Positions 1 through 64,000 of a stretch of DNA of 64,000 nt are shown piece by piece (position 1 is the stretch's first letter; every line of letters starts with the position of its first letter). This DNA is from Lutibacter sp. B1 (GTDB lineage: Bacteria > Bacteroidota > Bacteroidia > Flavobacteriales > Flavobacteriaceae): assembly GCF_012524075.1 (NCBI RefSeq), contig NZ_JAAZUI010000015.1:1-64000 (forward strand). Direction: 5' to 3'. The notes beneath the pieces are model-generated. The model did no database searches, had not been told where the DNA came from, and was given only the letters and a program-made list of their open reading frames with translations. A program made the position numbers and the translations under genes.

Positions 1-3000
1 CTGTAGTTTCTGAAACTGTCCACGTAAATGTTGTACCTGTTGTTGCAGAAGTAATGTCATAATCTAAATCTGTACTATCACATATAGTTTTTGTAGCAGC
101 ACTACTTATCGTTGGTGTTGGGTTTACGGTTACTGTTGCTGTAATATCGTCGCCTATACAATATGTAGGTGATGGACCTATAGGCGTTATTGTATACGTT
201 ATTGTTATTGGAGCATTGGTTGTATTGGTAAATGTACTCCTTGGAATACTACCTCCAATTGCAACATCTGTACCACTTGTTGGTTGTGTGGTGGTAATAC
301 CAGAAGGACTAGTACGTGTCCAATCAAATGTAGTATTTGCAAGTGAACTTGTAAGAACGATATCTACATTAGAATCCGTAGAACAAATATATTGTGCTGT
401 TGGTGTAGCAACTGCATCAGGTAATGCGTTTACAGTAATATCCTGTGAAATTGTTGCATCACATCCAGAAACAAGTCCATTTCCAACAGTTAAAGTAATT
501 GTATATGTACCTGATGCTGTATATATATGTATTGGATTTTGAAGATTAGATGTATTACCATCACCAAAGTCCCAATTCCAAACAGAAATTGGATAGCGAG
601 GATCAACTTTTTCTGATTCGTCAGTAAATTGAATACTAGAACTTTCACAACTCTCTCCACTAACTGAAGTAAAAGAAAAATTAGGAATAGGTTTTTCAGT
701 TGTATTTGTTCTAAGATTATCTCCATACACATATGAATAACTTCCACAGGCAGGACTATTTAAAATAATAATTGGCAACCTACTACCATAAGTAGTATAT
801 GTATGTGTTATTGTAGAAGAAGTAACTCCCGATGCAATAGTCTCTGAAACGGTATTACCATCACCAAAATCCCACACTAAACCATCAACTCCAAAAAGAT
901 TATCTACTTTAAAAGTAACATCATGAGGTGCACAACCCGGAGTTGTATCAAACTGGAAATCTCCTCTCGGCCCATCAACAAATATTTCAACAGTACTACT
1001 TTTTATACATCCACCAGTTAAAGTTTCTGTTAATGTTGCTGTATAATCTCCAGGTAAAGCATAAAAATGACTTGGATTTTGCAATGTTGAAGTATACCCA
1101 TCACCAAAATCCCAAAAATATGACGCTACAACACCTGTTGGGTCTGTTGTTGAAAATTGAGCTTGCGCAGGTGCACAACCTAGGTTGGTATCAGCAATAA
1201 CAATATCAACATAATCATCAACAACTGAAATTGTTTTTGAAATAATATCTTCACAACCAATATCATTTGTAACTCTTAAGTTAACTGTTTTATCTCCAAT
1301 TATATCAAAATTTAAAATTTGGCTAGTATCATTTCCTGATGTTTCATAAATACCATCACCGTCTAAATCCCATTCATAAAAATCAATAGTTCCAAAACTA
1401 ACTGTTGAAGTACTTGTAAAAGTAATATCTGTATCAACACAATAAATATTTTTAGTTGTTGTAAGACCTGCAGTAAGAACAGGCACACGAACATTTGCAG
1501 ATGAAATTTTAGTACTGGAACACCCTTGATCATCTGTAACTGTAAGTGTAACAGTATAATCTGCTCCAGAACTATAGCTATGAGTTGGGTTAACATCTGT
1601 TGATGTATTTCCATCTCCAAAATCCCACGCATAATGAAAAGTAGTAGCTGGATCAACTGGACTACCACTTCTTTGCGTAACACTAGATGTAAATGTTACA
1701 ATACCACCTGCACAAACAGGTGAAGGTGCGGAAGAAAAATCTACAATAGGTCCATTTACCACAATATTTGTTGGATATGTATATATCTCCTCACAACCAT
1801 GTTCTTCTATGACTGTTAAAGTTGCAGTATAAAGACCTGGTGTGTCGTAAGTATGGGTTGGGTTTTCATCTGTTGATGTATTTCCATCTCCAAAATCCCA
1901 TGCATAGCTGGCTGCACTAAAGTTAGAAGATGCATTCTCTGGTAAAGCTAATTGATGTGTAAAGTCTAAAGAACTTCCTGCACAAATAGGCGAAGTGTCA
2001 GAAATAATAAAAACTGGTGTAAAAGTCGTAACATATATATTAGCTGTTATGGTATCTTCACATGCTGCAGTACCTGAATCAGTAACTGTAAGTGTAACAG
2101 CGTAATCTCCTTCTACATTATAGCTATGAGTTGGATTTTCATCTGTTGATGTAGTTCCATCTCCAAAATCCCATAAATATATAGGAGTTATATTATCAAC
2201 TACACTATTATTAGTAAATGTAATTTCAGATGATGGCGCTATACATTCAGAATAAGAAGACGCTGTAAAAATTGCCTGTGGTTGTAAAATCAATACATTC
2301 AATTCGTAAACATCTGATTCACAACCGTTATAAATAGCAGTAGCCGAAATTGTATATGTCCCTGTAGCATCATAAGTATGGCTAGTTGTACTTTCTGTTA
2401 CACTATCAACATCAGTCATTATTACATTTCCATCTCCAAAATCCCATTCTATCTGATCTGTTAAATTTGTAATAGCAGCAGTTAGTTGAATAGACTCATC
2501 GATGCAATATTCAATTTTATCGGATGTAAATGTGATAGATTGCTCTTCTCCTACTTCAATATAATCAGTTTTTGAATTGGTTAATGTACATCCATTTGTA
2601 GTAGTAACTGTTAATGACACATCATATTCTCCTGCTGCTGAATATGTATAAGTCGGATTTGCATTAGTTGATGTTCCTCCATCTCCAAAAGTCCAAGCAT
2701 AAGTTAAAATAGGATCCGAACTATTTGTGTAAATAACTGAAAACTCTCTTGGAACTGAAACACAACCTTCTAAGCTAATTGATTCAAAATCTACAGCAGT
2801 TTCTGGTATATCCACATCTGTGGTTATAGTATTGGTACAACCATTTACTGTAGTTACGGTTAAAGTAACAGGGAATGAACCAGAACCGTTAAAATTAAAT
2901 GCTGGATCTTTTAAACTTGATGTATTTCCACCTCCAAAATCCCATGCATAAGTATCTATTGTTGTTCCTGAAACTGTTGAAGTGTCTGTAAAATTAATCG

Positions 3001-4234
3001 TATAGTCTGGTGAACATGCACTAGTAGTAGCATACGTAAAAGTAGCTGTAGCACCACTAATTAAAACATCTTTTGTTGTAGATATTATACATCCGTCAGA
3101 AAAAGTTGTCGTTAATTTTGCAGTATAATTTCCAGGTGAATCATATGTAAAATTAGGTGATTGATTAGTAGAATCTATTGTACCATCATCTTGAAAATCC
3201 CACTCCCAACTTACTGCATCTGCACTTGAATCATCCGTAAATTCCACTGGTACTCCTGCACATTCTCCAACAAAAGAAAAGTCGGTAGCACTACCTACAT
3301 TAAAAGAAATTTGTTTTGTTACAGGGTCTGAACTACATAAATCATTTGAGATAGCCGTAAATGTAACATCATAATCTCCTGCTGCAGTAAAATTATGTGT
3401 AAAATTTTGAGCTGTTGAAACTTCAACTCCATCAATCTCCCAAGAATAATCTACTACACTACCAGAACTAATTGTAGTATTTCCATAAAATGTAACTTCT
3501 CCTAAACCACAAATACTCTCTTTCACAAAAGTAAAGTCGGCTGTAGGTTTAGGGTATACTATAATTGCCCCTTGTTTAAATATTGTTTCTGAACACTCAT
3601 TAACATCCTCAACAGTTAGTAATACGTCATAAGTTCCTTCTTCTAAATCTGTAAGATTCAATGTTGGAGAAGCTTGAGTAACCGTTGGTAAAACTCCTAA
3701 AAAATCAAAAGTATATGAAGATATATCACCTCCTGTTATTCCCCCAACAGGTGTGCCACTTATATCAAATGATTCGACAACAACAGGTGTAGCTTCAGCG
3801 GTTAAAGTGGTAGTAAAAGGTTCACAACCTGTCAATGTTAAAGGTAAAGATGGATATGGAGACGGATACACAGAAATAGTTTGTGTAGAAACCAATTCAG
3901 CACTTCCTCCTCCATTAATTGTTAGTGTAACAGTATACGTTCCTGGTTGTGAGTAGTTTGCTGAAGGATTTTTAACTGTAGAAGTATTTGAATTCCCTAA
4001 ATTCCATTCCCAAGAAGTAGCTCCTACCGAAGTATCTGTAAAACTTGCTGTAACAGGTGAACAAGTTTGATTAGTTACAAAGTTGAATGATGCTGTTTGT
4101 GAAAAAGCACTGGATGATATTAAAAATAGTGTAATAAAAGTTATTAAAGAAAAATAATTACTTATTTTATTAAAGCCTCCTTTGGAAACTAAAAAGCTTT
4201 TAAGAGATTGGTTAATTAGGTAGTTTTTCTTCAT
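1..4234 (-). CDS. Giant secreted PKD-repeat surface protein (3' end outside window)
   Basis: Continuous reading frame of about 1,411 codons from the ATG at 4234 to the window edge; the C-terminus is missing. An N-terminal signal peptide of roughly 46 residues ends in a hydrophobic stretch and SAFSQ. About fourteen immunoglobulin-like PKD-type units of 80-95 residues follow, most carrying W-D-F-G-D-G or a variant (first ones degenerate, e.g. WEWNLGN). The last visible ~170 residues (bases 1-500) lack that motif and look like PKD-like domains with paired cysteines and ITYTITP-like strands. Cysteines recur near the start of most units. Such proteins in Flavobacteriia are exported by the type IX system and act as adhesins or gliding-related surface proteins; the sorting domain would lie outside the window, so the export route is inferred. 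Function as an adhesin is a family-level guess. Confidence 0.9.
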   Translation of the reverse strand, partial: MKKNYLINQSLKSFLVSKGGFNKISNYFSLITFITLFLISSSAFSQTASFNFVTNQTCSPVTASFTDTSVGATSWEWNLGNSNTSTVKNPSANYSQPGTYTVTLTINGGGSAELVSTQTISVYPSPYPSLPLTLTGCEPFTTTLTAEATPVVVESFDISGTPVGGITGGDISSYTFDFLGVLPTVTQASPTLNLTDLEEGTYDVLLTVEDVNECSETIFKQGAIIVYPKPTADFTFVKESICGLGEVTFYGNTTISSGSVVDYSWEIDGVEVSTAQNFTHNFTAAGDYDVTFTAISNDLCSSDPVTKQISFNVGSATDFSFVGECAGVPVEFTDDSSADAVSWEWDFQDDGTIDSTNQSPNFTYDSPGNYTAKLTTTFSDGCIISTTKDVLISGATATFTYATTSACSPDYTINFTDTSTVSGTTIDTYAWDFGGGNTSSLKDPAFNFNGSGSFPVTLTVTTVNGCTNTITTDVDIPETAVDFESISLEGCVSVPREFSVIYTNSSDPILTYAWTFGDGGTSTNANPTYTYSAAGEYDVSLTVTTTNGCTLTNSKTDYIEVGEEQSITFTSDKIEYCIDESIQLTAAITNLTDQIEWDFGDGNVIMTDVDSVTESTTSHTYDATGTYTISATAIYNGCESDVYELNVLILQPQAIFTASSYSECIAPSSEITFTNNSVVDNITPIYLWDFGDGTTSTDENPTHSYNVEGDYAVTLTVTDSGTAACEDTITANIYVTTFTPVFIISDTSPICAGSSLDFTHQLALPENASSNFSAASYAWDFGDGNTSTDENPTHTYDTPGLYTATLTVIEEHGCEEIYTYPTNIVVNGPIVDFSSAPSPVCAGGIVTFTSSVTQRSGSPVDPATTFHYAWDFGDGNTSTDVNPTHSYSSGADYTVTLTVTDDQGCSSTKISSANVRVPVLTAGLTTTKNIYCVDTDITFTSTSTVSFGTIDFYEWDLDGDGIYETSGNDTSQILNFDIIGDKTVNLRVTNDIGCEDIISKTISVVDDYVDIVIADTNLGCAPAQAQFSTTDPTGVVASYFWDFGDGYTSTLQNPSHFYALPGDYTATLTETLTGGCIKSSTVEIFVDGPRGDFQFDTTPGCAPHDVTFKVDNLFGVDGLVWDFGDGNTVSETIASGVTSSTITHTYTTYGSRLPIIILNSPACGSYSYVYGDNLRTNTTEKPIPNFSFTSVSGESCESSSIQFTDESEKVDPRYPISVWNWDFGDGNTSNLQNPIHIYTASGTYTITLTVGNGLVSGCDATISQDITVNALPDAVATPTAQYICSTDSNVDIVLTSSLANTTFDWTRTSPSGITTTQPTSGTDVAIGGSIPRSTFTNTTNAPITITYTITPIGPSPTYCIGDDITATVTVNPTPTISSAATKTICDSTDLDYDITSATTGTTFTWTVSETT

Positions 4235-4318
4235 AAGTAATGTAATAAGAGTAGGTCTGTGTCAATAATTAAAAAAATTAATCTTTTTTTCTTTTTTTTA
4301 TTGTGTACTTGTTAACAA

Positions 4319-4347
4319 CAAAAGTATAATATTAAATTATACTTCAA
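4319..4347 (-). promoter_or_regulatory. Bacteroidota-type promoter for the PKD protein gene
   Basis: On the minus strand TTG (4347-4345), an 18-base spacer and TACTTTTG (4326-4319) match the TTG / TAnnTTTG consensus of the Bacteroidota primary sigma factor. It lies about 85 bases upstream of the ATG at 4234, leaving a T-rich leader. Read from sequence only; no transcript evidence. Confidence 0.5.
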
Positions 4348-4648
4348 TCTAAAAATAGATGAAGTGTTAAAAAATTACAATAAAATGCTAATTTAACAAC
4401 ACAAAAAGCTTAAATTACCTTAAATACAACTATTATCATAATCTATATGACTCAAAACCACGATCTATCAAAGTCATTTTTGAGGAAATTCCTTGTAAAA
4501 AAGTTTTTTGAAATTATGGTTTTATTTAAAGAAAATAAAAGTGTACTTTCTGAATCATAAATAATGAAATTTATTGTTCATAAAAAGTAAAATGAAATAA
4601 CAGCTTGGCTAATCTATTTTATACAAGTAATTATAAACATTAGAAGAA
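4348..4648. other. Gene-free AT-rich stretch
   Basis: No coding frame, RNA or clear repeat is visible between the promoter of the PKD gene and the hsdR relic. The base composition is strongly AT-rich with short poly-T and poly-A runs. It probably represents decayed DNA at the edge of the old restriction locus, but nothing positive supports that here. Confidence 0.5.
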
Positions 4649-4768
4649 ATGAGAGTTTTTATTGTAAAAGGTAGTGGTAGAAGCACTCACTATAAATTAA
4701 ATTTAGCATATATTGAATTACTAAAGATAACACCATCAGTTAATAGTGTAAATAATTTAATAAGTTAA
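4649..4768 (+). pseudogene. Short fragment with winged-helix-like tail, in frame with the hsdR relic
   Basis: A 39-codon frame starting with ATG at 4649 ends in TAA at 4766-4768, directly before and in the same frame as the HsdR-like remnant. It contains KGSGRSTHYKLN, a pattern resembling the wing of C-terminal winged-helix domains in some accessory DNA-binding proteins. It does not look like the HsdR sequence normally found before the EDELAF segment, so it may be a deletion junction between two genes. Weak call; it could be random frame. Confidence 0.25.
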
Positions 4769-5437
4769 GAAGATGAATTAGCATTTACCCATGCATTTAG
4801 GACACTAATGCGTCTTAAAAATACAATGGCAACTTTTGCCGATTTTGATTGGGGAGATATTGCAATGAGTGAAGAATTATTCAATGATTTTAGAAGTAAA
4901 TATTTAGACTTATGGCAAAAAGTAAATTTTGATCATAATAAAGAAAAAGTATCCATAATAGAAGATGTTGATTTTGAATTAGAATTAATTCATAGAGACG
5001 AAATTAACGTAACCTATATACTAAAACTCTTAGCTATTTTAAAAGAAGCTAAGAAAGGAGATCAAGAAAAAAAGAAAAAAGAAGTACTTGATTTAATAGC
5101 TGGTGAAGCTCATTTGAGGAGTAAACGAGAATTAATTAGAAAATTTACCTGCAATAGAAGACATTGATACCATCCCTCAGGAGTTCGATAAATTCTGGAG
5201 TGATGAACAGCAAAAAGCATTTAATGAATTGGTGAAAGACGAAAAATTATCTTCCAACAAAACTCAAAAGTTAATTGAAGATTATTTATTTGCCGAACGT
5301 GAACCTCTTAGAGATGAAGTTTTAGACTTATAGAAGGAGGTAAACCATCGGTGCTAAAAAGAAAAAAGATTGGTGATGCTATTCTTAAAAAAGTAATGAA
5401 TTTTGTTGAAATATTTATAAATGGTTTTGATAATTAG
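4769..5437 (+). pseudogene. hsdR: Type I restriction enzyme R subunit (HsdR), C-terminal relic
   Basis: The translation reads EDELAF-THAFRTLMRLKN, then SKYLDLWQKV and DVDFELELIHRDEINV, which is the helical C-terminal region of HsdR, the motor/nuclease subunit of type I restriction systems. The frame shifts near 5130-5150 (continuing as ENLPAIEDIDTIPQEFDKFW), then breaks again near 5331 where an in-frame TAG is met and a different frame continues with EGGKPSVLKRKKIGDAILKK to a stop at 5435-5437. The helicase and nuclease domains and the partner hsdM/hsdS genes are absent. With two frame breaks and no N-terminal four-fifths it cannot give an active enzyme. It lies next to the 3' end of tRNA-Leu, a usual integration site for such islands. 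Confidence 0.85.
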
Positions 5438-5524
5438 TTGAAGATTATCAATCTATTTTAGATTACAGAAAAGGAAAATTATAAATATTAAAAAAATTTG
5501 TCAGTAAATCTATCAGTATAAAAA

Positions 5525-5564
5525 CTAAAAAACTCTTGAAAATCAAACGATTAACAAGAGTTTT
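5525..5564 (-). terminator. Terminator of the tRNA-Gly/tRNA-Leu unit
   Basis: Ten-base arms at 5529-5538 and 5555-5564 (AAAACTCTTG / CAAGAGTTTT) form a hairpin immediately downstream of tRNA-Leu on the minus strand and are followed by a T-rich run. It fits an intrinsic terminator for the two tRNA genes. Confidence 0.6.
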
Positions 5565-5566
5565 AG

Positions 5567-5652
5567 TACAGAAGGCGGGACTTGAACCCGCACGGACATT
5601 ACTGTCCACTGGATTTTAAGTCCAGCGTGTCTACCAATTCCACCACTTCTGC
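5567..5652 (-). tRNA. tRNA-Leu (anticodon TAA)
   Basis: An 86-base cloverleaf reads on the minus strand from GCAGAAG to CTTCTGT. The anticodon arm CTGGACT-TAA-AATCCAG gives anticodon TAA, and the T arm contains GGGTTCAAGTCCC. A long variable arm (GTGGACAGTAATGTCCGT region) identifies a class II tRNA, as expected for leucine. CCA is not encoded. It decodes UUA, the main leucine codon of this AT-rich genome. Confidence 0.95.
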
Positions 5653-5672
5653 ATTGGTATTATATATTGTAG

Positions 5673-5744
5673 AGCGAAAGACGGGATTTGAACCCGCGAC
5701 CCTCACCTTGGCAAGGTGATGCTCTACCCCTGAGCTACTTTCGC
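5673..5744 (-). tRNA. tRNA-Gly (anticodon GCC)
   Basis: A 72-base cloverleaf on the minus strand from GCGAAAG to CTTTCGC with discriminator T. The anticodon arm CACCTT-GCC-AAGGTG gives GCC, and the T arm has CGGGTTCAAATCCCG. It lies 20 bases upstream of tRNA-Leu and is probably co-transcribed with it. CCA is not encoded. Confidence 0.95.
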
Positions 5745-5871
5745 AGTCATATTTTTAAGAACTAACATTTGTTATGCTCAAATGCGAGGGCAAATTTAAA
5801 ACAATTCTATTAAATCCAAAGACTTTTTTCGAATTTATTTGAATATTTTTTTTAATCAGCTTATTTTAAGG

Positions 5872-5901
5872 TTGTAATTCTCTAATAATAAAATATATTT
5901 G
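5872..5901 (+). promoter_or_regulatory. Promoter of the heme O synthase / cytochrome oxidase cluster
   Basis: TTG at 5872-5874, a 19-base spacer and TATATTTG at 5894-5901 match the Bacteroidota TTG-N19-TAnnTTTG promoter almost ideally. The predicted transcription start falls about 15 bases before the ATG at 5923, giving a short leader. Confidence 0.6.
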
Positions 5902-5922
5902 CACTAATTTTAAGTAAATTTA

Positions 5923-6828
5923 ATGCAAGTAAGTTCAAATTCGATTCCTAAAAAAGTGAATTTTTCAACAGTAATTAATGATTTTAAGCAACTAACAAAG
6001 GTTGGATTATCATTAAGTGTTGTATTTTCATCTTTGGCAGGATATTTATTAGCGGCAGAAGAAATTAAAATTTTAACACTGGTTTTATTGGCTATTGGAG
6101 GATATTTAATGGTTGGAGCATCTAATGCTTTTAATCAAATTATTGAAAAAGATACCGATGCGCTTATGAAACGAACCCAAAATAGGCCACTACCAACCGG
6201 TAGAATGCATGTTTCAACAGCTTTAGTTATAGCAATTGCATTTACAATTTTAGGTTTAGCTATTTTATATTCTATAAATCCTAAAAGTGCTTTATTTGGG
6301 GCAATTTCAATATTTTTATATACAAGTGTGTATACACCTTTAAAATCGGTAACTCCACTGGCGGTTTTTGTAGGTGCAATACCTGGAGCTATCCCGTTTA
6401 TGTTAGGTTGGGTAGCAGCTACAAATCATTTTTCTGTAGAACCGGGAATGTTATTTTTAATTCAGTTCTTTTGGCAATTTCCACATTTTTGGGCAATTGC
6501 TTGGTTACAATATGATGAATATAAAAAAGCCGGCTTTAATTTAATGCCAATGGGGCAAAAAAATAAAAAAGCGGTAGTGCAAATCATTATTTATACCGTT
6601 TGTTTAATAATAGTATCTGTAATTCCTGCTTTTAAATTAACAGGAAGTTTTTATATTTACCCGGTTACAGCAGTTATTTTAGCATTATTAGGAGGAAAAA
6701 TGTTATTTTATGCCATAAAATTGTATAAAAAACAAACTGACAAACAAGCAAGACAATTAATGTTATCAAGTGTGTTATACATAACATTAATACAAATAAT
6801 CTACGTTGTAGATAAATTTTTACATTAA
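5923..6828 (+). CDS. cyoE: Protoheme IX farnesyltransferase (heme O synthase)
   Basis: A 301-residue polytopic UbiA-family prenyltransferase that joins a farnesyl group to heme b to make heme O, the precursor of heme A for cytochrome c oxidase. The first Asp-rich motif lies at residues 68-94 (N-x3-Q-x4-D-x-D-x5-R-x3-RPLPTGR) and the second cytosolic loop motif at 184-209 (WQFPHFW...YDEYKKAGF). About nine membrane helices fit the family, as does the length. It is first in a run of oxidase genes in the same direction, which supports the heme O/A role (also named ctaB). Start chosen at the only good ATG after the promoter. Confidence 0.95.
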   Translation: MQVSSNSIPKKVNFSTVINDFKQLTKVGLSLSVVFSSLAGYLLAAEEIKILTLVLLAIGGYLMVGASNAFNQIIEKDTDALMKRTQNRPLPTGRMHVSTALVIAIAFTILGLAILYSINPKSALFGAISIFLYTSVYTPLKSVTPLAVFVGAIPGAIPFMLGWVAATNHFSVEPGMLFLIQFFWQFPHFWAIAWLQYDEYKKAGFNLMPMGQKNKKAVVQIIIYTVCLIIVSVIPAFKLTGSFYIYPVTAVILALLGGKMLFYAIKLYKKQTDKQARQLMLSSVLYITLIQIIYVVDKFLH

Positions 6829-6830
6829 AA

Positions 6831-7412
6831 ATGAAAGAATCGTTAGATAAAGAATTAAAAAAAGCAAAAAGGAAATCAGCAAAACCAATGTTATGGGTTT
6901 CTATGATTAGTATGACTATGATGTTTGCCGGTTTAACAAGTGCGTATGTAGTTAGTAGAAAAAGAAGTGATTGGGTGTCTTTTGATTTACCAAACGCATT
7001 TTATATAAGCACAACTTTAATAGTATTAAGTAGTATAACTTTTTTTTTAGCAAAAAATTTTATTAAAAAAAACAACAGGCAATTAACAACTGTTTTTTTA
7101 GTATCAACTCTTATTTTAGGTGTTGGATTTGTGTTTTTTCAGTTTGAAGGATTTAAAGAACTATTTAATGCTGGTTTGGTTTTTGCCGGTGAGAAAAGTA
7201 CCGTAAAATCTTCATTTATTTATGGAATTACGTTAGCACATTTAGCGCATATTTTTGCAGGATTAATTGTGTTATTGGTAGTTTTATACAATCATTTCAA
7301 TAAAAAGTACTCATCAGTAGATTTTTTAGGATTAGAACTGGGTGCTATTTTTTGGCATTTTGTAGATATACTATGGATTTACCTATTTTTATTTTTCTAT
7401 TTTATTAGATAA
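6831..7412 (+). CDS. Cytochrome c oxidase subunit III family protein (short paralogue)
   Basis: A 193-residue inner-membrane protein with about five helices, beginning 3 bases after cyoE. Heme-copper oxidase subunit III features are the H-L-A-H-I-F-A-G helix around residues 143-152 and the closing WHFVDILWIYLF segment. Subunit III carries no redox centre; it stabilises the complex and its lipid/oxygen path. The following gene is a second, longer subunit III; paired subunit III genes in this order are common in Flavobacteriia. Which paralogue is assembled with the catalytic subunit cannot be told, because subunits I and II are not in the window. Confidence 0.9.
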   Translation: MKESLDKELKKAKRKSAKPMLWVSMISMTMMFAGLTSAYVVSRKRSDWVSFDLPNAFYISTTLIVLSSITFFLAKNFIKKNNRQLTTVFLVSTLILGVGFVFFQFEGFKELFNAGLVFAGEKSTVKSSFIYGITLAHLAHIFAGLIVLLVVLYNHFNKKYSSVDFLGLELGAIFWHFVDILWIYLFLFFYFIR

Positions 7413-7466
7413 TAAAAATTATGTACTTTTGGCAAACTATAACTAAAAATCAAAAACATAACTTTT

Positions 7467-8447
7467 ATGGAAGCAACTATTGCTACTGAAACTAATGGGC
7501 AAACTTGGAGTGGAGGAAACAACAAGCCGTTAGGTGCAAGTTATGGTAAAATGATGATGTGGTTCTTCATTTTATCAGATGCTCTTACATTTTCAGCTTT
7601 CTTAGCCGCCTATGGTTTAACACGTTTTAAATTTATTGAATCTTGGCCAATAGCCGATGAAGTTTTTACTCACTTTCCATTTTTACATGGTGTACATGCG
7701 CCAATGTATTATGTGGCATTTATGACCTTTATTCTGATATTTTCTTCGGTTACAATGGTATTGGCAGTTGATGCTGGTCGTCAAATGAAACAAAAGAAAG
7801 TAACATTTTATATGTTGCTAACCATTATTGGCGGGTTAATATTCTTAGGATCTCAAGCTTGGGAATGGAAAAACTTTATTGGAGGAAGTTATGGTGCAGT
7901 TCAATTAAATGATGGTAAAATCATTCAGTTTGTAGATGCTTCGGGTCATCAAATTGAATTAGAAAAGTTTGCAATAGCATCTCATTCTGAAAGAACTCAA
8001 CATACAAAAGATAAAGGTTTATGGTTTGTTAAAGAAGCTGCTTTACCCCCATTTTCTGTAAATGAAGTAATTGAAGGTTTTAAAGCAAACCCTGATATTA
8101 CAATTAGAACTGAAAAAATTAATGCTGAAACCAAAACCAAAACAATAATACCTCGCGAAGAGGCAATGGCTTATTTAAACGAAGCTAAAGTAGTAGTAAA
8201 AGGTGCTAACTTAAAAGTAAATGAATATGGAAAAACTTTGTTTGCCGATTTCTTTTTCTTTATAACAGGATTCCATGGATTTCACGTTTTTACTGGAGTT
8301 TTAATTAATATTATCATCTTTTTTAATGTAATTATTGGAACTTATCAAAAAAGAGGGCATTACGAAATGGTTGAAAAAGTTGGATTATATTGGCATTTTG
8401 TAGATTTAGTTTGGGTGTTTGTATTTACATTCTTCTACTTAGTTTAA
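7467..8447 (+). CDS. Cytochrome c oxidase subunit III (long form with central insertion)
   Basis: A 326-residue subunit III homologue. N-terminal helices contain MMMWFFILSDALTFSAFLA, typical of the family; the C-terminus has GFHGFHVFTGV and ends WHFVDLVWVFVFTFFYLV. Between helices, residues about 130-258 form a hydrophilic, charged segment absent from the standard subunit, probably exposed outside the membrane. It sits 54 bases after the short paralogue, with a TACTTTTG element (7424-7431) in the gap that could provide an internal promoter. Role: structural subunit of the terminal oxidase. The function of the insertion is unknown. Confidence 0.9.
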   Translation: MEATIATETNGQTWSGGNNKPLGASYGKMMMWFFILSDALTFSAFLAAYGLTRFKFIESWPIADEVFTHFPFLHGVHAPMYYVAFMTFILIFSSVTMVLAVDAGRQMKQKKVTFYMLLTIIGGLIFLGSQAWEWKNFIGGSYGAVQLNDGKIIQFVDASGHQIELEKFAIASHSERTQHTKDKGLWFVKEAALPPFSVNEVIEGFKANPDITIRTEKINAETKTKTIIPREEAMAYLNEAKVVVKGANLKVNEYGKTLFADFFFFITGFHGFHVFTGVLINIIIFFNVIIGTYQKRGHYEMVEKVGLYWHFVDLVWVFVFTFFYLV

Positions 8448-8465
8448 TTCAAAAAAGATATTAAA

Positions 8466-8819
8466 ATGGCACACGCACAAGAACATACATCGCACACAAA
8501 ATTAATTTGGAAAGTATTTGGTATACTTTCTGTTGTTACAATAGTTGAAGTAATTTTAGGAATTGAAAAACCGGATTCACTCCATTTAAGCAGAGTTTTT
8601 GGTACAAGTCCTTTAAATATAATTTTTCTTGTTTTAACTTTGGTAAAAGCTTATTATATTACTTGGTTTTTTATGCATATGGCTGATGAGAAAAAGAATT
8701 TAAGAAGAGCAGTAGTTTGGACAGGAGTTTTTTTAATTTCTTATTTAGCTACGTTGCTGTTGATTGAAGGAAATTATATTGGAGATGTATTAGGTCCATT
8801 AACAAAATGGAACTACTAA
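8466..8819 (+). CDS. Cytochrome c oxidase subunit IV family protein (CyoD/caa3-type)
   Basis: A 117-residue small membrane subunit with three predicted helices: residues about 15-33, 50-68 (followed by YYITWFFMHMADEKK) and 78-98. The K-A-Y-Y-I-x-W-F-F-M-H-M pattern is the hallmark of prokaryotic subunit IV, thought to help assembly and stability of the oxidase around the copper-B site. It ends the first part of the cluster; a strong hairpin follows at 8843-8868. Confidence 0.9.
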   Translation: MAHAQEHTSHTKLIWKVFGILSVVTIVEVILGIEKPDSLHLSRVFGTSPLNIIFLVLTLVKAYYITWFFMHMADEKKNLRRAVVWTGVFLISYLATLLLIEGNYIGDVLGPLTKWNY

Positions 8820-8842
8820 TTGAATAAAAATAATATGGAGGA

Positions 8843-8868
8843 AGGTGGTTTTTAAACCACCTTTTTTA
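8843..8868 (+). terminator. Intrinsic terminator after subunit IV
   Basis: AGGTGGTTT and AAACCACCT pair with a minimal loop and are followed by TTTTTT. The next gene starts only about 10 bases later, so the hairpin may attenuate rather than fully stop transcription into the Sco genes. Confidence 0.7.
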
Positions 8869-8878
8869 ATTTTGTAAA

Positions 8879-9532
8879 ATGAAATCGAATAAATTTTGGG
8901 TACTTTTTAGTTTGTTTATTTTGCCTTTGGTATTTTATATATTCTTATCAAAGGGTATCTATAAATATGCTAATTTGCCAATTCTAACAGAAAACGTTAT
9001 TGATGTAAAGGAAATAGACTCTTTGCATAAAATTTCATTTGAAAATAACCTGACTATCTTGTGTTTTTTAGGTGATGAAATTAATACTGCTAAAGGCAGT
9101 ATGTTTAACTTAAATCAAACAATTTACAAAAGATATTATCAGAAACCTTTATTTCAGGTTGTTGCTATTTTACCAGAAGGAACTCAGCAACAATATAAAT
9201 CTGTTATAGAAGAGCTTTCAGCGTATACTGATATTAGTAAATGGCAGTTTGTATATGCTAACAAACCAACTATTCAGCTGATTTTTAATAGTTTAAACAC
9301 CCCTTATGTTTTAGATAATAACTCGTATTCAGAAAATGCGTATATTGTTGATATGAATTTAAGATTGAGAGGTAGAAAAGATGATGAAGATACTTCTGAT
9401 GGAAAATTATACGGTTATAGTATGAAATCAATTTCTACATTAAAAAATAAAATGAAAGATGATATTGATATTATTTATTATCAATTAAAAAAATCTGCCG
9501 AAAAAGAAGCGCGTAAAAAAAGAGAAAATTAG
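8879..9532 (+). CDS. Membrane-anchored thioredoxin-fold protein, cysteine-poor Sco-like
   Basis: A 217-residue protein with one N-terminal membrane anchor (residues 7-27) and a soluble part that would face the periplasm. LTILCFLGDEINTAK at about 59-73 occupies the place where the adjacent Sco protein has VVEFFFTTCPTICP, and later strands (FQVVAILPEG; NAYIVDMNLRLRGR) also align by eye with a thioredoxin fold, but the metal-binding CxxxC pair is missing (one Cys only). The C-terminus is lysine/glutamate rich. It ends two bases before the next frame, so the two are translationally linked. I infer a redox-dead Sco paralogue helping oxidase assembly; it has no recognised name. Confidence 0.7.
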   Translation: MKSNKFWVLFSLFILPLVFYIFLSKGIYKYANLPILTENVIDVKEIDSLHKISFENNLTILCFLGDEINTAKGSMFNLNQTIYKRYYQKPLFQVVAILPEGTQQQYKSVIEELSAYTDISKWQFVYANKPTIQLIFNSLNTPYVLDNNSYSENAYIVDMNLRLRGRKDDEDTSDGKLYGYSMKSISTLKNKMKDDIDIIYYQLKKSAEKEARKKREN

Positions 9533-9537
9533 AGGTG

Positions 9538-10164
9538 ATGAAAAAATATTCATACATAGGTGTAGCTTTTATAATACTTATTTTTGGTATTTATGCAGTA
9601 CCTAAAATTGTAAATAAATTTAACAACCCAAAACTGACTAAAATTGGAGAAGTGCCTAATTTTGAGTTTACCAATCAAAACGGTGAAGTAATTACAAATT
9701 CATTTTATAAAAATAAGGTGTATGTTGTTGAATTCTTCTTTACAACATGCCCAACTATTTGTCCTAGAATGAATGAGAATATGGTGAAAATTCAAAATGA
9801 ATTTTACGGAAATTTAAACTTTGGAATAGCATCATTCAGTATCAATCCAAAGCACGATACACCTGAGATTTTAAAAGAATATGCAAAATCGCATGGAGCA
9901 ACATTAAAAACTTGGAATTTTTTAACCGGTAATCAAGATAAGATTTATGAGTTGGCAAATAATGGTTTTACATTATATGCAGGTAAAAACAGCGAAGCTG
10001 AAGGTGGTTTTGAACATTCAGGTATGTTTGCTTTAATTGATAAAGAAGGAAATATTCGTTCTCGAAAAGATGAATTTGGAAACCCAATTGCTTTTTATGA
10101 CGGATTAGATCCAAAAGGTGTACAAATGATAAAAGAAGATATTAAAATTTTATTAAAAGAATAA
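9538..10164 (+). CDS. SCO1/SenC family copper chaperone
   Basis: A 208-residue protein with an N-terminal membrane anchor and a periplasmic thioredoxin-like domain. The copper site is complete: CPTIC around residues 71-75 and a histidine near 160 in GGFEHSGMF. Sco proteins deliver copper to, or reduce, the CuA centre of cytochrome c oxidase subunit II. I start at the ATG at 9538; a GTG lies one codon earlier at 9535. Position between oxidase subunits and DUF420 supports the role. Confidence 0.93.
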   Translation: MKKYSYIGVAFIILIFGIYAVPKIVNKFNNPKLTKIGEVPNFEFTNQNGEVITNSFYKNKVYVVEFFFTTCPTICPRMNENMVKIQNEFYGNLNFGIASFSINPKHDTPEILKEYAKSHGATLKTWNFLTGNQDKIYELANNGFTLYAGKNSEAEGGFEHSGMFALIDKEGNIRSRKDEFGNPIAFYDGLDPKGVQMIKEDIKILLKE

Positions 10165-10167
10165 TTA

Positions 10168-10683
10168 ATGAATACAGAAGCAAAAAAATACAATAAGTGG
10201 ATAATTATTTTATCTATAGCCATTCCTGTAGCCGTAGCCATTTTATTTGGCATAAAAATAGACTTAGAGTTACCGGTATTTTTACCGCCAATTTATGCAG
10301 TAATTAATGCGATAACTGCTTTTGTATTAAGTTTGGCTGTTTGGGCAATTAAAAATAAAAAAGTAAAACTACATGAAAATTTGATGAAAACAGCTATTAT
10401 GCTTTCAATATTGTTTTTAGTGATGTATGTTTTATACCATATGACATCTACATCAACAAAATTTGGAGGAGAAGGTGCTGAAAAAATAGCATATTACTTT
10501 ATTTTAATAAGCCATATTATTTTATCTATAGCCGTTATTCCATTTGTACTAATAACGTATGTGAGAGCCATTACCAATGATATAGAACTTCATAAAAAAA
10601 TAGCAAAAATTACATTTCCATTATGGTTATATGTTGCAGTTACGGGTGTGGTAGTTTATATTATGATTTCGCCATATTATTAA
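10168..10683 (+). CDS. DUF420 membrane protein (oxidase assembly, CtaM/YozB-like)
   Basis: A 171-residue protein with five predicted membrane helices, starting three bases after the Sco gene. DUF420 members have conserved histidines; here they include the HEN near residue 71, YHMTST near 90, the SHIILSI helix near 112 and ELHKKIAKITFPLW near 139-153. In Gram-positive bacteria the related CtaM is needed to mature heme A oxidases, so a role in oxidase assembly is likely. The exact reaction is not known. Confidence 0.88.
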   Translation: MNTEAKKYNKWIIILSIAIPVAVAILFGIKIDLELPVFLPPIYAVINAITAFVLSLAVWAIKNKKVKLHENLMKTAIMLSILFLVMYVLYHMTSTSTKFGGEGAEKIAYYFILISHIILSIAVIPFVLITYVRAITNDIELHKKIAKITFPLWLYVAVTGVVVYIMISPYY

Positions 10684-10684
10684 A

Positions 10685-10894
10685 ATGAAAAAAACTTTAA
10701 GTATAGTATTTTTATTTACTTCGTATTTTTTAAATGCGCAATGTGCTATGTGTAAGGCTGTTGTAGAAAGTGGAAATGCTTCAGAAGCTGAAGGATTAAA
10801 TTCCGGAATATTATATTTAATGATTTTTCCATATTTGTTAGTTGGCGCTTTGCTTTATTTTATCATTAAAAATAAAAGAAAAAATAAAATTTAA
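10685..10894 (+). CDS. Small Cys-containing membrane protein of the oxidase cluster
   Basis: A 69-residue protein beginning one base after DUF420. It has a signal peptide (residues 1-18), then QCAMCKAVVESGN with a CxxC pair right at the predicted mature N-terminus, and one C-terminal membrane helix (about 44-62) followed by a basic tail. The CxxC would sit in the periplasm and could bind copper or act in thiol exchange with Sco. Function is inferred from position and cysteines only. Confidence 0.75.
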   Translation: MKKTLSIVFLFTSYFLNAQCAMCKAVVESGNASEAEGLNSGILYLMIFPYLLVGALLYFIIKNKRKNKI

Positions 10895-10985
10895 CATTTC
10901 TATAAGAGGCTACAAGTGTAACAAATAATAATTTTAGTCGTCATATAACAAAATCAGCTTAACCATAAAAACTCTATTAAATATA

Positions 10986-12356
10986 ATGAGAACAAAAATT
11001 GTTACTGTTTTGGCGTTTGTATTAGTAATTACTGCAAATGCGCAAGATAAAAAATGGACGCTTCAAGAATGTGTTGATTACGCTCTGGAAAATAATCTTT
11101 CAATCAAACAACAAGAATTAAGTAACGAATTAATAGAGGAAGACATAGTTTCAGCAAAAGGGAATCTTTATCCGTCTTTGAGTGCATCAGCATCTCAAAA
11201 TTTTAATTTCGGTTCTTATATCGATAATTATGGAGGTCGTGTTTCTATTGATAGTAGATCTAATAGCTTTGGAATAAATACCGGTGTTACTTTGTATAAT
11301 GGAAACAGAAACAAAAAAAATATTTTACAAGCTCAAAAAAACCTTGAAGCTGCAGGTTTTGACTTAGAAGAAAATAAAAATAACATTATGTTATATATTG
11401 TTAATTCTTATTTAAATGTGTTGTTATATAAAGAGAGTCTTATTATAGCTCAAGATCAAGTAGATATAAGCAAAAGCCAATTAGAAAAAGTTAAAAGCCT
11501 TGTTGATGCAGGTACCGAGCCAAAATCAACATTATTAGAAGCGCAAGCAACTTTAGCTAATAATGATCAACAAGTTACTACCGCTAAAAATAACTTAGAT
11601 CTTTCATTATTAAGTTTGGCACAAATACTTCAAATTTCGCATAAAGGTTTTGATGTAGAGGATGTTGAAATAAACCTTAATTCAGCTTCTTTAATTTATA
11701 ATGATACAGATGATATTTATAATAAAGCCTTAAGTATTTTACCTGAAATTAAAAGCGCAGAAATAACTGTTGAAAATTCTGATTTGGGGATAGAAATTGC
11801 TAAAGGTGCTTATTATCCATCACTTTCTTTAGGGGCGAGTGTTGGTTCATCTTATCAACACGCACAAGGGCAAAAAGACGAAAGAGCAGTTATTGATCCT
11901 GAGACCAATGAAATTGTTTATCAATCTAATGGATTTGGACAGCAGTTAGAGGATAATTTAGGGTACAATATTGGACTGTCATTAAACATTCCTATTTTTA
12001 ACAGATTTCAAACAAAATCAAGTGTTGCAAAAGCTCAAATCAATAAAGAAAGAGCAGAGTTACAGTTATTAGACAAACAAGTTAAATTACGTGAAGATAT
12101 TGAAAAAGCTTATGCGGATGCAAAAGCTGCATTAAATCAGTTTATTTCAGCTCAAACATCATTACAAGCCCAACAAGAGTCGTTTAAAAATGCTCAGGAA
12201 AGTTACAACTTAGGAGTTATGACCTCTTTCGATTTTGATCAGGTTAGAAACAGACTGGTAAATGCACAATCAACTTTGGCAAATGCAAAATATAACTTTG
12301 TATTTAGAACAAAATTATTAGAATACTATTATGGAATACCTATAGTTATAAACTAA
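10986..12356 (+). CDS. TolC family outer-membrane efflux protein
   Basis: A 456-residue protein with a signal peptide ending NANAQ (about residue 19), then WTLQECVDYALENN, the usual start of TolC-family repeats. Two outer-membrane-efflux halves are visible, with long amphipathic helices (e.g. 130-215 and 345-440) typical of the periplasmic tunnel. TolC proteins form trimeric channels that work with inner-membrane pumps. No membrane fusion or pump gene sits next to it here, so its partner is elsewhere; an intrinsic terminator follows at once. It is unrelated in position to the RND pump at 49.5-55.2 kb. Confidence 0.9.
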   Translation: MRTKIVTVLAFVLVITANAQDKKWTLQECVDYALENNLSIKQQELSNELIEEDIVSAKGNLYPSLSASASQNFNFGSYIDNYGGRVSIDSRSNSFGINTGVTLYNGNRNKKNILQAQKNLEAAGFDLEENKNNIMLYIVNSYLNVLLYKESLIIAQDQVDISKSQLEKVKSLVDAGTEPKSTLLEAQATLANNDQQVTTAKNNLDLSLLSLAQILQISHKGFDVEDVEINLNSASLIYNDTDDIYNKALSILPEIKSAEITVENSDLGIEIAKGAYYPSLSLGASVGSSYQHAQGQKDERAVIDPETNEIVYQSNGFGQQLEDNLGYNIGLSLNIPIFNRFQTKSSVAKAQINKERAELQLLDKQVKLREDIEKAYADAKAALNQFISAQTSLQAQQESFKNAQESYNLGVMTSFDFDQVRNRLVNAQSTLANAKYNFVFRTKLLEYYYGIPIVIN

Positions 12357-12379
12357 AATTTATATTGAATTTTTCAAAC

Positions 12380-12409
12380 AAAAAATCCAACTTTTTAGTT
12401 GGATTTTTT
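12380..12409 (+). terminator. Terminator after the TolC-like gene
   Basis: AAAAAATCCAAC and GTTGGATTTTTT pair around TTTTTA and end in a T run, a typical intrinsic terminator 24 bases after the stop codon. Confidence 0.8.
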
Positions 12410-12462
12410 GTTTTACAGTAGTTATCAAATTAAGTATCTTTGTTTTTTTAAAAATTCAGAAA

Positions 12463-13140
12463 TTGGCATTTATATTAAATATAGAAACAGCAACAAAAAA
12501 TTGTTCCGTTAGTTTAGCAAAAGACGGTAAAACTATTGCTTTAAAAGAATTGAATGATGGTGCTTATTCGCATGCTGAAAAATTACATGAATTTATTAAA
12601 GAAGTTGTTTTAGAGGCTGGTGTGGAAATGAATGAGATTAATGCTATCGCAGTTAGTAAAGGACCAGGCTCGTACACAGGGTTAAGAATTGGAGTTTCTG
12701 CAGCAAAAGGATTGTGTTTTGCTTTAAATATTCCTTTAATTTCTGTTCATACTTTAGTGTCTTTAGCAAAATCGGAAGCTATTACTGAAGGTTATTTAAT
12801 CCCTTTGATTGATGCAAGAAGAATGGAAGTATACTGCTGTGTTTTAAGTAATAAATATGAAGTTATTGAAGACGTAAAAGCTAAAATAATTGATAAGTTT
12901 TCTTTTAACGAATATTTAGATAAAAAAAAGGTTTATTTTTTAGGCTATGGTGTTGATAAATGTAAAGAAATTTTAAAACATGAAAATGCTGTTTTTGTTG
13001 AGGGTAAATTTCCTTCAGCAAATGAGATGTCAGCCATATCGTATGAAAAATATAAAAAAAACGAGATTGAAGATGTCGCTTATTTTGAACCGTTTTATTT
13101 AAAAGATTTTGTGGTAACTAAATCAAAAAAACAACTTTAA
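12463..13140 (+). CDS. tsaB: tRNA threonylcarbamoyladenosine biosynthesis protein TsaB
   Basis: A 225-residue ASKHA-fold protein. NIETATKNCSVSL at the N-terminus and KGPGSYTGLRIGVSAAKGL at about 66-85 are diagnostic. TsaB supports TsaD in making the t6A37 modification of tRNAs that read ANN codons. The frame begins with TTG at 12463, and no ATG fits the conserved N-terminus, so TTG is the likely start. A TATCTTTG element at 12435-12442 would place the transcript start about 15-20 bases upstream, in agreement with this start. Confidence 0.93.
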   Translation: MAFILNIETATKNCSVSLAKDGKTIALKELNDGAYSHAEKLHEFIKEVVLEAGVEMNEINAIAVSKGPGSYTGLRIGVSAAKGLCFALNIPLISVHTLVSLAKSEAITEGYLIPLIDARRMEVYCCVLSNKYEVIEDVKAKIIDKFSFNEYLDKKKVYFLGYGVDKCKEILKHENAVFVEGKFPSANEMSAISYEKYKKNEIEDVAYFEPFYLKDFVVTKSKKQL

Positions 13141-13808
13141 TTTAATGAATTATAATACTCAAATAGTTGAATAATATCTTTATCCTTTTTTATATTTAGT
13201 TTATTTTTTGATATATAACTTTCAACAGCTTTTTGATTATTTTTAAATATAGAAGAGAACCCTTTTTTCTTAGTTGGTAATTCAATTGCCATATTATTAT
13301 TATAACTGAAATAAAATTGGTCTTTTTCTCTTTTTAATTTTGGTGGTTGGTATTTATCATAACCTGTTCTTGGTTTAACTTCATCATAAAATTTAATTCT
13401 TTCTTTTAACAGTAAAGTAATTTTATCTCCACTATTTAAAACCACAAAATATCCTGACTTTTTTAAATTATTTTCAGTATAACTAAAAAGTTGATATACT
13501 TTGTTGAGTGTTTCAAAAGTTATAGCAGAATTAAATTGATTTTTTAAATAAAACAATTTGCCATTTTCTTCAACTTCCATAGCATCATCGTAAGCATTAT
13601 ACCTCATTGAGTAAACTTTATTAGTTTTAGAAACTTTAGCCGGAAGCAGTTCTTGATTTATAAAAGTACTTCCTTTTAAATTTTTATCTCTTAAATCAAA
13701 AGATTTAAAACTATTAGAGTAGTTAACAAGTTCTTCGTTATTAATTTGTCCATTTACAATCAATGGTAGAAATAACATCCAAAAAATTGAAGTTAAAAAA
13801 GTTTTCAT
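13137..13808 (-). CDS. Secreted hypothetical protein
   Basis: A 223-residue protein with a signal peptide ending VNGQ (about residue 21). The mature part is rich in lysine, asparagine and aromatic residues and alternates short beta-like segments (GKLFYLKNQF; SGYFVVLNSGDKITLLL), with many conserved-looking Tyr residues. I do not recognise a family; similar short exported proteins are common in Flavobacteriia. It overlaps the tsaB stop codon on the opposite strand by four bases and is transcribed towards it. Confidence 0.7.
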   Translation of the reverse strand: MKTFLTSIFWMLFLPLIVNGQINNEELVNYSNSFKSFDLRDKNLKGSTFINQELLPAKVSKTNKVYSMRYNAYDDAMEVEENGKLFYLKNQFNSAITFETLNKVYQLFSYTENNLKKSGYFVVLNSGDKITLLLKERIKFYDEVKPRTGYDKYQPPKLKREKDQFYFSYNNNMAIELPTKKKGFSSIFKNNQKAVESYISKNKLNIKKDKDIIQLFEYYNSLN

Positions 13809-13864
13809 ATTTTATATATTTTAAAAGAAAAGGTACAAAAATAATACCACAAAGGTAAAGGTGC

Positions 13865-14671
13865 TTATCTTTTTATTTCTACTTGATGTGGATAAGGAAT
13901 CTCAATACCTGCTTTATCCAATGCTTTTTTAGTTTCTTCAATAGTTGAAAAATAAACGCCCCAATAATCAGCTACATTTGCCCAAGGGCGTACAGCAAAA
14001 TTAACAGAACTGTCTGCCAATTCAGATACATTTACGGTTGGTGCCGGATCTTTCAAAACATTTGGATTATCTAACAACACTTTCATTAAAACATCTTTTG
14101 TCTGTTTAATATCAGCATCATAACTAACACCAAAAGTTAAGTCAACACGTAATTTTCCTTCTTCAGTATAATTTACAATATTTCCGTTAGATAGCGCACC
14201 ATTAGGTATAATAATTAACCTGTTTTGAGGTGATGTAAGTTTAGTTACAAATATTTGAATTTCTTTTACAACACCTATTTCTCCTTGCGCTTCAATTAGA
14301 TCGCCTACTTTAAAAGGTTTAAAAATCATGATTAAAGCACCGCCTGCAAAATTGGCTAATGAACCTTGTAGAGCTAATCCTACGGCTAAACCAGCAGCAC
14401 CTAAAATGGCAATAAATGAAGTTGTTTCAACACCAACTTGAGAAATAGCTGTAATAAAAACAAGGATTTTTAACGTCCATCCCAATAAATCACCTAAAAA
14501 CTTTTGAAGTGTTATATCAACACCTCTATTGGCCATTATTTTTTTAGTCAGTTTTACAATTTTATTAGTTAACCATAACCCAATAATTAAAATAAGAATT
14601 GCTACAATTACATTTCCAATATTGGCTTTAATAAATTCAAGTGTTAAGTCTAAGTACTTTTGAAAATTCAT
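13865..14671 (-). CDS. mscS: Small-conductance mechanosensitive channel (MscS family)
   Basis: A 268-residue membrane protein with helices at about 17-38 and 67-85 and the pore-lining helix near 88-115, where FIAILGAAGLAVGLALQGS shows the Gly/Ala pattern of MscS helix 3. A beta domain follows with FKVGDLIEAQGEIGVV and a C-terminal alpha/beta domain ending IPYPHQVEIKR. MscS channels open on membrane tension to release solutes after osmotic downshock. Length fits the minimal family form. Confidence 0.93.
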   Translation of the reverse strand: MNFQKYLDLTLEFIKANIGNVIVAILILIIGLWLTNKIVKLTKKIMANRGVDITLQKFLGDLLGWTLKILVFITAISQVGVETTSFIAILGAAGLAVGLALQGSLANFAGGALIMIFKPFKVGDLIEAQGEIGVVKEIQIFVTKLTSPQNRLIIIPNGALSNGNIVNYTEEGKLRVDLTFGVSYDADIKQTKDVLMKVLLDNPNVLKDPAPTVNVSELADSSVNFAVRPWANVADYWGVYFSTIEETKKALDKAGIEIPYPHQVEIKR

Positions 14672-14695
14672 AATATTTTTATTTTTGATGTAAAT

Positions 14696-16741
14696 TTAAA
14701 AATTAATATTCAATTGATCGATTGCTTTGGAAGTACTTTTTTCAGGCAATTGGCAAGCTCCATCAACACATATATAAATAAGTGTTTCATTTTTGTTAAA
14801 ACGACCTTCCATTAATGGGAGATTACTTTTATCTAAACTTCCTGCAATCAATTTATTAGGAATATACGTTTGATTTATTTGATGAAGTTTGTTTAAAGCA
14901 TCTTTTCCAGAAATGGCTATTTCATAATAATCACCCACAAAATTGCACAACAATTGTAACCAGTTTGAGAATCCGGAACCGTATTGTAAAGTTCGGTCTT
15001 TAATATTATGCAGCATTTGTTTACTTACTTTTAAATAATAACTGTTAGAAAAATAATGACTTAATTTAAATAAGTTATTTGCCATTATGGAGTTTGAAGC
15101 AGGTATAACGTTGTCTTCAATTTCCATTTTTCGTGTTATTAAATCAGTATCTTCATTTGAGGTGAAGTAAAACATAGATTTTTCGATATCAAAAAAATGA
15201 TCAAACGTATAGTCGGTTAATTGTTTCGCTGTGTTTAACCAATTTTCGTTTAAAGTGGCTTCGTATAGCGATATATAAGCATCAATTACAGTAGCATAGT
15301 CTTCTAAGTAACCATTAATAGTACTCTTACCATTTTTATAAGAATGATTTAAATTTTCGTTTTCGTAAAGTTGAGTTTTAGAAATAAACTTGGCATTTTT
15401 TAGTGCAATATCTAAAAAATGAGGTTCGTTAAATACCTTATACGCATCAATATATCCTTTTAGCATTAAGGCATTCCACGATGTTAACGATTTATCGTCT
15501 AATCTCGGTCTTTGTTTTTTTGTTCGTTCTTTTAAAAGTGTTTTTTGCCAAAAAGTTACTTTTTCTTCTAATTTTGAAACTGGAATTGAGTGTTTTTTTG
15601 AAAACTCATCATCTTCAATTTTTCTGATAAGAACATAATTGTTATGTTCCCAATAACCATAACTATTTATATTGTAATAATCTGAAAACAACTCAAAATC
15701 ATTACTTAAAATTGATTTTAACTCTTCTTGTTTCCAAACATAAAAAGCGCCTTCTTCTAATTTTTCTTCAAAATTATAACTGTCGGCATCTAATGAAGAG
15801 TAAAAAGCACCTTCGTTATTCAATAATTCACGCTCTATAAAATCTAAAGTTTGATAAACTATATTTTTGTAAAGAGGTTTTTTTGTTGCTTGATAGGCTT
15901 CAGCATATAAACTTACTAATTGCCCGTTGTCATACAACATTTTTTCAAAGTGTGGCACGTGCCATTTTTTATCAACAGAATATCGAGAAAAACCACCACC
16001 AATTTGATCGTAAATACCACCGTAAGCCATTTTGGTTAAAGATGTATTTACATAGTTTAGTATTTCGTTATCATTTGCTTGAATAGCATACCTTAACAGA
16101 AATTGATAATTATTAGGCATTGGAAATTTTGGAGCTCTATTTTTTCCTCCTAATTCAAAATCCATATATTTTTTCCATTCTTCAATAGAAGATTTTAAAT
16201 CAGAAAAAGTAAATTCGGTTTGGTTACTATTAAAAGGAACCAAATCGGAGTTTTTAATTCCTTGTGTTAGCTTTTCGGCATAATCGAGCACATCGTTATG
16301 CTTTTCAATATAAAGTTTTTGTAGTTGTTGAAGCGCATTGATCCAGTTTGCTTTTGGAAAATAAGTACCACCCCAAATAGGCCTTCCATCGGGTAAAGCA
16401 ATACAGTTTAATGGCCATCCACCACTACCGGTCATTAATTGAACTGCATTCATATAAATTTGATCTACATCGGGCCTTTCTTCTCTGTCAACTTTAATAT
16501 TGATAAAATGTTGATTCATAACCGCAGCCACTTCTTCATCTTCAAAACTTTCGTGCTCCATTACATGACACCAATGGCATGATGAATATCCTATTGAGAT
16601 TATAATAAGCCTATTTTCTTTTTTAGCTAGTTCAAGGGTTTCTTCATTCCAAGCTTTCCAATCAACCGGATTATGGGCATGTTGTAATAAGTATGGACTC
16701 GTTTCATTTATTAAACTGTTGGTGTATTTGTGTTCAGACAT
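14696..16741 (-). CDS. DUF255 thioredoxin / six-hairpin glycosidase-like protein (YyaL/SSP411 family)
   Basis: A 681-residue cytoplasmic protein. The N-terminal thioredoxin-like domain carries HAHNPVDW and a C55-HW-C58 pair in [13 protein letters not shown], followed by DREERPD and GGWPLNC. The remaining ~500 residues form an (alpha/alpha)6 barrel-like region related to N-acylglucosamine 2-epimerases ([25 protein letters not shown] split between motifs). The biochemical role of the family is unsettled. Length is standard and the gene looks intact. It stands just outside the right-hand edge of the restriction-modification cassette. Confidence 0.9.
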
Positions 16742-16754
16742 TTTATTTCCGTTT

Positions 16755-16800
16755 TGATTTTTACAACGGTTTGGCTATGCATAGTGTGAGAATAAATGTA
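16755..16800. repeat. Repeat-like border sequence downstream of the restriction-modification cassette
   Basis: ACAACGGTTTGG (16763-16774) followed at once by the palindrome CTATGCATAG (16775-16784). From memory, closely similar sequences (acaacggtttggctatg...) recur between laterally acquired genes in Flavobacteriia, but I cannot search for that here. It lies in the 84-base gap between the D12 methyltransferase and the DUF255 gene, so it may mark an insertion border. Confidence 0.35.
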
Positions 16801-16825
16801 CTAGCTATTCAATGCATCACTAATT

Positions 16826-17746
16826 TTATTTACTCGTATAAATTTCTGACTTTTTGCAATAACCCGCATTAGGTATAGATTTTGTTTTCGGCAGTATTTC
16901 TTTTACCTCATCAAATAGTGTTCTTTCAAATTTAGCCTCGTTTTCAAATAATTCATAGTTACTTATAAATAATTCTTTTCCGTTTTGATTGCTATTTTTA
17001 TTTACATTTCTCATTCCATATGTCAAATTCCATTCATTTATATTTGCAAACGAAAAGAGATCTTTAATATATTTACTATCATCATATGTTATTAACCATT
17101 TGTGATTAGTATTTTTTAAAACATGAGCAAATCTTTCGTGGTCAAATGTTTTGTGCATATTTCCATTTTTTCCATATAACGCTGATTTTGTTGCAGAGTG
17201 ATATGGTGGGTCAAGAAAAATAAATACATTCTCTCCTTCTTTCTCAATTACTTTTTGATAATCATAATTTGTAATACTTGTGTCATCTAAAATGGATGAG
17301 AGAAGTTTTACTCTATCTATACTTGAAATCGTAAACCTCTTTTCGAATGCGGCTTTTGAAAAACCACCACTTTCTGTTGTTCCAGAAAAAGTAATTCTAT
17401 TAAACACAAAAAATGCAGATGCCTTTTTCAATTCATCAAATGTATCAATATTATCTAATAAATATCTATGTAGTTCTTTTCCGTTTTTAAAATCATTTCT
17501 CCAATTATAAACTTGTTCAATTAATTCATCAAGGTTTTCTTGCGTTTGTTTCCAAAAATGATACAAGTTAGAATATAAGTCATTTATCCAATAAGTTCTA
17601 TTTGGATATTTTTGTTTTAGATAAACAAAAACAGAGCCACCACCAACAAAGGGTTCTCGAAATTCTTTAAATTCAGGAATAATGGGTGAAATAATTTTTA
17701 AAGCTCTACTTTTCCCACCAGGATATCTTAAAGGACTTTTTATCAT
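16826..17746 (-). CDS. D12-class N6-adenine DNA methyltransferase
   Basis: A 306-residue alpha-class (Dam-like) enzyme. PLRYPGGKSRA at residues 5-15 and PFVGGGS at 32-38 bind S-adenosylmethionine, and FLDPPYHS at 178-184 is the catalytic D-P-P-Y motif of adenine-N6 methylation. Motif order (SAM-binding then catalytic) defines the D12 class. It is the last of three cassette genes; the preceding stop and this ATG read TAAATG, so translation is probably coupled. It should protect one strand of the site recognised by the nuclease upstream. Confidence 0.92.
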   Translation of the reverse strand: MIKSPLRYPGGKSRALKIISPIIPEFKEFREPFVGGGSVFVYLKQKYPNRTYWINDLYSNLYHFWKQTQENLDELIEQVYNWRNDFKNGKELHRYLLDNIDTFDELKKASAFFVFNRITFSGTTESGGFSKAAFEKRFTISSIDRVKLLSSILDDTSITNYDYQKVIEKEGENVFIFLDPPYHSATKSALYGKNGNMHKTFDHERFAHVLKNTNHKWLITYDDSKYIKDLFSFANINEWNLTYGMRNVNKNSNQNGKELFISNYELFENEAKFERTLFDEVKEILPKTKSIPNAGYCKKSEIYTSK

Positions 17747-18847
17747 TTACTCAGCTTTTTCAATGTTAATAAGTAGATTATTTTTTTTTGCTTCTAGAAA
17801 CAGATTTTCAATTATTGATTTTTGTTTTTTTGAAAATGCTTGTTTTGAAATGAAACTACTTATTTTATCAGTATTTTCAGATGATAAAATACTACCTTGT
17901 AGTTTGTTTGAAGTAAGCTTGATGACAGGTATTGGATTATATTCAACATAATCAATTTTTACTTTTTTTAGGTTCGTGTATAATATCATTTTTAACAACC
18001 CGTCTTTAATATCTCCAATACTTGGCAATAGTGAATTTATAGAATGTTTACATTCGATAAGGAAAATGTTTCTACCTTCAATTTTTATTTCGTCAGTTGT
18101 GAAATAATATTTTCCGCCAAGATAATTCTCTATTGTAATTGTGGCTTTTGTATGCGTTGATAAGACTTCTTTCGGTTGAATTGTTTGCATTTCTCGATTT
18201 TGTGCATCTTTTGCTTTCTGTCGTGATGCTGACATAAAATCCTTAACGCCATTAATAAATTGATTAGCAAATCTATCAATTCCTTGTTCATTGTGAAATT
18301 CTACGTTCAAGCGAATACCAATTTGTTTATATGACGATTTTACTTTTTGAATTAATTTTGGAAAAGAATATTCAATTTCTTTTAAGTTCCAATGTAATGC
18401 TGAGCTGTGATAACTTTTAATTTCTGTTATTTTTGATATAACCAAATCATTGTCAAATAGTTGACTTGTTATCTTATTTTCTTTTGTTGTGTGTTTTTCT
18501 GCACTTTCATAGTATGCAAAAATTACAAAAACATCAAGTAAACTCATTAACGAGACGGTATCCCATTGTATAAAATCTCTGTCGCCACGTTTCCCTTCGT
18601 CTTTTATGATAGGAATTACAGTAATCTTTTTTGAATTACCAAGAGTGTTGTAGATTCTTTCATATGGGTATGAACGTGTTCTTTTAGGCGAAACCCATTT
18701 AGATATTCCAAAAGAAAAACTGCCGTCTTTTACGATAGAACTTGCTGGGAGATTATTTATATTAAAATCTTTTATATCAAACACTTTTAATTCACTTATC
18801 AGTTTACTTTGGTATTCAATACCAGTTATTTTAGCACTTATATTCAT
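17747..18847 (-). CDS. Probable type II restriction endonuclease (PD-(D/E)XK-like)
   Basis: A 366-residue protein flanked on both sides by DNA methyltransferases. I do not recognise its family by name. Around residues 247-268 the pattern T-D-E-I-(x)n-I-F-L-I-E-C-K-H, with D252, E265 and K267, fits a PD-(D/E)XK nuclease core, the fold of most type II restriction enzymes. N-terminal parts include a DGSFSFGISKWVSP segment and a charged GKRGDRDFIQWD segment that may contact DNA. No helicase or methylase motif is present, so it is not type I or III. Assignment rests on context plus this motif. It follows the beta-class methyltransferase by 50 bases. Confidence 0.72.
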   Translation of the reverse strand: MNISAKITGIEYQSKLISELKVFDIKDFNINNLPASSIVKDGSFSFGISKWVSPKRTRSYPYERIYNTLGNSKKITVIPIIKDEGKRGDRDFIQWDTVSLMSLLDVFVIFAYYESAEKHTTKENKITSQLFDNDLVISKITEIKSYHSSALHWNLKEIEYSFPKLIQKVKSSYKQIGIRLNVEFHNEQGIDRFANQFINGVKDFMSASRQKAKDAQNREMQTIQPKEVLSTHTKATITIENYLGGKYYFTTDEIKIEGRNIFLIECKHSINSLLPSIGDIKDGLLKMILYTNLKKVKIDYVEYNPIPVIKLTSNKLQGSILSSENTDKISSFISKQAFSKKQKSIIENLFLEAKKNNLLINIEKAE

Positions 18848-18897
18848 CTTTATATATTTCCTTAAAAATATTATATTTTTAAAAATATTCTTTTTAA

Positions 18898-19773
18898 TTA
18901 ATTATTACCATTTTTCTTTTTCTCAATATAATCTAAAGTAACAAACCTATATTTTCCCTTATCTCGTTCAATGACTTTAAAAATATTAGGATTAACTTCA
19001 TTTTTAAATTCAGTTTTTTTTCGTATTACACTTTCTAAATCTTTAATAATTTCAAAACCAACAGAGTTTCTCTCTAATTTTTTTGCAACTTTCATAGTTG
19101 TTCCACTACCAAGGAATGGATCAAGTACTGTTTCGCCATAGTATGAAAACAATTTTATAAGTCTATATACAAGTTCATCAGGAAAAGCAGCAACTCCTTT
19201 TTCAAGCTTTGAACCAGGCAAAACATTTGTAATTTCCCAAATGGTTTTATACCAACCATTGCTTTGAAATTCTTTTGTATCAATTTTAGATTTTTGTCTA
19301 ATTTCCTTTGAAATGGAATGATAATTAAATTTTCCTTTTTGAAAGATAATAACACTCTCTAATAAATTGTCAGGATAAAAATACATTGGATATGGGTTTT
19401 TTAATAAAACCCCACTTCTCCTACTTATTCTTAAATAACCATCTGGTTTTTTCCAAACTATTTTATCTCTATATCTAAAACCTACATTTTGAAATATTTT
19501 AATTGCATCTGCTGTTATTGGGTATTTTTTCCCATCTACGAGCATGTCATCAATATTTAACGCAAAAATTCTACCTTCTTGTAAAACTCTGTATGCTTCT
19601 TTTGCCATTTTCCTTATCACACCAAGATATTGTTCGTAATTTTCAAAAAGCCCTTTATAGTCAAATGGTGCGTTAAAATAAGGTGGTGAAGTAACTATAA
19701 AATGAATGCTTTGGTCTGACAATTCTGCCATACTCATGCAATTACCAAATATCACTTTATGTTTTGTATCCAT
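18898..19773 (-). CDS. Beta-class DNA methyltransferase (TSPPY; N4-cytosine or N6-adenine)
   Basis: A 291-residue enzyme with TSPPYFN at residues 28-34 (catalytic) and DPFLGSGTT at 218-226 (SAM binding). The catalytic motif precedes the SAM motif, which defines the beta class. T-S-P-P-Y is most often found in N4-cytosine enzymes but also occurs in N6-adenine ones. It is the first gene of the cassette on the minus strand. Together with a D12 methylase and one nuclease, it suggests an asymmetric recognition site with each strand protected by a different enzyme. Confidence 0.92.
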   Translation of the reverse strand: MDTKHKVIFGNCMSMAELSDQSIHFIVTSPPYFNAPFDYKGLFENYEQYLGVIRKMAKEAYRVLQEGRIFALNIDDMLVDGKKYPITADAIKIFQNVGFRYRDKIVWKKPDGYLRISRRSGVLLKNPYPMYFYPDNLLESVIIFQKGKFNYHSISKEIRQKSKIDTKEFQSNGWYKTIWEITNVLPGSKLEKGVAAFPDELVYRLIKLFSYYGETVLDPFLGSGTTMKVAKKLERNSVGFEIIKDLESVIRKKTEFKNEVNPNIFKVIERDKGKYRFVTLDYIEKKKNGNN

Positions 19774-19905
19774 ATTGCGAAATTACCTTTATTTTTCTAA
19801 AGCTTGAAGTTTCTTTTGTCCTTTTTCTATATTGACGAGAACTAATTAATAAAAGTAATAGAAAGATATATAACACACGGTGCATTAATTTATATTTTAA
19901 TATTT

Positions 19906-19936
19906 TAAAAAAGAAAAGCGCTTGAAATAAAGCGCC
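19906..19936 (-). terminator. Terminator of the dodecin gene
   Basis: On the minus strand GCGCTT and AAGCGC (19930-19935 and 19918-19923) pair around a six-base loop and run into TTTTCTTTTTT, about 25 bases after the dodecin stop. Confidence 0.7.
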
Positions 19937-19959
19937 TTTTTTGTAGATTTAAATTGAGG

Positions 19960-20160
19960 TTATTTAACTTCAAAAGTAATTTTTACATTTACTCTAAACT
20001 CTTCAACTTCTCCATCGGTAACAACTACACTTTGTGATTGCACAAATGCTGATTTGATATACTTAACACTTTTTGCTGCGTGTGCAACAGCTTTTTTTGT
20101 AGCATCTTCCCAACTTTTTTCGGAGTTAGCCATTACTTCAATAACTTTCATTACAGCCAT
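19960..20160 (-). CDS. Dodecin family flavin-binding protein
   Basis: A 66-residue protein with the full dodecin fold: MKVIEVMANSEKSWEDATKKA, one helix, then a strand-rich half ending FRVNVKITFEVK. Dodecins form hollow dodecamers that bind riboflavin/FMN or CoA and are thought to store or quench free flavins. The usual flavin-stacking tryptophan is present (W17). Length equals the family norm. Single-gene unit with its own terminator. Confidence 0.93.
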   Translation of the reverse strand: MAVMKVIEVMANSEKSWEDATKKAVAHAAKSVKYIKSAFVQSQSVVVTDGEVEEFRVNVKITFEVK

Positions 20161-20286
20161 AACAAATATTTTTTAAATTAATAATAAGTTTAAATATACA
20201 AAATAAATAATTTATACCTGACAAATCTCAGTTAATACATTACATAATGTTTTACCTTTGCACGCTTGTTTAAGTAAATAGTTAAA

Positions 20287-21030
20287 ATGAAAAAACTAAT
20301 TTTAATTCTATTTTTAGTACTAGCTGCACAAGATGTAAAATCTCAAATAGAAGTTTTTAAAGAAAATGGCTCGTGGTTTACATTATCTAACAAATTTAAA
20401 TTATCAAATAAATTTTATGTTGGGAATTTAATTCAGCAGAGACGTGTTGGGTTTTTAAAAAATACACAAGCTTTTTTAATTAGCCCAAGTGTAAACTATC
20501 AAATAAACAAAAATGTAAGTATTGGTGCCGGATATATGTTGTATAAGTATTATGCTCACGGCGCTTCACATGCATCAATAACTAGAGATGAAAATAGATG
20601 GTGGCAACATATAACGGTTAACTCAAAAGTTGGAAATACAACTTTTAATAATAGATTAATGTTTGAAGAACGTACGTTAGATTTGATAAATAAAGATGTT
20701 ACTCCAAATAAAATTGAAGGATCAAAGTATTTTCAAAGGTTACGTTATAGGCTTCAGGTAACATTTAATTTATTTAAACTAAAAAATGAGCAGTACATTT
20801 TAGGAAAGCTTTCAAACGAAATTAGAATACGATTTACTACAGGTTTAAATGAACCTGATTTTGATCAAAATAATTTTGAAGCTTTGTTGGGATATAAATT
20901 ATTGGATAATTCTAAAATATGGTTGGGTTATGGTAGATATTATTTTAAGTCGAATCCAGAAAAATTTGTTTCAAACAATATTTTACACGTTACATTAAGT
21001 TACGATTTTGATTTAACTAAAAAGAAATAA
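20287..21030 (+). CDS. DUF2490 family outer-membrane beta-barrel protein
   Basis: A 247-residue protein with a signal peptide (MKKLILILFLVLAAQDVKSQ) and a mature part of alternating amphipathic beta strands, many ending in Tyr, Trp or Arg (ENRWWQHITVN; SKIWLGYGRYYF), closing with LHVTLSYDFDL, as in DUF2490 outer-membrane proteins. Substrate or partner is unknown. A TACCTTTG element at 20253-20260 may be its -7 box. A shared hairpin ends this gene and the converging GNAT gene. Confidence 0.85.
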   Translation: MKKLILILFLVLAAQDVKSQIEVFKENGSWFTLSNKFKLSNKFYVGNLIQQRRVGFLKNTQAFLISPSVNYQINKNVSIGAGYMLYKYYAHGASHASITRDENRWWQHITVNSKVGNTTFNNRLMFEERTLDLINKDVTPNKIEGSKYFQRLRYRLQVTFNLFKLKNEQYILGKLSNEIRIRFTTGLNEPDFDQNNFEALLGYKLLDNSKIWLGYGRYYFKSNPEKFVSNNILHVTLSYDFDLTKKK

Positions 21031-21031
21031 T

Positions 21032-21064
21032 AAAAAAAGAGGCTGTAAAATAACCTCTTTTTTT
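21032..21064. terminator. Shared bidirectional terminator
   Basis: AAAAAGAGG (21034-21042) pairs with CCTCTTTTT (21054-21062). A-tract and T-tract on either side let it act for both the DUF2490 gene and the converging GNAT gene. Confidence 0.8.
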
Positions 21065-21076
21065 ATACTGTAAGTT

Positions 21077-21532
21077 TTATTCCGGATTAAAAATAAAAAT
21101 CCATTCTTTATAATTAAAATCTTCACTTTTGGCAATTAATTCGAATCCATTTTTTTTATAAAAATATTTTAGAGACTCTTCTTCAATAGTTAACCAGTAT
21201 TTTTGATTTTTAGTTTCTTCTTTAAGTTTAGTTAACCACTTTGAAGCTAATTGCTGATTTCTTTTTTCAGGAATTACCCATATAAAACCCAAATAAAAAT
21301 AACCTTCATCATATAGTTTCTGGTGCTGTTTTTCAAAATCATTCATATTTGGATGACTTTTTTCAAAAACAATTCCGCCAGCAATAACCTTATTATTTTC
21401 TTTAAAAACATATATTGAAGATGTTTTTTTGAAATTATCCCATTGTGGTACAATAACATTTTGCCAGTCAAGAGGTAAAATAGTAAAGAATTGTTCCGGA
21501 GAATTTTTAATACAGCTAAACGTATTATTCAT
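21077..21532 (-). CDS. GNAT family N-acetyltransferase
   Basis: A 151-residue protein whose central strand-helix YLGFIWVIPEKRNQQLASKWLTKL (positions ~78-101) matches motif A of GNAT enzymes, with Q/R-x-x-x-A in place of the usual R/Q-x-x-G-x-G/A loop. C-terminal YFYKKNGFELIAKS is the typical motif B end. Such enzymes move an acetyl group from acetyl-CoA to an amine; the substrate is unknown. It starts 15 bases after the ATP-grasp gene and is probably co-transcribed with it. Confidence 0.8.
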   Translation of the reverse strand: MNNTFSCIKNSPEQFFTILPLDWQNVIVPQWDNFKKTSSIYVFKENNKVIAGGIVFEKSHPNMNDFEKQHQKLYDEGYFYLGFIWVIPEKRNQQLASKWLTKLKEETKNQKYWLTIEEESLKYFYKKNGFELIAKSEDFNYKEWIFIFNPE

Positions 21533-21547
21533 AGTTTTTATAAAAAA

Positions 21548-22864
21548 TTATAATAAACCCCAAGACCAAAGTCTATCGGAGTCTTCCAACCATCTATCAC
21601 CGATATCAGTTCTGTAATAACTATTGTTAACTATTACATTGCTAACTCTATTATACATCATTTTTTGAGCATCTCTCATGGTAATACCTGTTCCGGTAAC
21701 TAGTAAAGCGATACCTGTATTACCTGTTATAAGCCATTCGTCATTTACCTTTTTTAAATGCATAGGGTGAATGCCTTCTTTTACTTCTTTTTTAAAAATT
21801 ACAACTGAATCTTTAGAAAAAAGATTAAAACTTTTTTTGTCATCATAAGGGAATGGAGGTACTACCATAAAAACCCCAACTTGAAATCCCTTTTTTACAT
21901 TTATTGTAAATTTTTCTCCCTTGGCAATTTTATAAAGCATATTGCCAATAGGCTCGTTTATGCCGGCTCTTTGAATAAATACTTGAGGAAAACCAAATCT
22001 GGAAGTAAACTCTAACGGATAAATACCATTTCCATTTACAATGCAGTTAATATCTATATGACCTAAAAAGTTATTTTTTTCTAAAGTAGCTTCTAATTTT
22101 TTTAGAGTGTGATCAAAAATAGGAGAATTTTTAGCCCAAAACATACTCGATCCCATTTCGCCGGTAGATACACCAAGTTCTTTAGGGAATAATTTTTTAT
22201 GTTCAAATGTGATATTTATTGGAAGTATAAATTCTTTTCCGTTAAAAAATGCAGAAACAGATACTTCAACACCTTTTACTTTTCGTTGTAATTGAAAATT
22301 TCCGAATTTATTTCCCCAAGTTTTTTCATAGGCTTTTAAAACACGAATAACATCCAATCCTTCATCATCATTTCCTACAAATAGTAATTGTTTTAATTCT
22401 TGTATTTCACCGCAGGGTTTAATTACATAAGTATCCGGATTTTTTTTAACGTAATCAATAGCATCTTCAAAATTGAAAAATTCTTTTGAAGGAAGCACTT
22501 TTACTTTGTGTTTTTGGAGTTCAGAGTGTCCAAAATTTCTATCTAATTCGAGCCTGTCAGTATATTGGCTACCTCCAAATACTAATTTACCCGATGCTCT
22601 TAATTCTTCGCAAACTTTTCCATAGCCTGTATAATCAAAAATAATAATGTCAGCCCATTCCATATGTTTTTTCCAATCTTGCACTTTAGGTACAAACCCG
22701 TAACCTATTTCTTTTGAGCCTTTATCTTCAATATACATTTTAACATTATTGCCTTCTAATAAGATGGCGTAAGCAATATCTAAAAACTCTCCCCATCTAG
22801 AAATTATTAAAAAATTTCTTTTTGTATTTTTTTGGTCTTTAGATTGATTTGTGTTTGTTTTCAC
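21548..22864 (-). CDS. ATP-grasp, PurD-like ligase of unknown substrate
   Basis: A 438-residue protein resembling phosphoribosylamine-glycine ligase (PurD) in domain order: an N-terminal Rossmann-like part (FLIISRWGEFLDIAYAILLEG), an ATP-grasp centre (DTYVIKPCGE near 155-165; GVEVSVSAFFNG near 210-221; GHIDINCIVNG...YPLEFTSRFGFPQ near 280-306) and a C-terminal PurD-like cap. The classical PurD start (GSGGREHA) is absent, so a role in purine synthesis is doubtful. It lies upstream of a GNAT gene, a pairing that may make or modify a small amide. The first 17 residues are Lys/Asn/Gln-rich and an internal start is possible. Confidence 0.7.
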   Translation of the reverse strand: MKTNTNQSKDQKNTKRNFLIISRWGEFLDIAYAILLEGNNVKMYIEDKGSKEIGYGFVPKVQDWKKHMEWADIIIFDYTGYGKVCEELRASGKLVFGGSQYTDRLELDRNFGHSELQKHKVKVLPSKEFFNFEDAIDYVKKNPDTYVIKPCGEIQELKQLLFVGNDDEGLDVIRVLKAYEKTWGNKFGNFQLQRKVKGVEVSVSAFFNGKEFILPINITFEHKKLFPKELGVSTGEMGSSMFWAKNSPIFDHTLKKLEATLEKNNFLGHIDINCIVNGNGIYPLEFTSRFGFPQVFIQRAGINEPIGNMLYKIAKGEKFTINVKKGFQVGVFMVVPPFPYDDKKSFNLFSKDSVVIFKKEVKEGIHPMHLKKVNDEWLITGNTGIALLVTGTGITMRDAQKMMYNRVSNVIVNNSYYRTDIGDRWLEDSDRLWSWGLL

Positions 22865-22940
22865 TTAAATTAATACTAATTTATTTTAAAGTTTTTTTAA
22901 TATTAAACGTAATTTTTACTTTAACAATATAAGTTAAAAT

Positions 22941-22968
22941 ATTTAGGGAGGTTTAAACCTCCCTAAAT
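22941..22968. terminator. Perfect 28-base palindrome, probable terminator
   Basis: ATTTAGGGAGGTTT is followed directly by its exact reverse complement. It sits four bases after the stop of the small secreted protein gene and before the ATP-grasp gene on the same strand. It lacks a strong T run, so it could also be a protein-binding site. Confidence 0.5.
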
Positions 22969-22972
22969 CAAA

Positions 22973-23278
22973 TTATTCTACTAATTGTAATTTTACAATA
23001 ACAAATGAGTCGAATTCTTCATCAAATTCATCGGTTTTTGTAACTACTTTATAGGTTACATTAAAAGTTTTTCCAATAAATTCCTCATCTGTTAAGTCGT
23101 ATTTTTTTAATGCTTCAGGTTCAATACTATCAAAGTAATAATTGTTTTCATCTTCATCAGTAAAATAATAAGTTCCTTCATCATAACCGTTGTAAGTTGC
23201 TTTAATTGTTGTAATTTCTTCTGTTTGATTAACAAAGGCAAACGATACCATTGTAAAAAATAAAATAATTGCTTTCAT
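22973..23278 (-). CDS. Small secreted acidic hypothetical protein
   Basis: A 101-residue protein with a signal peptide (MKAIILFFTMVSFAFVN) and an acidic mature part (TDEDENNYYFDSIEPEALKK) that ends in a strand FVIVKLQLVE. I do not recognise a family. The sequence suggests a small beta-barrel-like domain such as an OB fold (KATYNGYDEGTYYFTDED), but this is only a guess. Confidence 0.65.
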   Translation of the reverse strand: MKAIILFFTMVSFAFVNQTEEITTIKATYNGYDEGTYYFTDEDENNYYFDSIEPEALKKYDLTDEEFIGKTFNVTYKVVTKTDEFDEEFDSFVIVKLQLVE

Positions 23279-23672
23279 TTCTTTTTAATTTTTAATTAAT
23301 AGTTATTTTTAGATTAGTTTTAAATTTAAATACCATTTATTTTATTTTGCATATACCAAGAATTGCAGATATAAAATCTGGATTATTCCTACCAACAAAA
23401 AAATAAACGTTTTATTATGTCATTAAATAGTAGAAATACTATTTTGACTTTTGTAGAAGTTAACCTATGATTCAATACCTTATTTGTATGGTTACTTTTG
23501 AATATGACTTCTTAATTTTCAAAAGCTTGAATCTTTAAATTAATTTATTGCATTGTATATATTGCTTACAATACATTGTAAAGCAGTACAAATATAGAAT
23601 AAATTGAAATATCTTTTAAAAAAAAATTATAAAAATGAAGTATGTTTTAATGCTTTAAAAGAAGGTATTTAT
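23279..23672. other. Intergenic stretch without recognised gene
   Basis: No coding frame of note is seen on either strand. An imperfect inverted repeat near 23564-23586 (TGCTTACAAT / ATTGTAAAGCA) is the only structure. The part next to 23279 should hold the promoter of the small secreted protein gene. Confidence 0.5.
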
Positions 23673-23706
23673 AAAAAAAAGGAGGTAATTTTCACCTCCT
23701 TTTTTT
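23673..23706 (-). terminator. Terminator of the aminotransferase gene
   Basis: GGAGGT (23681-23686) and ACCTCC (23694-23699) flanked by A- and T-runs form an intrinsic terminator 20 bases after the aminotransferase stop on the minus strand. Confidence 0.8.
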
Positions 23707-23725
23707 AACATTAAAATATAAGCTA

Positions 23726-24913
23726 TTATGATAAAGCTTCTTTTATTTGTTTAATGGCTTTTCGAAGTTGCTCTTCTGAAGCAGCATAAGACATTCTTAT
23801 ACATTCTGGCGCTCCAAATGATTCTCCTGAAACGGTTGCTACATTTGCTTCTGCTAATAAGAATAGAGAAAAATCTGCTGCGTTTTCAATTTTATGTCCT
23901 TTAATTTCTTTTCCAAAGAAAGCCGAAATATTTGGGAATACATAAAACGCACCTCCAGGAATATTCAATTCAAACCCATCAATTTCTCCTAATAATTCTA
24001 AAACAATATCTCTACGTTTATGAAACTCGTCAACCATGTATTGTATTTTAGAAATAGGCGCTTCTAAAGCTGTTATAGTTGCGCGCTGTGCAATACAGTT
24101 AGCTCCTGAAGTAATTTGCCCTTGCATTTTTGTACAAGCTTTTGCAATCCATTCAGGTGCTCCTATATAACCAATTCTCCAACCGGTCATTGCAAAAGCT
24201 TTTGCAATACCATTTACTGTAATTGTTCTGTCGTACATATTTTCAATAGCTGCAAAACTAAAAACAGGTTCGCCATAGCTAACATGTTCATATATTTCAT
24301 CAGATAAAATATAAATATTCGGGTGTTTTTCTAATACTTTTGCTAAAGCTCTATATTCATCTTCACTGTAAATTGTTCCACTTGGGTTGTTAGGTGAATT
24401 AAAAAATATCATTTTAGTTTTTGGCGTAATTGCAGCGTCTAATTGTTCCGGAGTAATTTTGAAATTAGTTTCAATAGTAGAAGGGATTTCTTTAAAAGTA
24501 GCTTCAGATAAAATTGTAATTGCAGAATAGCTTACCCAATAAGGAGCTGGTAATAAAACTTCATCTCCAGGATTTAACAAAACTTGTGCTACGTTAGCAA
24601 TTGATTGTTTTGCTCCTGTTGAAACTACAATCTGACTTGGTTTATAATCTAAATTATTATCGCGCTTAAATTTATTACAAATAGCTTGTTTTAAATCCAT
24701 ATAACCATCAACCGGGCTGTATGAACTGTAATTGTCGTGAATAGCTTGTATAGCGGCTTCTTTAATAAATTCAGGAGTATTAAAGTCTGGTTCTCCTAAA
24801 CTCAAACTAATAATGTCTTTTCCTTGTCCTTTTAATTCTCTTGCTTTGGCTGCCATAGCCAATGTTGCTGAAATTGGTAAACTGTTAATTCTGTTTGATA
24901 GTTGATTGCTCAT
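23726..24913 (-). CDS. aspC: Pyridoxal-phosphate aspartate aminotransferase (class I, subgroup Ib)
   Basis: A 395-residue fold-type I aminotransferase. SLGEPDFNTP (38-47), the NSPNNPSGT motif (172-180), SDEIYEH (204-210) and the PLP lysine K238 in NGIAKAFAMTGWRIGY are all present. It transfers the amino group between aspartate and 2-oxoglutarate (or other acids). Length is standard. The start follows the desaturase stop by ten bases, so both are probably on one transcript. The symbol is generic; aatA would serve equally. Confidence 0.92.
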   Translation of the reverse strand: MSNQLSNRINSLPISATLAMAAKARELKGQGKDIISLSLGEPDFNTPEFIKEAAIQAIHDNYSSYSPVDGYMDLKQAICNKFKRDNNLDYKPSQIVVSTGAKQSIANVAQVLLNPGDEVLLPAPYWVSYSAITILSEATFKEIPSTIETNFKITPEQLDAAITPKTKMIFFNSPNNPSGTIYSEDEYRALAKVLEKHPNIYILSDEIYEHVSYGEPVFSFAAIENMYDRTITVNGIAKAFAMTGWRIGYIGAPEWIAKACTKMQGQITSGANCIAQRATITALEAPISKIQYMVDEFHKRRDIVLELLGEIDGFELNIPGGAFYVFPNISAFFGKEIKGHKIENAADFSLFLLAEANVATVSGESFGAPECIRMSYAASEEQLRKAIKQIKEALS

Positions 24914-24923
24914 AACATAAAGT

Positions 24924-26021
24924 TTAGGCGTAGGCTGGTTCTACACCTAGAGTTTTTAGTTGTTTAAAATGTTCGATAATAGCTTTTCGCATGGTTTTAT
25001 ATTCGTTATAAGGTAAATTAAATTCTAAAGCTGTTTCTTTAACAATTTTAGCTATTTTATTATAATGAATATGTGAAATATGCGGGAAAATATGATGTTC
25101 AACTTGATGATTCAAACCTCCGGTATACCAAGAAACAAATTTATTAGTAGGAGCAAAATTTGATGTTGTATATAATTGATGTACAGCCCAAGTGTGTTCT
25201 AAATTTCCTTCTTTGTTTGGTAAAGGCATTTCAGTTTTTGGTACTATATGTGCTAATTGAAAAACCACACTTAAAATCATTCCGGCAGTATAATGCATCA
25301 CAAAAAATCCAATTAATACTTTCCACCAAGCTATGTCTAAAACAGTTATAGGAAGTACAATCCAAAGTAAGTAGTAAATTATTTTTGTAATTATTAAAAC
25401 TGTCCATTCTTTAGCAGGATTAGGAAATTCTCCATAAGAAAGTTTGCGTTTTAAATAGCTGCGCATTTGTTTGAAATCGGTAGTAATAGCCCAATTAATA
25501 GTTAATAATCCATATAAAAAAAAGGAATAATACTTTTGAAATTTATGAACTTGTAGCCATTTAGCATGTTTTGAAAAACGGATTATCCTACCTGCATCAA
25601 TATCTTCGTCATGTCCTTGTATATTAGTAAAAGTGTGGTGCAATACATTGTGTTGCACTTTCCAATTATATACATTACCGGCAAGTATATAAATACTGCT
25701 TCCCATTAATTTATTTACCCATTTTTTGCTTGAAAAAGAATCATGGTTGCTATCGTGCATTACATTCATTCCAACTCCGGCTAAACCTACTCCAATAACT
25801 ACTGTTAATAAAAGTAATACCCATTGAGGCATTGAAACTGTTAATATCAAAATTAAAGGCACTAAAAACAAACTAAACATAATAATGGCTTTTGTATACA
25901 ATTTCCAGTTTCCTGTTCGTTTAATTTTATTTTCTTTAAAATGAGAATTTACTCTTTTGTTAAGAGTCCTAAAAAATTTTGCTTTATCTATTCTTGAAAA
26001 GCTTATTGTGTTGTTAATCAT
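24924..26021 (-). CDS. Membrane fatty acid desaturase (acyl-lipid type)
   Basis: A 365-residue membrane enzyme with the three histidine boxes of the front-end/acyl-lipid desaturase family: HDSNHD at 89-94, HNVLHH at 124-129 and HQVEHH at 305-310, which hold the di-iron centre. Helices near 45-65, 68-85, 165-180 and 210-260 frame them. The Q-x-x-H-H third box points to a linoleoyl-CoA or delta-6-like group; regioselectivity cannot be read from sequence. It probably adjusts membrane fluidity. Confidence 0.92.
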   Translation of the reverse strand: MINNTISFSRIDKAKFFRTLNKRVNSHFKENKIKRTGNWKLYTKAIIMFSLFLVPLILILTVSMPQWVLLLLTVVIGVGLAGVGMNVMHDSNHDSFSSKKWVNKLMGSSIYILAGNVYNWKVQHNVLHHTFTNIQGHDEDIDAGRIIRFSKHAKWLQVHKFQKYYSFFLYGLLTINWAITTDFKQMRSYLKRKLSYGEFPNPAKEWTVLIITKIIYYLLWIVLPITVLDIAWWKVLIGFFVMHYTAGMILSVVFQLAHIVPKTEMPLPNKEGNLEHTWAVHQLYTTSNFAPTNKFVSWYTGGLNHQVEHHIFPHISHIHYNKIAKIVKETALEFNLPYNEYKTMRKAIIEHFKQLKTLGVEPAYA

Positions 26022-26172
26022 AATTTTATTTAAGTATCATAAAAGATAAATTATCGCCAAAAATAAGCCATTTATATTTCGTAAAAGAAATTTTGGGAAA
26101 AAAATAACATTTTTTTGAAAGATGTTAATTTTATTTAAGAAACTGTAAATTTGTTGCAATAAATATACATAT

Positions 26173-26799
26173 ATGGAAGTAATTTTAAAATACTTTTCAA
26201 ATTTATCGGACAATCAAGTAGCACAATTTTCTAAATTAGAAGAATTATATACCTATTGGAATGAACAAATCAATGTAATATCGAGAAAAGATATAGATGA
26301 ATTATATATAAGACACGTTTTACATTCATTAGGAATTGCTAAAGTACAACCATTTAAACCAAATGCTAAAATACTAGATATTGGTACCGGAGGAGGTTTT
26401 CCGGGAATTCCGTTAGCTATTTTATTTCCTGAAACTGAATTTCATTTAGTTGATTCAATTGGAAAAAAAATTAAAGTTGTAAATGAGGTTACTAAAGCTC
26501 TTGGTTTAAAAAATGTGAAGGCTGAGCATGTTAGAGCAGAATTGGTTAAAGATGAATTTGATTTTGTAGTGTCAAGAGCAGTTACTAAAATGGATGATTT
26601 TGTAAAATGGACACGCGATAAAATTTCTAAAAAACAAAAGCACACCTTAAAAAATGGTATTTTATATTTAAAAGGAGGAGATTTAACAGATGAACTAGTT
26701 AATTTTCCCAAAGCAACTTTGTATAATTTAACAGATTTTTTCCAAGAAGATTTTTTTGACACAAAAAAAGTGGTACATATTCCAATAAAAAAGAAATAA
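26173..26799 (+). CDS. rsmG: 16S rRNA (guanine527-N7)-methyltransferase RsmG
   Basis: A 208-residue Rossmann methyltransferase. YWNEQINVISRKD at the N-terminus, the SAM site KILDIGTGGGFPGIPLAILFP split near 65-85, and VSRAVTKMDDF near 135-145 are characteristic. RsmG methylates G527 of 16S rRNA; its loss gives low-level streptomycin resistance in other bacteria. A TAAATTTG element (26146-26153) lies 20 bases before the ATG. Confidence 0.95.
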   Translation: MEVILKYFSNLSDNQVAQFSKLEELYTYWNEQINVISRKDIDELYIRHVLHSLGIAKVQPFKPNAKILDIGTGGGFPGIPLAILFPETEFHLVDSIGKKIKVVNEVTKALGLKNVKAEHVRAELVKDEFDFVVSRAVTKMDDFVKWTRDKISKKQKHTLKNGILYLKGGDLTDELVNFPKATLYNLTDFFQEDFFDTKKVVHIPIKKK

Positions 26800-26864
26800 T
26801 ATGATTTTTGTTATCTTTTTTATAAAAAATAAAAGATAAATTTGTCTTTTATAAAATGATATTT

Positions 26865-27044
26865 ATGGAACACAAAAAAGAGTGCCTAGTTTGCAAAAAA
26901 ACTTTAGAAGAAATACCGGTAACTAAATTTTATTACCAGGATAGTTATTTTTATTTATGCCCACAACATATACCTGTTTTAATTCATAGCCCTCAAGAAT
27001 TAGTGGGTTTGTTACCAGATGTAGATAAAATAAGAGGAGTGTAA
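26865..27044 (+). CDS. Small Cys/His protein, possible metal-binding ribbon
   Basis: A 59-residue protein (starting at the second ATG). It has CLVC at residues 7-10 and CPQH at 32-35, spaced as in a short zinc ribbon, and a C-terminal SPQELVGLLPDVDKI segment. TAAATTTG at 26837-26844 would put the transcript start near 26850, which favours the ATG at 26865 over the one at 26856. Family unknown; a structural zinc site is inferred. Confidence 0.65.
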   Translation: MEHKKECLVCKKTLEEIPVTKFYYQDSYFYLCPQHIPVLIHSPQELVGLLPDVDKIRGV

Positions 27045-27305
27045 GTAAAAAAAGTGATATTAGTTACATATTTTTAAAATAAAAAATTTATTATTGCACT
27101 TTGTAATTTTGTGGTTATGATAATGATTAAGTGATTTTTTGTAAAAAAACTTAATTAATTTACATATAAAGAAATTTTATTATCAAAAATGAACTAATTT
27201 GTTGCTTTATCTTTATTTTATCTAAAAACCCTTATTAAATTGGATGAAATGATGGAGTTTATAAATAAACATACGCGATAATAAAATGTTTAAACATTAG
27301 TAAAG
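27045..27305. other. Intergenic stretch, nothing recognised
   Basis: AT-rich DNA between the small Cys/His gene and the terminator of the dehydrogenase gene. No frame longer than about 15 codons with conserved-looking content and no RNA structure was seen. Confidence 0.5.
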
Positions 27306-27333
27306 AAAAACTCGCCGAAAGGCGAGTTTTTTA
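27306..27333 (-). terminator. Terminator of the dehydrogenase gene
   Basis: CTCGCC (27311-27316) and GGCGAG (27321-27326) form a GC-rich hairpin with flanking T runs, seven bases after the stop codon. Confidence 0.85.
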
Positions 27334-27339
27334 TTGTTG

Positions 27340-29058
27340 TTAATTTTTGAACTTGCTCTTTAAATCTTTACCAAGTTCTTTCAATTTTTCTACGGCACTT
27401 TCAACTTCTTTTTCAACAGTTTCAATAGTGCTTTCCTTTAAAAATGGGTATCTGTAATCTGTTGGAGGTACAAAAGTTTCTTTAATTGTACGGTTGCTTA
27501 CCCAACGTAATAAGTTCCAAACAGAACCTGCTTTGTCGTTAGTTCCGGAACCACGGGCACCACCAAACGGTTGTTGTCCTACAACAGCTCCTGTTGGTTT
27601 GTCATTAATATAAAAGTTACCTGCTGCATTTTCTAGTTTATTTGTTGCTATATCAATCACATATCTGTCTCCACTAAAAATTGCTCCTGTTAAAGCATAT
27701 TCACTGGTTTTGTCAACTAGGTCTAAAGTTTCTTCCCATTTTTCATCTTCGTAAACATAAATTGTAAGGATAGGCCCAAACAATTCGGTACTCATTGTTT
27801 TGTATTGAGGATTTGTAGTTAAAATAACAGTTGGTTCAATAAAATAACCTACAGAATCATCATAGTTTCCTCCAATAATAATTTCAGCATCAGCATCTTC
27901 TTTTGCTTTATCTATATAACTTGATAGTTTATCAAAAGCTCTTCTGTCAATTACAGCATTGATAAAATTAGTGGTATCATCAGGAGCTCCCATTTTAAAG
28001 GAAGCAATATCTTTTTCGATTGATGTTTTAATAGATTCCCATAAACTTTTTGGTAAATAAGCACGAGATGCAGCAGAGCATTTTTGACCTTGGTATTCAA
28101 AAGCACCTCTTGAAATTGCTGTGGCTACTTCTTGAGCATTAGCTGTTGGATGTGCCCAAATAAAATCTTTACCTCCTGTTTCACCTACAATTCTAGGGTA
28201 CGATTTATACTTGCCTACATTTTTACCAATAGTTTCCCAAAAACTGTTAAATACTGGTGTAGATCCTGTAAAATGAACACCTGCAAAATCCGGATTATTC
28301 AATAAAACATCTGTAATTGTGCCGGAATCTCCTGTTACCATATTAATAACACCATCCGGTAATCCTGCAGCTTTAAACAGTTCCATAATTACTTGAGCTG
28401 AATAAACTTGAGATCTTGCAGGTTTCCAAATAACAACATTACCCATTAAAGCCGGTGAAGCCGGTAAGTTTCCTGCAATTGATGTAAAATTAAAAGGAGT
28501 AATTGCATACACAAAACCTTCTAACGGACGGTATTCCATTCGGTTCCATATTCCGGGAGCAGATTGTGGCTGATTGCTGTATATTTCAGTCATAAATTCA
28601 ACATTAAATCTGAAAAAATCAATCAATTCACAAGCTGAATCAATTTCTGCCTGAAATACGTTTTTAGATTGTGCAATCATTGTTGCAGCGTTTAATTTAT
28701 TACGGAATGGTCCTGCTAATAATTCAGCAGCCTTCAAAAATATAGCAGCTCTGTGTTCCCAGCTTGTAGCAGCCCATTTTACACGAGCTTCAACAGCATT
28801 TTTAACGGCCAATTCAATATGCTCTTTATCGGCAGTATGATATTTTCCAACACAATGTTTATGATCGTGTGGAGGGTGAATATCTATAGTATTTCCTGTT
28901 TTATATTCTTTTCCTCCAATATAAAATGGAATATCAACTTGTTCGTTATACATTTTTTTGTATGTATCTAACAAAGCTCTTCGCTCTGGAGTTCCCGGAG
29001 CATACGATTTAACAGGTTCATTTACTGCTTTTGGTACTTTATAAAATCCTGAAGCCAT
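27340..29058 (-). CDS. pruA: L-glutamate gamma-semialdehyde dehydrogenase (1-pyrroline-5-carboxylate dehydrogenase)
   Basis: A 572-residue aldehyde dehydrogenase that oxidises glutamate semialdehyde to glutamate with NAD+, the second step of proline breakdown. The active site is complete: E293 in VGETGGKD and C327 in QGQKCSA; FTGSTPVF near 263-270 and the closing RWVSNRTIKETFVPP are typical of the group. The family usually ends soon after YRYPFL; here about 30 more residues form an acidic/lysine-rich helix (ETVEKEVESAVEKLKELG). The proline dehydrogenase gene is not in the window. Confidence 0.93.
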   Translation of the reverse strand: MASGFYKVPKAVNEPVKSYAPGTPERRALLDTYKKMYNEQVDIPFYIGGKEYKTGNTIDIHPPHDHKHCVGKYHTADKEHIELAVKNAVEARVKWAATSWEHRAAIFLKAAELLAGPFRNKLNAATMIAQSKNVFQAEIDSACELIDFFRFNVEFMTEIYSNQPQSAPGIWNRMEYRPLEGFVYAITPFNFTSIAGNLPASPALMGNVVIWKPARSQVYSAQVIMELFKAAGLPDGVINMVTGDSGTITDVLLNNPDFAGVHFTGSTPVFNSFWETIGKNVGKYKSYPRIVGETGGKDFIWAHPTANAQEVATAISRGAFEYQGQKCSAASRAYLPKSLWESIKTSIEKDIASFKMGAPDDTTNFINAVIDRRAFDKLSSYIDKAKEDADAEIIIGGNYDDSVGYFIEPTVILTTNPQYKTMSTELFGPILTIYVYEDEKWEETLDLVDKTSEYALTGAIFSGDRYVIDIATNKLENAAGNFYINDKPTGAVVGQQPFGGARGSGTNDKAGSVWNLLRWVSNRTIKETFVPPTDYRYPFLKESTIETVEKEVESAVEKLKELGKDLKSKFKN

Positions 29059-29163
29059 TGTATTTATTTTTAAGTTTTTTAATTTAAATTTGCTAACAAA
29101 GTTACGAAATTGAAACGACTTTTATAGGAATAAACCAATACTCTGTATCTTAATTTTAACAGC

Positions 29164-29868
29164 ATGTGTACCGTTACTTTTTTGCCTTTATCAAACAATG
29201 ATTTTATATTAACTTCTAACAGAGATGAACAAAAAGAAAGAGAAACTTTTCATCCTAAAATTTATGAAGAAGATGGGGTCAAAATGCTTTTTCCAAAAGA
29301 TAAATTGGCTGGAGGAACTTGGATTGGTATTAGTTCAAAAAAGAAATTGGTTTGTGTTTTAAACGGAGCTTTTAAAAAACATAAAAGAAAAGATAGCTAC
29401 ACTAAAAGTAGAGGTGTTATTGCGAAAGAACTTTTAAAAGAAGGAGATAACAATAAGTTTATTGAAAATATGGATTTGAGAGGGGTTGAGCCTTTTACTA
29501 TGGTTATTATTGATTGGAGTAAAAATGAAATAAACTTATTTGAATGGATTTGGGATGAAAAGCAGAAGTATTTTAAAAAACTAAAAAATGAACCTAAAAT
29601 TTGGGCTTCTTCAACTTTATATACTGATGAAGTTAAAAATTTAAGAAAAGAATGGTTTAGTAATTGGATTGATACCAATGAATTTACGCTAAATAGGATT
29701 TTGGAATTTCATCATTCTGAAATTGGAGATAAAAAACAAGCTGTTTTAATGAAGCGTTCTTATGTTGAAACTGTGAGTATTACTTCAGTAAGAAAAGATA
29801 GAAACACTGTTGAGATGTATTATGAAGATGTTGTTAAGAGAGAAATTTCTAATCTGGTTTTAAGGTAG
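29164..29868 (+). CDS. NRDE (TANGO2) family protein
   Basis: A 234-residue protein starting MCTVTFLP, with N-R-D-E in ILTSNRDEQKERE at about 20-24 and GGTWIGIS near 50. These are the defining features of the NRDE family, related to eukaryotic TANGO2 and to Ntn-type folds with an N-terminal cysteine (C2 here). The cellular role of bacterial members is not settled; heme handling has been suggested for relatives. Length is typical. Confidence 0.88.
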   Translation: MCTVTFLPLSNNDFILTSNRDEQKERETFHPKIYEEDGVKMLFPKDKLAGGTWIGISSKKKLVCVLNGAFKKHKRKDSYTKSRGVIAKELLKEGDNNKFIENMDLRGVEPFTMVIIDWSKNEINLFEWIWDEKQKYFKKLKNEPKIWASSTLYTDEVKNLRKEWFSNWIDTNEFTLNRILEFHHSEIGDKKQAVLMKRSYVETVSITSVRKDRNTVEMYYEDVVKREISNLVLR

Positions 29869-29881
29869 CAGTTTTTATTTT

Positions 29882-30268
29882 TTAATTACTGATGTTTGGC
29901 ACCATTAATTGAAACGTAGGAATATATACTTTAAATGTTCTGGTAGTAGTAAAATTAACCATATTATAAAAACCATTCATAGCTCCAATAGGAGAAGTTA
30001 AAAAACAATTGGATTTGTAAGTGTGTATTTGCGATGGTTTTAAAATAGGTTTTTTGCCAATAACACCAACACCATCAACAATTTCGGTATTATTTAAAGA
30101 ATCAAAAATTTTCCAATGACGTTCTAAAAGTTGAACGGTATCGTTACTCTGATTTTCAATGGTAACTTGGTAAGAAAAGGCAAAATAAAGCTTGTAATTT
30201 CTATAGCTGGTGCCTTCAAATTTAGAAATTACTGAAATTTTAATTCCATTTGTTACTTGTTGTACCAT
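29882..30268 (-). CDS. apaG: ApaG domain protein
   Basis: A 128-residue immunoglobulin-like beta-sandwich protein. The pattern YLFAFSYQVTIENQS... WKIFD... GVGVIGKKPILKPSQIHTYKS...GAMNGFY is that of ApaG, read in separate segments across residues 27-112. ApaG is linked to cobalt/magnesium tolerance and diadenosine tetraphosphate levels in enterobacteria; the molecular role is unclear. It converges with the NRDE gene, leaving 13 bases between stops, and lies downstream of the plug protein gene. Confidence 0.9.
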   Translation of the reverse strand: MVQQVTNGIKISVISKFEGTSYRNYKLYFAFSYQVTIENQSNDTVQLLERHWKIFDSLNNTEIVDGVGVIGKKPILKPSQIHTYKSNCFLTSPIGAMNGFYNMVNFTTTRTFKVYIPTFQLMVPNISN

Positions 30269-30324
30269 AGTAGTTTACTACTTTGTTTTTCATTTCAAAG
30301 ATAGTAAAATTATTAAATCAAAAC

Positions 30325-31569
30325 TTAGTTGTTTATTTTTTCGGAATTTGCAAATCCAACACCAATCACTTTATCGTATCTACTTCCAAACTTTTTGTAG
30401 TAAACAATTACGGTGTAATCATTTTCGGTTTGGTAAAAAGAACCATCAATATCGTGATTACTTATAATACCATTTTTGTCTTTTGTTACATATTGATAAT
30501 TATAAAATCCTTGTTTAAATAATAAAGTAGCTTCATACAAACCGGTTTTTGGGTTATATGTTAGTTTGTTTGATTCTCCTAAATGCCAGTTATTATAATT
30601 TCCATGAATAAACAGTTCTTTTCCTGTAAGATCCTCCAATGTTTCAAGAGAAAAATGAACCCAACTGTAATCGGCATCGGTATTGGTATAATCACTTTCA
30701 AGAGTTCGGAGAATAAAATTCCCGTTTATATCGGGAAAACGTGTGTAAGGTTGATCAATTCTCTCTTCATCTGTATATAAATAGGTGTTGTATAAATCAT
30801 CACCAAGTTCAATATTAGCAATGTTTAATGTTGTATTTCGGATAGATTTAGTGTCAAAATACAAAAACTCGTTTCCTCCCCAAAAACTGGTTTCTTTGTT
30901 GTATTTATAAAGCAATTCGTTTCCTCTGTAAAATTGAGGTTTTAATCCTGTAATTGCAGTTTGCCAATTGTTATTTTGAAGTATAACGGGTTTAACTTCT
31001 TCGCTTGGGTTATTTATGGTGAAATTAGGGTGATTAATAACAAATTCTACAGATTGTTTTTCGTTTATATAACTAATATTTCTGCTTCTGTAAACTGAAA
31101 CTCCAACAGTTACAACAGGTTCGTAAACAATAAACTTACGTTTAAAAACAATTTTAGAATCCTCATTTAATACAGAGATTGTATAATTCCCCGAAATTTT
31201 AATTTGTGTATTGTCATTGGGAATTGTTAAGGTATAATTTGTATAAGGTTGTAATGTGTTGAAAGAATTCTCATAGTCTCTTATTCTATCTTCAGCATAG
31301 CCATCAATAAATTCTGAATCAGTTAAGTTTGAAGGTTGCCAATCAAAAGTGCAATGTTCTATTTTGTAAGTATAATCATGTTCATCAGCATTTAAATCGT
31401 CAAAACTAAGTGTCAGTTTTTCTCCAAGTTCAATAATTGGCGCGTAATTATTTACTGAAGTTGGTTTTAAAATAATGGTTTTAATATTTTCTGATTCAAA
31501 ATAATGGGTTTGAGAAAAACCAATTTGAAATAGGAAGAATGCACAAATAAACAATAAAAGATGTTTCAA
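30325..31569 (-). CDS. DUF5103 protein, type IX secretion system plug component
   Basis: A beta-rich exported protein with sections typical of DUF5103: SENIKTIILKP, YTYKIEHCTFDWQPSNLTDSEF split between strands, and ending DYTVIVYYKK then GVGFANSEK. DUF5103 proteins include the plug that closes the SprA translocon of the type IX system. The open frame reaches back to 31659, but a normal signal peptide (KHLLLFICAFFLFQIGFSQ) begins at a TTG at 31569, which I take as the start; the ATG at 31659 would add 30 residues of hydrophobic, unusual leader. It is divergent to nqrA. Confidence 0.85.
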   Translation of the reverse strand: MKHLLLFICAFFLFQIGFSQTHYFESENIKTIILKPTSVNNYAPIIELGEKLTLSFDDLNADEHDYTYKIEHCTFDWQPSNLTDSEFIDGYAEDRIRDYENSFNTLQPYTNYTLTIPNDNTQIKISGNYTISVLNEDSKIVFKRKFIVYEPVVTVGVSVYRSRNISYINEKQSVEFVINHPNFTINNPSEEVKPVILQNNNWQTAITGLKPQFYRGNELLYKYNKETSFWGGNEFLYFDTKSIRNTTLNIANIELGDDLYNTYLYTDEERIDQPYTRFPDINGNFILRTLESDYTNTDADYSWVHFSLETLEDLTGKELFIHGNYNNWHLGESNKLTYNPKTGLYEATLLFKQGFYNYQYVTKDKNGIISNHDIDGSFYQTENDYTVIVYYKKFGSRYDKVIGVGFANSEKINN

Positions 31570-31717
31570 GATAAATTGAATTAGTGTTGATGTTAATTTA
31601 GCAAATGTTATACCAAAAATATAATTGTAAAGGTAATAAAACTGAGATTGATAAAGCAAGTTGATATTTGTTACATAAAAAATTAAAAAAAATGTTATAA
31701 ACTACATGATAAATTCT

Positions 31718-31725
31718 TATTTTTG
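31718..31725 (+). promoter_or_regulatory. Candidate -7 element of the nqr operon
   Basis: TATTTTTG matches TAnnTTTG, about 36 bases before the nqrA ATG. No clear TTG is found at the right spacing upstream, so support is partial. Confidence 0.35.
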
Positions 31726-31760
31726 CTCAGTTTTCTAAGACTATTAAATAAACTTAAAAT

Positions 31761-33110
31761 ATGTCACAAGACATTCGAATTAAAAAAGGATTAGATATTA
31801 AGCTGAAAGGTGAAGCCGAGAAAGTTACCGAGGATGCAATATCTAGTAATGTATACACATTAAAACCTGAAGATTTCCACTCTATCATTCCAAAATTATC
31901 ATTAAAAGTTGGCGAAAAGTTAAAAGCTGGGCAATCAGTTTTTTACAGCAAAGCTAATCAAGATATTAAATTTCCTTCGCCTGTTAGTGGTGAATTGGTT
32001 GATGTTATTCGTGGAGAAAAGAGAAAAATATTAGCGTTCAAAATTCAAGCTGATAACGAACAGCAATTTGTTGATTTTGGAATTAAAGATCCAAAAGCAA
32101 TGAAAGCTGAAGAAGTTAAAAGTCATTTGCTGGAGGCCGGTTGCTGGCCGTTTATTAAGCAAAGACCGTATGATGTAATTGCAAACCCAACTAAAACGCC
32201 AAAGGCAATATTTGTGTCTGCATACGCCAGTGCACCTTTAGCTGCTGATTATGATTATGTTTTGGAAGGTAAAGAAAAAGAATTACAAGCTGCAGTTACT
32301 GCATTAAGTAAACTTACTGAGGGAGAAGTTCATGTTTCGGTTGGTAAAAGTTCCAGTTCTCAATTTGCAGGGCTAAATAATATTACTTTACATAAAGTTT
32401 CAGGTCCACACCCTTCTGGAAATGTTAGTACACAAATTGCAAAAATAGATCCTATAAATAAAGGAGAAGTTGTTTGGACTGTTACTCCTCAGGATTTAGT
32501 AATTATTGGAGAATTATTGTTAACAGGCAAATTTAATGCTGAGCGTGTTATTGCTTTAGCAGGTTCATCAGTTAAAGCTCCAAAGTATTACAAAACAAAA
32601 ATAGGAGCTTCTATAGATTCAATTGTTAAGGGTAAACTTAATGAAGTAAGTAAAAGAATTATTAGCGGAAATGTACTAACAGGTAAAGCGAAAGATTTAA
32701 AAGGGAATTTAGGTTATTACGATAATATAGTTACTGTTATACCTGAAGGTGACGATTATGAGATGTTTGGCTGGAATAAACCTGTTTTCAAAAAAATATC
32801 AACAACAAGAGCTTTAACTTTTTCTTGGTTATTTCCTAATAAAAAATACGATTTAAATACAAATACAAACGGTGAGCATAGAGCTTTTGTGGTTACAGGT
32901 TCTTATGAAGAAGTTTTTCCTTTAGATATTTATCCAATGCAAATTCTAAAATCTTGCATGTATCAAGATTTAGATGAAATGGAAAAATTAGGAATGTACG
33001 AAGTAGCACCTGAAGATTTTGCTTTAACAGAATTTATTTGTGTGTCTAAACAACCACATCAGGAAATTATAAGAAAAGGTTTAGACTTAATGTTAAAAGA
33101 AATAGGATAA
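31761..33110 (+). CDS. nqrA: Na+-translocating NADH:quinone reductase subunit A
   Basis: A 449-residue soluble subunit of the Nqr complex, facing the cytoplasm. It starts IRIKKGLDIKLKGEAE and contains PGPHPSGN-like VSGPHPSGNVSTQI near 212-225 and ends with IRKGLDLMLKEIG, all typical. Subunit A helps hold quinone and interacts with NqrB. First gene of a six-gene operon in the canonical A-F order, so the complex is complete. Confidence 0.96.
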   Translation: MSQDIRIKKGLDIKLKGEAEKVTEDAISSNVYTLKPEDFHSIIPKLSLKVGEKLKAGQSVFYSKANQDIKFPSPVSGELVDVIRGEKRKILAFKIQADNEQQFVDFGIKDPKAMKAEEVKSHLLEAGCWPFIKQRPYDVIANPTKTPKAIFVSAYASAPLAADYDYVLEGKEKELQAAVTALSKLTEGEVHVSVGKSSSSQFAGLNNITLHKVSGPHPSGNVSTQIAKIDPINKGEVVWTVTPQDLVIIGELLLTGKFNAERVIALAGSSVKAPKYYKTKIGASIDSIVKGKLNEVSKRIISGNVLTGKAKDLKGNLGYYDNIVTVIPEGDDYEMFGWNKPVFKKISTTRALTFSWLFPNKKYDLNTNTNGEHRAFVVTGSYEEVFPLDIYPMQILKSCMYQDLDEMEKLGMYEVAPEDFALTEFICVSKQPHQEIIRKGLDLMLKEIG

Positions 33111-33114
33111 AATT

Positions 33115-34314
33115 ATGGGATTAAAAGAAAAATTACATAATATAAAAGAAAAAGGTAAAGGTAAAAAGTGGGCACCTGCTTTTGGAGCACTTCATACTTT
33201 TTTATACACACCTAATGACACTACACACTCTGGTGGTCATGTTAGAGCGGCAGATGATTTAAAAAGAACAATGACAATTGTTGTGTTAGCTTTAATACCT
33301 TGTTTAATATTTGGAATGTTCAATACAGGATATCAGCATTTTCAAGCTTTTGGAGAGCCGGTAGACTTTTTATCTTGGGATGCATTTTGGATTGGGTTTT
33401 TAAAGTTATTACCTCTTATAATTGTTTCTTATGTTGTTGGATTAGGTATTGAAGTTCTTTTCGCAATAATTAAAGGACACGAAGTTGAAGAAGGATATTT
33501 TGTAACAGGTATGTTAGTTCCTCTTATTGTTCCTGTAGATATACCTTTATGGATGCTTGCTGTAGCAGTTGTTTTTGGAGTAGTAATTGGAAAAGAAGTT
33601 TTTGGTGGTACCGGAATGAATATTTTAAATCCGGCTTTAGTTATTAGAGCATTCTTGTTCTTTGCTTATCCAACTTGGATGAGTGGTGATAAAGTTTGGG
33701 TTACAGGAGCTGCAGAAAGAGCTAACCAAATTATTGAAGGAGCCAATCTCGATGCCGTTTCAGGTGAAACTATTTTAGGAAGCCTAGCACAAGGAACAGA
33801 TCTTGGATACTCAGTTTCAGATATGTTTTTCGGTTTTATACCGGGGTCAGTTGGTGAAACATCAACATTTTTAATATTATTGGCAGGATTGTTTTTAATA
33901 TTTACTAAAGTTGGTAGTTGGAGAATCATGTTATCATCAGTTATTGGAGCAATAGTAATGGGATTAATTTTCAATAGTGTTGTAGATTTTGGTTGGATTC
34001 AAGAAGGAACTAAATTTTATACTTTAATGAACACGCCATATTGGCATCATTTATTATTGGGAGGTTTTGCTTTTGGAATTGTTTTTATGGCAACAGATCC
34101 GGTTACAGCTTCTCAAACTACTAAAGGAAAATGGATTTATGGATTTTTAATAGGATTCTTTTCAATAATGATTCGTGTTTTCAATCCTGCATATCCGGAA
34201 GGCGTTATGTTAGCAATACTATTAATGAATGTATTTGCTCCAACAATTGACCATTATGTGGTTCAAGGTAACGTTAAAAGAAGATTAAAACGTTTAAAAG
34301 TAAAAACAGCTTAA
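33115..34314 (+). CDS. nqrB: Na+-translocating NADH:quinone reductase subunit B
   Basis: A 399-residue membrane subunit with about ten helices, four bases after nqrA. It carries a covalent FMN on a threonine and a riboflavin site and is part of the sodium path. The FMN-attachment segment is probably DAVSGETI at 213-220, with T219; the family pattern is D-x-x-S-G-A-T, so alanine is replaced by glutamate here. GEVEEGYFVTGMLVPLIVPVD and IGKEVFGGTGMNILNPAL (as separate segments) are diagnostic. Confidence 0.95.
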   Translation: MGLKEKLHNIKEKGKGKKWAPAFGALHTFLYTPNDTTHSGGHVRAADDLKRTMTIVVLALIPCLIFGMFNTGYQHFQAFGEPVDFLSWDAFWIGFLKLLPLIIVSYVVGLGIEVLFAIIKGHEVEEGYFVTGMLVPLIVPVDIPLWMLAVAVVFGVVIGKEVFGGTGMNILNPALVIRAFLFFAYPTWMSGDKVWVTGAAERANQIIEGANLDAVSGETILGSLAQGTDLGYSVSDMFFGFIPGSVGETSTFLILLAGLFLIFTKVGSWRIMLSSVIGAIVMGLIFNSVVDFGWIQEGTKFYTLMNTPYWHHLLLGGFAFGIVFMATDPVTASQTTKGKWIYGFLIGFFSIMIRVFNPAYPEGVMLAILLMNVFAPTIDHYVVQGNVKRRLKRLKVKTA

Positions 34315-34317
34315 CAA

Positions 34318-35064
34318 ATGGCAAAAAATACTGAAAGTAACGTATATACAGTACTGTTTGCAACAGGAATGGTACTTGTTGTAGGAATATTATTAGCTTA
34401 CGTAGCTTCATCATTAAGTGATAAAATTTCTGAAAATAAACGTATTGAAAAGCAACAGAATATTTTATACGCAATGGGAGTTAATGAAAATGATGAAAGT
34501 AGTGTTTCATTTGTTTCAAAAGATATTGTTGGTGATGAATTCTCTAAATACATAACTAAACAATTAGTAATAACCGGAACGGAGGCAGTAGAAGACAGTA
34601 CGGCATATTTAATTGATATTAAAAAAGAAGCTGAATTAGCAAAAAAAGCTACCTATAAGCGTAGATTACCATTATTTATAGGAAATAAAGATGGAAGAGA
34701 TTTTTATATAATTCCTGTTAGAGGTAAAGGTTTGTGGGATGCTATTTGGGGATATGTAGCACTAGATAATCAATTAGTGGTACAAGGAGTTTATTTTGAT
34801 CATGCTGGTGAAACACCGGGATTAGGATCAAATATTAAAGAACGTTTTTTTATGGATGATTTTACCGGAGAGCATATTTTAGATGGAGATAGTTTTAAAG
34901 GAATTACTGTAGCTAAAGGGAATGCTGATCCAAAAAACATGGATAAAACGGATTTTGAAGTAGATGCAATAGCTGGAGCAACAATTACAGGGAATGGTTT
35001 AGCAGCTATGTTAAAAAAAGATTTAAAAATGTATCTACCATATTTAAAAACAATAAAGCAATAA
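34318..35064 (+). CDS. nqrC: Na+-translocating NADH:quinone reductase subunit C
   Basis: A 248-residue protein with one N-terminal helix (about 11-31) and a periplasmic FMN-binding domain. The attachment motif DAIAGAT lies at 216-222, so FMN would be bound to T222 through phosphoester linkage by ApbE, encoded at 39.3 kb. GVYFDHAGETPGLGSNI near 158-173 is a second family mark. It starts three bases after nqrB. Confidence 0.95.
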   Translation: MAKNTESNVYTVLFATGMVLVVGILLAYVASSLSDKISENKRIEKQQNILYAMGVNENDESSVSFVSKDIVGDEFSKYITKQLVITGTEAVEDSTAYLIDIKKEAELAKKATYKRRLPLFIGNKDGRDFYIIPVRGKGLWDAIWGYVALDNQLVVQGVYFDHAGETPGLGSNIKERFFMDDFTGEHILDGDSFKGITVAKGNADPKNMDKTDFEVDAIAGATITGNGLAAMLKKDLKMYLPYLKTIKQ

Positions 35065-35067
35065 TTT

Positions 35068-35715
35068 ATGGGACTTTTATCGAAAAAAGACGCAAAATTA
35101 ATTAAAGATCCTTTAGCAGATAATAACCCAATTACCATTCAGGTATTAGGTATATGTTCTGCATTAGCAATTACAGCTGAGTTAAAAGCATCAATTGTAA
35201 TGTCTATTGCAGTATTATTTGTATTAGGAGTTGGAAATGTTGTTATATCATTATTAAGAAACATCATTCCTCCAAAAATTAGAATTATAGTACAATTAAT
35301 TGTAGTTGCAGCTCTTGTAATTATTGTTGATTTAGTGTTAAAAGCTTTTGCTTACGAATTAAGTAAAACACTTTCTGTATTCGTTGGTTTAATTATTACC
35401 AACTGTATCATTATGGGGCGTTTTGAAGCATTTGCTTTAGCTAACGGACCTTGGAGATCTTTCTTAGATGGTATAGGAAACTCTTTAGGATATGCAGTAA
35501 TTTTAATAATAGTAGGGTTTTTTAGAGAACTTTTAGGATCTGGTACTTTATTAGGATTTAGAGTTTTAGGAGATCCTATAGAAAAAACAGGTGTTTATGC
35601 CTTTGGTTATGAAAATAATGGTTTTATGCTATTAGCACCAATGGCTTTAATTACTGTAGGAATTATTATATGGGTACAGCGTTATAAAAATACAGATTTA
35701 ATAGAAGAGCATTAA
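35068..35715 (+). CDS. nqrD: Na+-translocating NADH:quinone reductase subunit D
   Basis: A 215-residue membrane protein with six predicted helices, three bases after nqrC. NPITIQVLGICSALAIT and NCIIMGRFEAFALANGPW, GFFRELLGSGTLLGF (separate segments) match NqrD/RnfE. NqrD and NqrE each have six helices, form a pseudo-symmetric pair and hold a buried Fe-S centre through conserved cysteines (here C in LGICSAL and TNCIIMG). Confidence 0.96.
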   Translation: MGLLSKKDAKLIKDPLADNNPITIQVLGICSALAITAELKASIVMSIAVLFVLGVGNVVISLLRNIIPPKIRIIVQLIVVAALVIIVDLVLKAFAYELSKTLSVFVGLIITNCIIMGRFEAFALANGPWRSFLDGIGNSLGYAVILIIVGFFRELLGSGTLLGFRVLGDPIEKTGVYAFGYENNGFMLLAPMALITVGIIIWVQRYKNTDLIEEH

Positions 35716-35776
35716 AATTAGTTCTCAGTTACAGTAATTAATTTACTGAAAAACTGAAAACTGAAAACTAAAATAT
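35716..35776. repeat. Short palindrome plus ACTGAAA repeats between nqrD and nqrE
   Basis: The only sizeable gap of the nqr operon (61 bases). It holds an inverted pair CAGTAA (35732-35737) / TTACTG (35743-35748) and then three near-direct copies of ACTGAAA around 35745-35768. It looks like a small intergenic repeat inserted in an otherwise tight operon. No coding content. Confidence 0.45.
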
Positions 35777-36487
35777 ATGGAACATATAGAATTATTTTTT
35801 AAGTCAATATTTGTAGATAACATGGTGTTTGCTACATTCTTAGGAATGTGTTCATACCTTGCAGTATCTAAAAAAGTGTCAACCGCAGTAGGTTTAGGAG
35901 CTGCAGTAATTTTCGTAATGGCAATTACAGTTCCTTTAAACTGGCTGTTAGATACTTATATATTAAAAGATGGCGCTTTAGCTTGGTTGGGCCCTGAATA
36001 TGCTCAATACGATTTAAGCTTTTTATCTTTTATAATGTTTATTGCTACCATTGCTACAATGGTACAATTAGTTGAAATTATAGTTGAGAAATTTTCTCCG
36101 GCATTATATAACTCATTAGGTATCTTTTTGCCTTTAATAGCTGTAAACTGTGCTATTTTAGGAGGTTCACTATTTATGCAATCTCGTGAAATACCATCTT
36201 TAGGTTTAGCTTTTAATTATGGTATTAGTTCAGGTATTGGTTGGTTTTTAGCAATTTTAGCTATTGCAGCAATTCGTGAAAAAATTAGATATTCAAATGT
36301 ACCCGGGCCATTAAGAGGTTTAGGAATTACTTTTATAATTACAGGATTAATGGCGATAGGATTTATGAGTTTTGGAGGAATGTTAACAGGAGGTGATGAA
36401 GAAAAAGCTGAAACAAAAACTGTACAAGTAGAGACAACTAAAGAGGCTAATGATTTAGCTAATAATCAAAAAGAAATTAAAGAATAA
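35777..36487 (+). CDS. nqrE: Na+-translocating NADH:quinone reductase subunit E
   Basis: A 236-residue membrane subunit with six helices. [21 protein letters not shown] near 18-38 and [12 protein letters not shown] near 124-135 carry the two cysteines that bind the shared Fe-S centre with NqrD. The C-terminal 35 residues are charged ([20 protein letters not shown]), an extension beyond the usual end after the last helix, and probably lie in the cytoplasm. It overlaps nothing and is followed two bases later by nqrF. Confidence 0.95.
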
Positions 36488-36489
36488 AC

Positions 36490-37800
36490 ATGATATTAGC
36501 AGTAAATACTATAGGTACAATTGTTGCAACAGTAATAGCATTTTTAGTTTTAACACTGTTATTGGTTGCATTATTATTGGTTGTGAAAGAAAAGTTAGCA
36601 CCATCAGGCCCTGTAAAAATTAAAATTAACGGAGAAAAAGAAATTGAAGTAGCTTCAGGAGGATCTTTATTATCTACTCTTGGAAATGCTAAAATATTTT
36701 TACCATCAGCTTGTGGTGGCGGTGGTACTTGTATCCAGTGTGAATGTCATGTGCATTCTGGAGGTGGCGAAGCATTACCTACAGAAACACCTCATTTTAC
36801 TAGAAAAGAATTATTAGCAGGAGCTCGTTTAGCTTGTCAGGTAAAAGTTAAACAGGATATGGATATTTCTATTCCTGAAGAAGTGTTTGGTATAAAAAAA
36901 TGGGAAGCAACTGTTGTTAGAAATTATAATGTAGCTTCTTTTATTAAAGAATTTGTTGTTGAAATTCCGGAGGATATGAATTATAAAGCAGGAGGATATA
37001 TTCAAATTGAGATACCTCCATGCGAAATAAAATATTCTGATATTGATATTACAGCACACCCTGATGAGCATGAAACGCCAGATAAGTTTAAACAAGAATG
37101 GGATAAATTTGGTCTATGGCCATTGGTTATGAAAAACCCTGAAACTATTGAGCGTGCTTATTCAATGGCTTCTTATCCTGCAGAAGGAAGAGAAATAATG
37201 TTAAATGTACGTATTGCTACACCACCATGGGATAGAGCTAAAAATGCTTGGATGGATGTAAATCCGGGTATTGCATCATCATATATATTCTCACGTAAAC
37301 CTGGTGATAAAGTTACTATATCAGGCCCTTATGGTGAGTTCTTTATAAATGAATCTGATGCTGAAATGTTATATGTTGGCGGTGGTGCCGGTATGGCTCC
37401 AATGCGTTCACATTTGTATCATTTATTTAAAACATTAAAAACAAATAGAAAGGTAACTTATTGGTATGGTGGTAGATCTAAAAGAGAATTATTCTACTTG
37501 GATCATTTCCATCAATTAGAAAAAGTTTTTCCTAACTTTAAGTTTTATGTAGTATTATCAGAGCCATTACCTGAAGATAATTGGGTAAACAAAAAAGATG
37601 TAAATGATGCTGAAGGAGATGGTTTTACAGGTTTTGTACATAATGCTGTAATTGACCAATATTTATCAAAACACGACTCTCCTGAAGATATTGAATTGTA
37701 TTTTTGTGGTCCTCCATTAATGAATAAAGCGGTTGAAAAAATGGGACAAGATTTTGGTTTACCAGATGAAAATATTAGATTTGACGACTTTGGTGGTTAA
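36490..37800 (+). CDS. nqrF: Na+-translocating NADH:quinone reductase subunit F
   Basis: A 436-residue NADH-oxidising subunit. Order: membrane anchor (10-32), ferredoxin-like 2Fe-2S domain with C75, C81, C84 and C116, FAD domain with RAYS at 222-225, and NADH domain with GGGAGMAPMRSH and a terminal C-G-P-P motif then FDDFGG. It takes electrons from NADH to FAD, the 2Fe-2S cluster and on to NqrC/B. A terminator follows, so it closes the operon. Confidence 0.97.
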   Translation: MILAVNTIGTIVATVIAFLVLTLLLVALLLVVKEKLAPSGPVKIKINGEKEIEVASGGSLLSTLGNAKIFLPSACGGGGTCIQCECHVHSGGGEALPTETPHFTRKELLAGARLACQVKVKQDMDISIPEEVFGIKKWEATVVRNYNVASFIKEFVVEIPEDMNYKAGGYIQIEIPPCEIKYSDIDITAHPDEHETPDKFKQEWDKFGLWPLVMKNPETIERAYSMASYPAEGREIMLNVRIATPPWDRAKNAWMDVNPGIASSYIFSRKPGDKVTISGPYGEFFINESDAEMLYVGGGAGMAPMRSHLYHLFKTLKTNRKVTYWYGGRSKRELFYLDHFHQLEKVFPNFKFYVVLSEPLPEDNWVNKKDVNDAEGDGFTGFVHNAVIDQYLSKHDSPEDIELYFCGPPLMNKAVEKMGQDFGLPDENIRFDDFGG

Positions 37801-37819
37801 TCTAAATAAATTATAAAAT

Positions 37820-37850
37820 AAAATCCGATACCTTTGTATCGGATTTTTTT
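37820..37850 (+). terminator. Terminator of the nqr operon
   Basis: AAATCCGATA (37821-37830) pairs with TATCGGATTT (37837-37846) and runs into T7, 20 bases after the nqrF stop. Confidence 0.85.
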
Positions 37851-37870
37851 ATGAACCTATTTTAAATATT

Positions 37871-38248
37871 ATGGGAAGATCACTTACAAATCAAGAATTA
37901 CACAATTTAGCGATGAATATAGTTGGAAAGGATCTAGAAAGAAGAGGTTTTGAGTTTATTGCAATTAATAGTAAATTAAAAAAACACCCTCAGTTTGTTT
38001 GTATTGATAAAAATAACGAGAGATATTTTGTAATAGTGAAAACATCTGAAATAACTGAGAGACCTATAACATTTGATGTGGTTTGGATGGAAACTTTCAA
38101 AAATCATGCAAGAAAAAACAATGCAAAAGTTTTATTTGCAGGTGTAGGATTAGGAAGTGTGATAAACAAAAGAGAACCTCCAAAAAAAGATGAAGAATAT
38201 TTATTACAATACGAAGGATTACAATTGTTGGATGTTGAATTAAACTAA
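37871..38248 (+). CDS. Small conserved nqr-linked protein of unknown function
   Basis: A 125-residue soluble protein that commonly follows nqrF in Flavobacteriia and is often carried under the nqrF name in databases by position, from memory. It has none of the NqrF cofactor motifs. Visible features: LTNQELHNLAMNIVGKDLERRGFEF at the start, then a strand-rich core (ERYFVIVKTSE; ITFDVVWMETFKNHARKN) and VLFAGVGLGS. The fold resembles a small nuclease-like alpha/beta domain, though no catalytic set is clear. It lies after the nqr terminator with a 20-base gap. Confidence 0.7.
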   Translation: MGRSLTNQELHNLAMNIVGKDLERRGFEFIAINSKLKKHPQFVCIDKNNERYFVIVKTSEITERPITFDVVWMETFKNHARKNNAKVLFAGVGLGSVINKREPPKKDEEYLLQYEGLQLLDVELN

Positions 38249-38270
38249 TAACAACACTTTGTATAAAACA

Positions 38271-38300
38271 AAAAAAGCTCGCTATTAGCGAGCTTTTTTT
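38271..38300. terminator. Bidirectional terminator
   Basis: AAGCTCGCT (38275-38283) pairs with AGCGAGCTT (38287-38295) between A and T runs; it can serve both the small nqr-linked gene and the converging OmpA gene. Confidence 0.85.
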
Positions 38301-38315
38301 GTTTTAAAATATATG

Positions 38316-39161
38316 TTATTTAACTTCAACTTTGCTTTCAAGTAAATCGAAGAATTGATCTAATTTAGGCATTAAAACAATACGCGTTCTTCTGTTTCTT
38401 GCTCTACCTTCAACAGTATCATTGGTTTCTAATGGCAGATATTCACTTCTACCTGCAGCAATTAAACGTTTAGGGTCAATGTTAAAATCATCTTGTAATA
38501 CTCTAACAACTGATGTAGCACGTTTAACACTTAAATCCCAGTTGTCTTTCATATCTGCAGTACTTATTGGTTTATTGTCGGTATAACCTTCTACCATAAC
38601 TTCCATATCAGGTTGAGCACCTACAACTTCAGCTACTTTACCTAACACTCTTTTTGCTTCATTAGATATTGTAGCACTACCGCTTTTGAATAAAAGTTTA
38701 TCAGCAATTGAAATATAAACTACTGTTTTTTCAACATCTACAACAATGTCTTCATCATTAAATCCTTCTTTTAGGACACTTTTCAATTTAAATCCTAAAG
38801 CTAAATTGATAGAATCTTTGCGATTCATGGCTTTTTGAATATGTTGAATGTACTCATCTTTTTTAGCCATTTGTGATAATGTTTCTTTAATATTATCTGA
38901 TGCAGACTTAGATAATACAGTTAAATTATCAACATACTCTAATGTTTTGTCCTTGTCTTTTTTTAGACTTTCAACTTGTTGTTGAAGCGCAACAACTCTA
39001 CCTTCATTTTCAACTTTACACTTCATTAAATCAGCCTTAACATCAACAAGTTCTTGGCTTTTTTTAGTAAGTGAATCTTCTAGTTCGGTATACTTTTTTT
39101 GTGATACACATGAACTTAGCATCACAGATGCTAAAATCATTAACGCAAATATTTTTCTCAT
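38316..39161 (-). CDS. OmpA family lipoprotein
   Basis: A 281-residue protein with a lipoprotein signal (LASVMLSSC, lipid cysteine C18), a coiled-coil stretch of about residues 25-105 (heptad-like KKSQELVDVKADLMKCK) and a C-terminal OmpA peptidoglycan-binding domain: LLFKSGSATIS, VEGYTDNKPIS, NWDLSVKRATSV, and RARNRRTRIVL. It probably ties the outer membrane to the cell wall. TAAATTTG on the minus strand at 39184-39191 may be its -7 box. Confidence 0.92.
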   Translation of the reverse strand: MRKIFALMILASVMLSSCVSQKKYTELEDSLTKKSQELVDVKADLMKCKVENEGRVVALQQQVESLKKDKDKTLEYVDNLTVLSKSASDNIKETLSQMAKKDEYIQHIQKAMNRKDSINLALGFKLKSVLKEGFNDEDIVVDVEKTVVYISIADKLLFKSGSATISNEAKRVLGKVAEVVGAQPDMEVMVEGYTDNKPISTADMKDNWDLSVKRATSVVRVLQDDFNIDPKRLIAAGRSEYLPLETNDTVEGRARNRRTRIVLMPKLDQFFDLLESKVEVK

Positions 39162-39305
39162 AATTTTAATTATTTAATGTGAACAAATTTAGAAAAAAGA
39201 TGTTAAAGTTTTACATTTACTAAATAATTTAAGATGAATTTAAGAAATTTTAAAATCTTATATTTACAGGCTTAAATTATAGTGTTTATTAATAAATAAC
39301 AGAAA

Positions 39306-40295
39306 ATGAAAAGATATATTTTGTATTTGATGGTTTTTATTTTTCTTTCTTGTAAAAATAAAGAGAATAGCTTAAAAACTATTGAAGGCAATGCAATTGG
39401 AACCACTTTTTCAATTCGATATTTAGATAACAAAGATGATGTAGAATTTGATACTATGATTGATAGTATTATAAAAAAAGTAAACAATTCTCTTTCCACA
39501 TATATATCTACATCGGACATTTCAAAAATAAACAAAGGCGATACCACAATTATTGTTGATGAAATTTTTGAAGAAGTATTTTATAAATCTGAAAAAATTT
39601 ATCAAGAAACCAATGGTATGTTCGATCCAACAGTAGGTGTTTTGGTAAACGCTTGGGGATTTGGACCTGGAGATAAAATAGAAAACTTAGACTCTGTAAA
39701 AATAAAAGAACTTTTAAAATATGTAGGTTTTAATAAAGTAAGCCTGATAGATAAAAAGGTGCAAAAATTGTATCCTGAAATTTATTTTGATTTTAATGCT
39801 ATAGCTAAAGGTTCTTTAGTGGATGATATTGGAAAGCTTTTTGAACAATCAGAAATTGAAAATTATATGGTTGAGATTGGTGGTGAAATAAGAGCAAGAG
39901 GCATTAATGATAAAGGTGTGCCTTGGAGAATTGCTATTGAAAACCCTAATTTTGACGGAACACGTTCTTTTGCAACTACTATTCAATTACATAACGAATC
40001 TATTGCATCTTCGGGTAATTACAGAAAATACAGAATTGCTGAAGATGGAAAAAAATATGTGCATACCATTAATACCAAAACAGGTTATGCAAACGAGAGT
40101 AATTTGTTAAGTGCATCAGTAATTTCAAAATTAGATTGTGCAGATGTTGATGCTTATGCTACAGCTTTAATGGCAATGGGATTGGAAAAATCAAAAGAGT
40201 TTTTAGAAAATCACACCGAGTTAAAAGCATTTTTAATTTTTGCTGATGAAAATGGCAATTTAAAAACGTTCAAAACCGAGAATTTCGATAATTAA
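39306..40295 (+). CDS. apbE: FAD:protein FMN transferase (ApbE) lipoprotein
   Basis: A 329-residue exported lipoprotein (lipid cysteine C16 in FLSCKNK). ApbE splits FAD and attaches FMN to threonines in D-x-x-(S/T)-G-A-T motifs. Family signs: GNAIGTTFSIRY near 30-41, FDPTVGVLVNAWGFGP near 105-120, FNAIAKGSLVDDIG, MVEIGGEIRARG and the metal site DVDAYATALMAMG. Its obvious clients are NqrB and NqrC encoded 1.5-6 kb upstream, which makes this a functional neighbour of the nqr operon though separately transcribed. Confidence 0.95.
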   Translation: MKRYILYLMVFIFLSCKNKENSLKTIEGNAIGTTFSIRYLDNKDDVEFDTMIDSIIKKVNNSLSTYISTSDISKINKGDTTIIVDEIFEEVFYKSEKIYQETNGMFDPTVGVLVNAWGFGPGDKIENLDSVKIKELLKYVGFNKVSLIDKKVQKLYPEIYFDFNAIAKGSLVDDIGKLFEQSEIENYMVEIGGEIRARGINDKGVPWRIAIENPNFDGTRSFATTIQLHNESIASSGNYRKYRIAEDGKKYVHTINTKTGYANESNLLSASVISKLDCADVDAYATALMAMGLEKSKEFLENHTELKAFLIFADENGNLKTFKTENFDN

Positions 40296-40301
40296 TCTCA
40301 C

Positions 40302-41063
40302 TTATTTAAAGCAAACAGGTAATATTTCTCCTTTAGTTAAACAGTATTTAGTAATTTGTTCTTCAGTTAGTTCTTTGGAATAATTAATTTCTTGAACTTT
40401 AAAACCAACATTTCTTAAGCGGTCAAAATAATCTTTACCATATATTCTAACATGATCATATTGTCCAAAATGTTTTGCTTTTTCTTCAGGTGAAGTTATT
40501 GAAAAATCTTCATAGGTTTTTTCTCTGTTTAAATCTTGTGGAATTTGAAAAATCCCCAAACCACCGGATTTTAAAACTCTATATAGTTCACTCATTGCTT
40601 TATGGTCATCTTCAATATGTTCTAAAACATGATTGCATAAAATAACATCAAAGCTATTATCATTAAATGGTAAATCACAAATATCGGCTTTAATATCTAC
40701 TATTGGAGAATATAAATCGGCAGTAATATAATCTAAGTTTTTTTGTTTTTTAAAAATTTTTAAAAAACATTGCTCAGGAGCAATATGCAACACTTTTTTT
40801 TGAGTTGTAAAAAAGTCAGTTTCATTTTTTAAATACAGCCAAAGCAATCGGTGTCTTTCTAACGAAAGTGTGCTTGGAGATAAAACATTTAAGCGTTGTT
40901 TTTCATAGCCATAAGGTAAAAACTTTCTAAAACTTTTGCCATCAATAGGGTCAGTATAGTTATTGCCTTTTAAATAAATTGAAATTAATGGTCTAACCCA
41001 ATAACTAACTTTAATTAAAATTGGGCGAGGTATATTGTTTAATATAAATTTAAAAAGATTCAT
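40302..41063 (-). CDS. Class I SAM-dependent methyltransferase
   Basis: A 253-residue protein of the methyltransferase-11 type. FDVILCNHVLEHIEDDHKAM near 140-160 and YRVLKSGGLGIFQIPQD near 161-178 are typical; the SAM-binding strand reads VLHIAPEQCFLK near 90-101, without a classical G-x-G-x-G. Substrate unknown. Its ATG overlaps the stop of map (TAATG), so translation is coupled. Confidence 0.85.
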   Translation of the reverse strand: MNLFKFILNNIPRPILIKVSYWVRPLISIYLKGNNYTDPIDGKSFRKFLPYGYEKQRLNVLSPSTLSLERHRLLWLYLKNETDFFTTQKKVLHIAPEQCFLKIFKKQKNLDYITADLYSPIVDIKADICDLPFNDNSFDVILCNHVLEHIEDDHKAMSELYRVLKSGGLGIFQIPQDLNREKTYEDFSITSPEEKAKHFGQYDHVRIYGKDYFDRLRNVGFKVQEINYSKELTEEQITKYCLTKGEILPVCFK

Positions 41064-41872
41064 TAAAGATTTTCTCTAAACTCATCTTCTTCATTACTAT
41101 CAATACCTAAGGCTTCATAAATATATTTGAAGGTTGATAGTAATTCCGGTTTTCCATTCACTATAGCAACATCGTGTTCAAAGTGAGCACTAGGTTTTCC
41201 GTCTTTGGTTAAAATAGTCCACCCATCTTTAAGTTGAGTTATTCTATGTGTTCCTAAATTTATCATTGGTTCAATGGCTACAACCATACCTTCAATAAAT
41301 TTTTTACCTCTACCTCTACGTCCGTAATTTGGCATTTCAGGATCTTCGTGCATTTCGCTACCTACTCCATGACCAACTAATTCTCTAACAACTCCATAGT
41401 TGTGTTTTTCACAATAATTTTGAATGGCACTACCAACATCACCAACTCTATTACCTGCCTTGAATTCACGAATTCCAATATATAAACTTTCTTTAGTAAC
41501 TTGTAATAGCTTTTTCACATCTTCAGTAACATTTCCAACTTCAAAAGTATAAGCATGGTCACCATGAAATCCGTTTTTATAAGCACCACAATCAATTGAT
41601 ATAATGTCTCCGTCTTCTAACGGTTTATCATTTGGAATTCCGTGTACAACTTGCGCATTCGGACTCATGCATAAACTGTTAGGGAAGTCGTACAATCCTA
41701 AAAAACTAGGATAAGCTCCATGAGAACGAATAAATTCTTCTGCAAGTTTGTCTAAATATAATGTAGTTACTCCTGGTTTTACTTCTTTAGCAAGCATACC
41801 TAAAGTTTTTGATACTATAAGTGCACTTTCACGCATTAACTCAATTTCTTCGCGAGTTTTAATTTTTATCAT
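41063..41872 (-). CDS. map: Type I methionine aminopeptidase
   Basis: A 269-residue pita-bread metalloprotease that removes the start methionine from new proteins. Metal ligands and neighbours are all visible: VVHGIPNDKPLEDGDIISID, DCGAYKNGFHGDHA, GHGVGSEMHEDPE, VAIEPMIN and HFEHDVAI. No N-terminal extension, which marks the type I bacterial form. A strong promoter lies just upstream. Confidence 0.95.
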   Translation of the reverse strand: MIKIKTREEIELMRESALIVSKTLGMLAKEVKPGVTTLYLDKLAEEFIRSHGAYPSFLGLYDFPNSLCMSPNAQVVHGIPNDKPLEDGDIISIDCGAYKNGFHGDHAYTFEVGNVTEDVKKLLQVTKESLYIGIREFKAGNRVGDVGSAIQNYCEKHNYGVVRELVGHGVGSEMHEDPEMPNYGRRGRGKKFIEGMVVAIEPMINLGTHRITQLKDGWTILTKDGKPSAHFEHDVAIVNGKPELLSTFKYIYEALGIDSNEEDEFRENL

Positions 41873-41892
41873 GTATTCACAGAATTATTTCG

Positions 41893-41921
41893 CAAAGGTA
41901 CTTTAAAAAAAATAATTTCAA
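41893..41921 (-). promoter_or_regulatory. Promoter of map
   Basis: On the minus strand TTG (41921-41919), an 18-base spacer and TACCTTTG (41900-41893) match the Bacteroidota promoter. The start point would be within about 15 bases of the map ATG at 41872. Confidence 0.55.
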
Positions 41922-42033
41922 AGTTTGATAAATGTTATTTACCACAACTATTGTTGTGCCATAAAGTGACTTTTGACAGGGTTTTTGGTTAAAATGATTT
42001 GTAAATTTGATATCTAATTTTAGAATTATAGTT

Positions 42034-43305
42034 ATGTATAAAGCAGTAACGGCTGAAGAAGCTGTAAAAGTTATAAAATCAAACGACAGAGTGTATATTC
42101 AGGCTGCAGCGGCAGTTCCACAGGAATTAATCAACGCCATGTCTGCCCGGCACGAGGAACTTAGAAATGTAGAAGTATGCCATTTACATGTTGAAGGAAA
42201 AACTCCTTATGCAGATCCAAAGTATAGAGATAGCTTTCATGTAAATTCATTTTTTATTGGTAAAAATGTACGTCACACTTTAAAAGCAGGAAATGGTTCT
42301 TATACCCCGGTTTTTTTAAGTGAAGTGCCATTATTGTTTAAAAGAAATATTCTTCCAATTGATGTAGCCTTAATTCAGGTTTCAACTCCAGACAAACATG
42401 GATATTGTTCTTTGGGAGTTTCTGTAGAAGCAACGGTGGCAGCTATAAATAATGCAAAACATGTAATAGCTCAAATAAATGAGCAAATGCCAAGAGTTCA
42501 TGGTGAAGGAATTATCCATATTTCTGAATTGAATACTTTTGTTGAAGTGAATACGCCAATTCCTGAGTTTATAATTCCTGCACCTACTGAGGTGGAAGAT
42601 AAAATAGGTGATTATGTAGCTGAGTTAATTGATGATAGAAGTACTTTGCAAATGGGTATTGGAACCATACCAAACTCAGTTTTATATAAACTGGGAAACC
42701 ATAAAGATTTAGGTATACATACTGAAATGCTTTCTGATGGTGTTATCGATTTAATTTTAAATGATGTAATAAACGGAAACTATAAAGGTGTTGGAGCTGG
42801 AAGAACTTTAGCTACTTTTTTGGCTGGCACAAAACGTTTGTATGATTATGTTGATGACAATCCTTTTATTGAAATGAGATCATGTGATTATGTAAATGAT
42901 GTTTATGTTATTAAACAAAATCCTAAAATGGTTTCAATAAATTCAGCGATTCAGGTTGATTTATCCGGTCAAGTTTGCGCAGACTCAATTGGAACAAGAT
43001 TATATTCCGGTGTTGGTGGTCAAATGGATTTTATAAGAGGTGCATCATTAAGTGAAGGAGGTAAAGCTATAATAGCGATATCTTCAACTACAAAAAAAGG
43101 AATTAGTAGAATTGTACCATTTTTATATAAAGGCGCCGGTGTTGTAACAACAAGAGCACATGTACAATATATTGTTACCGAATATGGTGTGGCTAATTTG
43201 TATGGTAAAACTATTGAGCAAAGAGCAAGCGAATTAATTAGAATTGCACATCCAGATCATAGGGAGGCAATAGAACGAGAATATTTTGAAGCTTTCAAGT
43301 ATTAA
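42034..43305 (+). CDS. Acetyl-CoA hydrolase/transferase (4-hydroxybutyrate CoA-transferase-like)
   Basis: A 423-residue CoA-transferase family I protein. MGIGTIPNSVLYKLG near 206-220, the catalytic-glutamate segment GIHTEMLSDGVIDL near 227-240 and SGVGGQMDFIRGAS near 327-340 are present. It moves CoA between acyl groups and acetate or hydrolyses acetyl-CoA; the in vivo acyl group is not readable. The frame opens at a TTG at 42007, but the ATG at 42034 matches the usual family start (MYKAVTAEEAV). TAAATTTG at 42002-42009 overlaps that TTG, which also argues for 42034. Confidence 0.9.
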   Translation: MYKAVTAEEAVKVIKSNDRVYIQAAAAVPQELINAMSARHEELRNVEVCHLHVEGKTPYADPKYRDSFHVNSFFIGKNVRHTLKAGNGSYTPVFLSEVPLLFKRNILPIDVALIQVSTPDKHGYCSLGVSVEATVAAINNAKHVIAQINEQMPRVHGEGIIHISELNTFVEVNTPIPEFIIPAPTEVEDKIGDYVAELIDDRSTLQMGIGTIPNSVLYKLGNHKDLGIHTEMLSDGVIDLILNDVINGNYKGVGAGRTLATFLAGTKRLYDYVDDNPFIEMRSCDYVNDVYVIKQNPKMVSINSAIQVDLSGQVCADSIGTRLYSGVGGQMDFIRGASLSEGGKAIIAISSTTKKGISRIVPFLYKGAGVVTTRAHVQYIVTEYGVANLYGKTIEQRASELIRIAHPDHREAIEREYFEAFKY

Positions 43306-43310
43306 AATAA

Positions 43311-43344
43311 AAAAAGCCATTATAAAATTTTATAATGGCTTTTT
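43311..43344. terminator. Bidirectional terminator
   Basis: A perfect 30-base palindrome at 43313-43342 (AAAGCCATTATAAAA and its complement) lies just after the CoA-transferase stop and before the converging thioredoxin gene stop. Confidence 0.8.
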
Positions 43345-43363
43345 CACAAAAATATTTAAACAA

Positions 43364-43894
43364 TTAATCTTCGTATGAATGTTTGTAAGGTTGTCCACTT
43401 ACAATTTTTAGCATATCGGCTTCAATTGATTCTTGAGGATATTCTACAATTCTACCTATTTCTTTTTCATTTTTATAGAAAATAAAAGTAGGTACTCTTT
43501 CAATATTGAATCCTTCTTGTAAATTATCTGGAGTTTCTTTACTTCTGTTTACAGTAATAAGTTGGAGGTTCTTATAATTAAAGTCAGAAGCGTCTAAAAT
43601 TTTATAAAAAACAGGAGTTTGTTCTTTACTGTCTCCACACCAAGTTCCCATAAAGGCTTTTATATGAATATCTTTTAAAAGAGGTTTTAAACTATTTAGC
43701 ACATCTTCATCAATCTTATAAATATCATAATTTGGTGTAAACCATTTATTAAAAGGTTCTTGTAAAAAGCTTTCTTTATTGGCTACACCTACTAAATTTC
43801 CAGATGCGTCTTTAACAGCTGTAACATCCTTTTTTTGAGCAGTACAGCCAATTATAGTTGTAATTAATATAAATAGTAAAATTGTTTTTTTCAT
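43364..43894 (-). CDS. Thioredoxin-family lipoprotein with C-G-D-S active site
   Basis: A 176-residue protein with lipoprotein signal (TTIIGC, lipid cysteine C17) and a thioredoxin fold. The active site reads W-C86-G-D-S89, so only one of the two usual cysteines is present; VERVPTFIFYKNEKEIGRIVEYP carries the cis-proline loop (split across about 136-158). Single-cysteine members may act as thiol peroxidase or isomerase-like proteins in the periplasm. It follows gpmI by 12 bases. Confidence 0.85.
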   Translation of the reverse strand: MKKTILLFILITTIIGCTAQKKDVTAVKDASGNLVGVANKESFLQEPFNKWFTPNYDIYKIDEDVLNSLKPLLKDIHIKAFMGTWCGDSKEQTPVFYKILDASDFNYKNLQLITVNRSKETPDNLQEGFNIERVPTFIFYKNEKEIGRIVEYPQESIEADMLKIVSGQPYKHSYED

Positions 43895-43906
43895 GTATTT
43901 TAATTT

Positions 43907-45424
43907 TTAAACTAAAGAATAACGAGTCATTTTTTTAGGTTGTTCAATTCCCATTAATTTTAAAATTGTTGGAGCAACATCTCCTAAAACACCATCTTTA
44001 ATTTCTTTTAAATCTTTATCAACTAAAATTAAAGGAACAGGATTTGTTGTATGTGCTGTATTTGGTGTTCCATCAGGGTTTATCATGGTTTCACAATTAC
44101 CGTGATCGGCAATAATAATGGTGGTATAATCATTCTCTAAAGCAGTTGTAACCACATCTTCTACACATTTATCAACTGCTTCACAAGCTTTAATGGCAGC
44201 TTCCATAACACCTGTATGCCCAACCATATCACCATTGGCAAAGTTTAAACAAACAAAGTCAACTTCTTTTTTATTTAATTCAGGAATAATAGCATCTCTA
44301 ATTTCATAAGCACTCATTTCAGGCTTTAAATCGTATGTTGCAACTTTTGGTGATGGACATAAAAGGCGTTTTTCACCTTTAAATTCTTGCTCTCTTCCTC
44401 CTGAAAAGAAAAAAGTTACGTGTGGATATTTTTCGGTTTCGGCAATTCTTATTTGTTTTTTACCGGCTTTTTCCAATACTTCACCTAAAGTTTCTTCTAA
44501 ATTATCGGTATTGTAAATTACTTTGATGTTTTTAAAAGTTTCATCATAATTGGTCATTGTAACATAGTAAAGCGGTAAAGTTTTCATACCAAAATCCGGT
44601 AAATCTTCTTGGCTAAGTACTTGCGTTAGTTCTCTACCTCTATCTGTTCTGTAATTAAAGAAAATAACAACATCATCAGCTTCTATTTTAGCTTTAGGTG
44701 TGTCATTTTCATCAGTCATTATAATAGGTTTTATAAACTCATCAGTTACATCGTTGCTATAACTTTCTTCAATACTTTTAATAGCATTGGTAGATTTTAT
44801 TCCTGTAGCATTAACAACAGCATCATAAGCTATTTTTACACGATCCCATCTTTTATCTCTGTCCATAGCAAAATAGCGTCCAGTTATTGAAGCCAATTCA
44901 CCGGTTGTATTATTCATGTATTCCTGAATATCATTTATAAAGAATTTACCCGATTTTGGATCGCAATCTCTTCCGTCAGTAAATGCATGTAAGTATATGT
45001 TTTTAACATTATTTTCGTTTGCAACATCTAATAAACCTTTTAAATGATCAATATGAGAATGAATTCCTCCATCAGAAACTAATCCTAATAAATGAATATT
45101 TTTATTATTTTCTTTGGCATAAGAAAGCGCATCTAGTAATACTTTTTCAGTTCCTAATGTTTTGTTTTCTACAGCCATATTTATTCTAACCAAGTTTTGG
45201 TAAACAATTCTACCGGCACCTAAATTCATATGTCCTACTTCGCTATTACCCATTTGACCTTTAGGTAAACCAACATGTTCGCCGTCTGTACGTAAACTTG
45301 CGTTAGGATATTTAGGATATAAACTATCAATAAAAGAAGTTTTAGCATTAAAAACTGCAGATACTTTAGGATCTTGTGTTATTCCCCAGCCATCTAAAAT
45401 CATTAAAATTACTTTCTTATTCAT
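43907..45424 (-). CDS. gpmI: 2,3-bisphosphoglycerate-independent phosphoglycerate mutase
   Basis: A 505-residue alkaline-phosphatase-superfamily enzyme of glycolysis that interconverts 3- and 2-phosphoglycerate using manganese. D11 in LMILDGWG, the catalytic serine S61 in MGNSEVGHMNLGAGR, TDGRDCDP near 151 and IIADHGNCETM near the C-terminus provide the metal and phosphoserine sites. Full family length. CAAATATA on the plus strand at 45454-45461 is a likely -7 element (TATATTTG). Confidence 0.96.
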   Translation of the reverse strand: MNKKVILMILDGWGITQDPKVSAVFNAKTSFIDSLYPKYPNASLRTDGEHVGLPKGQMGNSEVGHMNLGAGRIVYQNLVRINMAVENKTLGTEKVLLDALSYAKENNKNIHLLGLVSDGGIHSHIDHLKGLLDVANENNVKNIYLHAFTDGRDCDPKSGKFFINDIQEYMNNTTGELASITGRYFAMDRDKRWDRVKIAYDAVVNATGIKSTNAIKSIEESYSNDVTDEFIKPIIMTDENDTPKAKIEADDVVIFFNYRTDRGRELTQVLSQEDLPDFGMKTLPLYYVTMTNYDETFKNIKVIYNTDNLEETLGEVLEKAGKKQIRIAETEKYPHVTFFFSGGREQEFKGEKRLLCPSPKVATYDLKPEMSAYEIRDAIIPELNKKEVDFVCLNFANGDMVGHTGVMEAAIKACEAVDKCVEDVVTTALENDYTTIIIADHGNCETMINPDGTPNTAHTTNPVPLILVDKDLKEIKDGVLGDVAPTILKLMGIEQPKKMTRYSLV

Positions 45425-45694
45425 TATAAATATGTATTAGTTTTTTTGTATGCCAAATATACAAAGTAATACGTTTAACATCATTTAATTGGCTGTTAAT
45501 TATAGTTAAAGTTACTAAAACGATTTAGAAAGTTTTGTTTTAATTTATTTAGTTTGTGCTTCTTACATCAGTTTTTGTAAACTTCACATCAACCGAAAGT
45601 TAAAGAGTTGTTAATTAACAGTTTTAAGTATAACAAAATCTTCTTTTTAGAGTCTTTATAGTATAAAACCACATTAACCTAAAATAATATTATT
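45425..45694. other. Divergent intergenic region of gpmI and the ankyrin gene
   Basis: About 270 bases with promoters for both genes expected. The gpmI -7 candidate is at 45454-45461. The rest is AT-rich with no hairpin or open frame of note. Confidence 0.5.
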
Positions 45695-46096
45695 ATGAAA
45701 AAACTAGTTTTATTAATTGCTTTATTAACATTTACTTTTGGTTTTGCAAAATCAGAAAATTCAATAGTAAATGATGAAATAAATTCGGTTATTTATAATA
45801 CGAATGTCAATCCATTTTGTAAGTTAATACAAATGGGAGATTATGATGCCGTAAAAGCACTAATTGAAGAAGGGCAAGATATTAATCAAAAATCTACAGG
45901 TTTAACTCCATTAATGTTTGCTGCACGCCATAATAAAGTTGATATAGTTACTTTATTAATTAAGAGTGGTGCAAAACTTAAAATAAAATCAGATAGAGGA
46001 GGTTATACTGCTTTAGATTACGCTAAAATGTCTAATGCTACAGAAGCTTATGATATTATTAAAAAAGCTATGGAAATGAAAAAAAATAAAAAATAG
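45695..46096 (+). CDS. Exported ankyrin-repeat protein
   Basis: A 133-residue protein with a signal peptide (MKKLVLLIALLTFTFGFAKS) and about two and a half ankyrin repeats: GDYDAVKALIEEGQDIN, TPLMFAARHNKVDIVTLLIKSGA and YTALDYAKMSNATEAYDIIKKA. Ankyrin repeats bind other proteins; no enzymatic domain is attached. A periplasmic or outer-membrane location is inferred from the signal. Partner unknown. A hairpin terminator follows. Confidence 0.88.
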   Translation: MKKLVLLIALLTFTFGFAKSENSIVNDEINSVIYNTNVNPFCKLIQMGDYDAVKALIEEGQDINQKSTGLTPLMFAARHNKVDIVTLLIKSGAKLKIKSDRGGYTALDYAKMSNATEAYDIIKKAMEMKKNKK

Positions 46097-46111
46097 ATTT
46101 GTTTAAATAAA

Positions 46112-46148
46112 TAATTAAGGTTGAATTTTAATTCAGCCTTAATTTTAT
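46112..46148. terminator. Bidirectional terminator
   Basis: AATTAAGGTTGAAT (46112-46125) pairs with ATTCAGCCTTAATT (about 46130-46143) with one G-T mismatch. It ends the ankyrin gene and the converging M48 protease gene. Confidence 0.65.
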
Positions 46149-46915
46149 TTTTGATATTTTTCTATTGCTTCTTTAATTTTCTCAATTCTATTTTCAGGAT
46201 CAGGGTGTGTGCTCATTCTTTCAGGAGTTCTGTTAGGTCCTGCAGCCTCTTTAAGTATTTCCATAACGCCAATCAACTCGATTGGATTATATCCGGCATC
46301 AATCATGAATCTAACACCCAATTCATCACTTTCCAATTCATCATCTCTTCCATAACTCATATTTATAACATTTGCAATTGCAGCAGCTCCGGCAGCAGTG
46401 CTGGGATCAAACCCAACAGCAACACCACTTAAAATACCTTGAGTCAATCCTTGTTTTGCCATTCTTTCTGCAGAATGCCGTCCAACAACGTGTCCTATTT
46501 CATGCCCTAAAACTCCGGCTAATTGATCTTCATTTTCTAATCTTGAAAATAAAGCGTAAGTTATAAATATTTGTCCGCCAGGTAATGCAAAAGCATTAAT
46601 TGTTTCAGGATCTCTAAGCAAATGAAAGTCGTATTTATATGGAGTTTGATTGGCTACGCTGCTATTCACCAATTTTTGACCAACTTGGTCTACAAATTTC
46701 TGGTAGTTTTGATCAGGATATAATCCGCCATGTTGTTGTGCCATTTCTGGAGCGCTTTGTAATCCAATAGCAATTTCTTCATCTGAAGTCATGGATATAT
46801 GCTGTTTTTTACCTGTATATTCATTAACTTCACTATTTGAATAGTATTTAAATAGCGTAAACAAAACAATAGCTACTCCTATTAAAAGGTTGATTTTTGT
46901 ATTTCTTTTTCTCAT
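46145..46915 (-). CDS. M48 family metallopeptidase, membrane anchored
   Basis: A 256-residue zinc protease. An N-terminal helix (about 9-24) anchors or exports it; the catalytic HEIGH is at 138-142 in LGHEIGHVVGRHSAERM and the third ligand lies in DELESDELG near 195-203. The C-terminus (ERMSTHPDPENRIEKI) is the typical M48 tail. The group includes BepA and LoiP, which maintain outer-membrane proteins. Length is standard for the short periplasmic form. Confidence 0.92.
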   Translation of the reverse strand: MRKRNTKINLLIGVAIVLFTLFKYYSNSEVNEYTGKKQHISMTSDEEIAIGLQSAPEMAQQHGGLYPDQNYQKFVDQVGQKLVNSSVANQTPYKYDFHLLRDPETINAFALPGGQIFITYALFSRLENEDQLAGVLGHEIGHVVGRHSAERMAKQGLTQGILSGVAVGFDPSTAAGAAAIANVINMSYGRDDELESDELGVRFMIDAGYNPIELIGVMEILKEAAGPNRTPERMSTHPDPENRIEKIKEAIEKYQK

Positions 46916-47094
46916 TTTTAGTTGATTTTTTTGTAAATATACAAAGTTAATTATTTGTATATCAAATGAAAAATTTTAAAAAAAAGATAAAAGGTTGGTA
47001 TTTTTCAATGTTGTTTAGGCATAAATAGTTCTTTTTCATTGGTTAAAAAAGAATAATTAGTAACCAGAGTTACTGATATTCGTATATTATCACT

Positions 47095-47102
47095 TATATT
47101 TG
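47095..47102 (+). promoter_or_regulatory. Candidate -7 element of the rhodanese gene
   Basis: TATATTTG matches TAnnTTTG and lies 24 bases before the ATG at 47127. No TTG at proper spacing is visible. Confidence 0.35.
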
Positions 47103-47126
47103 CGCCAAATTTAAAAATAATTTAAA

Positions 47127-47438
47127 ATGAGTTTTTTCGGTTTATTTGGAGGAGGAAACAGTGGGGCATCTATTGAGGATTATTTAAAAGAGGGTGCAGT
47201 TGTAATAGATGTTAGAACAGTTGAGGAATTTAAAAGTGGTCATGTAAATGGTTCTAAAAACATTGTTTTAGATACAATTCCACAAAAAGTTAATCAGATT
47301 AAAGCAATGAATAAGAAAATAATTGCCGTATGTAGAAGTGGAGCCAGAAGTGGGCAAGCAACTTCATTTTTAAAGCAACACGGTATTGATGTTATTAATG
47401 GCGGACCTTGGCAAAACGTTGCTAAGTTTGTGAATTAA
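47127..47438 (+). CDS. Rhodanese-like domain protein
   Basis: A 103-residue single-domain rhodanese. VVIDVRTVEEFKSGHVNGSKN at about 25-45 and the active-site loop C69-R-S-G-A-R-S carry the family marks. Such proteins move sulfane sulfur from thiosulfate or a persulfide to an acceptor. No signal peptide is visible, so it is cytoplasmic. Single gene with its own terminator. Confidence 0.93.
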   Translation: MSFFGLFGGGNSGASIEDYLKEGAVVIDVRTVEEFKSGHVNGSKNIVLDTIPQKVNQIKAMNKKIIAVCRSGARSGQATSFLKQHGIDVINGGPWQNVAKFVN

Positions 47439-47456
47439 TTATTGGTAAAAAATATA

Positions 47457-47486
47457 AAAAAAGGGGAGCATTTGCTCCCCTTTTTT
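47457..47486 (+). terminator. Terminator of the rhodanese gene
   Basis: AAGGGGAGCA and TGCTCCCCTT pair around a two-base loop and run into T6, 20 bases after the stop. Confidence 0.85.
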
Positions 47487-47606
47487 ATTAACATATATTT
47501 AATAAAATACTTATTAATAAATAAATAATTTAGTGTTTATGTAAAAATTATGACTATTTTACATGTAAAAAGGAATGTTTTTATATTTTTACTAAAAATA
47601 TATATT

Positions 47607-48881
47607 ATGAATAAAATGTTTTTATTTTTTCTTGTTTTTATTGGACTCAAAGCTTACTCTCAAGATATTGATCTTCTTATATCTGATGTAGAACCTCAAG
47701 TAATAGAATGGAGAAGGTATTTTCATGAAAATCCAGAATTGTCTAACAGAGAGTTTAAAACTTCTGAAAAAATAGCTGATTTTTTAAAGAAATCGGGCTT
47801 AGAGGTTCAAACAGGAATAGCATATACTGGAGTTGTAGGAATATTAAAAGGAGGAAAACCGGGACCGGTAATTGCTCTAAGGGCTGATATTGATGGTTTG
47901 CCAGTAACTGAAAGAGTTGATGTACCTTTCGCATCAAAAGTCAAAAGTAATTATAATGGTATTGAAACTGGTGTAATGCACGCTTGCGGTCACGACACAC
48001 ATATAGCTATATTAATGGGAACAGTAGAAGTTCTTTCTAAAATGAAAAAAGATATAAAAGGGACTGTCAAATTTATTTTTCAACCTGCAGAAGAAGGTCC
48101 ACCACCGGGAGAAAATGGAGGAGCTAAAATGATGGTTGAAGAAGGAGTGCTAAAAAATCCTGAGGTTGAAGCCATTTTCGGATTGCATATAAGTTCTGGA
48201 ACTGATGTTGGTATAATTGAGTACAAACCTGCAGGTACAATGGCTGCGGCTCAACGTTTTGTAATTAAAGTTAAAGGGAAACAAACGCATGGATCAAGAC
48301 CTTGGGGAGGAGTAGATCCAATTGTGGTTTCAGCCCAAATAATTAATGGGTTACAAACTATAATAAGTAGAGACACCGAATTAACTAAAGAAGCCGCTGT
48401 TATTTCTGTTGGTTTAATTAGAGGAGGTGTGCGAAATAATATTATACCTGAAGAGGTTGAAATGATAGGAACTATTAGAACATTAGATGAAGCTATGAAA
48501 ATAAAGTTGAATGAAGAAATGTTAAGAAGGGTGCCTGCTATTGCAGAAGCTTATGGTGCAAAGGCAGAGATTACTATAGAAGGAGGGTTGCCAATAACTT
48601 ATAATGATGTGGATTTAGTGAATAAAATGTTGCCTTCATTACAAAAAGCTGCAGGTAAAAATAATGTTCACTTAATAAATGCGGTTACTGGTGCTGAAGA
48701 TTTTTCTTATTTTCAAAAAGAAATTCCTGGATTTTATTTCTTTTTAGGAGGAAAGCCTTTAGATGTTAAGAAAGAAGACGCTGCTTCACATCACACACCA
48801 GATTTTTATATTGATGAAAGTGGTCTAAAATTAGGGGTTAAATCTTTTGTTAATTTGGTATTGGATTATACTGGTAGTTAA
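47607..48881 (+). CDS. Exported M20 family amidohydrolase
   Basis: A 424-residue zinc hydrolase with a signal peptide (MNKMFLFFLVFIGLKAYSQ), so the enzyme acts in the periplasm or outside. Metal-site segments are RADIDGLPVTE, MHACGHDTHIA, FQPAEEG and, near the end, TGAEDFSYF. Family members cleave N-acyl or N-carbamoyl amino acids and peptides. The frame opens at 47550, but the ATG at 47607 begins exactly at the signal peptide, and I take that as the start. Confidence 0.92.
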   Translation: MNKMFLFFLVFIGLKAYSQDIDLLISDVEPQVIEWRRYFHENPELSNREFKTSEKIADFLKKSGLEVQTGIAYTGVVGILKGGKPGPVIALRADIDGLPVTERVDVPFASKVKSNYNGIETGVMHACGHDTHIAILMGTVEVLSKMKKDIKGTVKFIFQPAEEGPPPGENGGAKMMVEEGVLKNPEVEAIFGLHISSGTDVGIIEYKPAGTMAAAQRFVIKVKGKQTHGSRPWGGVDPIVVSAQIINGLQTIISRDTELTKEAAVISVGLIRGGVRNNIIPEEVEMIGTIRTLDEAMKIKLNEEMLRRVPAIAEAYGAKAEITIEGGLPITYNDVDLVNKMLPSLQKAAGKNNVHLINAVTGAEDFSYFQKEIPGFYFFLGGKPLDVKKEDAASHHTPDFYIDESGLKLGVKSFVNLVLDYTGS

Positions 48882-48903
48882 GAAAAACATCTGTAAAATA
48901 CAC

Positions 48904-48929
48904 CAAGCCCACATTATGTGGGCTTTTTT
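48904..48929 (+). terminator. Terminator of the M20 hydrolase gene
   Basis: AAGCCCAC and GTGGGCTT pair around ATTAT with a T run after it, 22 bases after the stop. Confidence 0.85.
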
Positions 48930-48970
48930 AACGTTAAGGGGTCATCAGATTTAATAAAAATTTAACATTT

Positions 48971-48998
48971 TTTTAGTTCGTTTTATTCCGAACTAAAA
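48971..48998. promoter_or_regulatory. Perfect inverted repeat, probable operator of the efflux operon
   Basis: TTTTAGTTCG (48971-48980) and its exact complement CGAACTAAAA (48989-48998) are separated by eight bases, 25 bases before the start of the GbsR/MarR-type regulator. Such a site is the expected target of a winged-helix dimer that represses its own operon. Binding is inferred. Confidence 0.6.
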
Positions 48999-49022
48999 AC
49001 TTTTTTTGTCAAAATTTTTGTA

Positions 49023-49511
49023 ATGATTTCTGAAGAAGATTTAATAAAAGAAAAATTAGCATTGGTAGAAGAGCTTGGGGTACATTTTGAGAGCAGTGAT
49101 AATTTACCACCTTTAGCTGCAAGAATTGCTGTTTATTTAATATTAAGTGGTATAGAGGGAGCAACTTTTGAAGAGCTCGTAGAAAAATTAGAAGCAAGTA
49201 AAAGTTCAATTTCTACAAATTTACATTTACTTCAGTCTATGGAGAGAATTACATATTATACAAGATGTGGAGATAGAAAGAGACATTTCACAATATCACC
49301 TAACCATGTTATTTCAAGGTTAGAAGAAAAAATTGATTTATGGGAAAAAGAAAAAAGTAATCATCAAAAAGTACAAGATTATAAGCAAAAGATTATAAAA
49401 TTTAATAAAAAATATAATGAGAATAATTTAGGACTAGAATTTAACCAGCAGTACATAGAGTTTATTAATAAAATGATAAGCCATTTAGCCGAATTAAAAA
49501 AAATATACTAA
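49023..49511 (+). CDS. GbsR/MarR-type transcriptional regulator of the RND pump
   Basis: A 162-residue winged-helix protein. SGIEGATFEELVEKLEASKSS spans the recognition region (about 41-61), followed by ISTNLHLLQSMERITYYT and GDRKRHFTIS, the wing. The C-terminal half is a long charged helix likely to dimerise. It is the first gene of the efflux operon, 22 bases before the adaptor gene, with a perfect inverted repeat upstream. Ligand unknown. Confidence 0.88.
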   Translation: MISEEDLIKEKLALVEELGVHFESSDNLPPLAARIAVYLILSGIEGATFEELVEKLEASKSSISTNLHLLQSMERITYYTRCGDRKRHFTISPNHVISRLEEKIDLWEKEKSNHQKVQDYKQKIIKFNKKYNENNLGLEFNQQYIEFINKMISHLAELKKIY

Positions 49512-49533
49512 CGATTATAAATAATGACAAATA

Positions 49534-50622
49534 ATGAAAACTAATAAAATTACATTTAAATATGCTATTGTAGCCTTGTCGGTTATTGTTTTTGCAAGTT
49601 GTAAAAATAATGAACCAGCTCAAAAAGCAGCAATGGGACCAATGCCTTTAGCTGTACAAACTGTTAAAAAACAAGATGCTGTTGTAAATCAGGAATATTC
49701 TGCAAATTTAGAAGGGCAGCAAAATGTTGAAATTAGACCAAAAGTAAGTGGATTTATTCAAAAAATATACGTTGATGAAGGGCAACCGGTAAAAAAAGGC
49801 CAATTACTTTTTAAGTTAGAAACGCAATCGCTAAGTCAAGATGCTGCTGCTGCAAAAGCCAGAATTAATGTAGCTCAAGTAGAGGTTGATCGTTTAATAC
49901 CATTGGTAGAGAGAAATATAATAAGTAAAGTACAATTAGAAACAGCTAAAGCTAATTTAGCTCAAGCTAAAAGTAATTATAGTAGTATAGTAGCTAATAT
50001 TAATTATGCAAATATTACGAGTCCTGTTAATGGTGTTATAGGAAGTCTTCCATATAGAGAAGGAAGCCTTGTGAGTAGTGCTATTGTAGAGCCTTTAACC
50101 ACAGTATCTGACACAAAAATGGTTAGAGCGTATTTTTCAATGAATGAGAAAGAACTTTTAGATTTTAGCAGAACATTTGCAGGGCAAACCATGAAAGAAA
50201 AAATTAATAAAATACCGGAAGTTTCCCTTGTTTTAATTGATAATTCTATATATGAGTATAAAGGTAAAATAGAAACTATCAGCGGTTTAATAAACCAAAG
50301 GACAGGAAGTACCGAGTGTAGAGCTGTTTTTCCAAACCCGGAAGGTGTTTTAAGAAGTGGAGGTAGTGGTATCATTAGAATTCCTTTCGTTCAAAATGAG
50401 GTTATTTTAATTCCTCAGATTGCTGTATTTGATAGACAAGGTAAATATCATTTATTTGTTGTAGGTGAAGGTAATAAGGTAACTGAAAAAGTTGTTGAGG
50501 TAGTTGGAACAAAGGATTTAGACTATATAATTTCAAGTGGAATAGAAGAAGGAGAATCGGTTGTTGTTGAAGGTGTTTCAAAATTAGTTGATGGACAAGA
50601 AATATCTCCTAAATCACTTTAA
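49534..50622 (+). CDS. RND efflux periplasmic adaptor (membrane fusion lipoprotein)
   Basis: A 362-residue lipoprotein (lipid cysteine C23 in FASCKNN). Lipoyl and helical hairpin portions are visible: VEIRPKVSGFIQKIYVDEGQ, VKKGQLLFKLE, and INYANITSPVNGVIG; later beta-barrel segments end in LVDGQEISPKSL. The adaptor links the inner-membrane pump and outer-membrane channel encoded by the next two genes. Order regulator-adaptor-pump-channel is the common AcrAB-TolC-like layout. Confidence 0.93.
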   Translation: MKTNKITFKYAIVALSVIVFASCKNNEPAQKAAMGPMPLAVQTVKKQDAVVNQEYSANLEGQQNVEIRPKVSGFIQKIYVDEGQPVKKGQLLFKLETQSLSQDAAAAKARINVAQVEVDRLIPLVERNIISKVQLETAKANLAQAKSNYSSIVANINYANITSPVNGVIGSLPYREGSLVSSAIVEPLTTVSDTKMVRAYFSMNEKELLDFSRTFAGQTMKEKINKIPEVSLVLIDNSIYEYKGKIETISGLINQRTGSTECRAVFPNPEGVLRSGGSGIIRIPFVQNEVILIPQIAVFDRQGKYHLFVVGEGNKVTEKVVEVVGTKDLDYIISSGIEEGESVVVEGVSKLVDGQEISPKSL

Positions 50623-50650
50623 AATAAAATAATAAATAATCCAATAATTT

Positions 50651-53600
50651 TTGATTATGATAAAAAAATTTATTGAAAGACCCGTACTATCAACGGTAAT
50701 TTCTATTATAATAACAATTTTAGGTGTATTAGGATTAATGTCCTTACCTATAGAACAATATCCTGAAATTGCACCTCCAACCGTTCAGGTAAGCGCAGAT
50801 TATACAGGAGCTAATGCAGAAACTGTACTAAATAGTGTTATTATTCCTCTTGAAGAAGAAATAAATGGTGTAGAAGGAATGACCTATATGACTTCAACAG
50901 CCAGTAACGACGGTAGAGCAAGTATTAATGTGTATTTTGAGCAAGGGATAAATCCAGATATTGCAGCTGTAAATGTTCAAAATCGTGTTTCGAGAGCTAC
51001 AAGTAAGCTGCCTTCAGTTGTGGTACAAACAGGAGTTTCTACCATTAAAAGTCAAACAAGTGCTTTAATGTTTTTCTCATTGTATTCAAACAATAAAGAT
51101 TACGATGAAACTTTTGTTGAAAATTATGCTAAAATAAACTTAGTACCTAAGTTACAAAGAGTAAAAGGAGTTGGTCAGGTAAATGTTTTTGGAGCAAAAG
51201 ATTATTCCATGCGTATATGGATTAATCCTGAAAAAATGGCAATGTATAATATTATACCTTCAGATATTCAGGCTGCATTAAGAGAACAAAATATTGAAGT
51301 TGCTCCAGGTAAATTTGGCGAAAATGCTAATGGTATTTATGAATATACAATTAAATACAAAGGGCGTTTGTCAAAAGTTTCAGAGTATGAAAATATCATT
51401 ATAAAATCAACGGGTAAAGGATCTTTTTTAAGATTAAAAGATGTTGCAACAGTAGAACTTGGTGCTTTTAATTATGGTGCAAAAAACATGGGGATGGGAA
51501 AACCAGGTGTTGCTGTGAGTATTTTTCAAACTTCAGGATCAAATGCACGAGATATAATTACTGAAATAGAAAAAATTATGGAACAGTCAAAAGTTGACTT
51601 TCCAAAAGGAATAGATTATATAATTCCATATAACGTAAAATCATTTTTAGATGCATCAATAGCTAAAGTAATTTCAACTATTATAGAAGCATTTATCTTA
51701 GTGTTTATTGTTGTATTTATTTTTCTTCAAGATTTACGATCAACATTAATTCCACTTATAGCAGTACCTGTAGCTATTATCGGTACATTTTTCTTTATGC
51801 AATTGTTTGGGTATTCCATTAATATGCTAACCCTTTTTGCTATAATTTTGGCGATTGGTATTGTGGTTGATGATGCAATTGTAGTAGTTGAAGCTGTGCA
51901 TGCAAAACTAGATCAAGGTGCAAAATCATCAAAAGAAGCTACAGTTTCAGCAATGAGTGAGATTACTGGAGCTATTATTTCTATTACACTGGTAATGTCG
52001 GCAGTATTTATACCTGTAACATTTATTAAAGGTTCATCGGGTATTTTTTACCAACAGTTTGCAATAACATTAGCTATTGCTATTGTTATTTCAGCGGTAA
52101 ATGCATTAACCTTAAGTCCTGCTTTATGTGCATTATTTTTAAAACCTCAACATGATTCTAAACATAAAAAAGAAGGACTTCAAAAACGGTTTTTCACAGC
52201 TTTCAATACTGGATTTGAAATTATGCATCAAAAATACACCAATATTTTAAAAACATTTTTGAATAGAAAATGGTTAGCAGTATTATTAATAGTATTAGTT
52301 TCAAGTATTGGATTATACTTTTTTAAGAATACTCCAACTGGATTTATACCAGCCGAAGATAGAGGAATTATATTTAGTGATATTTCTTTAACGCCAGGAT
52401 CAACTATAGAGCAAACTCAAAAAGTGGTAAATAAATATGATTCTATTTTAGCTTCTATGGATATTATTGAAGCTAGAATGAATATTGTTGGATTTAGTTT
52501 GTTAAATGGAGTTAATGGTGGCTCATATGCTTTTTCGGTTATTAAACTAAAAGATTGGGATCAAAGAAAAGAAGATAATCAGTCTGTGCAAGCAGTAATT
52601 GGTCAGCTTTTTGGTAAAACGGCACAAATTAAGGATGCAAAATTGCTGTTTTTTAGCCCTCCAAGTGTGCAAGGGTTTGGTTCATCAGATGGTTTTGAGT
52701 TAAAATTGCAGGATAAAGGAGAAGATAGTTGGATTGATATGAGTGCTGTTTCGGGGAATTTCCTTAAGCACTTAAATTCAAGACCAGAAATACAGTATGC
52801 AATGACCAGTTTTAATCCTAATTTTCCACAATATCAATTAGATATTAATGTGGAAAAAATTAAAGATGCTGGTATTACAGTAGGCGAAATATTTAATACG
52901 CTTCAAGGTTATTATGGAGGTTTATACACTACAGATTTTAACCGATTTGGGAAACAATATCGTGTAATGATTCAGGCAAAACCAGAAGATAGAGAAACTC
53001 CGGAAACATTAAATAGTGTTTTTGTTAGAAATGCGAATAATGAATCGGTTGCTATTAGTCAGTTTGTAAGTTTAAAAAGAGTTTATGGACCGGAGTTTGT
53101 ATCACGGTATAATTTATTAAAATCGATTAACATTACGGGTAAATCAAATCCGGGTTATAGTACAGGAGATGCAATTAAAGCTATTGAAGAAGTAGCAGCA
53201 GAGCATTTACCTACAAACTATAAATATGAATTCTCAGGGATGACACGTGAAGAAATAATTTCTGGAGGACAATCAACTTGGGTATTTGTATTAAGTTTAA
53301 TATTTGTTTATTTCTTATTAGCAGCACAGTATGAAAGTTATGTATTGCCTCTTTCAGTATTATTCTCTTTACCTGTGGGAGTCGCTGGAGCCATTGCTTT
53401 TATAAATATGGCAGGATTAGAAAATAATATTTATTTCCAAATTACATTAATTATGTTAATAGGTTTATTAGCTAAAAACGCCATTTTGATTGTTGAATTT
53501 GCTTTACAGCGAAGGCGTCACGGATTATCTTTATACGAATCAGCTATACAAGGAGCGAAAGCTCGTTTACGTCCTATTATAATGACTTCATTTGCCTTTA

Positions 53601-53800
53601 TTTTTGGGATGCTTCCTTTAGCGTTAGCAGGAGGTGTTGGTGCTGTAGGTAACAAATCTATTGGTACAGGTGCAGCAGGAGGTATGTTAATTGGGACATT
53701 GTTAGGAGTTTTAGTAATTCCGGTATTGTTTGTAATCTTCCAAAGTATACAGGAATATATAGGGAAAAAACCAAGTGAAGACGATCCTGAAATTTTATAA
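50651..53800 (+). CDS. RND multidrug efflux transporter (HAE1 type)
   Basis: A 1,049-residue inner-membrane pump with twelve helices and two large periplasmic loops. ERPVLSTVISIIITILGVLGL starts the first helix; LAIGIVVDDAIVVVEAVHAKL carries the proton-relay aspartates of helix 4, and GLLAKNAILIVEFA the matching helix 10 segment. TPTGFIPAEDRG opens the second half. Full AcrB length. Substrate range cannot be read from sequence; the HAE1 class usually exports hydrophobic drugs, bile salts or dyes. Confidence 0.95.
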   Translation: MIMIKKFIERPVLSTVISIIITILGVLGLMSLPIEQYPEIAPPTVQVSADYTGANAETVLNSVIIPLEEEINGVEGMTYMTSTASNDGRASINVYFEQGINPDIAAVNVQNRVSRATSKLPSVVVQTGVSTIKSQTSALMFFSLYSNNKDYDETFVENYAKINLVPKLQRVKGVGQVNVFGAKDYSMRIWINPEKMAMYNIIPSDIQAALREQNIEVAPGKFGENANGIYEYTIKYKGRLSKVSEYENIIIKSTGKGSFLRLKDVATVELGAFNYGAKNMGMGKPGVAVSIFQTSGSNARDIITEIEKIMEQSKVDFPKGIDYIIPYNVKSFLDASIAKVISTIIEAFILVFIVVFIFLQDLRSTLIPLIAVPVAIIGTFFFMQLFGYSINMLTLFAIILAIGIVVDDAIVVVEAVHAKLDQGAKSSKEATVSAMSEITGAIISITLVMSAVFIPVTFIKGSSGIFYQQFAITLAIAIVISAVNALTLSPALCALFLKPQHDSKHKKEGLQKRFFTAFNTGFEIMHQKYTNILKTFLNRKWLAVLLIVLVSSIGLYFFKNTPTGFIPAEDRGIIFSDISLTPGSTIEQTQKVVNKYDSILASMDIIEARMNIVGFSLLNGVNGGSYAFSVIKLKDWDQRKEDNQSVQAVIGQLFGKTAQIKDAKLLFFSPPSVQGFGSSDGFELKLQDKGEDSWIDMSAVSGNFLKHLNSRPEIQYAMTSFNPNFPQYQLDINVEKIKDAGITVGEIFNTLQGYYGGLYTTDFNRFGKQYRVMIQAKPEDRETPETLNSVFVRNANNESVAISQFVSLKRVYGPEFVSRYNLLKSINITGKSNPGYSTGDAIKAIEEVAAEHLPTNYKYEFSGMTREEIISGGQSTWVFVLSLIFVYFLLAAQYESYVLPLSVLFSLPVGVAGAIAFINMAGLENNIYFQITLIMLIGLLAKNAILIVEFALQRRRHGLSLYESAIQGAKARLRPIIMTSFAFIFGMLPLALAGGVGAVGNKSIGTGAAGGMLIGTLLGVLVIPVLFVIFQSIQEYIGKKPSEDDPEIL

Positions 53801-53810
53801 AAATATAGAA

Positions 53811-55205
53811 ATGAGAAAACAAAATATATCAAAATTAGTTATTGTTTTAATTGCAAGTGTATTACTGCAATCGTGCTTTGTAGCGAAAGACTATAAAAGC
53901 CCGGAAGTTGAAACAGATAATTTATACAGAACAGAACAAGCATTAGATAGTACATCATTAGCCTCAATTTCTTGGGATAAATTATTTACCGATTCTTTGT
54001 TACAACAATATATTAAAGAAGGTTTAACCAATAATTATGATGTGAAAATTGCCCTTCAAAATTTAATTGCTGCCGAAGAAAATATGAAGCAAGGTAAGTT
54101 AGGCTACTTTCCTTCAATAAATGGAAACGCTTCGGTTACGCGTCAATATTATCAAAAAAATAGTTTGTATGGCGATTTTTTTAGTGGATCTATAGATCAA
54201 TTTGATTTTACTTCAAAAATATCTTGGGAAGCCGATATTTGGGGAAAAATTAGAAGTTCTAAAAGAGCTTCAGTTGCAAAATATTTACAAACAGTTGCCG
54301 CTCAGCAAGCAATTCAAACTGAAATAGTTGCAAATATTGCTTCAACTTATTATCAATTATTGGCTTTGGATGCTCAAGTGAAAGTTGCAGAAAAAACATT
54401 GATTAACAGAGTTGAAAGTGTAGAAACTATTAAAGCTTTAAAAACAGCAGGAATTGTTACTGAAGTATCGGTAAAACAAACAGAAGCACAAAAATATGCA
54501 ACCGAAATTATATTGAAAGATTTAAAATATAATGTAAAAGTTGTAGAGAATGTGTTAAGTATTTTACTAAGTAGAACACCCGGAATTATTGAAAGAAGTA
54601 CTTTTGATGCTCAAGAAATTAATGCAGATGTAGAAGTGGGTGTACCTGCTTTATTATTAAGTAACAGACCAGATGTTGTAGCTGCAGAGCTTAATTTTAG
54701 AAGAAATTTTGAGTTAACCAATGTTGCCCGAAGTAACTTTTACCCTTCATTATATGTAAACGCTTCCGGAGGTTTTCAAAGTATTGAATTAGATGATTGG
54801 TTTGATGCAAACTCGCTTTTTTCATCAATTTTAACCGGTTTAACACAACCTATTTTTAATCAAAGAAGAGTTAAAACCAATTATGAAATTGCTCAGGCAA
54901 ATCAACAAAAAGCATATTTAGAATTTAAGCAAACATTGTTGTTGGCAGGAAAAGAAGTTTCAGATGCATTGGCAGATTATAAAAATGAAACCGAAAAATT
55001 ATCGATAAGAAAAAATCAGTTAGATGTTTTAACACAGGCTGCTGATTATTCTGATGAGTTATTACAATACGGAATGGTGAATTATTTGGAAGTTTTAACA
55101 GCTAAGGACAATGCACTAAATACTGAATTAGGATATATTACTAACAAATACAACCAAATGAATGCTATAATAACATTATATCGTTCATTGGGTGGCGGTT
55201 ATTAA
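53811..55205 (+). CDS. Outer-membrane efflux channel (TolC/NodT-type lipoprotein)
   Basis: A 464-residue channel with lipoprotein signal (VLLQSC, lipid cysteine C22) and the NodT-type start FVAKDYKSP. Typical pieces are SWDKLFTDSLLQQYIKEGL, ISWEADIWGKIRSSKRA, LSNRPDVVAAELNF and a long helical end. An open frame reaches 53775 inside the pump gene, but the lipoprotein signal begins at the ATG at 53811, ten bases after the pump stop. Completes the tripartite pump. Confidence 0.93.
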   Translation: MRKQNISKLVIVLIASVLLQSCFVAKDYKSPEVETDNLYRTEQALDSTSLASISWDKLFTDSLLQQYIKEGLTNNYDVKIALQNLIAAEENMKQGKLGYFPSINGNASVTRQYYQKNSLYGDFFSGSIDQFDFTSKISWEADIWGKIRSSKRASVAKYLQTVAAQQAIQTEIVANIASTYYQLLALDAQVKVAEKTLINRVESVETIKALKTAGIVTEVSVKQTEAQKYATEIILKDLKYNVKVVENVLSILLSRTPGIIERSTFDAQEINADVEVGVPALLLSNRPDVVAAELNFRRNFELTNVARSNFYPSLYVNASGGFQSIELDDWFDANSLFSSILTGLTQPIFNQRRVKTNYEIAQANQQKAYLEFKQTLLLAGKEVSDALADYKNETEKLSIRKNQLDVLTQAADYSDELLQYGMVNYLEVLTAKDNALNTELGYITNKYNQMNAIITLYRSLGGGY

Positions 55206-55237
55206 AGTATACTAAAAAATCATAGTTGATTGATGTT

Positions 55238-55276
55238 GAGAGGGGGAAATTACGTATGTAATTCCCTCTTCTTTTT
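55238..55276 (+). terminator. Terminator of the efflux operon
   Basis: AGAGGG-GGAAATTAC pairs with GTAATT-CCCTCTT around GTAT with one bulged pair, then a T-rich run; it also faces the stop of the converging GSCFA gene. Confidence 0.7.
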
Positions 55277-55288
55277 TGTTTTACATTC

Positions 55289-56233
55289 TTAAAAATGAAT
55301 ACCGAATTGTTTTTCAAGTACAGTTATTTTTTGATGTAAATTTGCTAAAAATAGTTGATGTTGTTCAGAATTTGGATTGAAAGGTTTGTGCGCCAATCCT
55401 TTTTGAATAGTATCAACTTCTTTCATAATTGAAGTTGTATTTTCATTTAACCAAACGTGTTGAAATTGTTCCCAAATATAAGTTACAGCCGTTTCATTTG
55501 GGTGAACCATATCGTTATTATAAAAACGATAATCACGTAAATCATCCATCATAATTTCATACGAAGGAAAGTAGTAAACCTGATTTCTTTTATCTTTAAC
55601 TTGATGAATTGCTGAAATTAAATGCGCTTTACTTTGTGTATTTTCAACAAAACCATCTTTTAGATGTCTAACAGGACTTACCGTAAAAATAATGTTAATA
55701 GTTGGGTTTATACTTTTAATAAGTTCGATTAAATTTTCTAAACTTTCAATAACTTTTTTAACTGAAAGCAACTCTTTTAAAAACTTTTTTTGAGGAACTT
55801 TATGGCAGTTACCAACAAAGGTGTCTGTTTCAATAAATCGGTGCACCCAAGCAGTTCCTAAAGTAATTATAAGGTGAGTTGAATTTTTTAATTGTTTGTT
55901 TGTTAGGTTAATCGCAGTATTTAAATTGTTTAGTAATACAGTTTTGTTTGTATTACTTAAATCGGAATGTGCCTCAAAGCAATGCCAACGTTCATTTAGC
56001 TGAAAAATATCTTTCTCAGTATATATTTTTTGATTTATAGCATTGGTAATTACGTTTTCTATGGCTTTTGGATTGTATAAAATGCCAAACGGATTGCTAA
56101 ATGTATTGAATTTAAAATATCGTAATTTATTGCTGATATTTTCAGAAAAACAAGAACCAATTAATACTATTTTTGAATTGTAATCTATTAAATTACGTTC
56201 TTTTTGAAGTTGTATATTGGTTCTGAAATTCAT
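55289..56233 (-). CDS. GSCFA domain protein
   Basis: A 314-residue protein (ATG at 56233). IVLIGSCFSENISNKL near 23-38 carries the G-S-C-F sequence for which the family is named, followed by NPFGILYNPKAI, ITLGTAWVH near 127-135, and HPNETAVTYIWEQF, which gives the His of an SGNH-hydrolase-like site. It may act on a carbohydrate ester, but no substrate is known. The open frame continues to 56272 through an intergenic hairpin (MLNLFQHDE), which I take as an artefact. Confidence 0.85.
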   Translation of the reverse strand: MNFRTNIQLQKERNLIDYNSKIVLIGSCFSENISNKLRYFKFNTFSNPFGILYNPKAIENVITNAINQKIYTEKDIFQLNERWHCFEAHSDLSNTNKTVLLNNLNTAINLTNKQLKNSTHLIITLGTAWVHRFIETDTFVGNCHKVPQKKFLKELLSVKKVIESLENLIELIKSINPTINIIFTVSPVRHLKDGFVENTQSKAHLISAIHQVKDKRNQVYYFPSYEIMMDDLRDYRFYNNDMVHPNETAVTYIWEQFQHVWLNENTTSIMKEVDTIQKGLAHKPFNPNSEQHQLFLANLHQKITVLEKQFGIHF

Positions 56234-56247
56234 ATATAGACAATTTT

Positions 56248-56276
56248 CGTCATGCTGAAACAAGTTCAGCATGACG
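56248..56276. repeat. Dispersed intergenic hairpin repeat
   Basis: CGTCATGCTGAA (56248-56259) and TTCAGCATGACG (56265-56276) are perfect 12-base arms around ACAAG. From memory, this sequence is one of the most widespread intergenic hairpins of Flavobacteriia, like a REP element. It lies between the alaS stop and the GSCFA start, where it may protect or terminate the upstream transcript. Confidence 0.6.
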
Positions 56277-56304
56277 GTTTTTATGCGTTTAACTGTTTTA
56301 ATAA

Positions 56305-58917
56305 TTAAACAATATATCTCTTACTTTCTTTTAAAGCTTGTTCAATTCCTTCCGGGTTTTTACCGCCTGCGGTAGCATAAAAAGATTGTCCGCCTCCACC
56401 ACCGTGAATTAATTTTCCAAGCTCACGAACTACTTGTCCTGCATTTAATTGTTTTTCTTCAACTAAATTTTTAGAAATATAACACGTTAATAAGGCTTTA
56501 CCTTCAGATTCAGTTCCTATTAATAAAAATAGGTTATCAATAGCATTGCCTAAATCAAAACATAAATCTTTAATGCTATTTTGGTCTAAATCCAGTTTTT
56601 TAGTTAAAAAGTTAACGCCGTTAATGCTTTCAACTTCGTTAATTAAGCTTCCTTTTAAGTTTTTAGCTTTTTCTTTTAAAAGTGCTTCAACTTGTTTTTT
56701 AAGTGTTACATTCTCTTCTTGTAAATCAATAATTGCTTTTTGCGGATTTTGAGCGTTTTTAAGTAAATCTTTTATTTCATAATAGGCTCTGTTGGTTTCA
56801 AAATAGAAATCTTTGGTTGCATCACCGGTAATGGCTTCAATACGTCTAATACCTGCAGCAATTGCACTTTCCGATACAATTTTAAAGTGCCAGATATCTC
56901 CTGTATTTTGCACATGAGTACCACCACAAAGTTCTATTGAATTTCCAAATTGAATAGCACGAACCGTATCGCCATATTTTTCGCCAAATAAAGCCATTGC
57001 GCCTTTATTTAAAGCTGTTTCCATTGGTATGTTTCTGTATTCTTGCAGTGGAATTTTACTTTCAATACGCGCATTTACAAAATCTTCAACCTCACGAAGC
57101 TCATCAACAGTTAATTTAGCATAATGAGAAAAATCAAAACGTAAATTTTTTGAATGTACTGCCGAACCTTTTTGCTCTACATGAGTTCCTAAAACCTCTC
57201 TCAAAGCTTGATGTAAAAGATGTGTTGCAGAATGATTGCAAGCGGTTCTAAAACGTTGTTTTTCATCTACAACAACTCTAAAAGTTTGAGTTGGGTCTTT
57301 AGGTAAATTCTCAGCAAAATGAATTATTAAATTGTTTTCCTTTTTTGTATTAACAATGTAAATAACATTTCCGTTAGGTGCTTCAATATAACCTTTATCA
57401 CCAACTTGTCCGCCACCTTCAGCATAAAAAGGAGTCATGTTAAAAACTAATTGATATAAATCTCCTTCTTTTTTAGAAGATACTTTTCTGTATCGTATAA
57501 TTTTTACATTTGCTTCAAGCGTATCATAGCCAATAAACTCTTCTTCGTCATCTTCATTTAAAATAACCCAATCATCAGTCTCAACTACAGCAGCGGCTCT
57601 TGAACGATTTTTTTGTTTTTCTAATTCAGCAGAAAATTCAACTTCATTTAGTGTCATACCTTTTTCTGACAGAATTAAAGCAGTTAAATCTATTGGAAAA
57701 CCATAAGTGTCGTATAATTCAAATGCTTTTTTACCTGAAACTTCAGCTCCTTTCGTGTTTTTTATAATACCATCAAGTAAAATAAGTCCTTGTTCTAAGG
57801 TGCGTAAAAACGAAAGTTCTTCTTCTTTAATTACGTTAGTTACCAGTTGCTTTTGTACTTTCAATTCAGGGAAATAGTCTCCCATTTGTTTACTTAAAGT
57901 GCTAACCAATTTATAAATAAAAGGTTCTTTTTTATTAAGGAAAGTAAATCCGTATCGAATAGCTCTTCTTAAAATACGACGGATAACATAACCTGCACCG
58001 TTATTTGAAGGTAATTGACCATCGGCAATGGCAAAAGCAACGGCACGTACATGATCTGCAATTACACGAATGGCAATATCAGTCTCTTTATTTTTACCAT
58101 ATTCACTATTTGCGATAGCTTCAACTTCTCTTATTAATGGTGTAAAAACATCGGTATCGTAATTAGATTGTTTGTTTTGTAACACCATACACAAGCGTTC
58201 AAATCCCATACCTGTATCAACGTGTTGAGCTGGTAGTTTTTCTAAAGAACCATCGGCTTTACGGTTAAATTCCATAAAAACCAAATTCCAAATCTCTACC
58301 ACTTGTGGATGATCTTTATTAACTAAGCTTTTACCTGGTATTTTTGCTTTCTCTTCAGCAGATCTAATATCAACATGAATTTCTGAACATGGTCCACAAG
58401 GTCCTTGAGCGCCCATTTCCCAAAAATTATCTTTTTTATTTCCGGTCAATATTCGGTCTTTACTAATGTGTTGTTTCCAAAATTCAAAAGCGTCTTTATC
58501 ATAATCTAAACCATCATCTTCAGCACCTTCAAAAACAGTTACATATAAGCTTTCTTTATCAATTTTATAAACATCAACCAGCAATTCCCAAGCCCAAGAA
58601 ATAGCTTCTTTTTTAAAATAATCACCAAAGCTCCAATTCCCCAACATTTCAAACATTGTATGATGGTAAGTGTCTTTACCAACTTCTTCTAAATCATTAT
58701 GTTTCCCGGAAACGCGTAAACATTTTTGAGTATCGGCAACACGTTTATCGGCAGCATTTTTTTGACCTAAAAAATACTCTTTAAAAGGTACCATTCCTGC
58801 ATTGGTAAACATTAAAGTAGGGTCATTTTTTAAGACCATTGGAGATGATGGTACGATTGCGTGTTTTTTTGATGTAAAAAAATCTAAAAATTGCTGACGA
58901 ATTTGTTGTGATTTCAT
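56305..58917 (-). CDS. alaS: Alanyl-tRNA synthetase
   Basis: An 870-residue class II synthetase. The catalytic start [20 protein letters not shown] and [15 protein letters not shown], the editing-domain zinc motifs H-S-A-T-H near residue 561 and C-G-G-T-H near 662, and the C-Ala glycine-rich end [15 protein letters not shown] are present. It charges tRNA-Ala and clears mis-serylated product. Normal length; the gene is intact. Confidence 0.97.
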
Positions 58918-59138
58918 TTATTGTTTCTTAATATTTTTTATGTCAAATGTAATAAGCCTGATGTATTTTTTAGATTGCATTTTTATTTTTTTAAGGCTGT
59001 TTCATTTGTTAATTATATGCTAAATAATATACGTTTTATCTAAATTATAAAACATTTCGTAATTTTGTTGCTTGTACATCACAATATTAGCGAATAAAAT
59101 GACGTTTTATGGTGCAAAAATAATATAAATTATACAGA

Positions 59139-60110
59139 ATGGCGAAGGTAAAATATTATTATGATTCAGAGACATTGTCGTACCAAAAGATAAAACCTAA
59201 AAGAGGTGAAAAACTAAGAAATCTTTTGCTGACAATTGTTGCTGCTTGTATTTTTATGATTTTAGGATTTGTTGTTTTAATACCTTTTTTTGAATCTCCA
59301 AAAGAGAAAGAATTAAAAAGAGAGCTTGAATTTGTAAAATTAAATGAAGAACTACACAGTAAAAAAATTACTCAATTAGAAAGTATTTTAAAAGAAATTC
59401 AGGATAGAGATAATAACATCTATCGTTTGTATTTTGAGGTTAATCCTATTCCGGAAGAGCAAAGAAAAGCAGGTTTTGGTGGCGTAAACAGATATAAGGC
59501 TCTTGAAGGTTTTGATAATTCAGAAATGATTATTGATGTAACAAAAAATATGGATATACTATCCAAGCAATTGTACATTCAGTCAAAATCGTTAGATGAA
59601 ATAGTAAAACTTGCTGCAGATAAAGAAAAATTATTGGCGGCAATTCCTGCAATACAGCCGGTAAAAAATGAAGACTTAACGCGTATGGCTTCAGGTTATG
59701 GTTGGAGAACTGATCCGTTTACAAAAGCAAGAAAAAAACATTGGGGAATGGATTTTACAGCGCCAAGAGGCACACCTGTGTATGCATCTGGAGACGGTGT
59801 TGTTGATAGGGCTGACCAAGCTGCTGCAGGTTATGGTAAACACATTAGAATTGATCATGGTTTTGGATATATTTCTTTGTATGCACATTTAAGTAACTAC
59901 AATGTTAGACCGGGACAAAAAGTGAAAAGAGGAGATTTAATTGGGTTTGTTGGTAATACAGGACGATCTCAAGCACCACATTTACATTATGAAATTATTA
60001 AAAATGGTGTAAAAATAAATCCTATTAACTTTTACTACGGTAATTTATCACCTGAAGAATTTGAAGCTATGCAAAAAGCTGCTGAAATTGAAGGGCAATC
60101 TCTTGACTAA
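59139..60110 (+). CDS. M23 (LytM) metallopeptidase, membrane anchored
   Basis: A 323-residue protein with a cytoplasmic basic start, one membrane helix (27-50), a coiled-coil-like linker (55-90) and a periplasmic LytM domain: H201-W-G-M-D205 and HLHYE with H281/H283 supply the zinc ligands. It may cut peptidoglycan cross-links or, if regulatory, control amidases; the full set of ligands favours an active enzyme. Its stop overlaps the MerR start (TAATG). TAATTTTG at 59060-59067 is a possible -7 element. Confidence 0.93.
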   Translation: MAKVKYYYDSETLSYQKIKPKRGEKLRNLLLTIVAACIFMILGFVVLIPFFESPKEKELKRELEFVKLNEELHSKKITQLESILKEIQDRDNNIYRLYFEVNPIPEEQRKAGFGGVNRYKALEGFDNSEMIIDVTKNMDILSKQLYIQSKSLDEIVKLAADKEKLLAAIPAIQPVKNEDLTRMASGYGWRTDPFTKARKKHWGMDFTAPRGTPVYASGDGVVDRADQAAAGYGKHIRIDHGFGYISLYAHLSNYNVRPGQKVKRGDLIGFVGNTGRSQAPHLHYEIIKNGVKINPINFYYGNLSPEEFEAMQKAAEIEGQSLD

Positions 60111-60442
60111 TGTTTATAGACCTACCCGAAAAAAGATATTATAAAATTGGAGAAGTTGCTAAAGCTTTTGGTGTAAATACTTCTCATATTCGTTTTTGGG
60201 AAAAAGAGTTTGATGTTTTACAACCTAAGAAAAATAAAAAAGGCAATAGACTTTTTACACAAGAAGATATAAAAAATTTAAAATTAATTTATCATTTAGT
60301 TAAAGAGAAAGGATATACATTAGAAGGAGCCAAATCTAAAATGAAAGAAAGTCCTAAAAATGTTAAAAAAAATTACGATATAATAAGCAGGTTAGAAACT
60401 ATTAAAGAAGAACTTCTTAAAATTAAAAGTCAAATTTCGTAA
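60110..60442 (+). CDS. MerR family transcriptional regulator
   Basis: A 110-residue short MerR protein. YYKIGEVAKAFGVNTSHIRFWEKEF (read in two parts) gives the helix-turn-helix and first wing, and NRLFTQEDIKNLKLIYHLVKEKG the second. No C-terminal effector domain is present beyond a short helix, so it probably senses nothing itself or dimerises only. Translation is coupled to the M23 peptidase by a one-base overlap, which suggests shared regulation. Confidence 0.9.
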   Translation: MFIDLPEKRYYKIGEVAKAFGVNTSHIRFWEKEFDVLQPKKNKKGNRLFTQEDIKNLKLIYHLVKEKGYTLEGAKSKMKESPKNVKKNYDIISRLETIKEELLKIKSQIS

Positions 60443-60500
60443 AATTTACTGTATTTTAGTAACAATCAATTAATCAAATTATAAACATAAAAACAAAAAA

Positions 60501-61109
60501 ATGAAAAAGTGGTTAATACCTATAATAATTTTAGCAGTAATTGCAATTGCAGGATATAATTGGGCAGTAAATTTTAACAATACGGCAGTTAAATTAAATG
60601 AAAATGTTTCGGAAAGCTGGGGAAATGTTCAAACAGCTTACCAACGCAGAAACGATTTAATTGGTAATTTAGTAAAAACGGTACAAGGAGCTGCAGATTT
60701 TGAAAAAGAAACTCTTACTTCAGTAATTGAGGCTAGAGCTAAAGCAACATCAATGAATATTGATCCTACTAATATTACTCCGGAACAGTTAGCACAATTC
60801 AATCAGGTGCAAGGTGGTTTAAGTGGAGCTTTAAAAAGTTTATTAGTAACTGTAGAGCGTTATCCGGATTTAAAAGCCAATCAAAACTTTTTAAAATTAC
60901 AAGATGAATTGGCAAGTACTGAAAATCAAATTTTAACTGCTCGTACACGTTTCAATGAAGCAATTAAACCATATAATAATCATATAAAAATATTCCCTAA
61001 TTCAATTTTAGCAGGAATTTTTAATTTTGATGATAAACCTTATTTTGATGCTGAAGCCGGAGCTGAAAAAGCACCTGATGTAGAATTTGATTTTGGTAAA
61101 AAAGAATAA
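60501..61109 (+). CDS. lemA: LemA family protein
   Basis: A 202-residue protein with one N-terminal helix (about 4-22), then an all-helical exposed domain: VNFNNTAVKLNENVSESWGNVQTAYQRRNDLIGNLVKT (in parts), ENQILTARTRFNEAI and IFPNSILAGIFNF, which are the LemA family marks. Its role is unclear; in this group it occurs with TPM genes, as here. It overlaps the next gene by one base. Confidence 0.93.
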   Translation: MKKWLIPIIILAVIAIAGYNWAVNFNNTAVKLNENVSESWGNVQTAYQRRNDLIGNLVKTVQGAADFEKETLTSVIEARAKATSMNIDPTNITPEQLAQFNQVQGGLSGALKSLLVTVERYPDLKANQNFLKLQDELASTENQILTARTRFNEAIKPYNNHIKIFPNSILAGIFNFDDKPYFDAEAGAEKAPDVEFDFGKKE

Positions 61110-61546
61110 TGTCTAAAGTTGAAGATTTTTTAACAGCTTCTGAAGAAAAAACTATAATTGAAGCGATACAAAAAGCTGAAAAAGATACTTCAGGAGAAGT
61201 TCGTGTTCATATAGAAAAAAGTACTAAAAAACCTCCAATGGAAAGAGCTTTGGAGGTTTTTTATTTTTTAAAAATGGATGAAACAGCCTTAAGAAACGGA
61301 GTGTTGTTATATATTGCTGTTGAAAGTAAAAAGTTCGCTATTTTAGGAGATAAAGGTATTAATGAAAAAGTACCTGAGAATTTTTGGGATACTGAAAAAG
61401 ATATAGTTCTTACGCATTTTTCAAAAGGAGAAACAACAAAAGGATTGGAATTGGCAATAGCTGAAATAGGAAATAAATTAAAAGAATTTTTTCCATACCA
61501 ATCTAATGATACGAATGAATTATCGGATGAAATTTCAAAAGGATAA
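61109..61546 (+). CDS. TPM domain protein without signal peptide
   Basis: A 145-residue protein whose TPM (DUF477) domain runs from about 3 to 130: EEKTIIEAIQKAEKDTSGEVRVHI, NGVLLYIAVESKKFAILGDKGI, and THFSKGETTKGLELAIAEIG in separate segments. No signal or membrane helix is seen, so it may be cytoplasmic or anchored through LemA. TPM proteins are linked to photosystem II repair in plants; in bacteria the activity is unsettled. One-base overlap with lemA (TAATG). Confidence 0.9.
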   Translation: MSKVEDFLTASEEKTIIEAIQKAEKDTSGEVRVHIEKSTKKPPMERALEVFYFLKMDETALRNGVLLYIAVESKKFAILGDKGINEKVPENFWDTEKDIVLTHFSKGETTKGLELAIAEIGNKLKEFFPYQSNDTNELSDEISKG

Positions 61547-61553
61547 ATTTTAT

Positions 61554-62369
61554 ATGCATACATTATATAAAAAGTACATAGCCTTTTTTATAGCAATACT
61601 GTTGGTACAAGTAGCTTTTGCACAGTTTACCATACCGGAAAAACCTAAAGTACAAACCAGTGTTTATGATTATGCTAAAATATTATCATCAAGTGAAGAA
61701 GCCGCATTAAAACAAAAATTGTTAAAATATTCCGATTCTACTTCAACACAAATAGTAGTTGCTATAGTTGAAACTATTAATGGTGAATATATAGGTACAT
61801 TAACACCAAAATGGGCACATGATTGGGGTATTGGACAAGCAAAGGAAGATAATGGTGTTTTTATTTTATTAGCTAATAAAGAAAGAGAAATATGGATTTC
61901 ACCAGGTTATGGTGTTGAGCATAAATTAACTGCAGGAATTGTTGGAACTATTACAAGAAATGTGATTATTCCTGAATTTAGAAATGGTGATTATTATGCC
62001 GGATTAGATAAAGGAACTGATGCTATTTTTGAAGTTTTAAACGGAACCTATAAAAATAATCAACCTGCACAAAGTCAAAATGATAGTGAAGGAATCCCTG
62101 TTTTTGTCATTATTTTTATCATCTTTATTATTTTAATGATCGTTTTTTCAAAGAAAGATAAAGGCGGTGGAGGTAATAATAGAAGATATAGAGATGATTC
62201 AACAGCAGCTTCAATTTTAGAAGCAATAATTTTAAGTCGTGCCGGAAGAGGCGGTTTTGGTGGTGGAGGTTTTGGAGGTGGCTCAAGTGGAGGCTTCGGA
62301 AGTGGAGGCTTTGGAGGTGGTTTTGGCGGAGGCGGTTTTAGTGGAGGTGGAGCCGGTGGAAGTTGGTAA
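61554..62369 (+). CDS. TPM domain protein with glycine-rich tail
   Basis: A 271-residue exported protein with a signal peptide (ending VQVAFAQF, ATG at 61554), a periplasmic TPM domain (about 20-165: VYDYAKILSS, STQIVVAIVETINGEYIG, GVFILLANKEREIWISPGYGVE in parts), one membrane helix near 182-200 and a tail of Gly-Gly-Phe/Ser repeats. The frame opens at 61506 inside the previous gene, but the signal peptide fits the ATG seven bases after its stop. Third gene of a LemA-TPM-TPM set. Confidence 0.92.
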   Translation: MHTLYKKYIAFFIAILLVQVAFAQFTIPEKPKVQTSVYDYAKILSSSEEAALKQKLLKYSDSTSTQIVVAIVETINGEYIGTLTPKWAHDWGIGQAKEDNGVFILLANKEREIWISPGYGVEHKLTAGIVGTITRNVIIPEFRNGDYYAGLDKGTDAIFEVLNGTYKNNQPAQSQNDSEGIPVFVIIFIIFIILMIVFSKKDKGGGGNNRRYRDDSTAASILEAIILSRAGRGGFGGGGFGGGSSGGFGSGGFGGGFGGGGFSGGGAGGSW

Positions 62370-62392
62370 CATATTAATATTTATTTGAATAA

Positions 62393-62418
62393 AAATACCA
62401 CCTAAAAAGGTGGTATTT
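62393..62418. terminator. Bidirectional terminator between the TPM and cydB genes
   Basis: AAATACCACCT (62393-62403) pairs with AGGTGGTATTT (62408-62418) around AAAA, with A and T runs outside. The two genes converge here. Confidence 0.85.
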
Positions 62419-62437
62419 AATTTTATTATAAAATCTG

Positions 62438-63514
62438 TTAATGATGATCGTGTTTTTCGGTTAGTTTACCTTTATAAACTGTATGAACAAAGATAAAGTA
62501 CACCAACACCAAAGCAAAAGCAATAACCCACCAAATTATACCAACTTCTAATCCGTAAGTTTCAGCTGATGTATTATAGATTGTTAAATGATCTACAATA
62601 GAATTTGTACTAGGTATTATTACAGGAAATAAACTTGCTACAGCACTACCAATACCACTTATTATAAATATGGTTGAACTTGTGAATCCTAACCAAGTTT
62701 TGTTGCTGTTTTTGGCAAAGAGCATGCCCAATAAACTTAAAAAAGCTATAAATGGTAACAAATACATAGAAGGATGTTGGGAAAAAATTTCATGGTTAAA
62801 CGATTTTAACGCCACAAAAGCTATAAGTGAAATTGTTATACAAATAACAAGAACTATCCAAAGAGGCAGAATTTTAGATTTTAATTTTTCTACAAAATCT
62901 CCTTCGGTTTTTAAGATAATCCAATAAGCGCCATGAATAGTTAGTGTTAGAACTGCAACTAAACCAATTGTTATAGTAAACCAATCTATAACTCCAGGAC
63001 GTTCGGCAAAAGGTGAAAAACTTTCATCCCATAATGGTGTAAAAAAGGAATAATGATTGTTAAATTGGGTTAAACCATCTTCAACGCCACCTAAATTTAC
63101 ACCTCTAATAATATTTCCAAAGGCAACTCCAAAAAATAATGATAATAGTAAACTTGAAATTCCAAAGCCTTTTTGCCAAGGTTTTATCCAAAGTTCATGG
63201 TTGATTAAGTATGTAAATTCAATTCCTAAAGCTCTAAAAATAAAAAACCAAAGTATCATAATAAGCGGTAAGTAAAAACCACTAAAAGCTGAAGCATATA
63301 ATGTTGGAAAAGCCGCAAATAAAACGCCTCCTGCAGCAATTAACCACACTTCATTTCCATCCCAAAAAGGGCCAATAGCTCTCATTACTTGTTTTTTTTC
63401 TTCTTCGGTCTTTGCAAAAAATAAATGAATAATGCCGGCACCAAAGTCAAAACCATCAAGTACAATATACATTACTAGCATAAAGCACAAAATAATATAC
63501 CATGTTAATTCCAT
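62438..63514 (-). CDS. cydB: Cytochrome bd oxidase subunit II
   Basis: A 358-residue membrane subunit with eight to nine helices. It starts MELTWYIILCFMLVMYIVLDGFDFGAGIIH (D21/D23 region), then GPFWDGNEVWLIAAGG and FPTLYASAFSGFYLPL, all typical of CydB. Together with CydA it makes quinol oxidase bd, which takes oxygen at high affinity without pumping protons. It starts one base after cydA. The length is normal. Confidence 0.96.
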   Translation of the reverse strand: MELTWYIILCFMLVMYIVLDGFDFGAGIIHLFFAKTEEEKKQVMRAIGPFWDGNEVWLIAAGGVLFAAFPTLYASAFSGFYLPLIMILWFFIFRALGIEFTYLINHELWIKPWQKGFGISSLLLSLFFGVAFGNIIRGVNLGGVEDGLTQFNNHYSFFTPLWDESFSPFAERPGVIDWFTITIGLVAVLTLTIHGAYWIILKTEGDFVEKLKSKILPLWIVLVICITISLIAFVALKSFNHEIFSQHPSMYLLPFIAFLSLLGMLFAKNSNKTWLGFTSSTIFIISGIGSAVASLFPVIIPSTNSIVDHLTIYNTSAETYGLEVGIIWWVIAFALVLVYFIFVHTVYKGKLTEKHDHH

Positions 63515-63515
63515 A

Positions 63516-64000
63516 TTAATGAGTTTTTAGTTTAGACTCTGGTCCATTATAAACCATTTTACCTACCAATATCAGCATTATAAATCCTAAAACTAGATAT
63601 AAACCTATAAAACCTAATAGTGTAAACAATGTATTTCCGGCCGATACACTTTCTGAAATTCCGTCAACAGTTTTTAAAAGACCATAGACTAAATATGGTT
63701 GCCTTCCTAATTCGGAAGTATACCAACCTGCAGTATTCGCAATGTAAGGAAATGGAATTGCAAATAGCAATATCCATAAAAACCAGCGATATTTTTCAAG
63801 TTTCTTTTTCCATAAAAACCAAATGCCAAGTATCATAATTCCTATAAAAACAGTGCCAAGTCCAACCATTATGTGATATGAATAATATAAACCCGGAATA
63901 TTTGTAGGCCAAATTTCTTCAGGAAATTCATTTAATCCTTTTATTTCAGCATTCCATCTTTGGTAGGTTAAAAAACTTAACGCTTTTGGCACTTCAATTT
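63516..64000 (-). CDS. cydA: Cytochrome bd oxidase subunit I, C-terminal part (5' end outside window)
   Basis: The frame runs open to the window edge; about 161 C-terminal residues are visible. SYHIMVGLGTVFIGIMILGIW and NTAGWYTSELGRQPYLVYGL are the family's helix and the G-R-Q-P turn near the heme b595/d site. A GTG at 63992 is only an internal codon, since the frame continues upstream. The heme b558 ligands lie in the part beyond the window. Ordered cydA-cydB as in other operons. Confidence 0.94.
   Translation of the reverse strand, partial: IEVPKALSFLTYQRWNAEIKGLNEFPEEIWPTNIPGLYYSYHIMVGLGTVFIGIMILGIWFLWKKKLEKYRWFLWILLFAIPFPYIANTAGWYTSELGRQPYLVYGLLKTVDGISESVSAGNTLFTLLGFIGLYLVLGFIMLILVGKMVYNGPESKLKTH

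What the first reader, a model, noticed from the sequence alone, without database searches (positions are those of the whole stretch)
16826..19773. Compact restriction-modification cassette with two different methyltransferase classes and an unrecognised nuclease
The sequence shows, in one direction, a beta-class TSPPY methyltransferase, a 366-residue protein with a D-x12-E-C-K pattern, and a D12 adenine methyltransferase joined by TAAATG. From established knowledge, one nuclease with two methylases of different class points to an asymmetric site whose two strands need separate protection. I do not recognise the nuclease family; it may be a new specificity. Inference: intact and possibly active.
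Basis: partly seen in the sequence, partly recalled or inferred. Interest (0 to 1): 0.6.

Follow-up and report, generated by a model that had tools for sequence, protein, structure and literature searches.

The report
GGCC restriction system, two different methylases
A bacterial DNA-cutting defence cassette that very probably recognises the symmetric sequence GGCC and carries two unrelated methylases that probably both protect that same sequence, rather than one methylase per strand of an asymmetric site.

Summary
In detail: three intact minus-strand genes, beta-class methylase (MB), 366-aa nuclease (RE) and D12 methylase, RE and D12 joined by TAAATG. RE matches a PADLOC Type II restriction enzyme profile (PDLC03572, E 8.9e-76) and has a predicted C-terminal PD-(D/E)XK domain. 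Among 14 control genomes that profile rings only in Sulfolobus acidocaldarius, whose reported system is SuaI (GGCC, m4C). The D12 protein is 51% identical to M.CbeI, a D12-fold methylase shown to make N4-methylcytosine in GGCC, and only 28% to the adenine methylase DpnM. MB is 53% identical to a Sulfolobus-virus methylase annotated as N4-cytosine. Of 65 related loci with flanks, 39 have RE with D12 and no adjacent MB, 20 have both, 4 a divergent beta methylase without D12. Two methylases are thus not obligatory, which argues against an asymmetric site. Best reading: a SuaI-family GGCC system protected by two convergent m4C methylases, inserted between two conserved genes and found in 1 of 37 same-genus genomes searched. 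New variant of a known kind, modest interest. Specificity and chemistry are inferred, not measured; GGCC avoidance in the host was inconclusive.

The parts
18898..19773 (-). MB: beta-class N4/N6 DNA methyltransferase (291 aa), predicted N4-cytosine, probably GGCC
   Evidence: Pfam PF01555 9e-45; PADLOC PDLC03353 1.4e-73; 53% identical to the STSV1 methylase, annotated N4-cytosine
19678..19692 (-). catalytic motif TSPPY of MB (residues 28-32)
   Evidence: sequence; position counted by hand from the translation
19372..19422 (-). RRSGVLLKNPYPMYFYP block in the presumed target-recognition region of MB (residues 118-134)
   Evidence: in outline shared by STSV1 and by the divergent beta methylases next to RE in L073, L074, L077, L078 and L079, not seen in three other beta methylases aligned
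17747..18847 (-). RE: Type II restriction endonuclease (366 aa), SuaI-family by inference, predicted GGCC
   Evidence: PADLOC PDLC03572 8.9e-76; the same model rings only in S. acidocaldarius of 14 control genomes
17750..18175 (-). predicted PD-(D/E)XK catalytic domain of RE (residues 225-366)
   Evidence: AlphaFold2 model, mean pLDDT 87.2; VIA-align matches over 225-366, best Z 6.3
18047..18094 (-). catalytic D252-x12-E265-C-K267 of RE
   Evidence: D252, E265, K267 invariant in 61 aligned sequences
16826..17746 (-). D12-fold alpha-class DNA methyltransferase (306 aa), M.CbeI-like, predicted m4C in GGCC
   Evidence: 7m6b (M.CbeI) E 1.6e-85; 137 of 271 residues identical
17300..17410 (-). NRITFSGT-SGG region of D12 (residues 113-149), aligned to the Dam recognition hairpin (that role is recalled)
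   Evidence: 20 of 37 identical to M.CbeI, 8 of 35 to DpnM
16742..19959 (.). stretch between DUF255 (14696-16741) and the dodecin-like gene (19960-20160) that holds the cassette
   Evidence: the two flanking genes lie within 300 bp of each other in 13 of 29 same-genus loci examined

Best explanation
A horizontally acquired Type II restriction-modification system of the SuaI kind. RE is a PD-(D/E)XK enzyme that cuts unmodified GGCC. Two methylases of independent origin, the D12-fold M.CbeI-like enzyme and the beta-class MB, both put N4-methylcytosine into GGCC and protect the host. Shown: the gene set, the catalytic motifs, the homologies, the presence of one or the other methylase alone in relatives, intact frames and purifying selection. 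Inferred: the site GGCC, the m4C chemistry, activity, and why this clade keeps both methylases (most simply, redundant or complementary protection of the same site).
For: RE: PADLOC PDLC03572, which rings in 1 of 14 controls, S. acidocaldarius, an organism whose SuaI/M.SuaI modifies GG-m4C-C and appears to be its only R-M system (PMC5809426 passages), with a beta-class methylase (PMC3425538 passage). D12: 137/271 identical to M.CbeI; 81 of 97 columns conserved in RE-linked D12 are identical in M.CbeI, 50 of them not in DpnM; M.CbeI gives m4C in GGCC (PMC3425538 section 7). Other D12 relatives at 50% stand directly behind HaeIII-family (PF09556) nuclease genes on cyanobacterial plasmids (two read; named so in 3 of 12 rows). 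MB: 53% to the STSV1 gene annotated N4-cytosine methylase, and shares the RRSGV block with the beta methylases next to RE in five loci without D12. Partners: of 65 loci with at least 900 bp on both sides, 39 D12 without MB, 20 both, 4 divergent beta without D12, 1 MB without D12, 1 with RE split. A crude motif scan saw another methylase-like ORF in 1 of 46 loci without a beta hit.
Against: No cleavage or methylation was measured. The S. acidocaldarius ring names a genome, not a gene; I could not read SuaI or M.SuaI. 51% identity does not fix specificity, and the recognition-hairpin region is no better kept (20/37) than the whole protein. Every family name for D12 (Pfam, TIGR00571) says adenine, and MB's NCBIfam matches are adenine methylases; its solved relatives include both adenine (RsrI, 2.9e-10) and cytosine-N4 enzymes (8s9m, 1.7e-8). 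The STSV1 label is an annotation. GGCC avoidance does not separate this genome clearly: observed/expected 0.61 here against 0.66-0.84 in six same-genus genomes. One methylase can also serve a quasi-palindromic asymmetric site (PMC4081073 passage).
Confidence: 0.72

Rival explanations
1. One reading: an asymmetric site, each methylase protecting one strand (Type IIS/IIT-like).
For: Two methylases of different class next to one nuclease; Type IIS and IIT systems usually have two methylases (PMC4081073 passages). VIA-align lists BsmI (an asymmetric cutter, recalled) over 233-243 residues, but only at Z 4.0-4.2 and 5.0-5.7 A.
Against: RE with D12 and no adjacent MB in 39 of 65 loci, including L015, L017 and L024 inside the MB-bearing clade with 2-5 kb upstream; the D12 relative M.CbeI acts on a palindrome; the RE profile matches the SuaI host.
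Confidence: 0.11
2. DpnA-like division of labour: D12 protects double-stranded GGCC, MB (same site) acts on single-stranded or newly replicated DNA, for instance during uptake of foreign DNA.
For: DpnII has a dsDNA methylase (DpnM) plus an ssDNA methylase (DpnA) for one palindrome (PMC3573125 abstract); a DpnA entry is among the PDB matches of MB; MB is the best conserved of the three genes (mean pairwise identity 0.79 against 0.73 for D12 and 0.67 for RE over 18 rows), so it is kept for something.
Against: The DpnA match is weak (E 1.7e-5) beside 2zie (4.2e-27); D12 and RE are not DpnM/DpnII relatives; MB (L071) or divergent kin (L073, L074, L077, L078, L079) stands with RE without D12 in six loci, which would need dsDNA protection; no competence link was tested.
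Confidence: 0.2
3. RE cuts a longer or degenerate site containing GGCC, and the methylases are broader than the nuclease.
For: Methylases wider than their nuclease are known or would work (PMC4081073 passages on BbvI, MlyI and AlwI).
Against: Profile match to the SuaI host; nothing seen in the sequence points to a longer site.
Confidence: 0.12
4. MB is an unrelated passenger methylase with its own site.
For: MB has a partly separate history: window MB is 94% to L002 and 85% to L001, while RE and D12 are nearer L001; 39 of 65 loci have RE and D12 without it.
Against: MB stands upstream of RE in 21 of 65 loci (20 with D12, 1 without); 23 of the 24 MB-bearing rows of the RE tree lie in one clade (96/97); its divergent kin, with the same block, stand next to RE without D12 in five loci.
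Confidence: 0.1

Closest known systems
SuaI / M.SuaI of Sulfolobus acidocaldarius (GGCC, m4C)
   Same: RE profile matches this genome only among 14 controls; beta-class m4C methylase partner (PMC3425538 passage)
   Different: a second, D12-fold methylase is present; bacterial host; I could not align the actual SuaI sequences
CbeI / M.CbeI of Caldicellulosiruptor bescii (GGCC, m4C, alpha class)
   Same: D12 is 51% identical to M.CbeI with DPPY at the same positions 179-182
   Different: RE is not of the HaeIII family found beside M.CbeI-like enzymes on cyanobacterial plasmids (R.CbeI itself was not seen); purified M.CbeI alone protects from CbeI (PMC3425538 section 7)
DpnII system (DpnM + DpnA + DpnII, GATC)
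   Same: two methylases with one nuclease, palindromic site (PMC3573125 abstract); D12 and beta class respectively (recalled)
   Different: D12 is 70/246 identical to DpnM with a different hairpin region; no Pfam match of RE to a DpnII family
Synechocystis M.Ssp6803II and Anabaena DmtB (m4C in GGCC)
   Same: m4C at the inner cytosine of GGCC; DmtB is 57% to M.CbeI (PMC3425538 passage; PMC6560206 passages)
   Different: M.Ssp6803II is discussed for gene regulation, replication and repair; here the methylase is linked to a nuclease
STSV1/STSV2 virus methylase annotated N4-cytosine
   Same: 53% identical to MB, RRSGV block in common
   Different: no nuclease annotated within 2.5 kb; site unknown to me

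Membership tests
SuaI-family Type II restriction enzyme | nuclease profile shared with the SuaI-producing organism | tested here: met
   PDLC03572: window E 8.9e-76; rings in S. acidocaldarius and none of 13 other controls
SuaI-family Type II restriction enzyme | the matching S. acidocaldarius gene is suaI itself | not testable with these tools
   the control search names genomes and gives no loci
SuaI-family Type II restriction enzyme | PD-(D/E)XK active site (catalytic type of the window protein; that of SuaI not seen) | tested here: met
   D252, E265, K267 invariant in 61 sequences; fold matches over 225-366 at moderate Z 5-6
SuaI-family Type II restriction enzyme | cleaves GGCC | not testable with these tools
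   needs enzyme; GGCC avoidance inconclusive
M.CbeI/DmtB alpha-class m4C methylase | D12 fold, motif order F-G-G then DPPY, high identity to M.CbeI | tested here: met
   137/271 identical; 81 of 97 conserved columns shared
M.CbeI/DmtB alpha-class m4C methylase | m4C in GGCC | not testable with these tools
   methylome needed
Dam/DpnM adenine methylase | Dam-type recognition hairpin | tested here: not met
   region 8/35 identical to DpnM against 20/37 to M.CbeI; TIGR00571 105 bits, under its 114.85 cut-off
HaeIII-family (PF09556) nuclease | match to the HaeIII profile | tested here: not met
   no PF09556 match at E up to 1; hhalign against two cyanobacterial members, probability 0.1%. A relation of folds is not excluded
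Type IIS/IIT two-methylase system for an asymmetric site | two methylases needed, one per strand | tested here: not met
   39 of 65 well-flanked relatives have D12 and no adjacent MB; quasi-palindromic exceptions remain possible
DpnII system | DpnM-like D12 and DpnII-family nuclease | tested here: not met

The most novel reading that the evidence does not exclude
Two DNA methylases of unrelated lineages (D12-fold alpha class with DPPY, and beta class with TSPPY) have converged on the same product, m4C in GGCC, and are kept together in one operon as a pair with divided roles (for example dsDNA maintenance against ssDNA or de novo methylation), a DpnA-like arrangement for cytosine and GGCC.
Probability: 0.3. 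Interest if true: 0.5.

Novelty: new variant of a known kind. Interest (0 to 1): 0.35.

Why it matters
It turns an anonymous cassette into a testable GGCC system, suggests that the label 'D12 adenine methylase' is misleading for this branch, and gives a natural set (D12 without MB, beta without D12, both) in which to see how one nuclease changes its protective methylase. It also warns against reading 'two methylase classes' as 'asymmetric site'.

Tried and rejected
Sequence search of RE against PDB gave only chance hits, as single sequence (best E 0.99) and as profile (one match, E 0.34). Pfam, NCBIfam and PHROGs do not name RE. Foldseek's best match had E 0.31; VIA-align gave the nuclease fold at Z 5-6 only; FANCM/XPF and small GTPase rows over about residues 21-148 (Z 3.8-5.1) were not taken as meaningful. 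RE was not found in plasmids or phages; one viral contig carries a 45% relative (L194); MB in viral contigs gave only three 54-residue matches.

GGCC avoidance: the genome-wide pattern GGCCN8GGCC gave 0 against 18 for its reversed control. I reject this as evidence: from the GGCC densities about 0.2-0.6 is expected, and the control CCGG is over-represented here. Single GGCC is 0.61 of expectation over 285 kb, lowest of seven genomes sampled but close to 0.66 in one without RE: inconclusive. An earlier smaller sample gave 0.50.

GC content of the cassette is like its surroundings; direct repeats found were short or weak; promoter and terminator scans were uninformative. Paper searches listed no account of this three-gene variant, but several lists were capped (20 of 58, 20 of 1,391, 12 of 46), and the library lacks most subscription papers and REBASE.

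Rival one went from 0.10 to 0.11 for the same reason. A first re-filing lacked fields and was not accepted.

Full report
What is there. Three genes lie on the minus strand in the order MB (19773-18898), RE (18847-17747), D12 (17746-16826); RE and D12 are joined by TAAATG. MB has the beta-class order (TSPPY near the N-terminus, DPFLGSGTT near the C-terminus); D12 has the alpha-class order (FVGGGSVF, then DPPY at 179-182), read from the sequence (class rules recalled). All frames are open, and dN/dS against L001-L003 is 0.06-0.17.

The nuclease. RE has no Pfam, NCBIfam, PHROG or PDB sequence match of note but matches PADLOC-DB PDLC03572, Type II restriction enzyme, at 8.9e-76. Of 102 relatives found in genome contigs the best 80 were kept (45-89% identity); by record titles, nearly all metagenome bins, they come from several phyla. 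D252, E265, K267 and also E227 are invariant in 61 aligned sequences. The AlphaFold2 model (mean pLDDT 87.2) places D252, E265 and K267 in a C-terminal domain that VIA-align matches to 1y88 Z 6.3 (3.0 A, 97 residues), EndoMS 5gke Z 5.9 (2.9 A, 90), XisH 2okf Z 5.7 (3.1 A, 98) and PaqCI 8em1 Z 5.1 (3.0 A, 96). That these are PD-(D/E)XK folds is partly recalled, and the Z values are moderate; the motif and the profile carry the claim.

Link to SuaI. When PDLC03572 was searched in 14 named control genomes it rang in one, Sulfolobus acidocaldarius. That organism makes SuaI, with GGCC modified as m4C, and the methylome paper says that SuaI/M.SuaI appears to be its only restriction-modification system (PMC5809426, passages). 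M.SuaI is described as beta class (PMC3425538, passage). So RE is most likely a SuaI homologue. I could not see which gene rang.

The D12 methylase. Its best solved relative is 7m6b, E 1.6e-85, against 6e-13 for DpnM. 7m6b is M.CbeI, an alpha-class N4-cytosine enzyme with DPPY at Asp179-Tyr182 (PMC8616854, passages); it was shown to protect DNA from CbeI and to give m4C in GGCC (PMC3425538, section 7). Identity is 137/271 overall and 20/37 in residues 113-149, against 70/246 and 8/35 for DpnM; that this region is the recognition hairpin follows from recalled Dam structures. Of 97 columns at least 95% conserved in RE-linked D12 proteins, 81 are identical in M.CbeI. Two cyanobacterial plasmid relatives that I read (50%) stand directly behind a gene for a HaeIII-family nuclease, overlapping it by 8 bases; these nucleases show no profile similarity to RE. 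Thus one methylase lineage is paired with two unlike nucleases, as expected if both cut GGCC; unrelated GGCC nucleases are already known (HaeIII, NgoPII, BsuRI; PMC4081073, passage).

The beta methylase. MB is 53% identical to the STSV1 virus gene annotated as N4-cytosine methylase (an annotation, not an experiment that I saw). It shares a block, RRSGV-L-x-P-x-P-x-Y-x-YP in outline, with STSV1 and with the beta methylases of L073, L074, L077, L078 and L079, although those are only 30-31% identical to it overall; three other beta methylases in the loci (one in L011, two in L063; 32-40% overall) lack it. The block lies between the catalytic motifs, where recognition is expected (inference). Against m4C: the NCBIfam names that MB matches are adenine methylases, and its solved relatives are of both kinds.

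Partner exchange. Of the 80 loci, 49 have RE+D12, 21 MB+RE+D12, 4 a divergent beta methylase+RE, 3 MB+RE and 3 RE alone. Of the last six, four run off a contig end (L005, L029, L038, L062), L079 has RE in two pieces with a beta methylase upstream, and L071 has MB and 2.6 kb downstream without D12 (its RE matches residues 1-319). With at least 900 bp on both sides of RE the counts are 39, 20, 4, 1 and 1 of 65; 37 of the 39 have no beta hit anywhere in the locus. Loci with broken genes were counted too (for example L009, L014, L020 among MB+RE+D12; L034, L066, L072, L075 among RE+D12). A crude motif scan found another possible N-methylase in 1 of 46 loci without a beta hit (L037). In a 76-row RE tree, 23 of the 24 MB-bearing rows lie in one clade of 28 rows (22 with both methylases, 1 with MB cut by its contig end, 5 with D12 only; support 96/97); L026 and L028 of the five begin at a contig edge, but L015, L017 and L024 have 2-5 kb upstream and no MB. 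L071 lies outside that clade. So either methylase can be the only one found, the simplest reason being that both protect the same symmetric site.

Why both? MB is the best conserved gene of the set (mean pairwise identity 0.79, D12 0.73, RE 0.67 over 18 rows; MB above RE in 150 and above D12 in 148 of 153 pairs), so it does not look like a decaying leftover. Redundant protection, a DpnA-like role, or methylation of different contexts are open. The Type II review says that symmetric-site enzymes have in rare cases two methylases of identical specificity (PMC4081073, passage).

Context. RE occurs in none of the 36 other same-genus genomes searched, and in 1 of 60 genomes in all, its own. The flanking DUF255 and dodecin-like genes lie within 300 bp of each other in 13 of 29 same-genus loci; no part of the cassette was found in any of the 29, and the other 16 had no dodecin hit in the stretch held. 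The cassette therefore looks like an insertion; that it is recent is inference.

Limits. No activity was measured; GGCC avoidance is inconclusive; the SuaI link rests on a profile ring; loci with one methylase do not strictly exclude a quasi-palindromic site.

Noticed in passing
G000 contig C125, 3430-5230 (loci L127, L128): The same genome holds two tandem D12 methylase genes (447 and 321 aa), the first with an N-terminal stretch that looks like a helix-turn-helix domain (label from sight, not searched); such a pair would fit an asymmetric site better than the window's cassette.
   Followed up: partly
L074:3857-5017, L077:3868-5013: The beta methylase next to RE in loci without D12 carries an N-terminal stretch resembling the helix-hairpin-helix part of RadC (label recalled, not searched).
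   Followed up: no
L031:4005-6098: Two RE homologues in tandem (46% and 55% to the window RE) before one D12 gene.
   Followed up: no
L062:4534-6060: RE and the start of D12 read in one open frame, a possible nuclease-methylase fusion, cut by the contig end.
   Followed up: no
window 18898-19773 against 16826-18847: Mosaic history: MB is nearest L002 (94%), RE and D12 are nearest L001 (89%, 88%).
   Followed up: partly
L194:3001-3906: A viral contig (IMG/VR) encodes a 45% RE relative.
   Followed up: no
G000 stretches: CTAG is low (0.40 of expectation) and CCGG high (1.53) in this genome; of six same-genus genomes sampled only G007 has CCGG as high (1.50).
   Followed up: no
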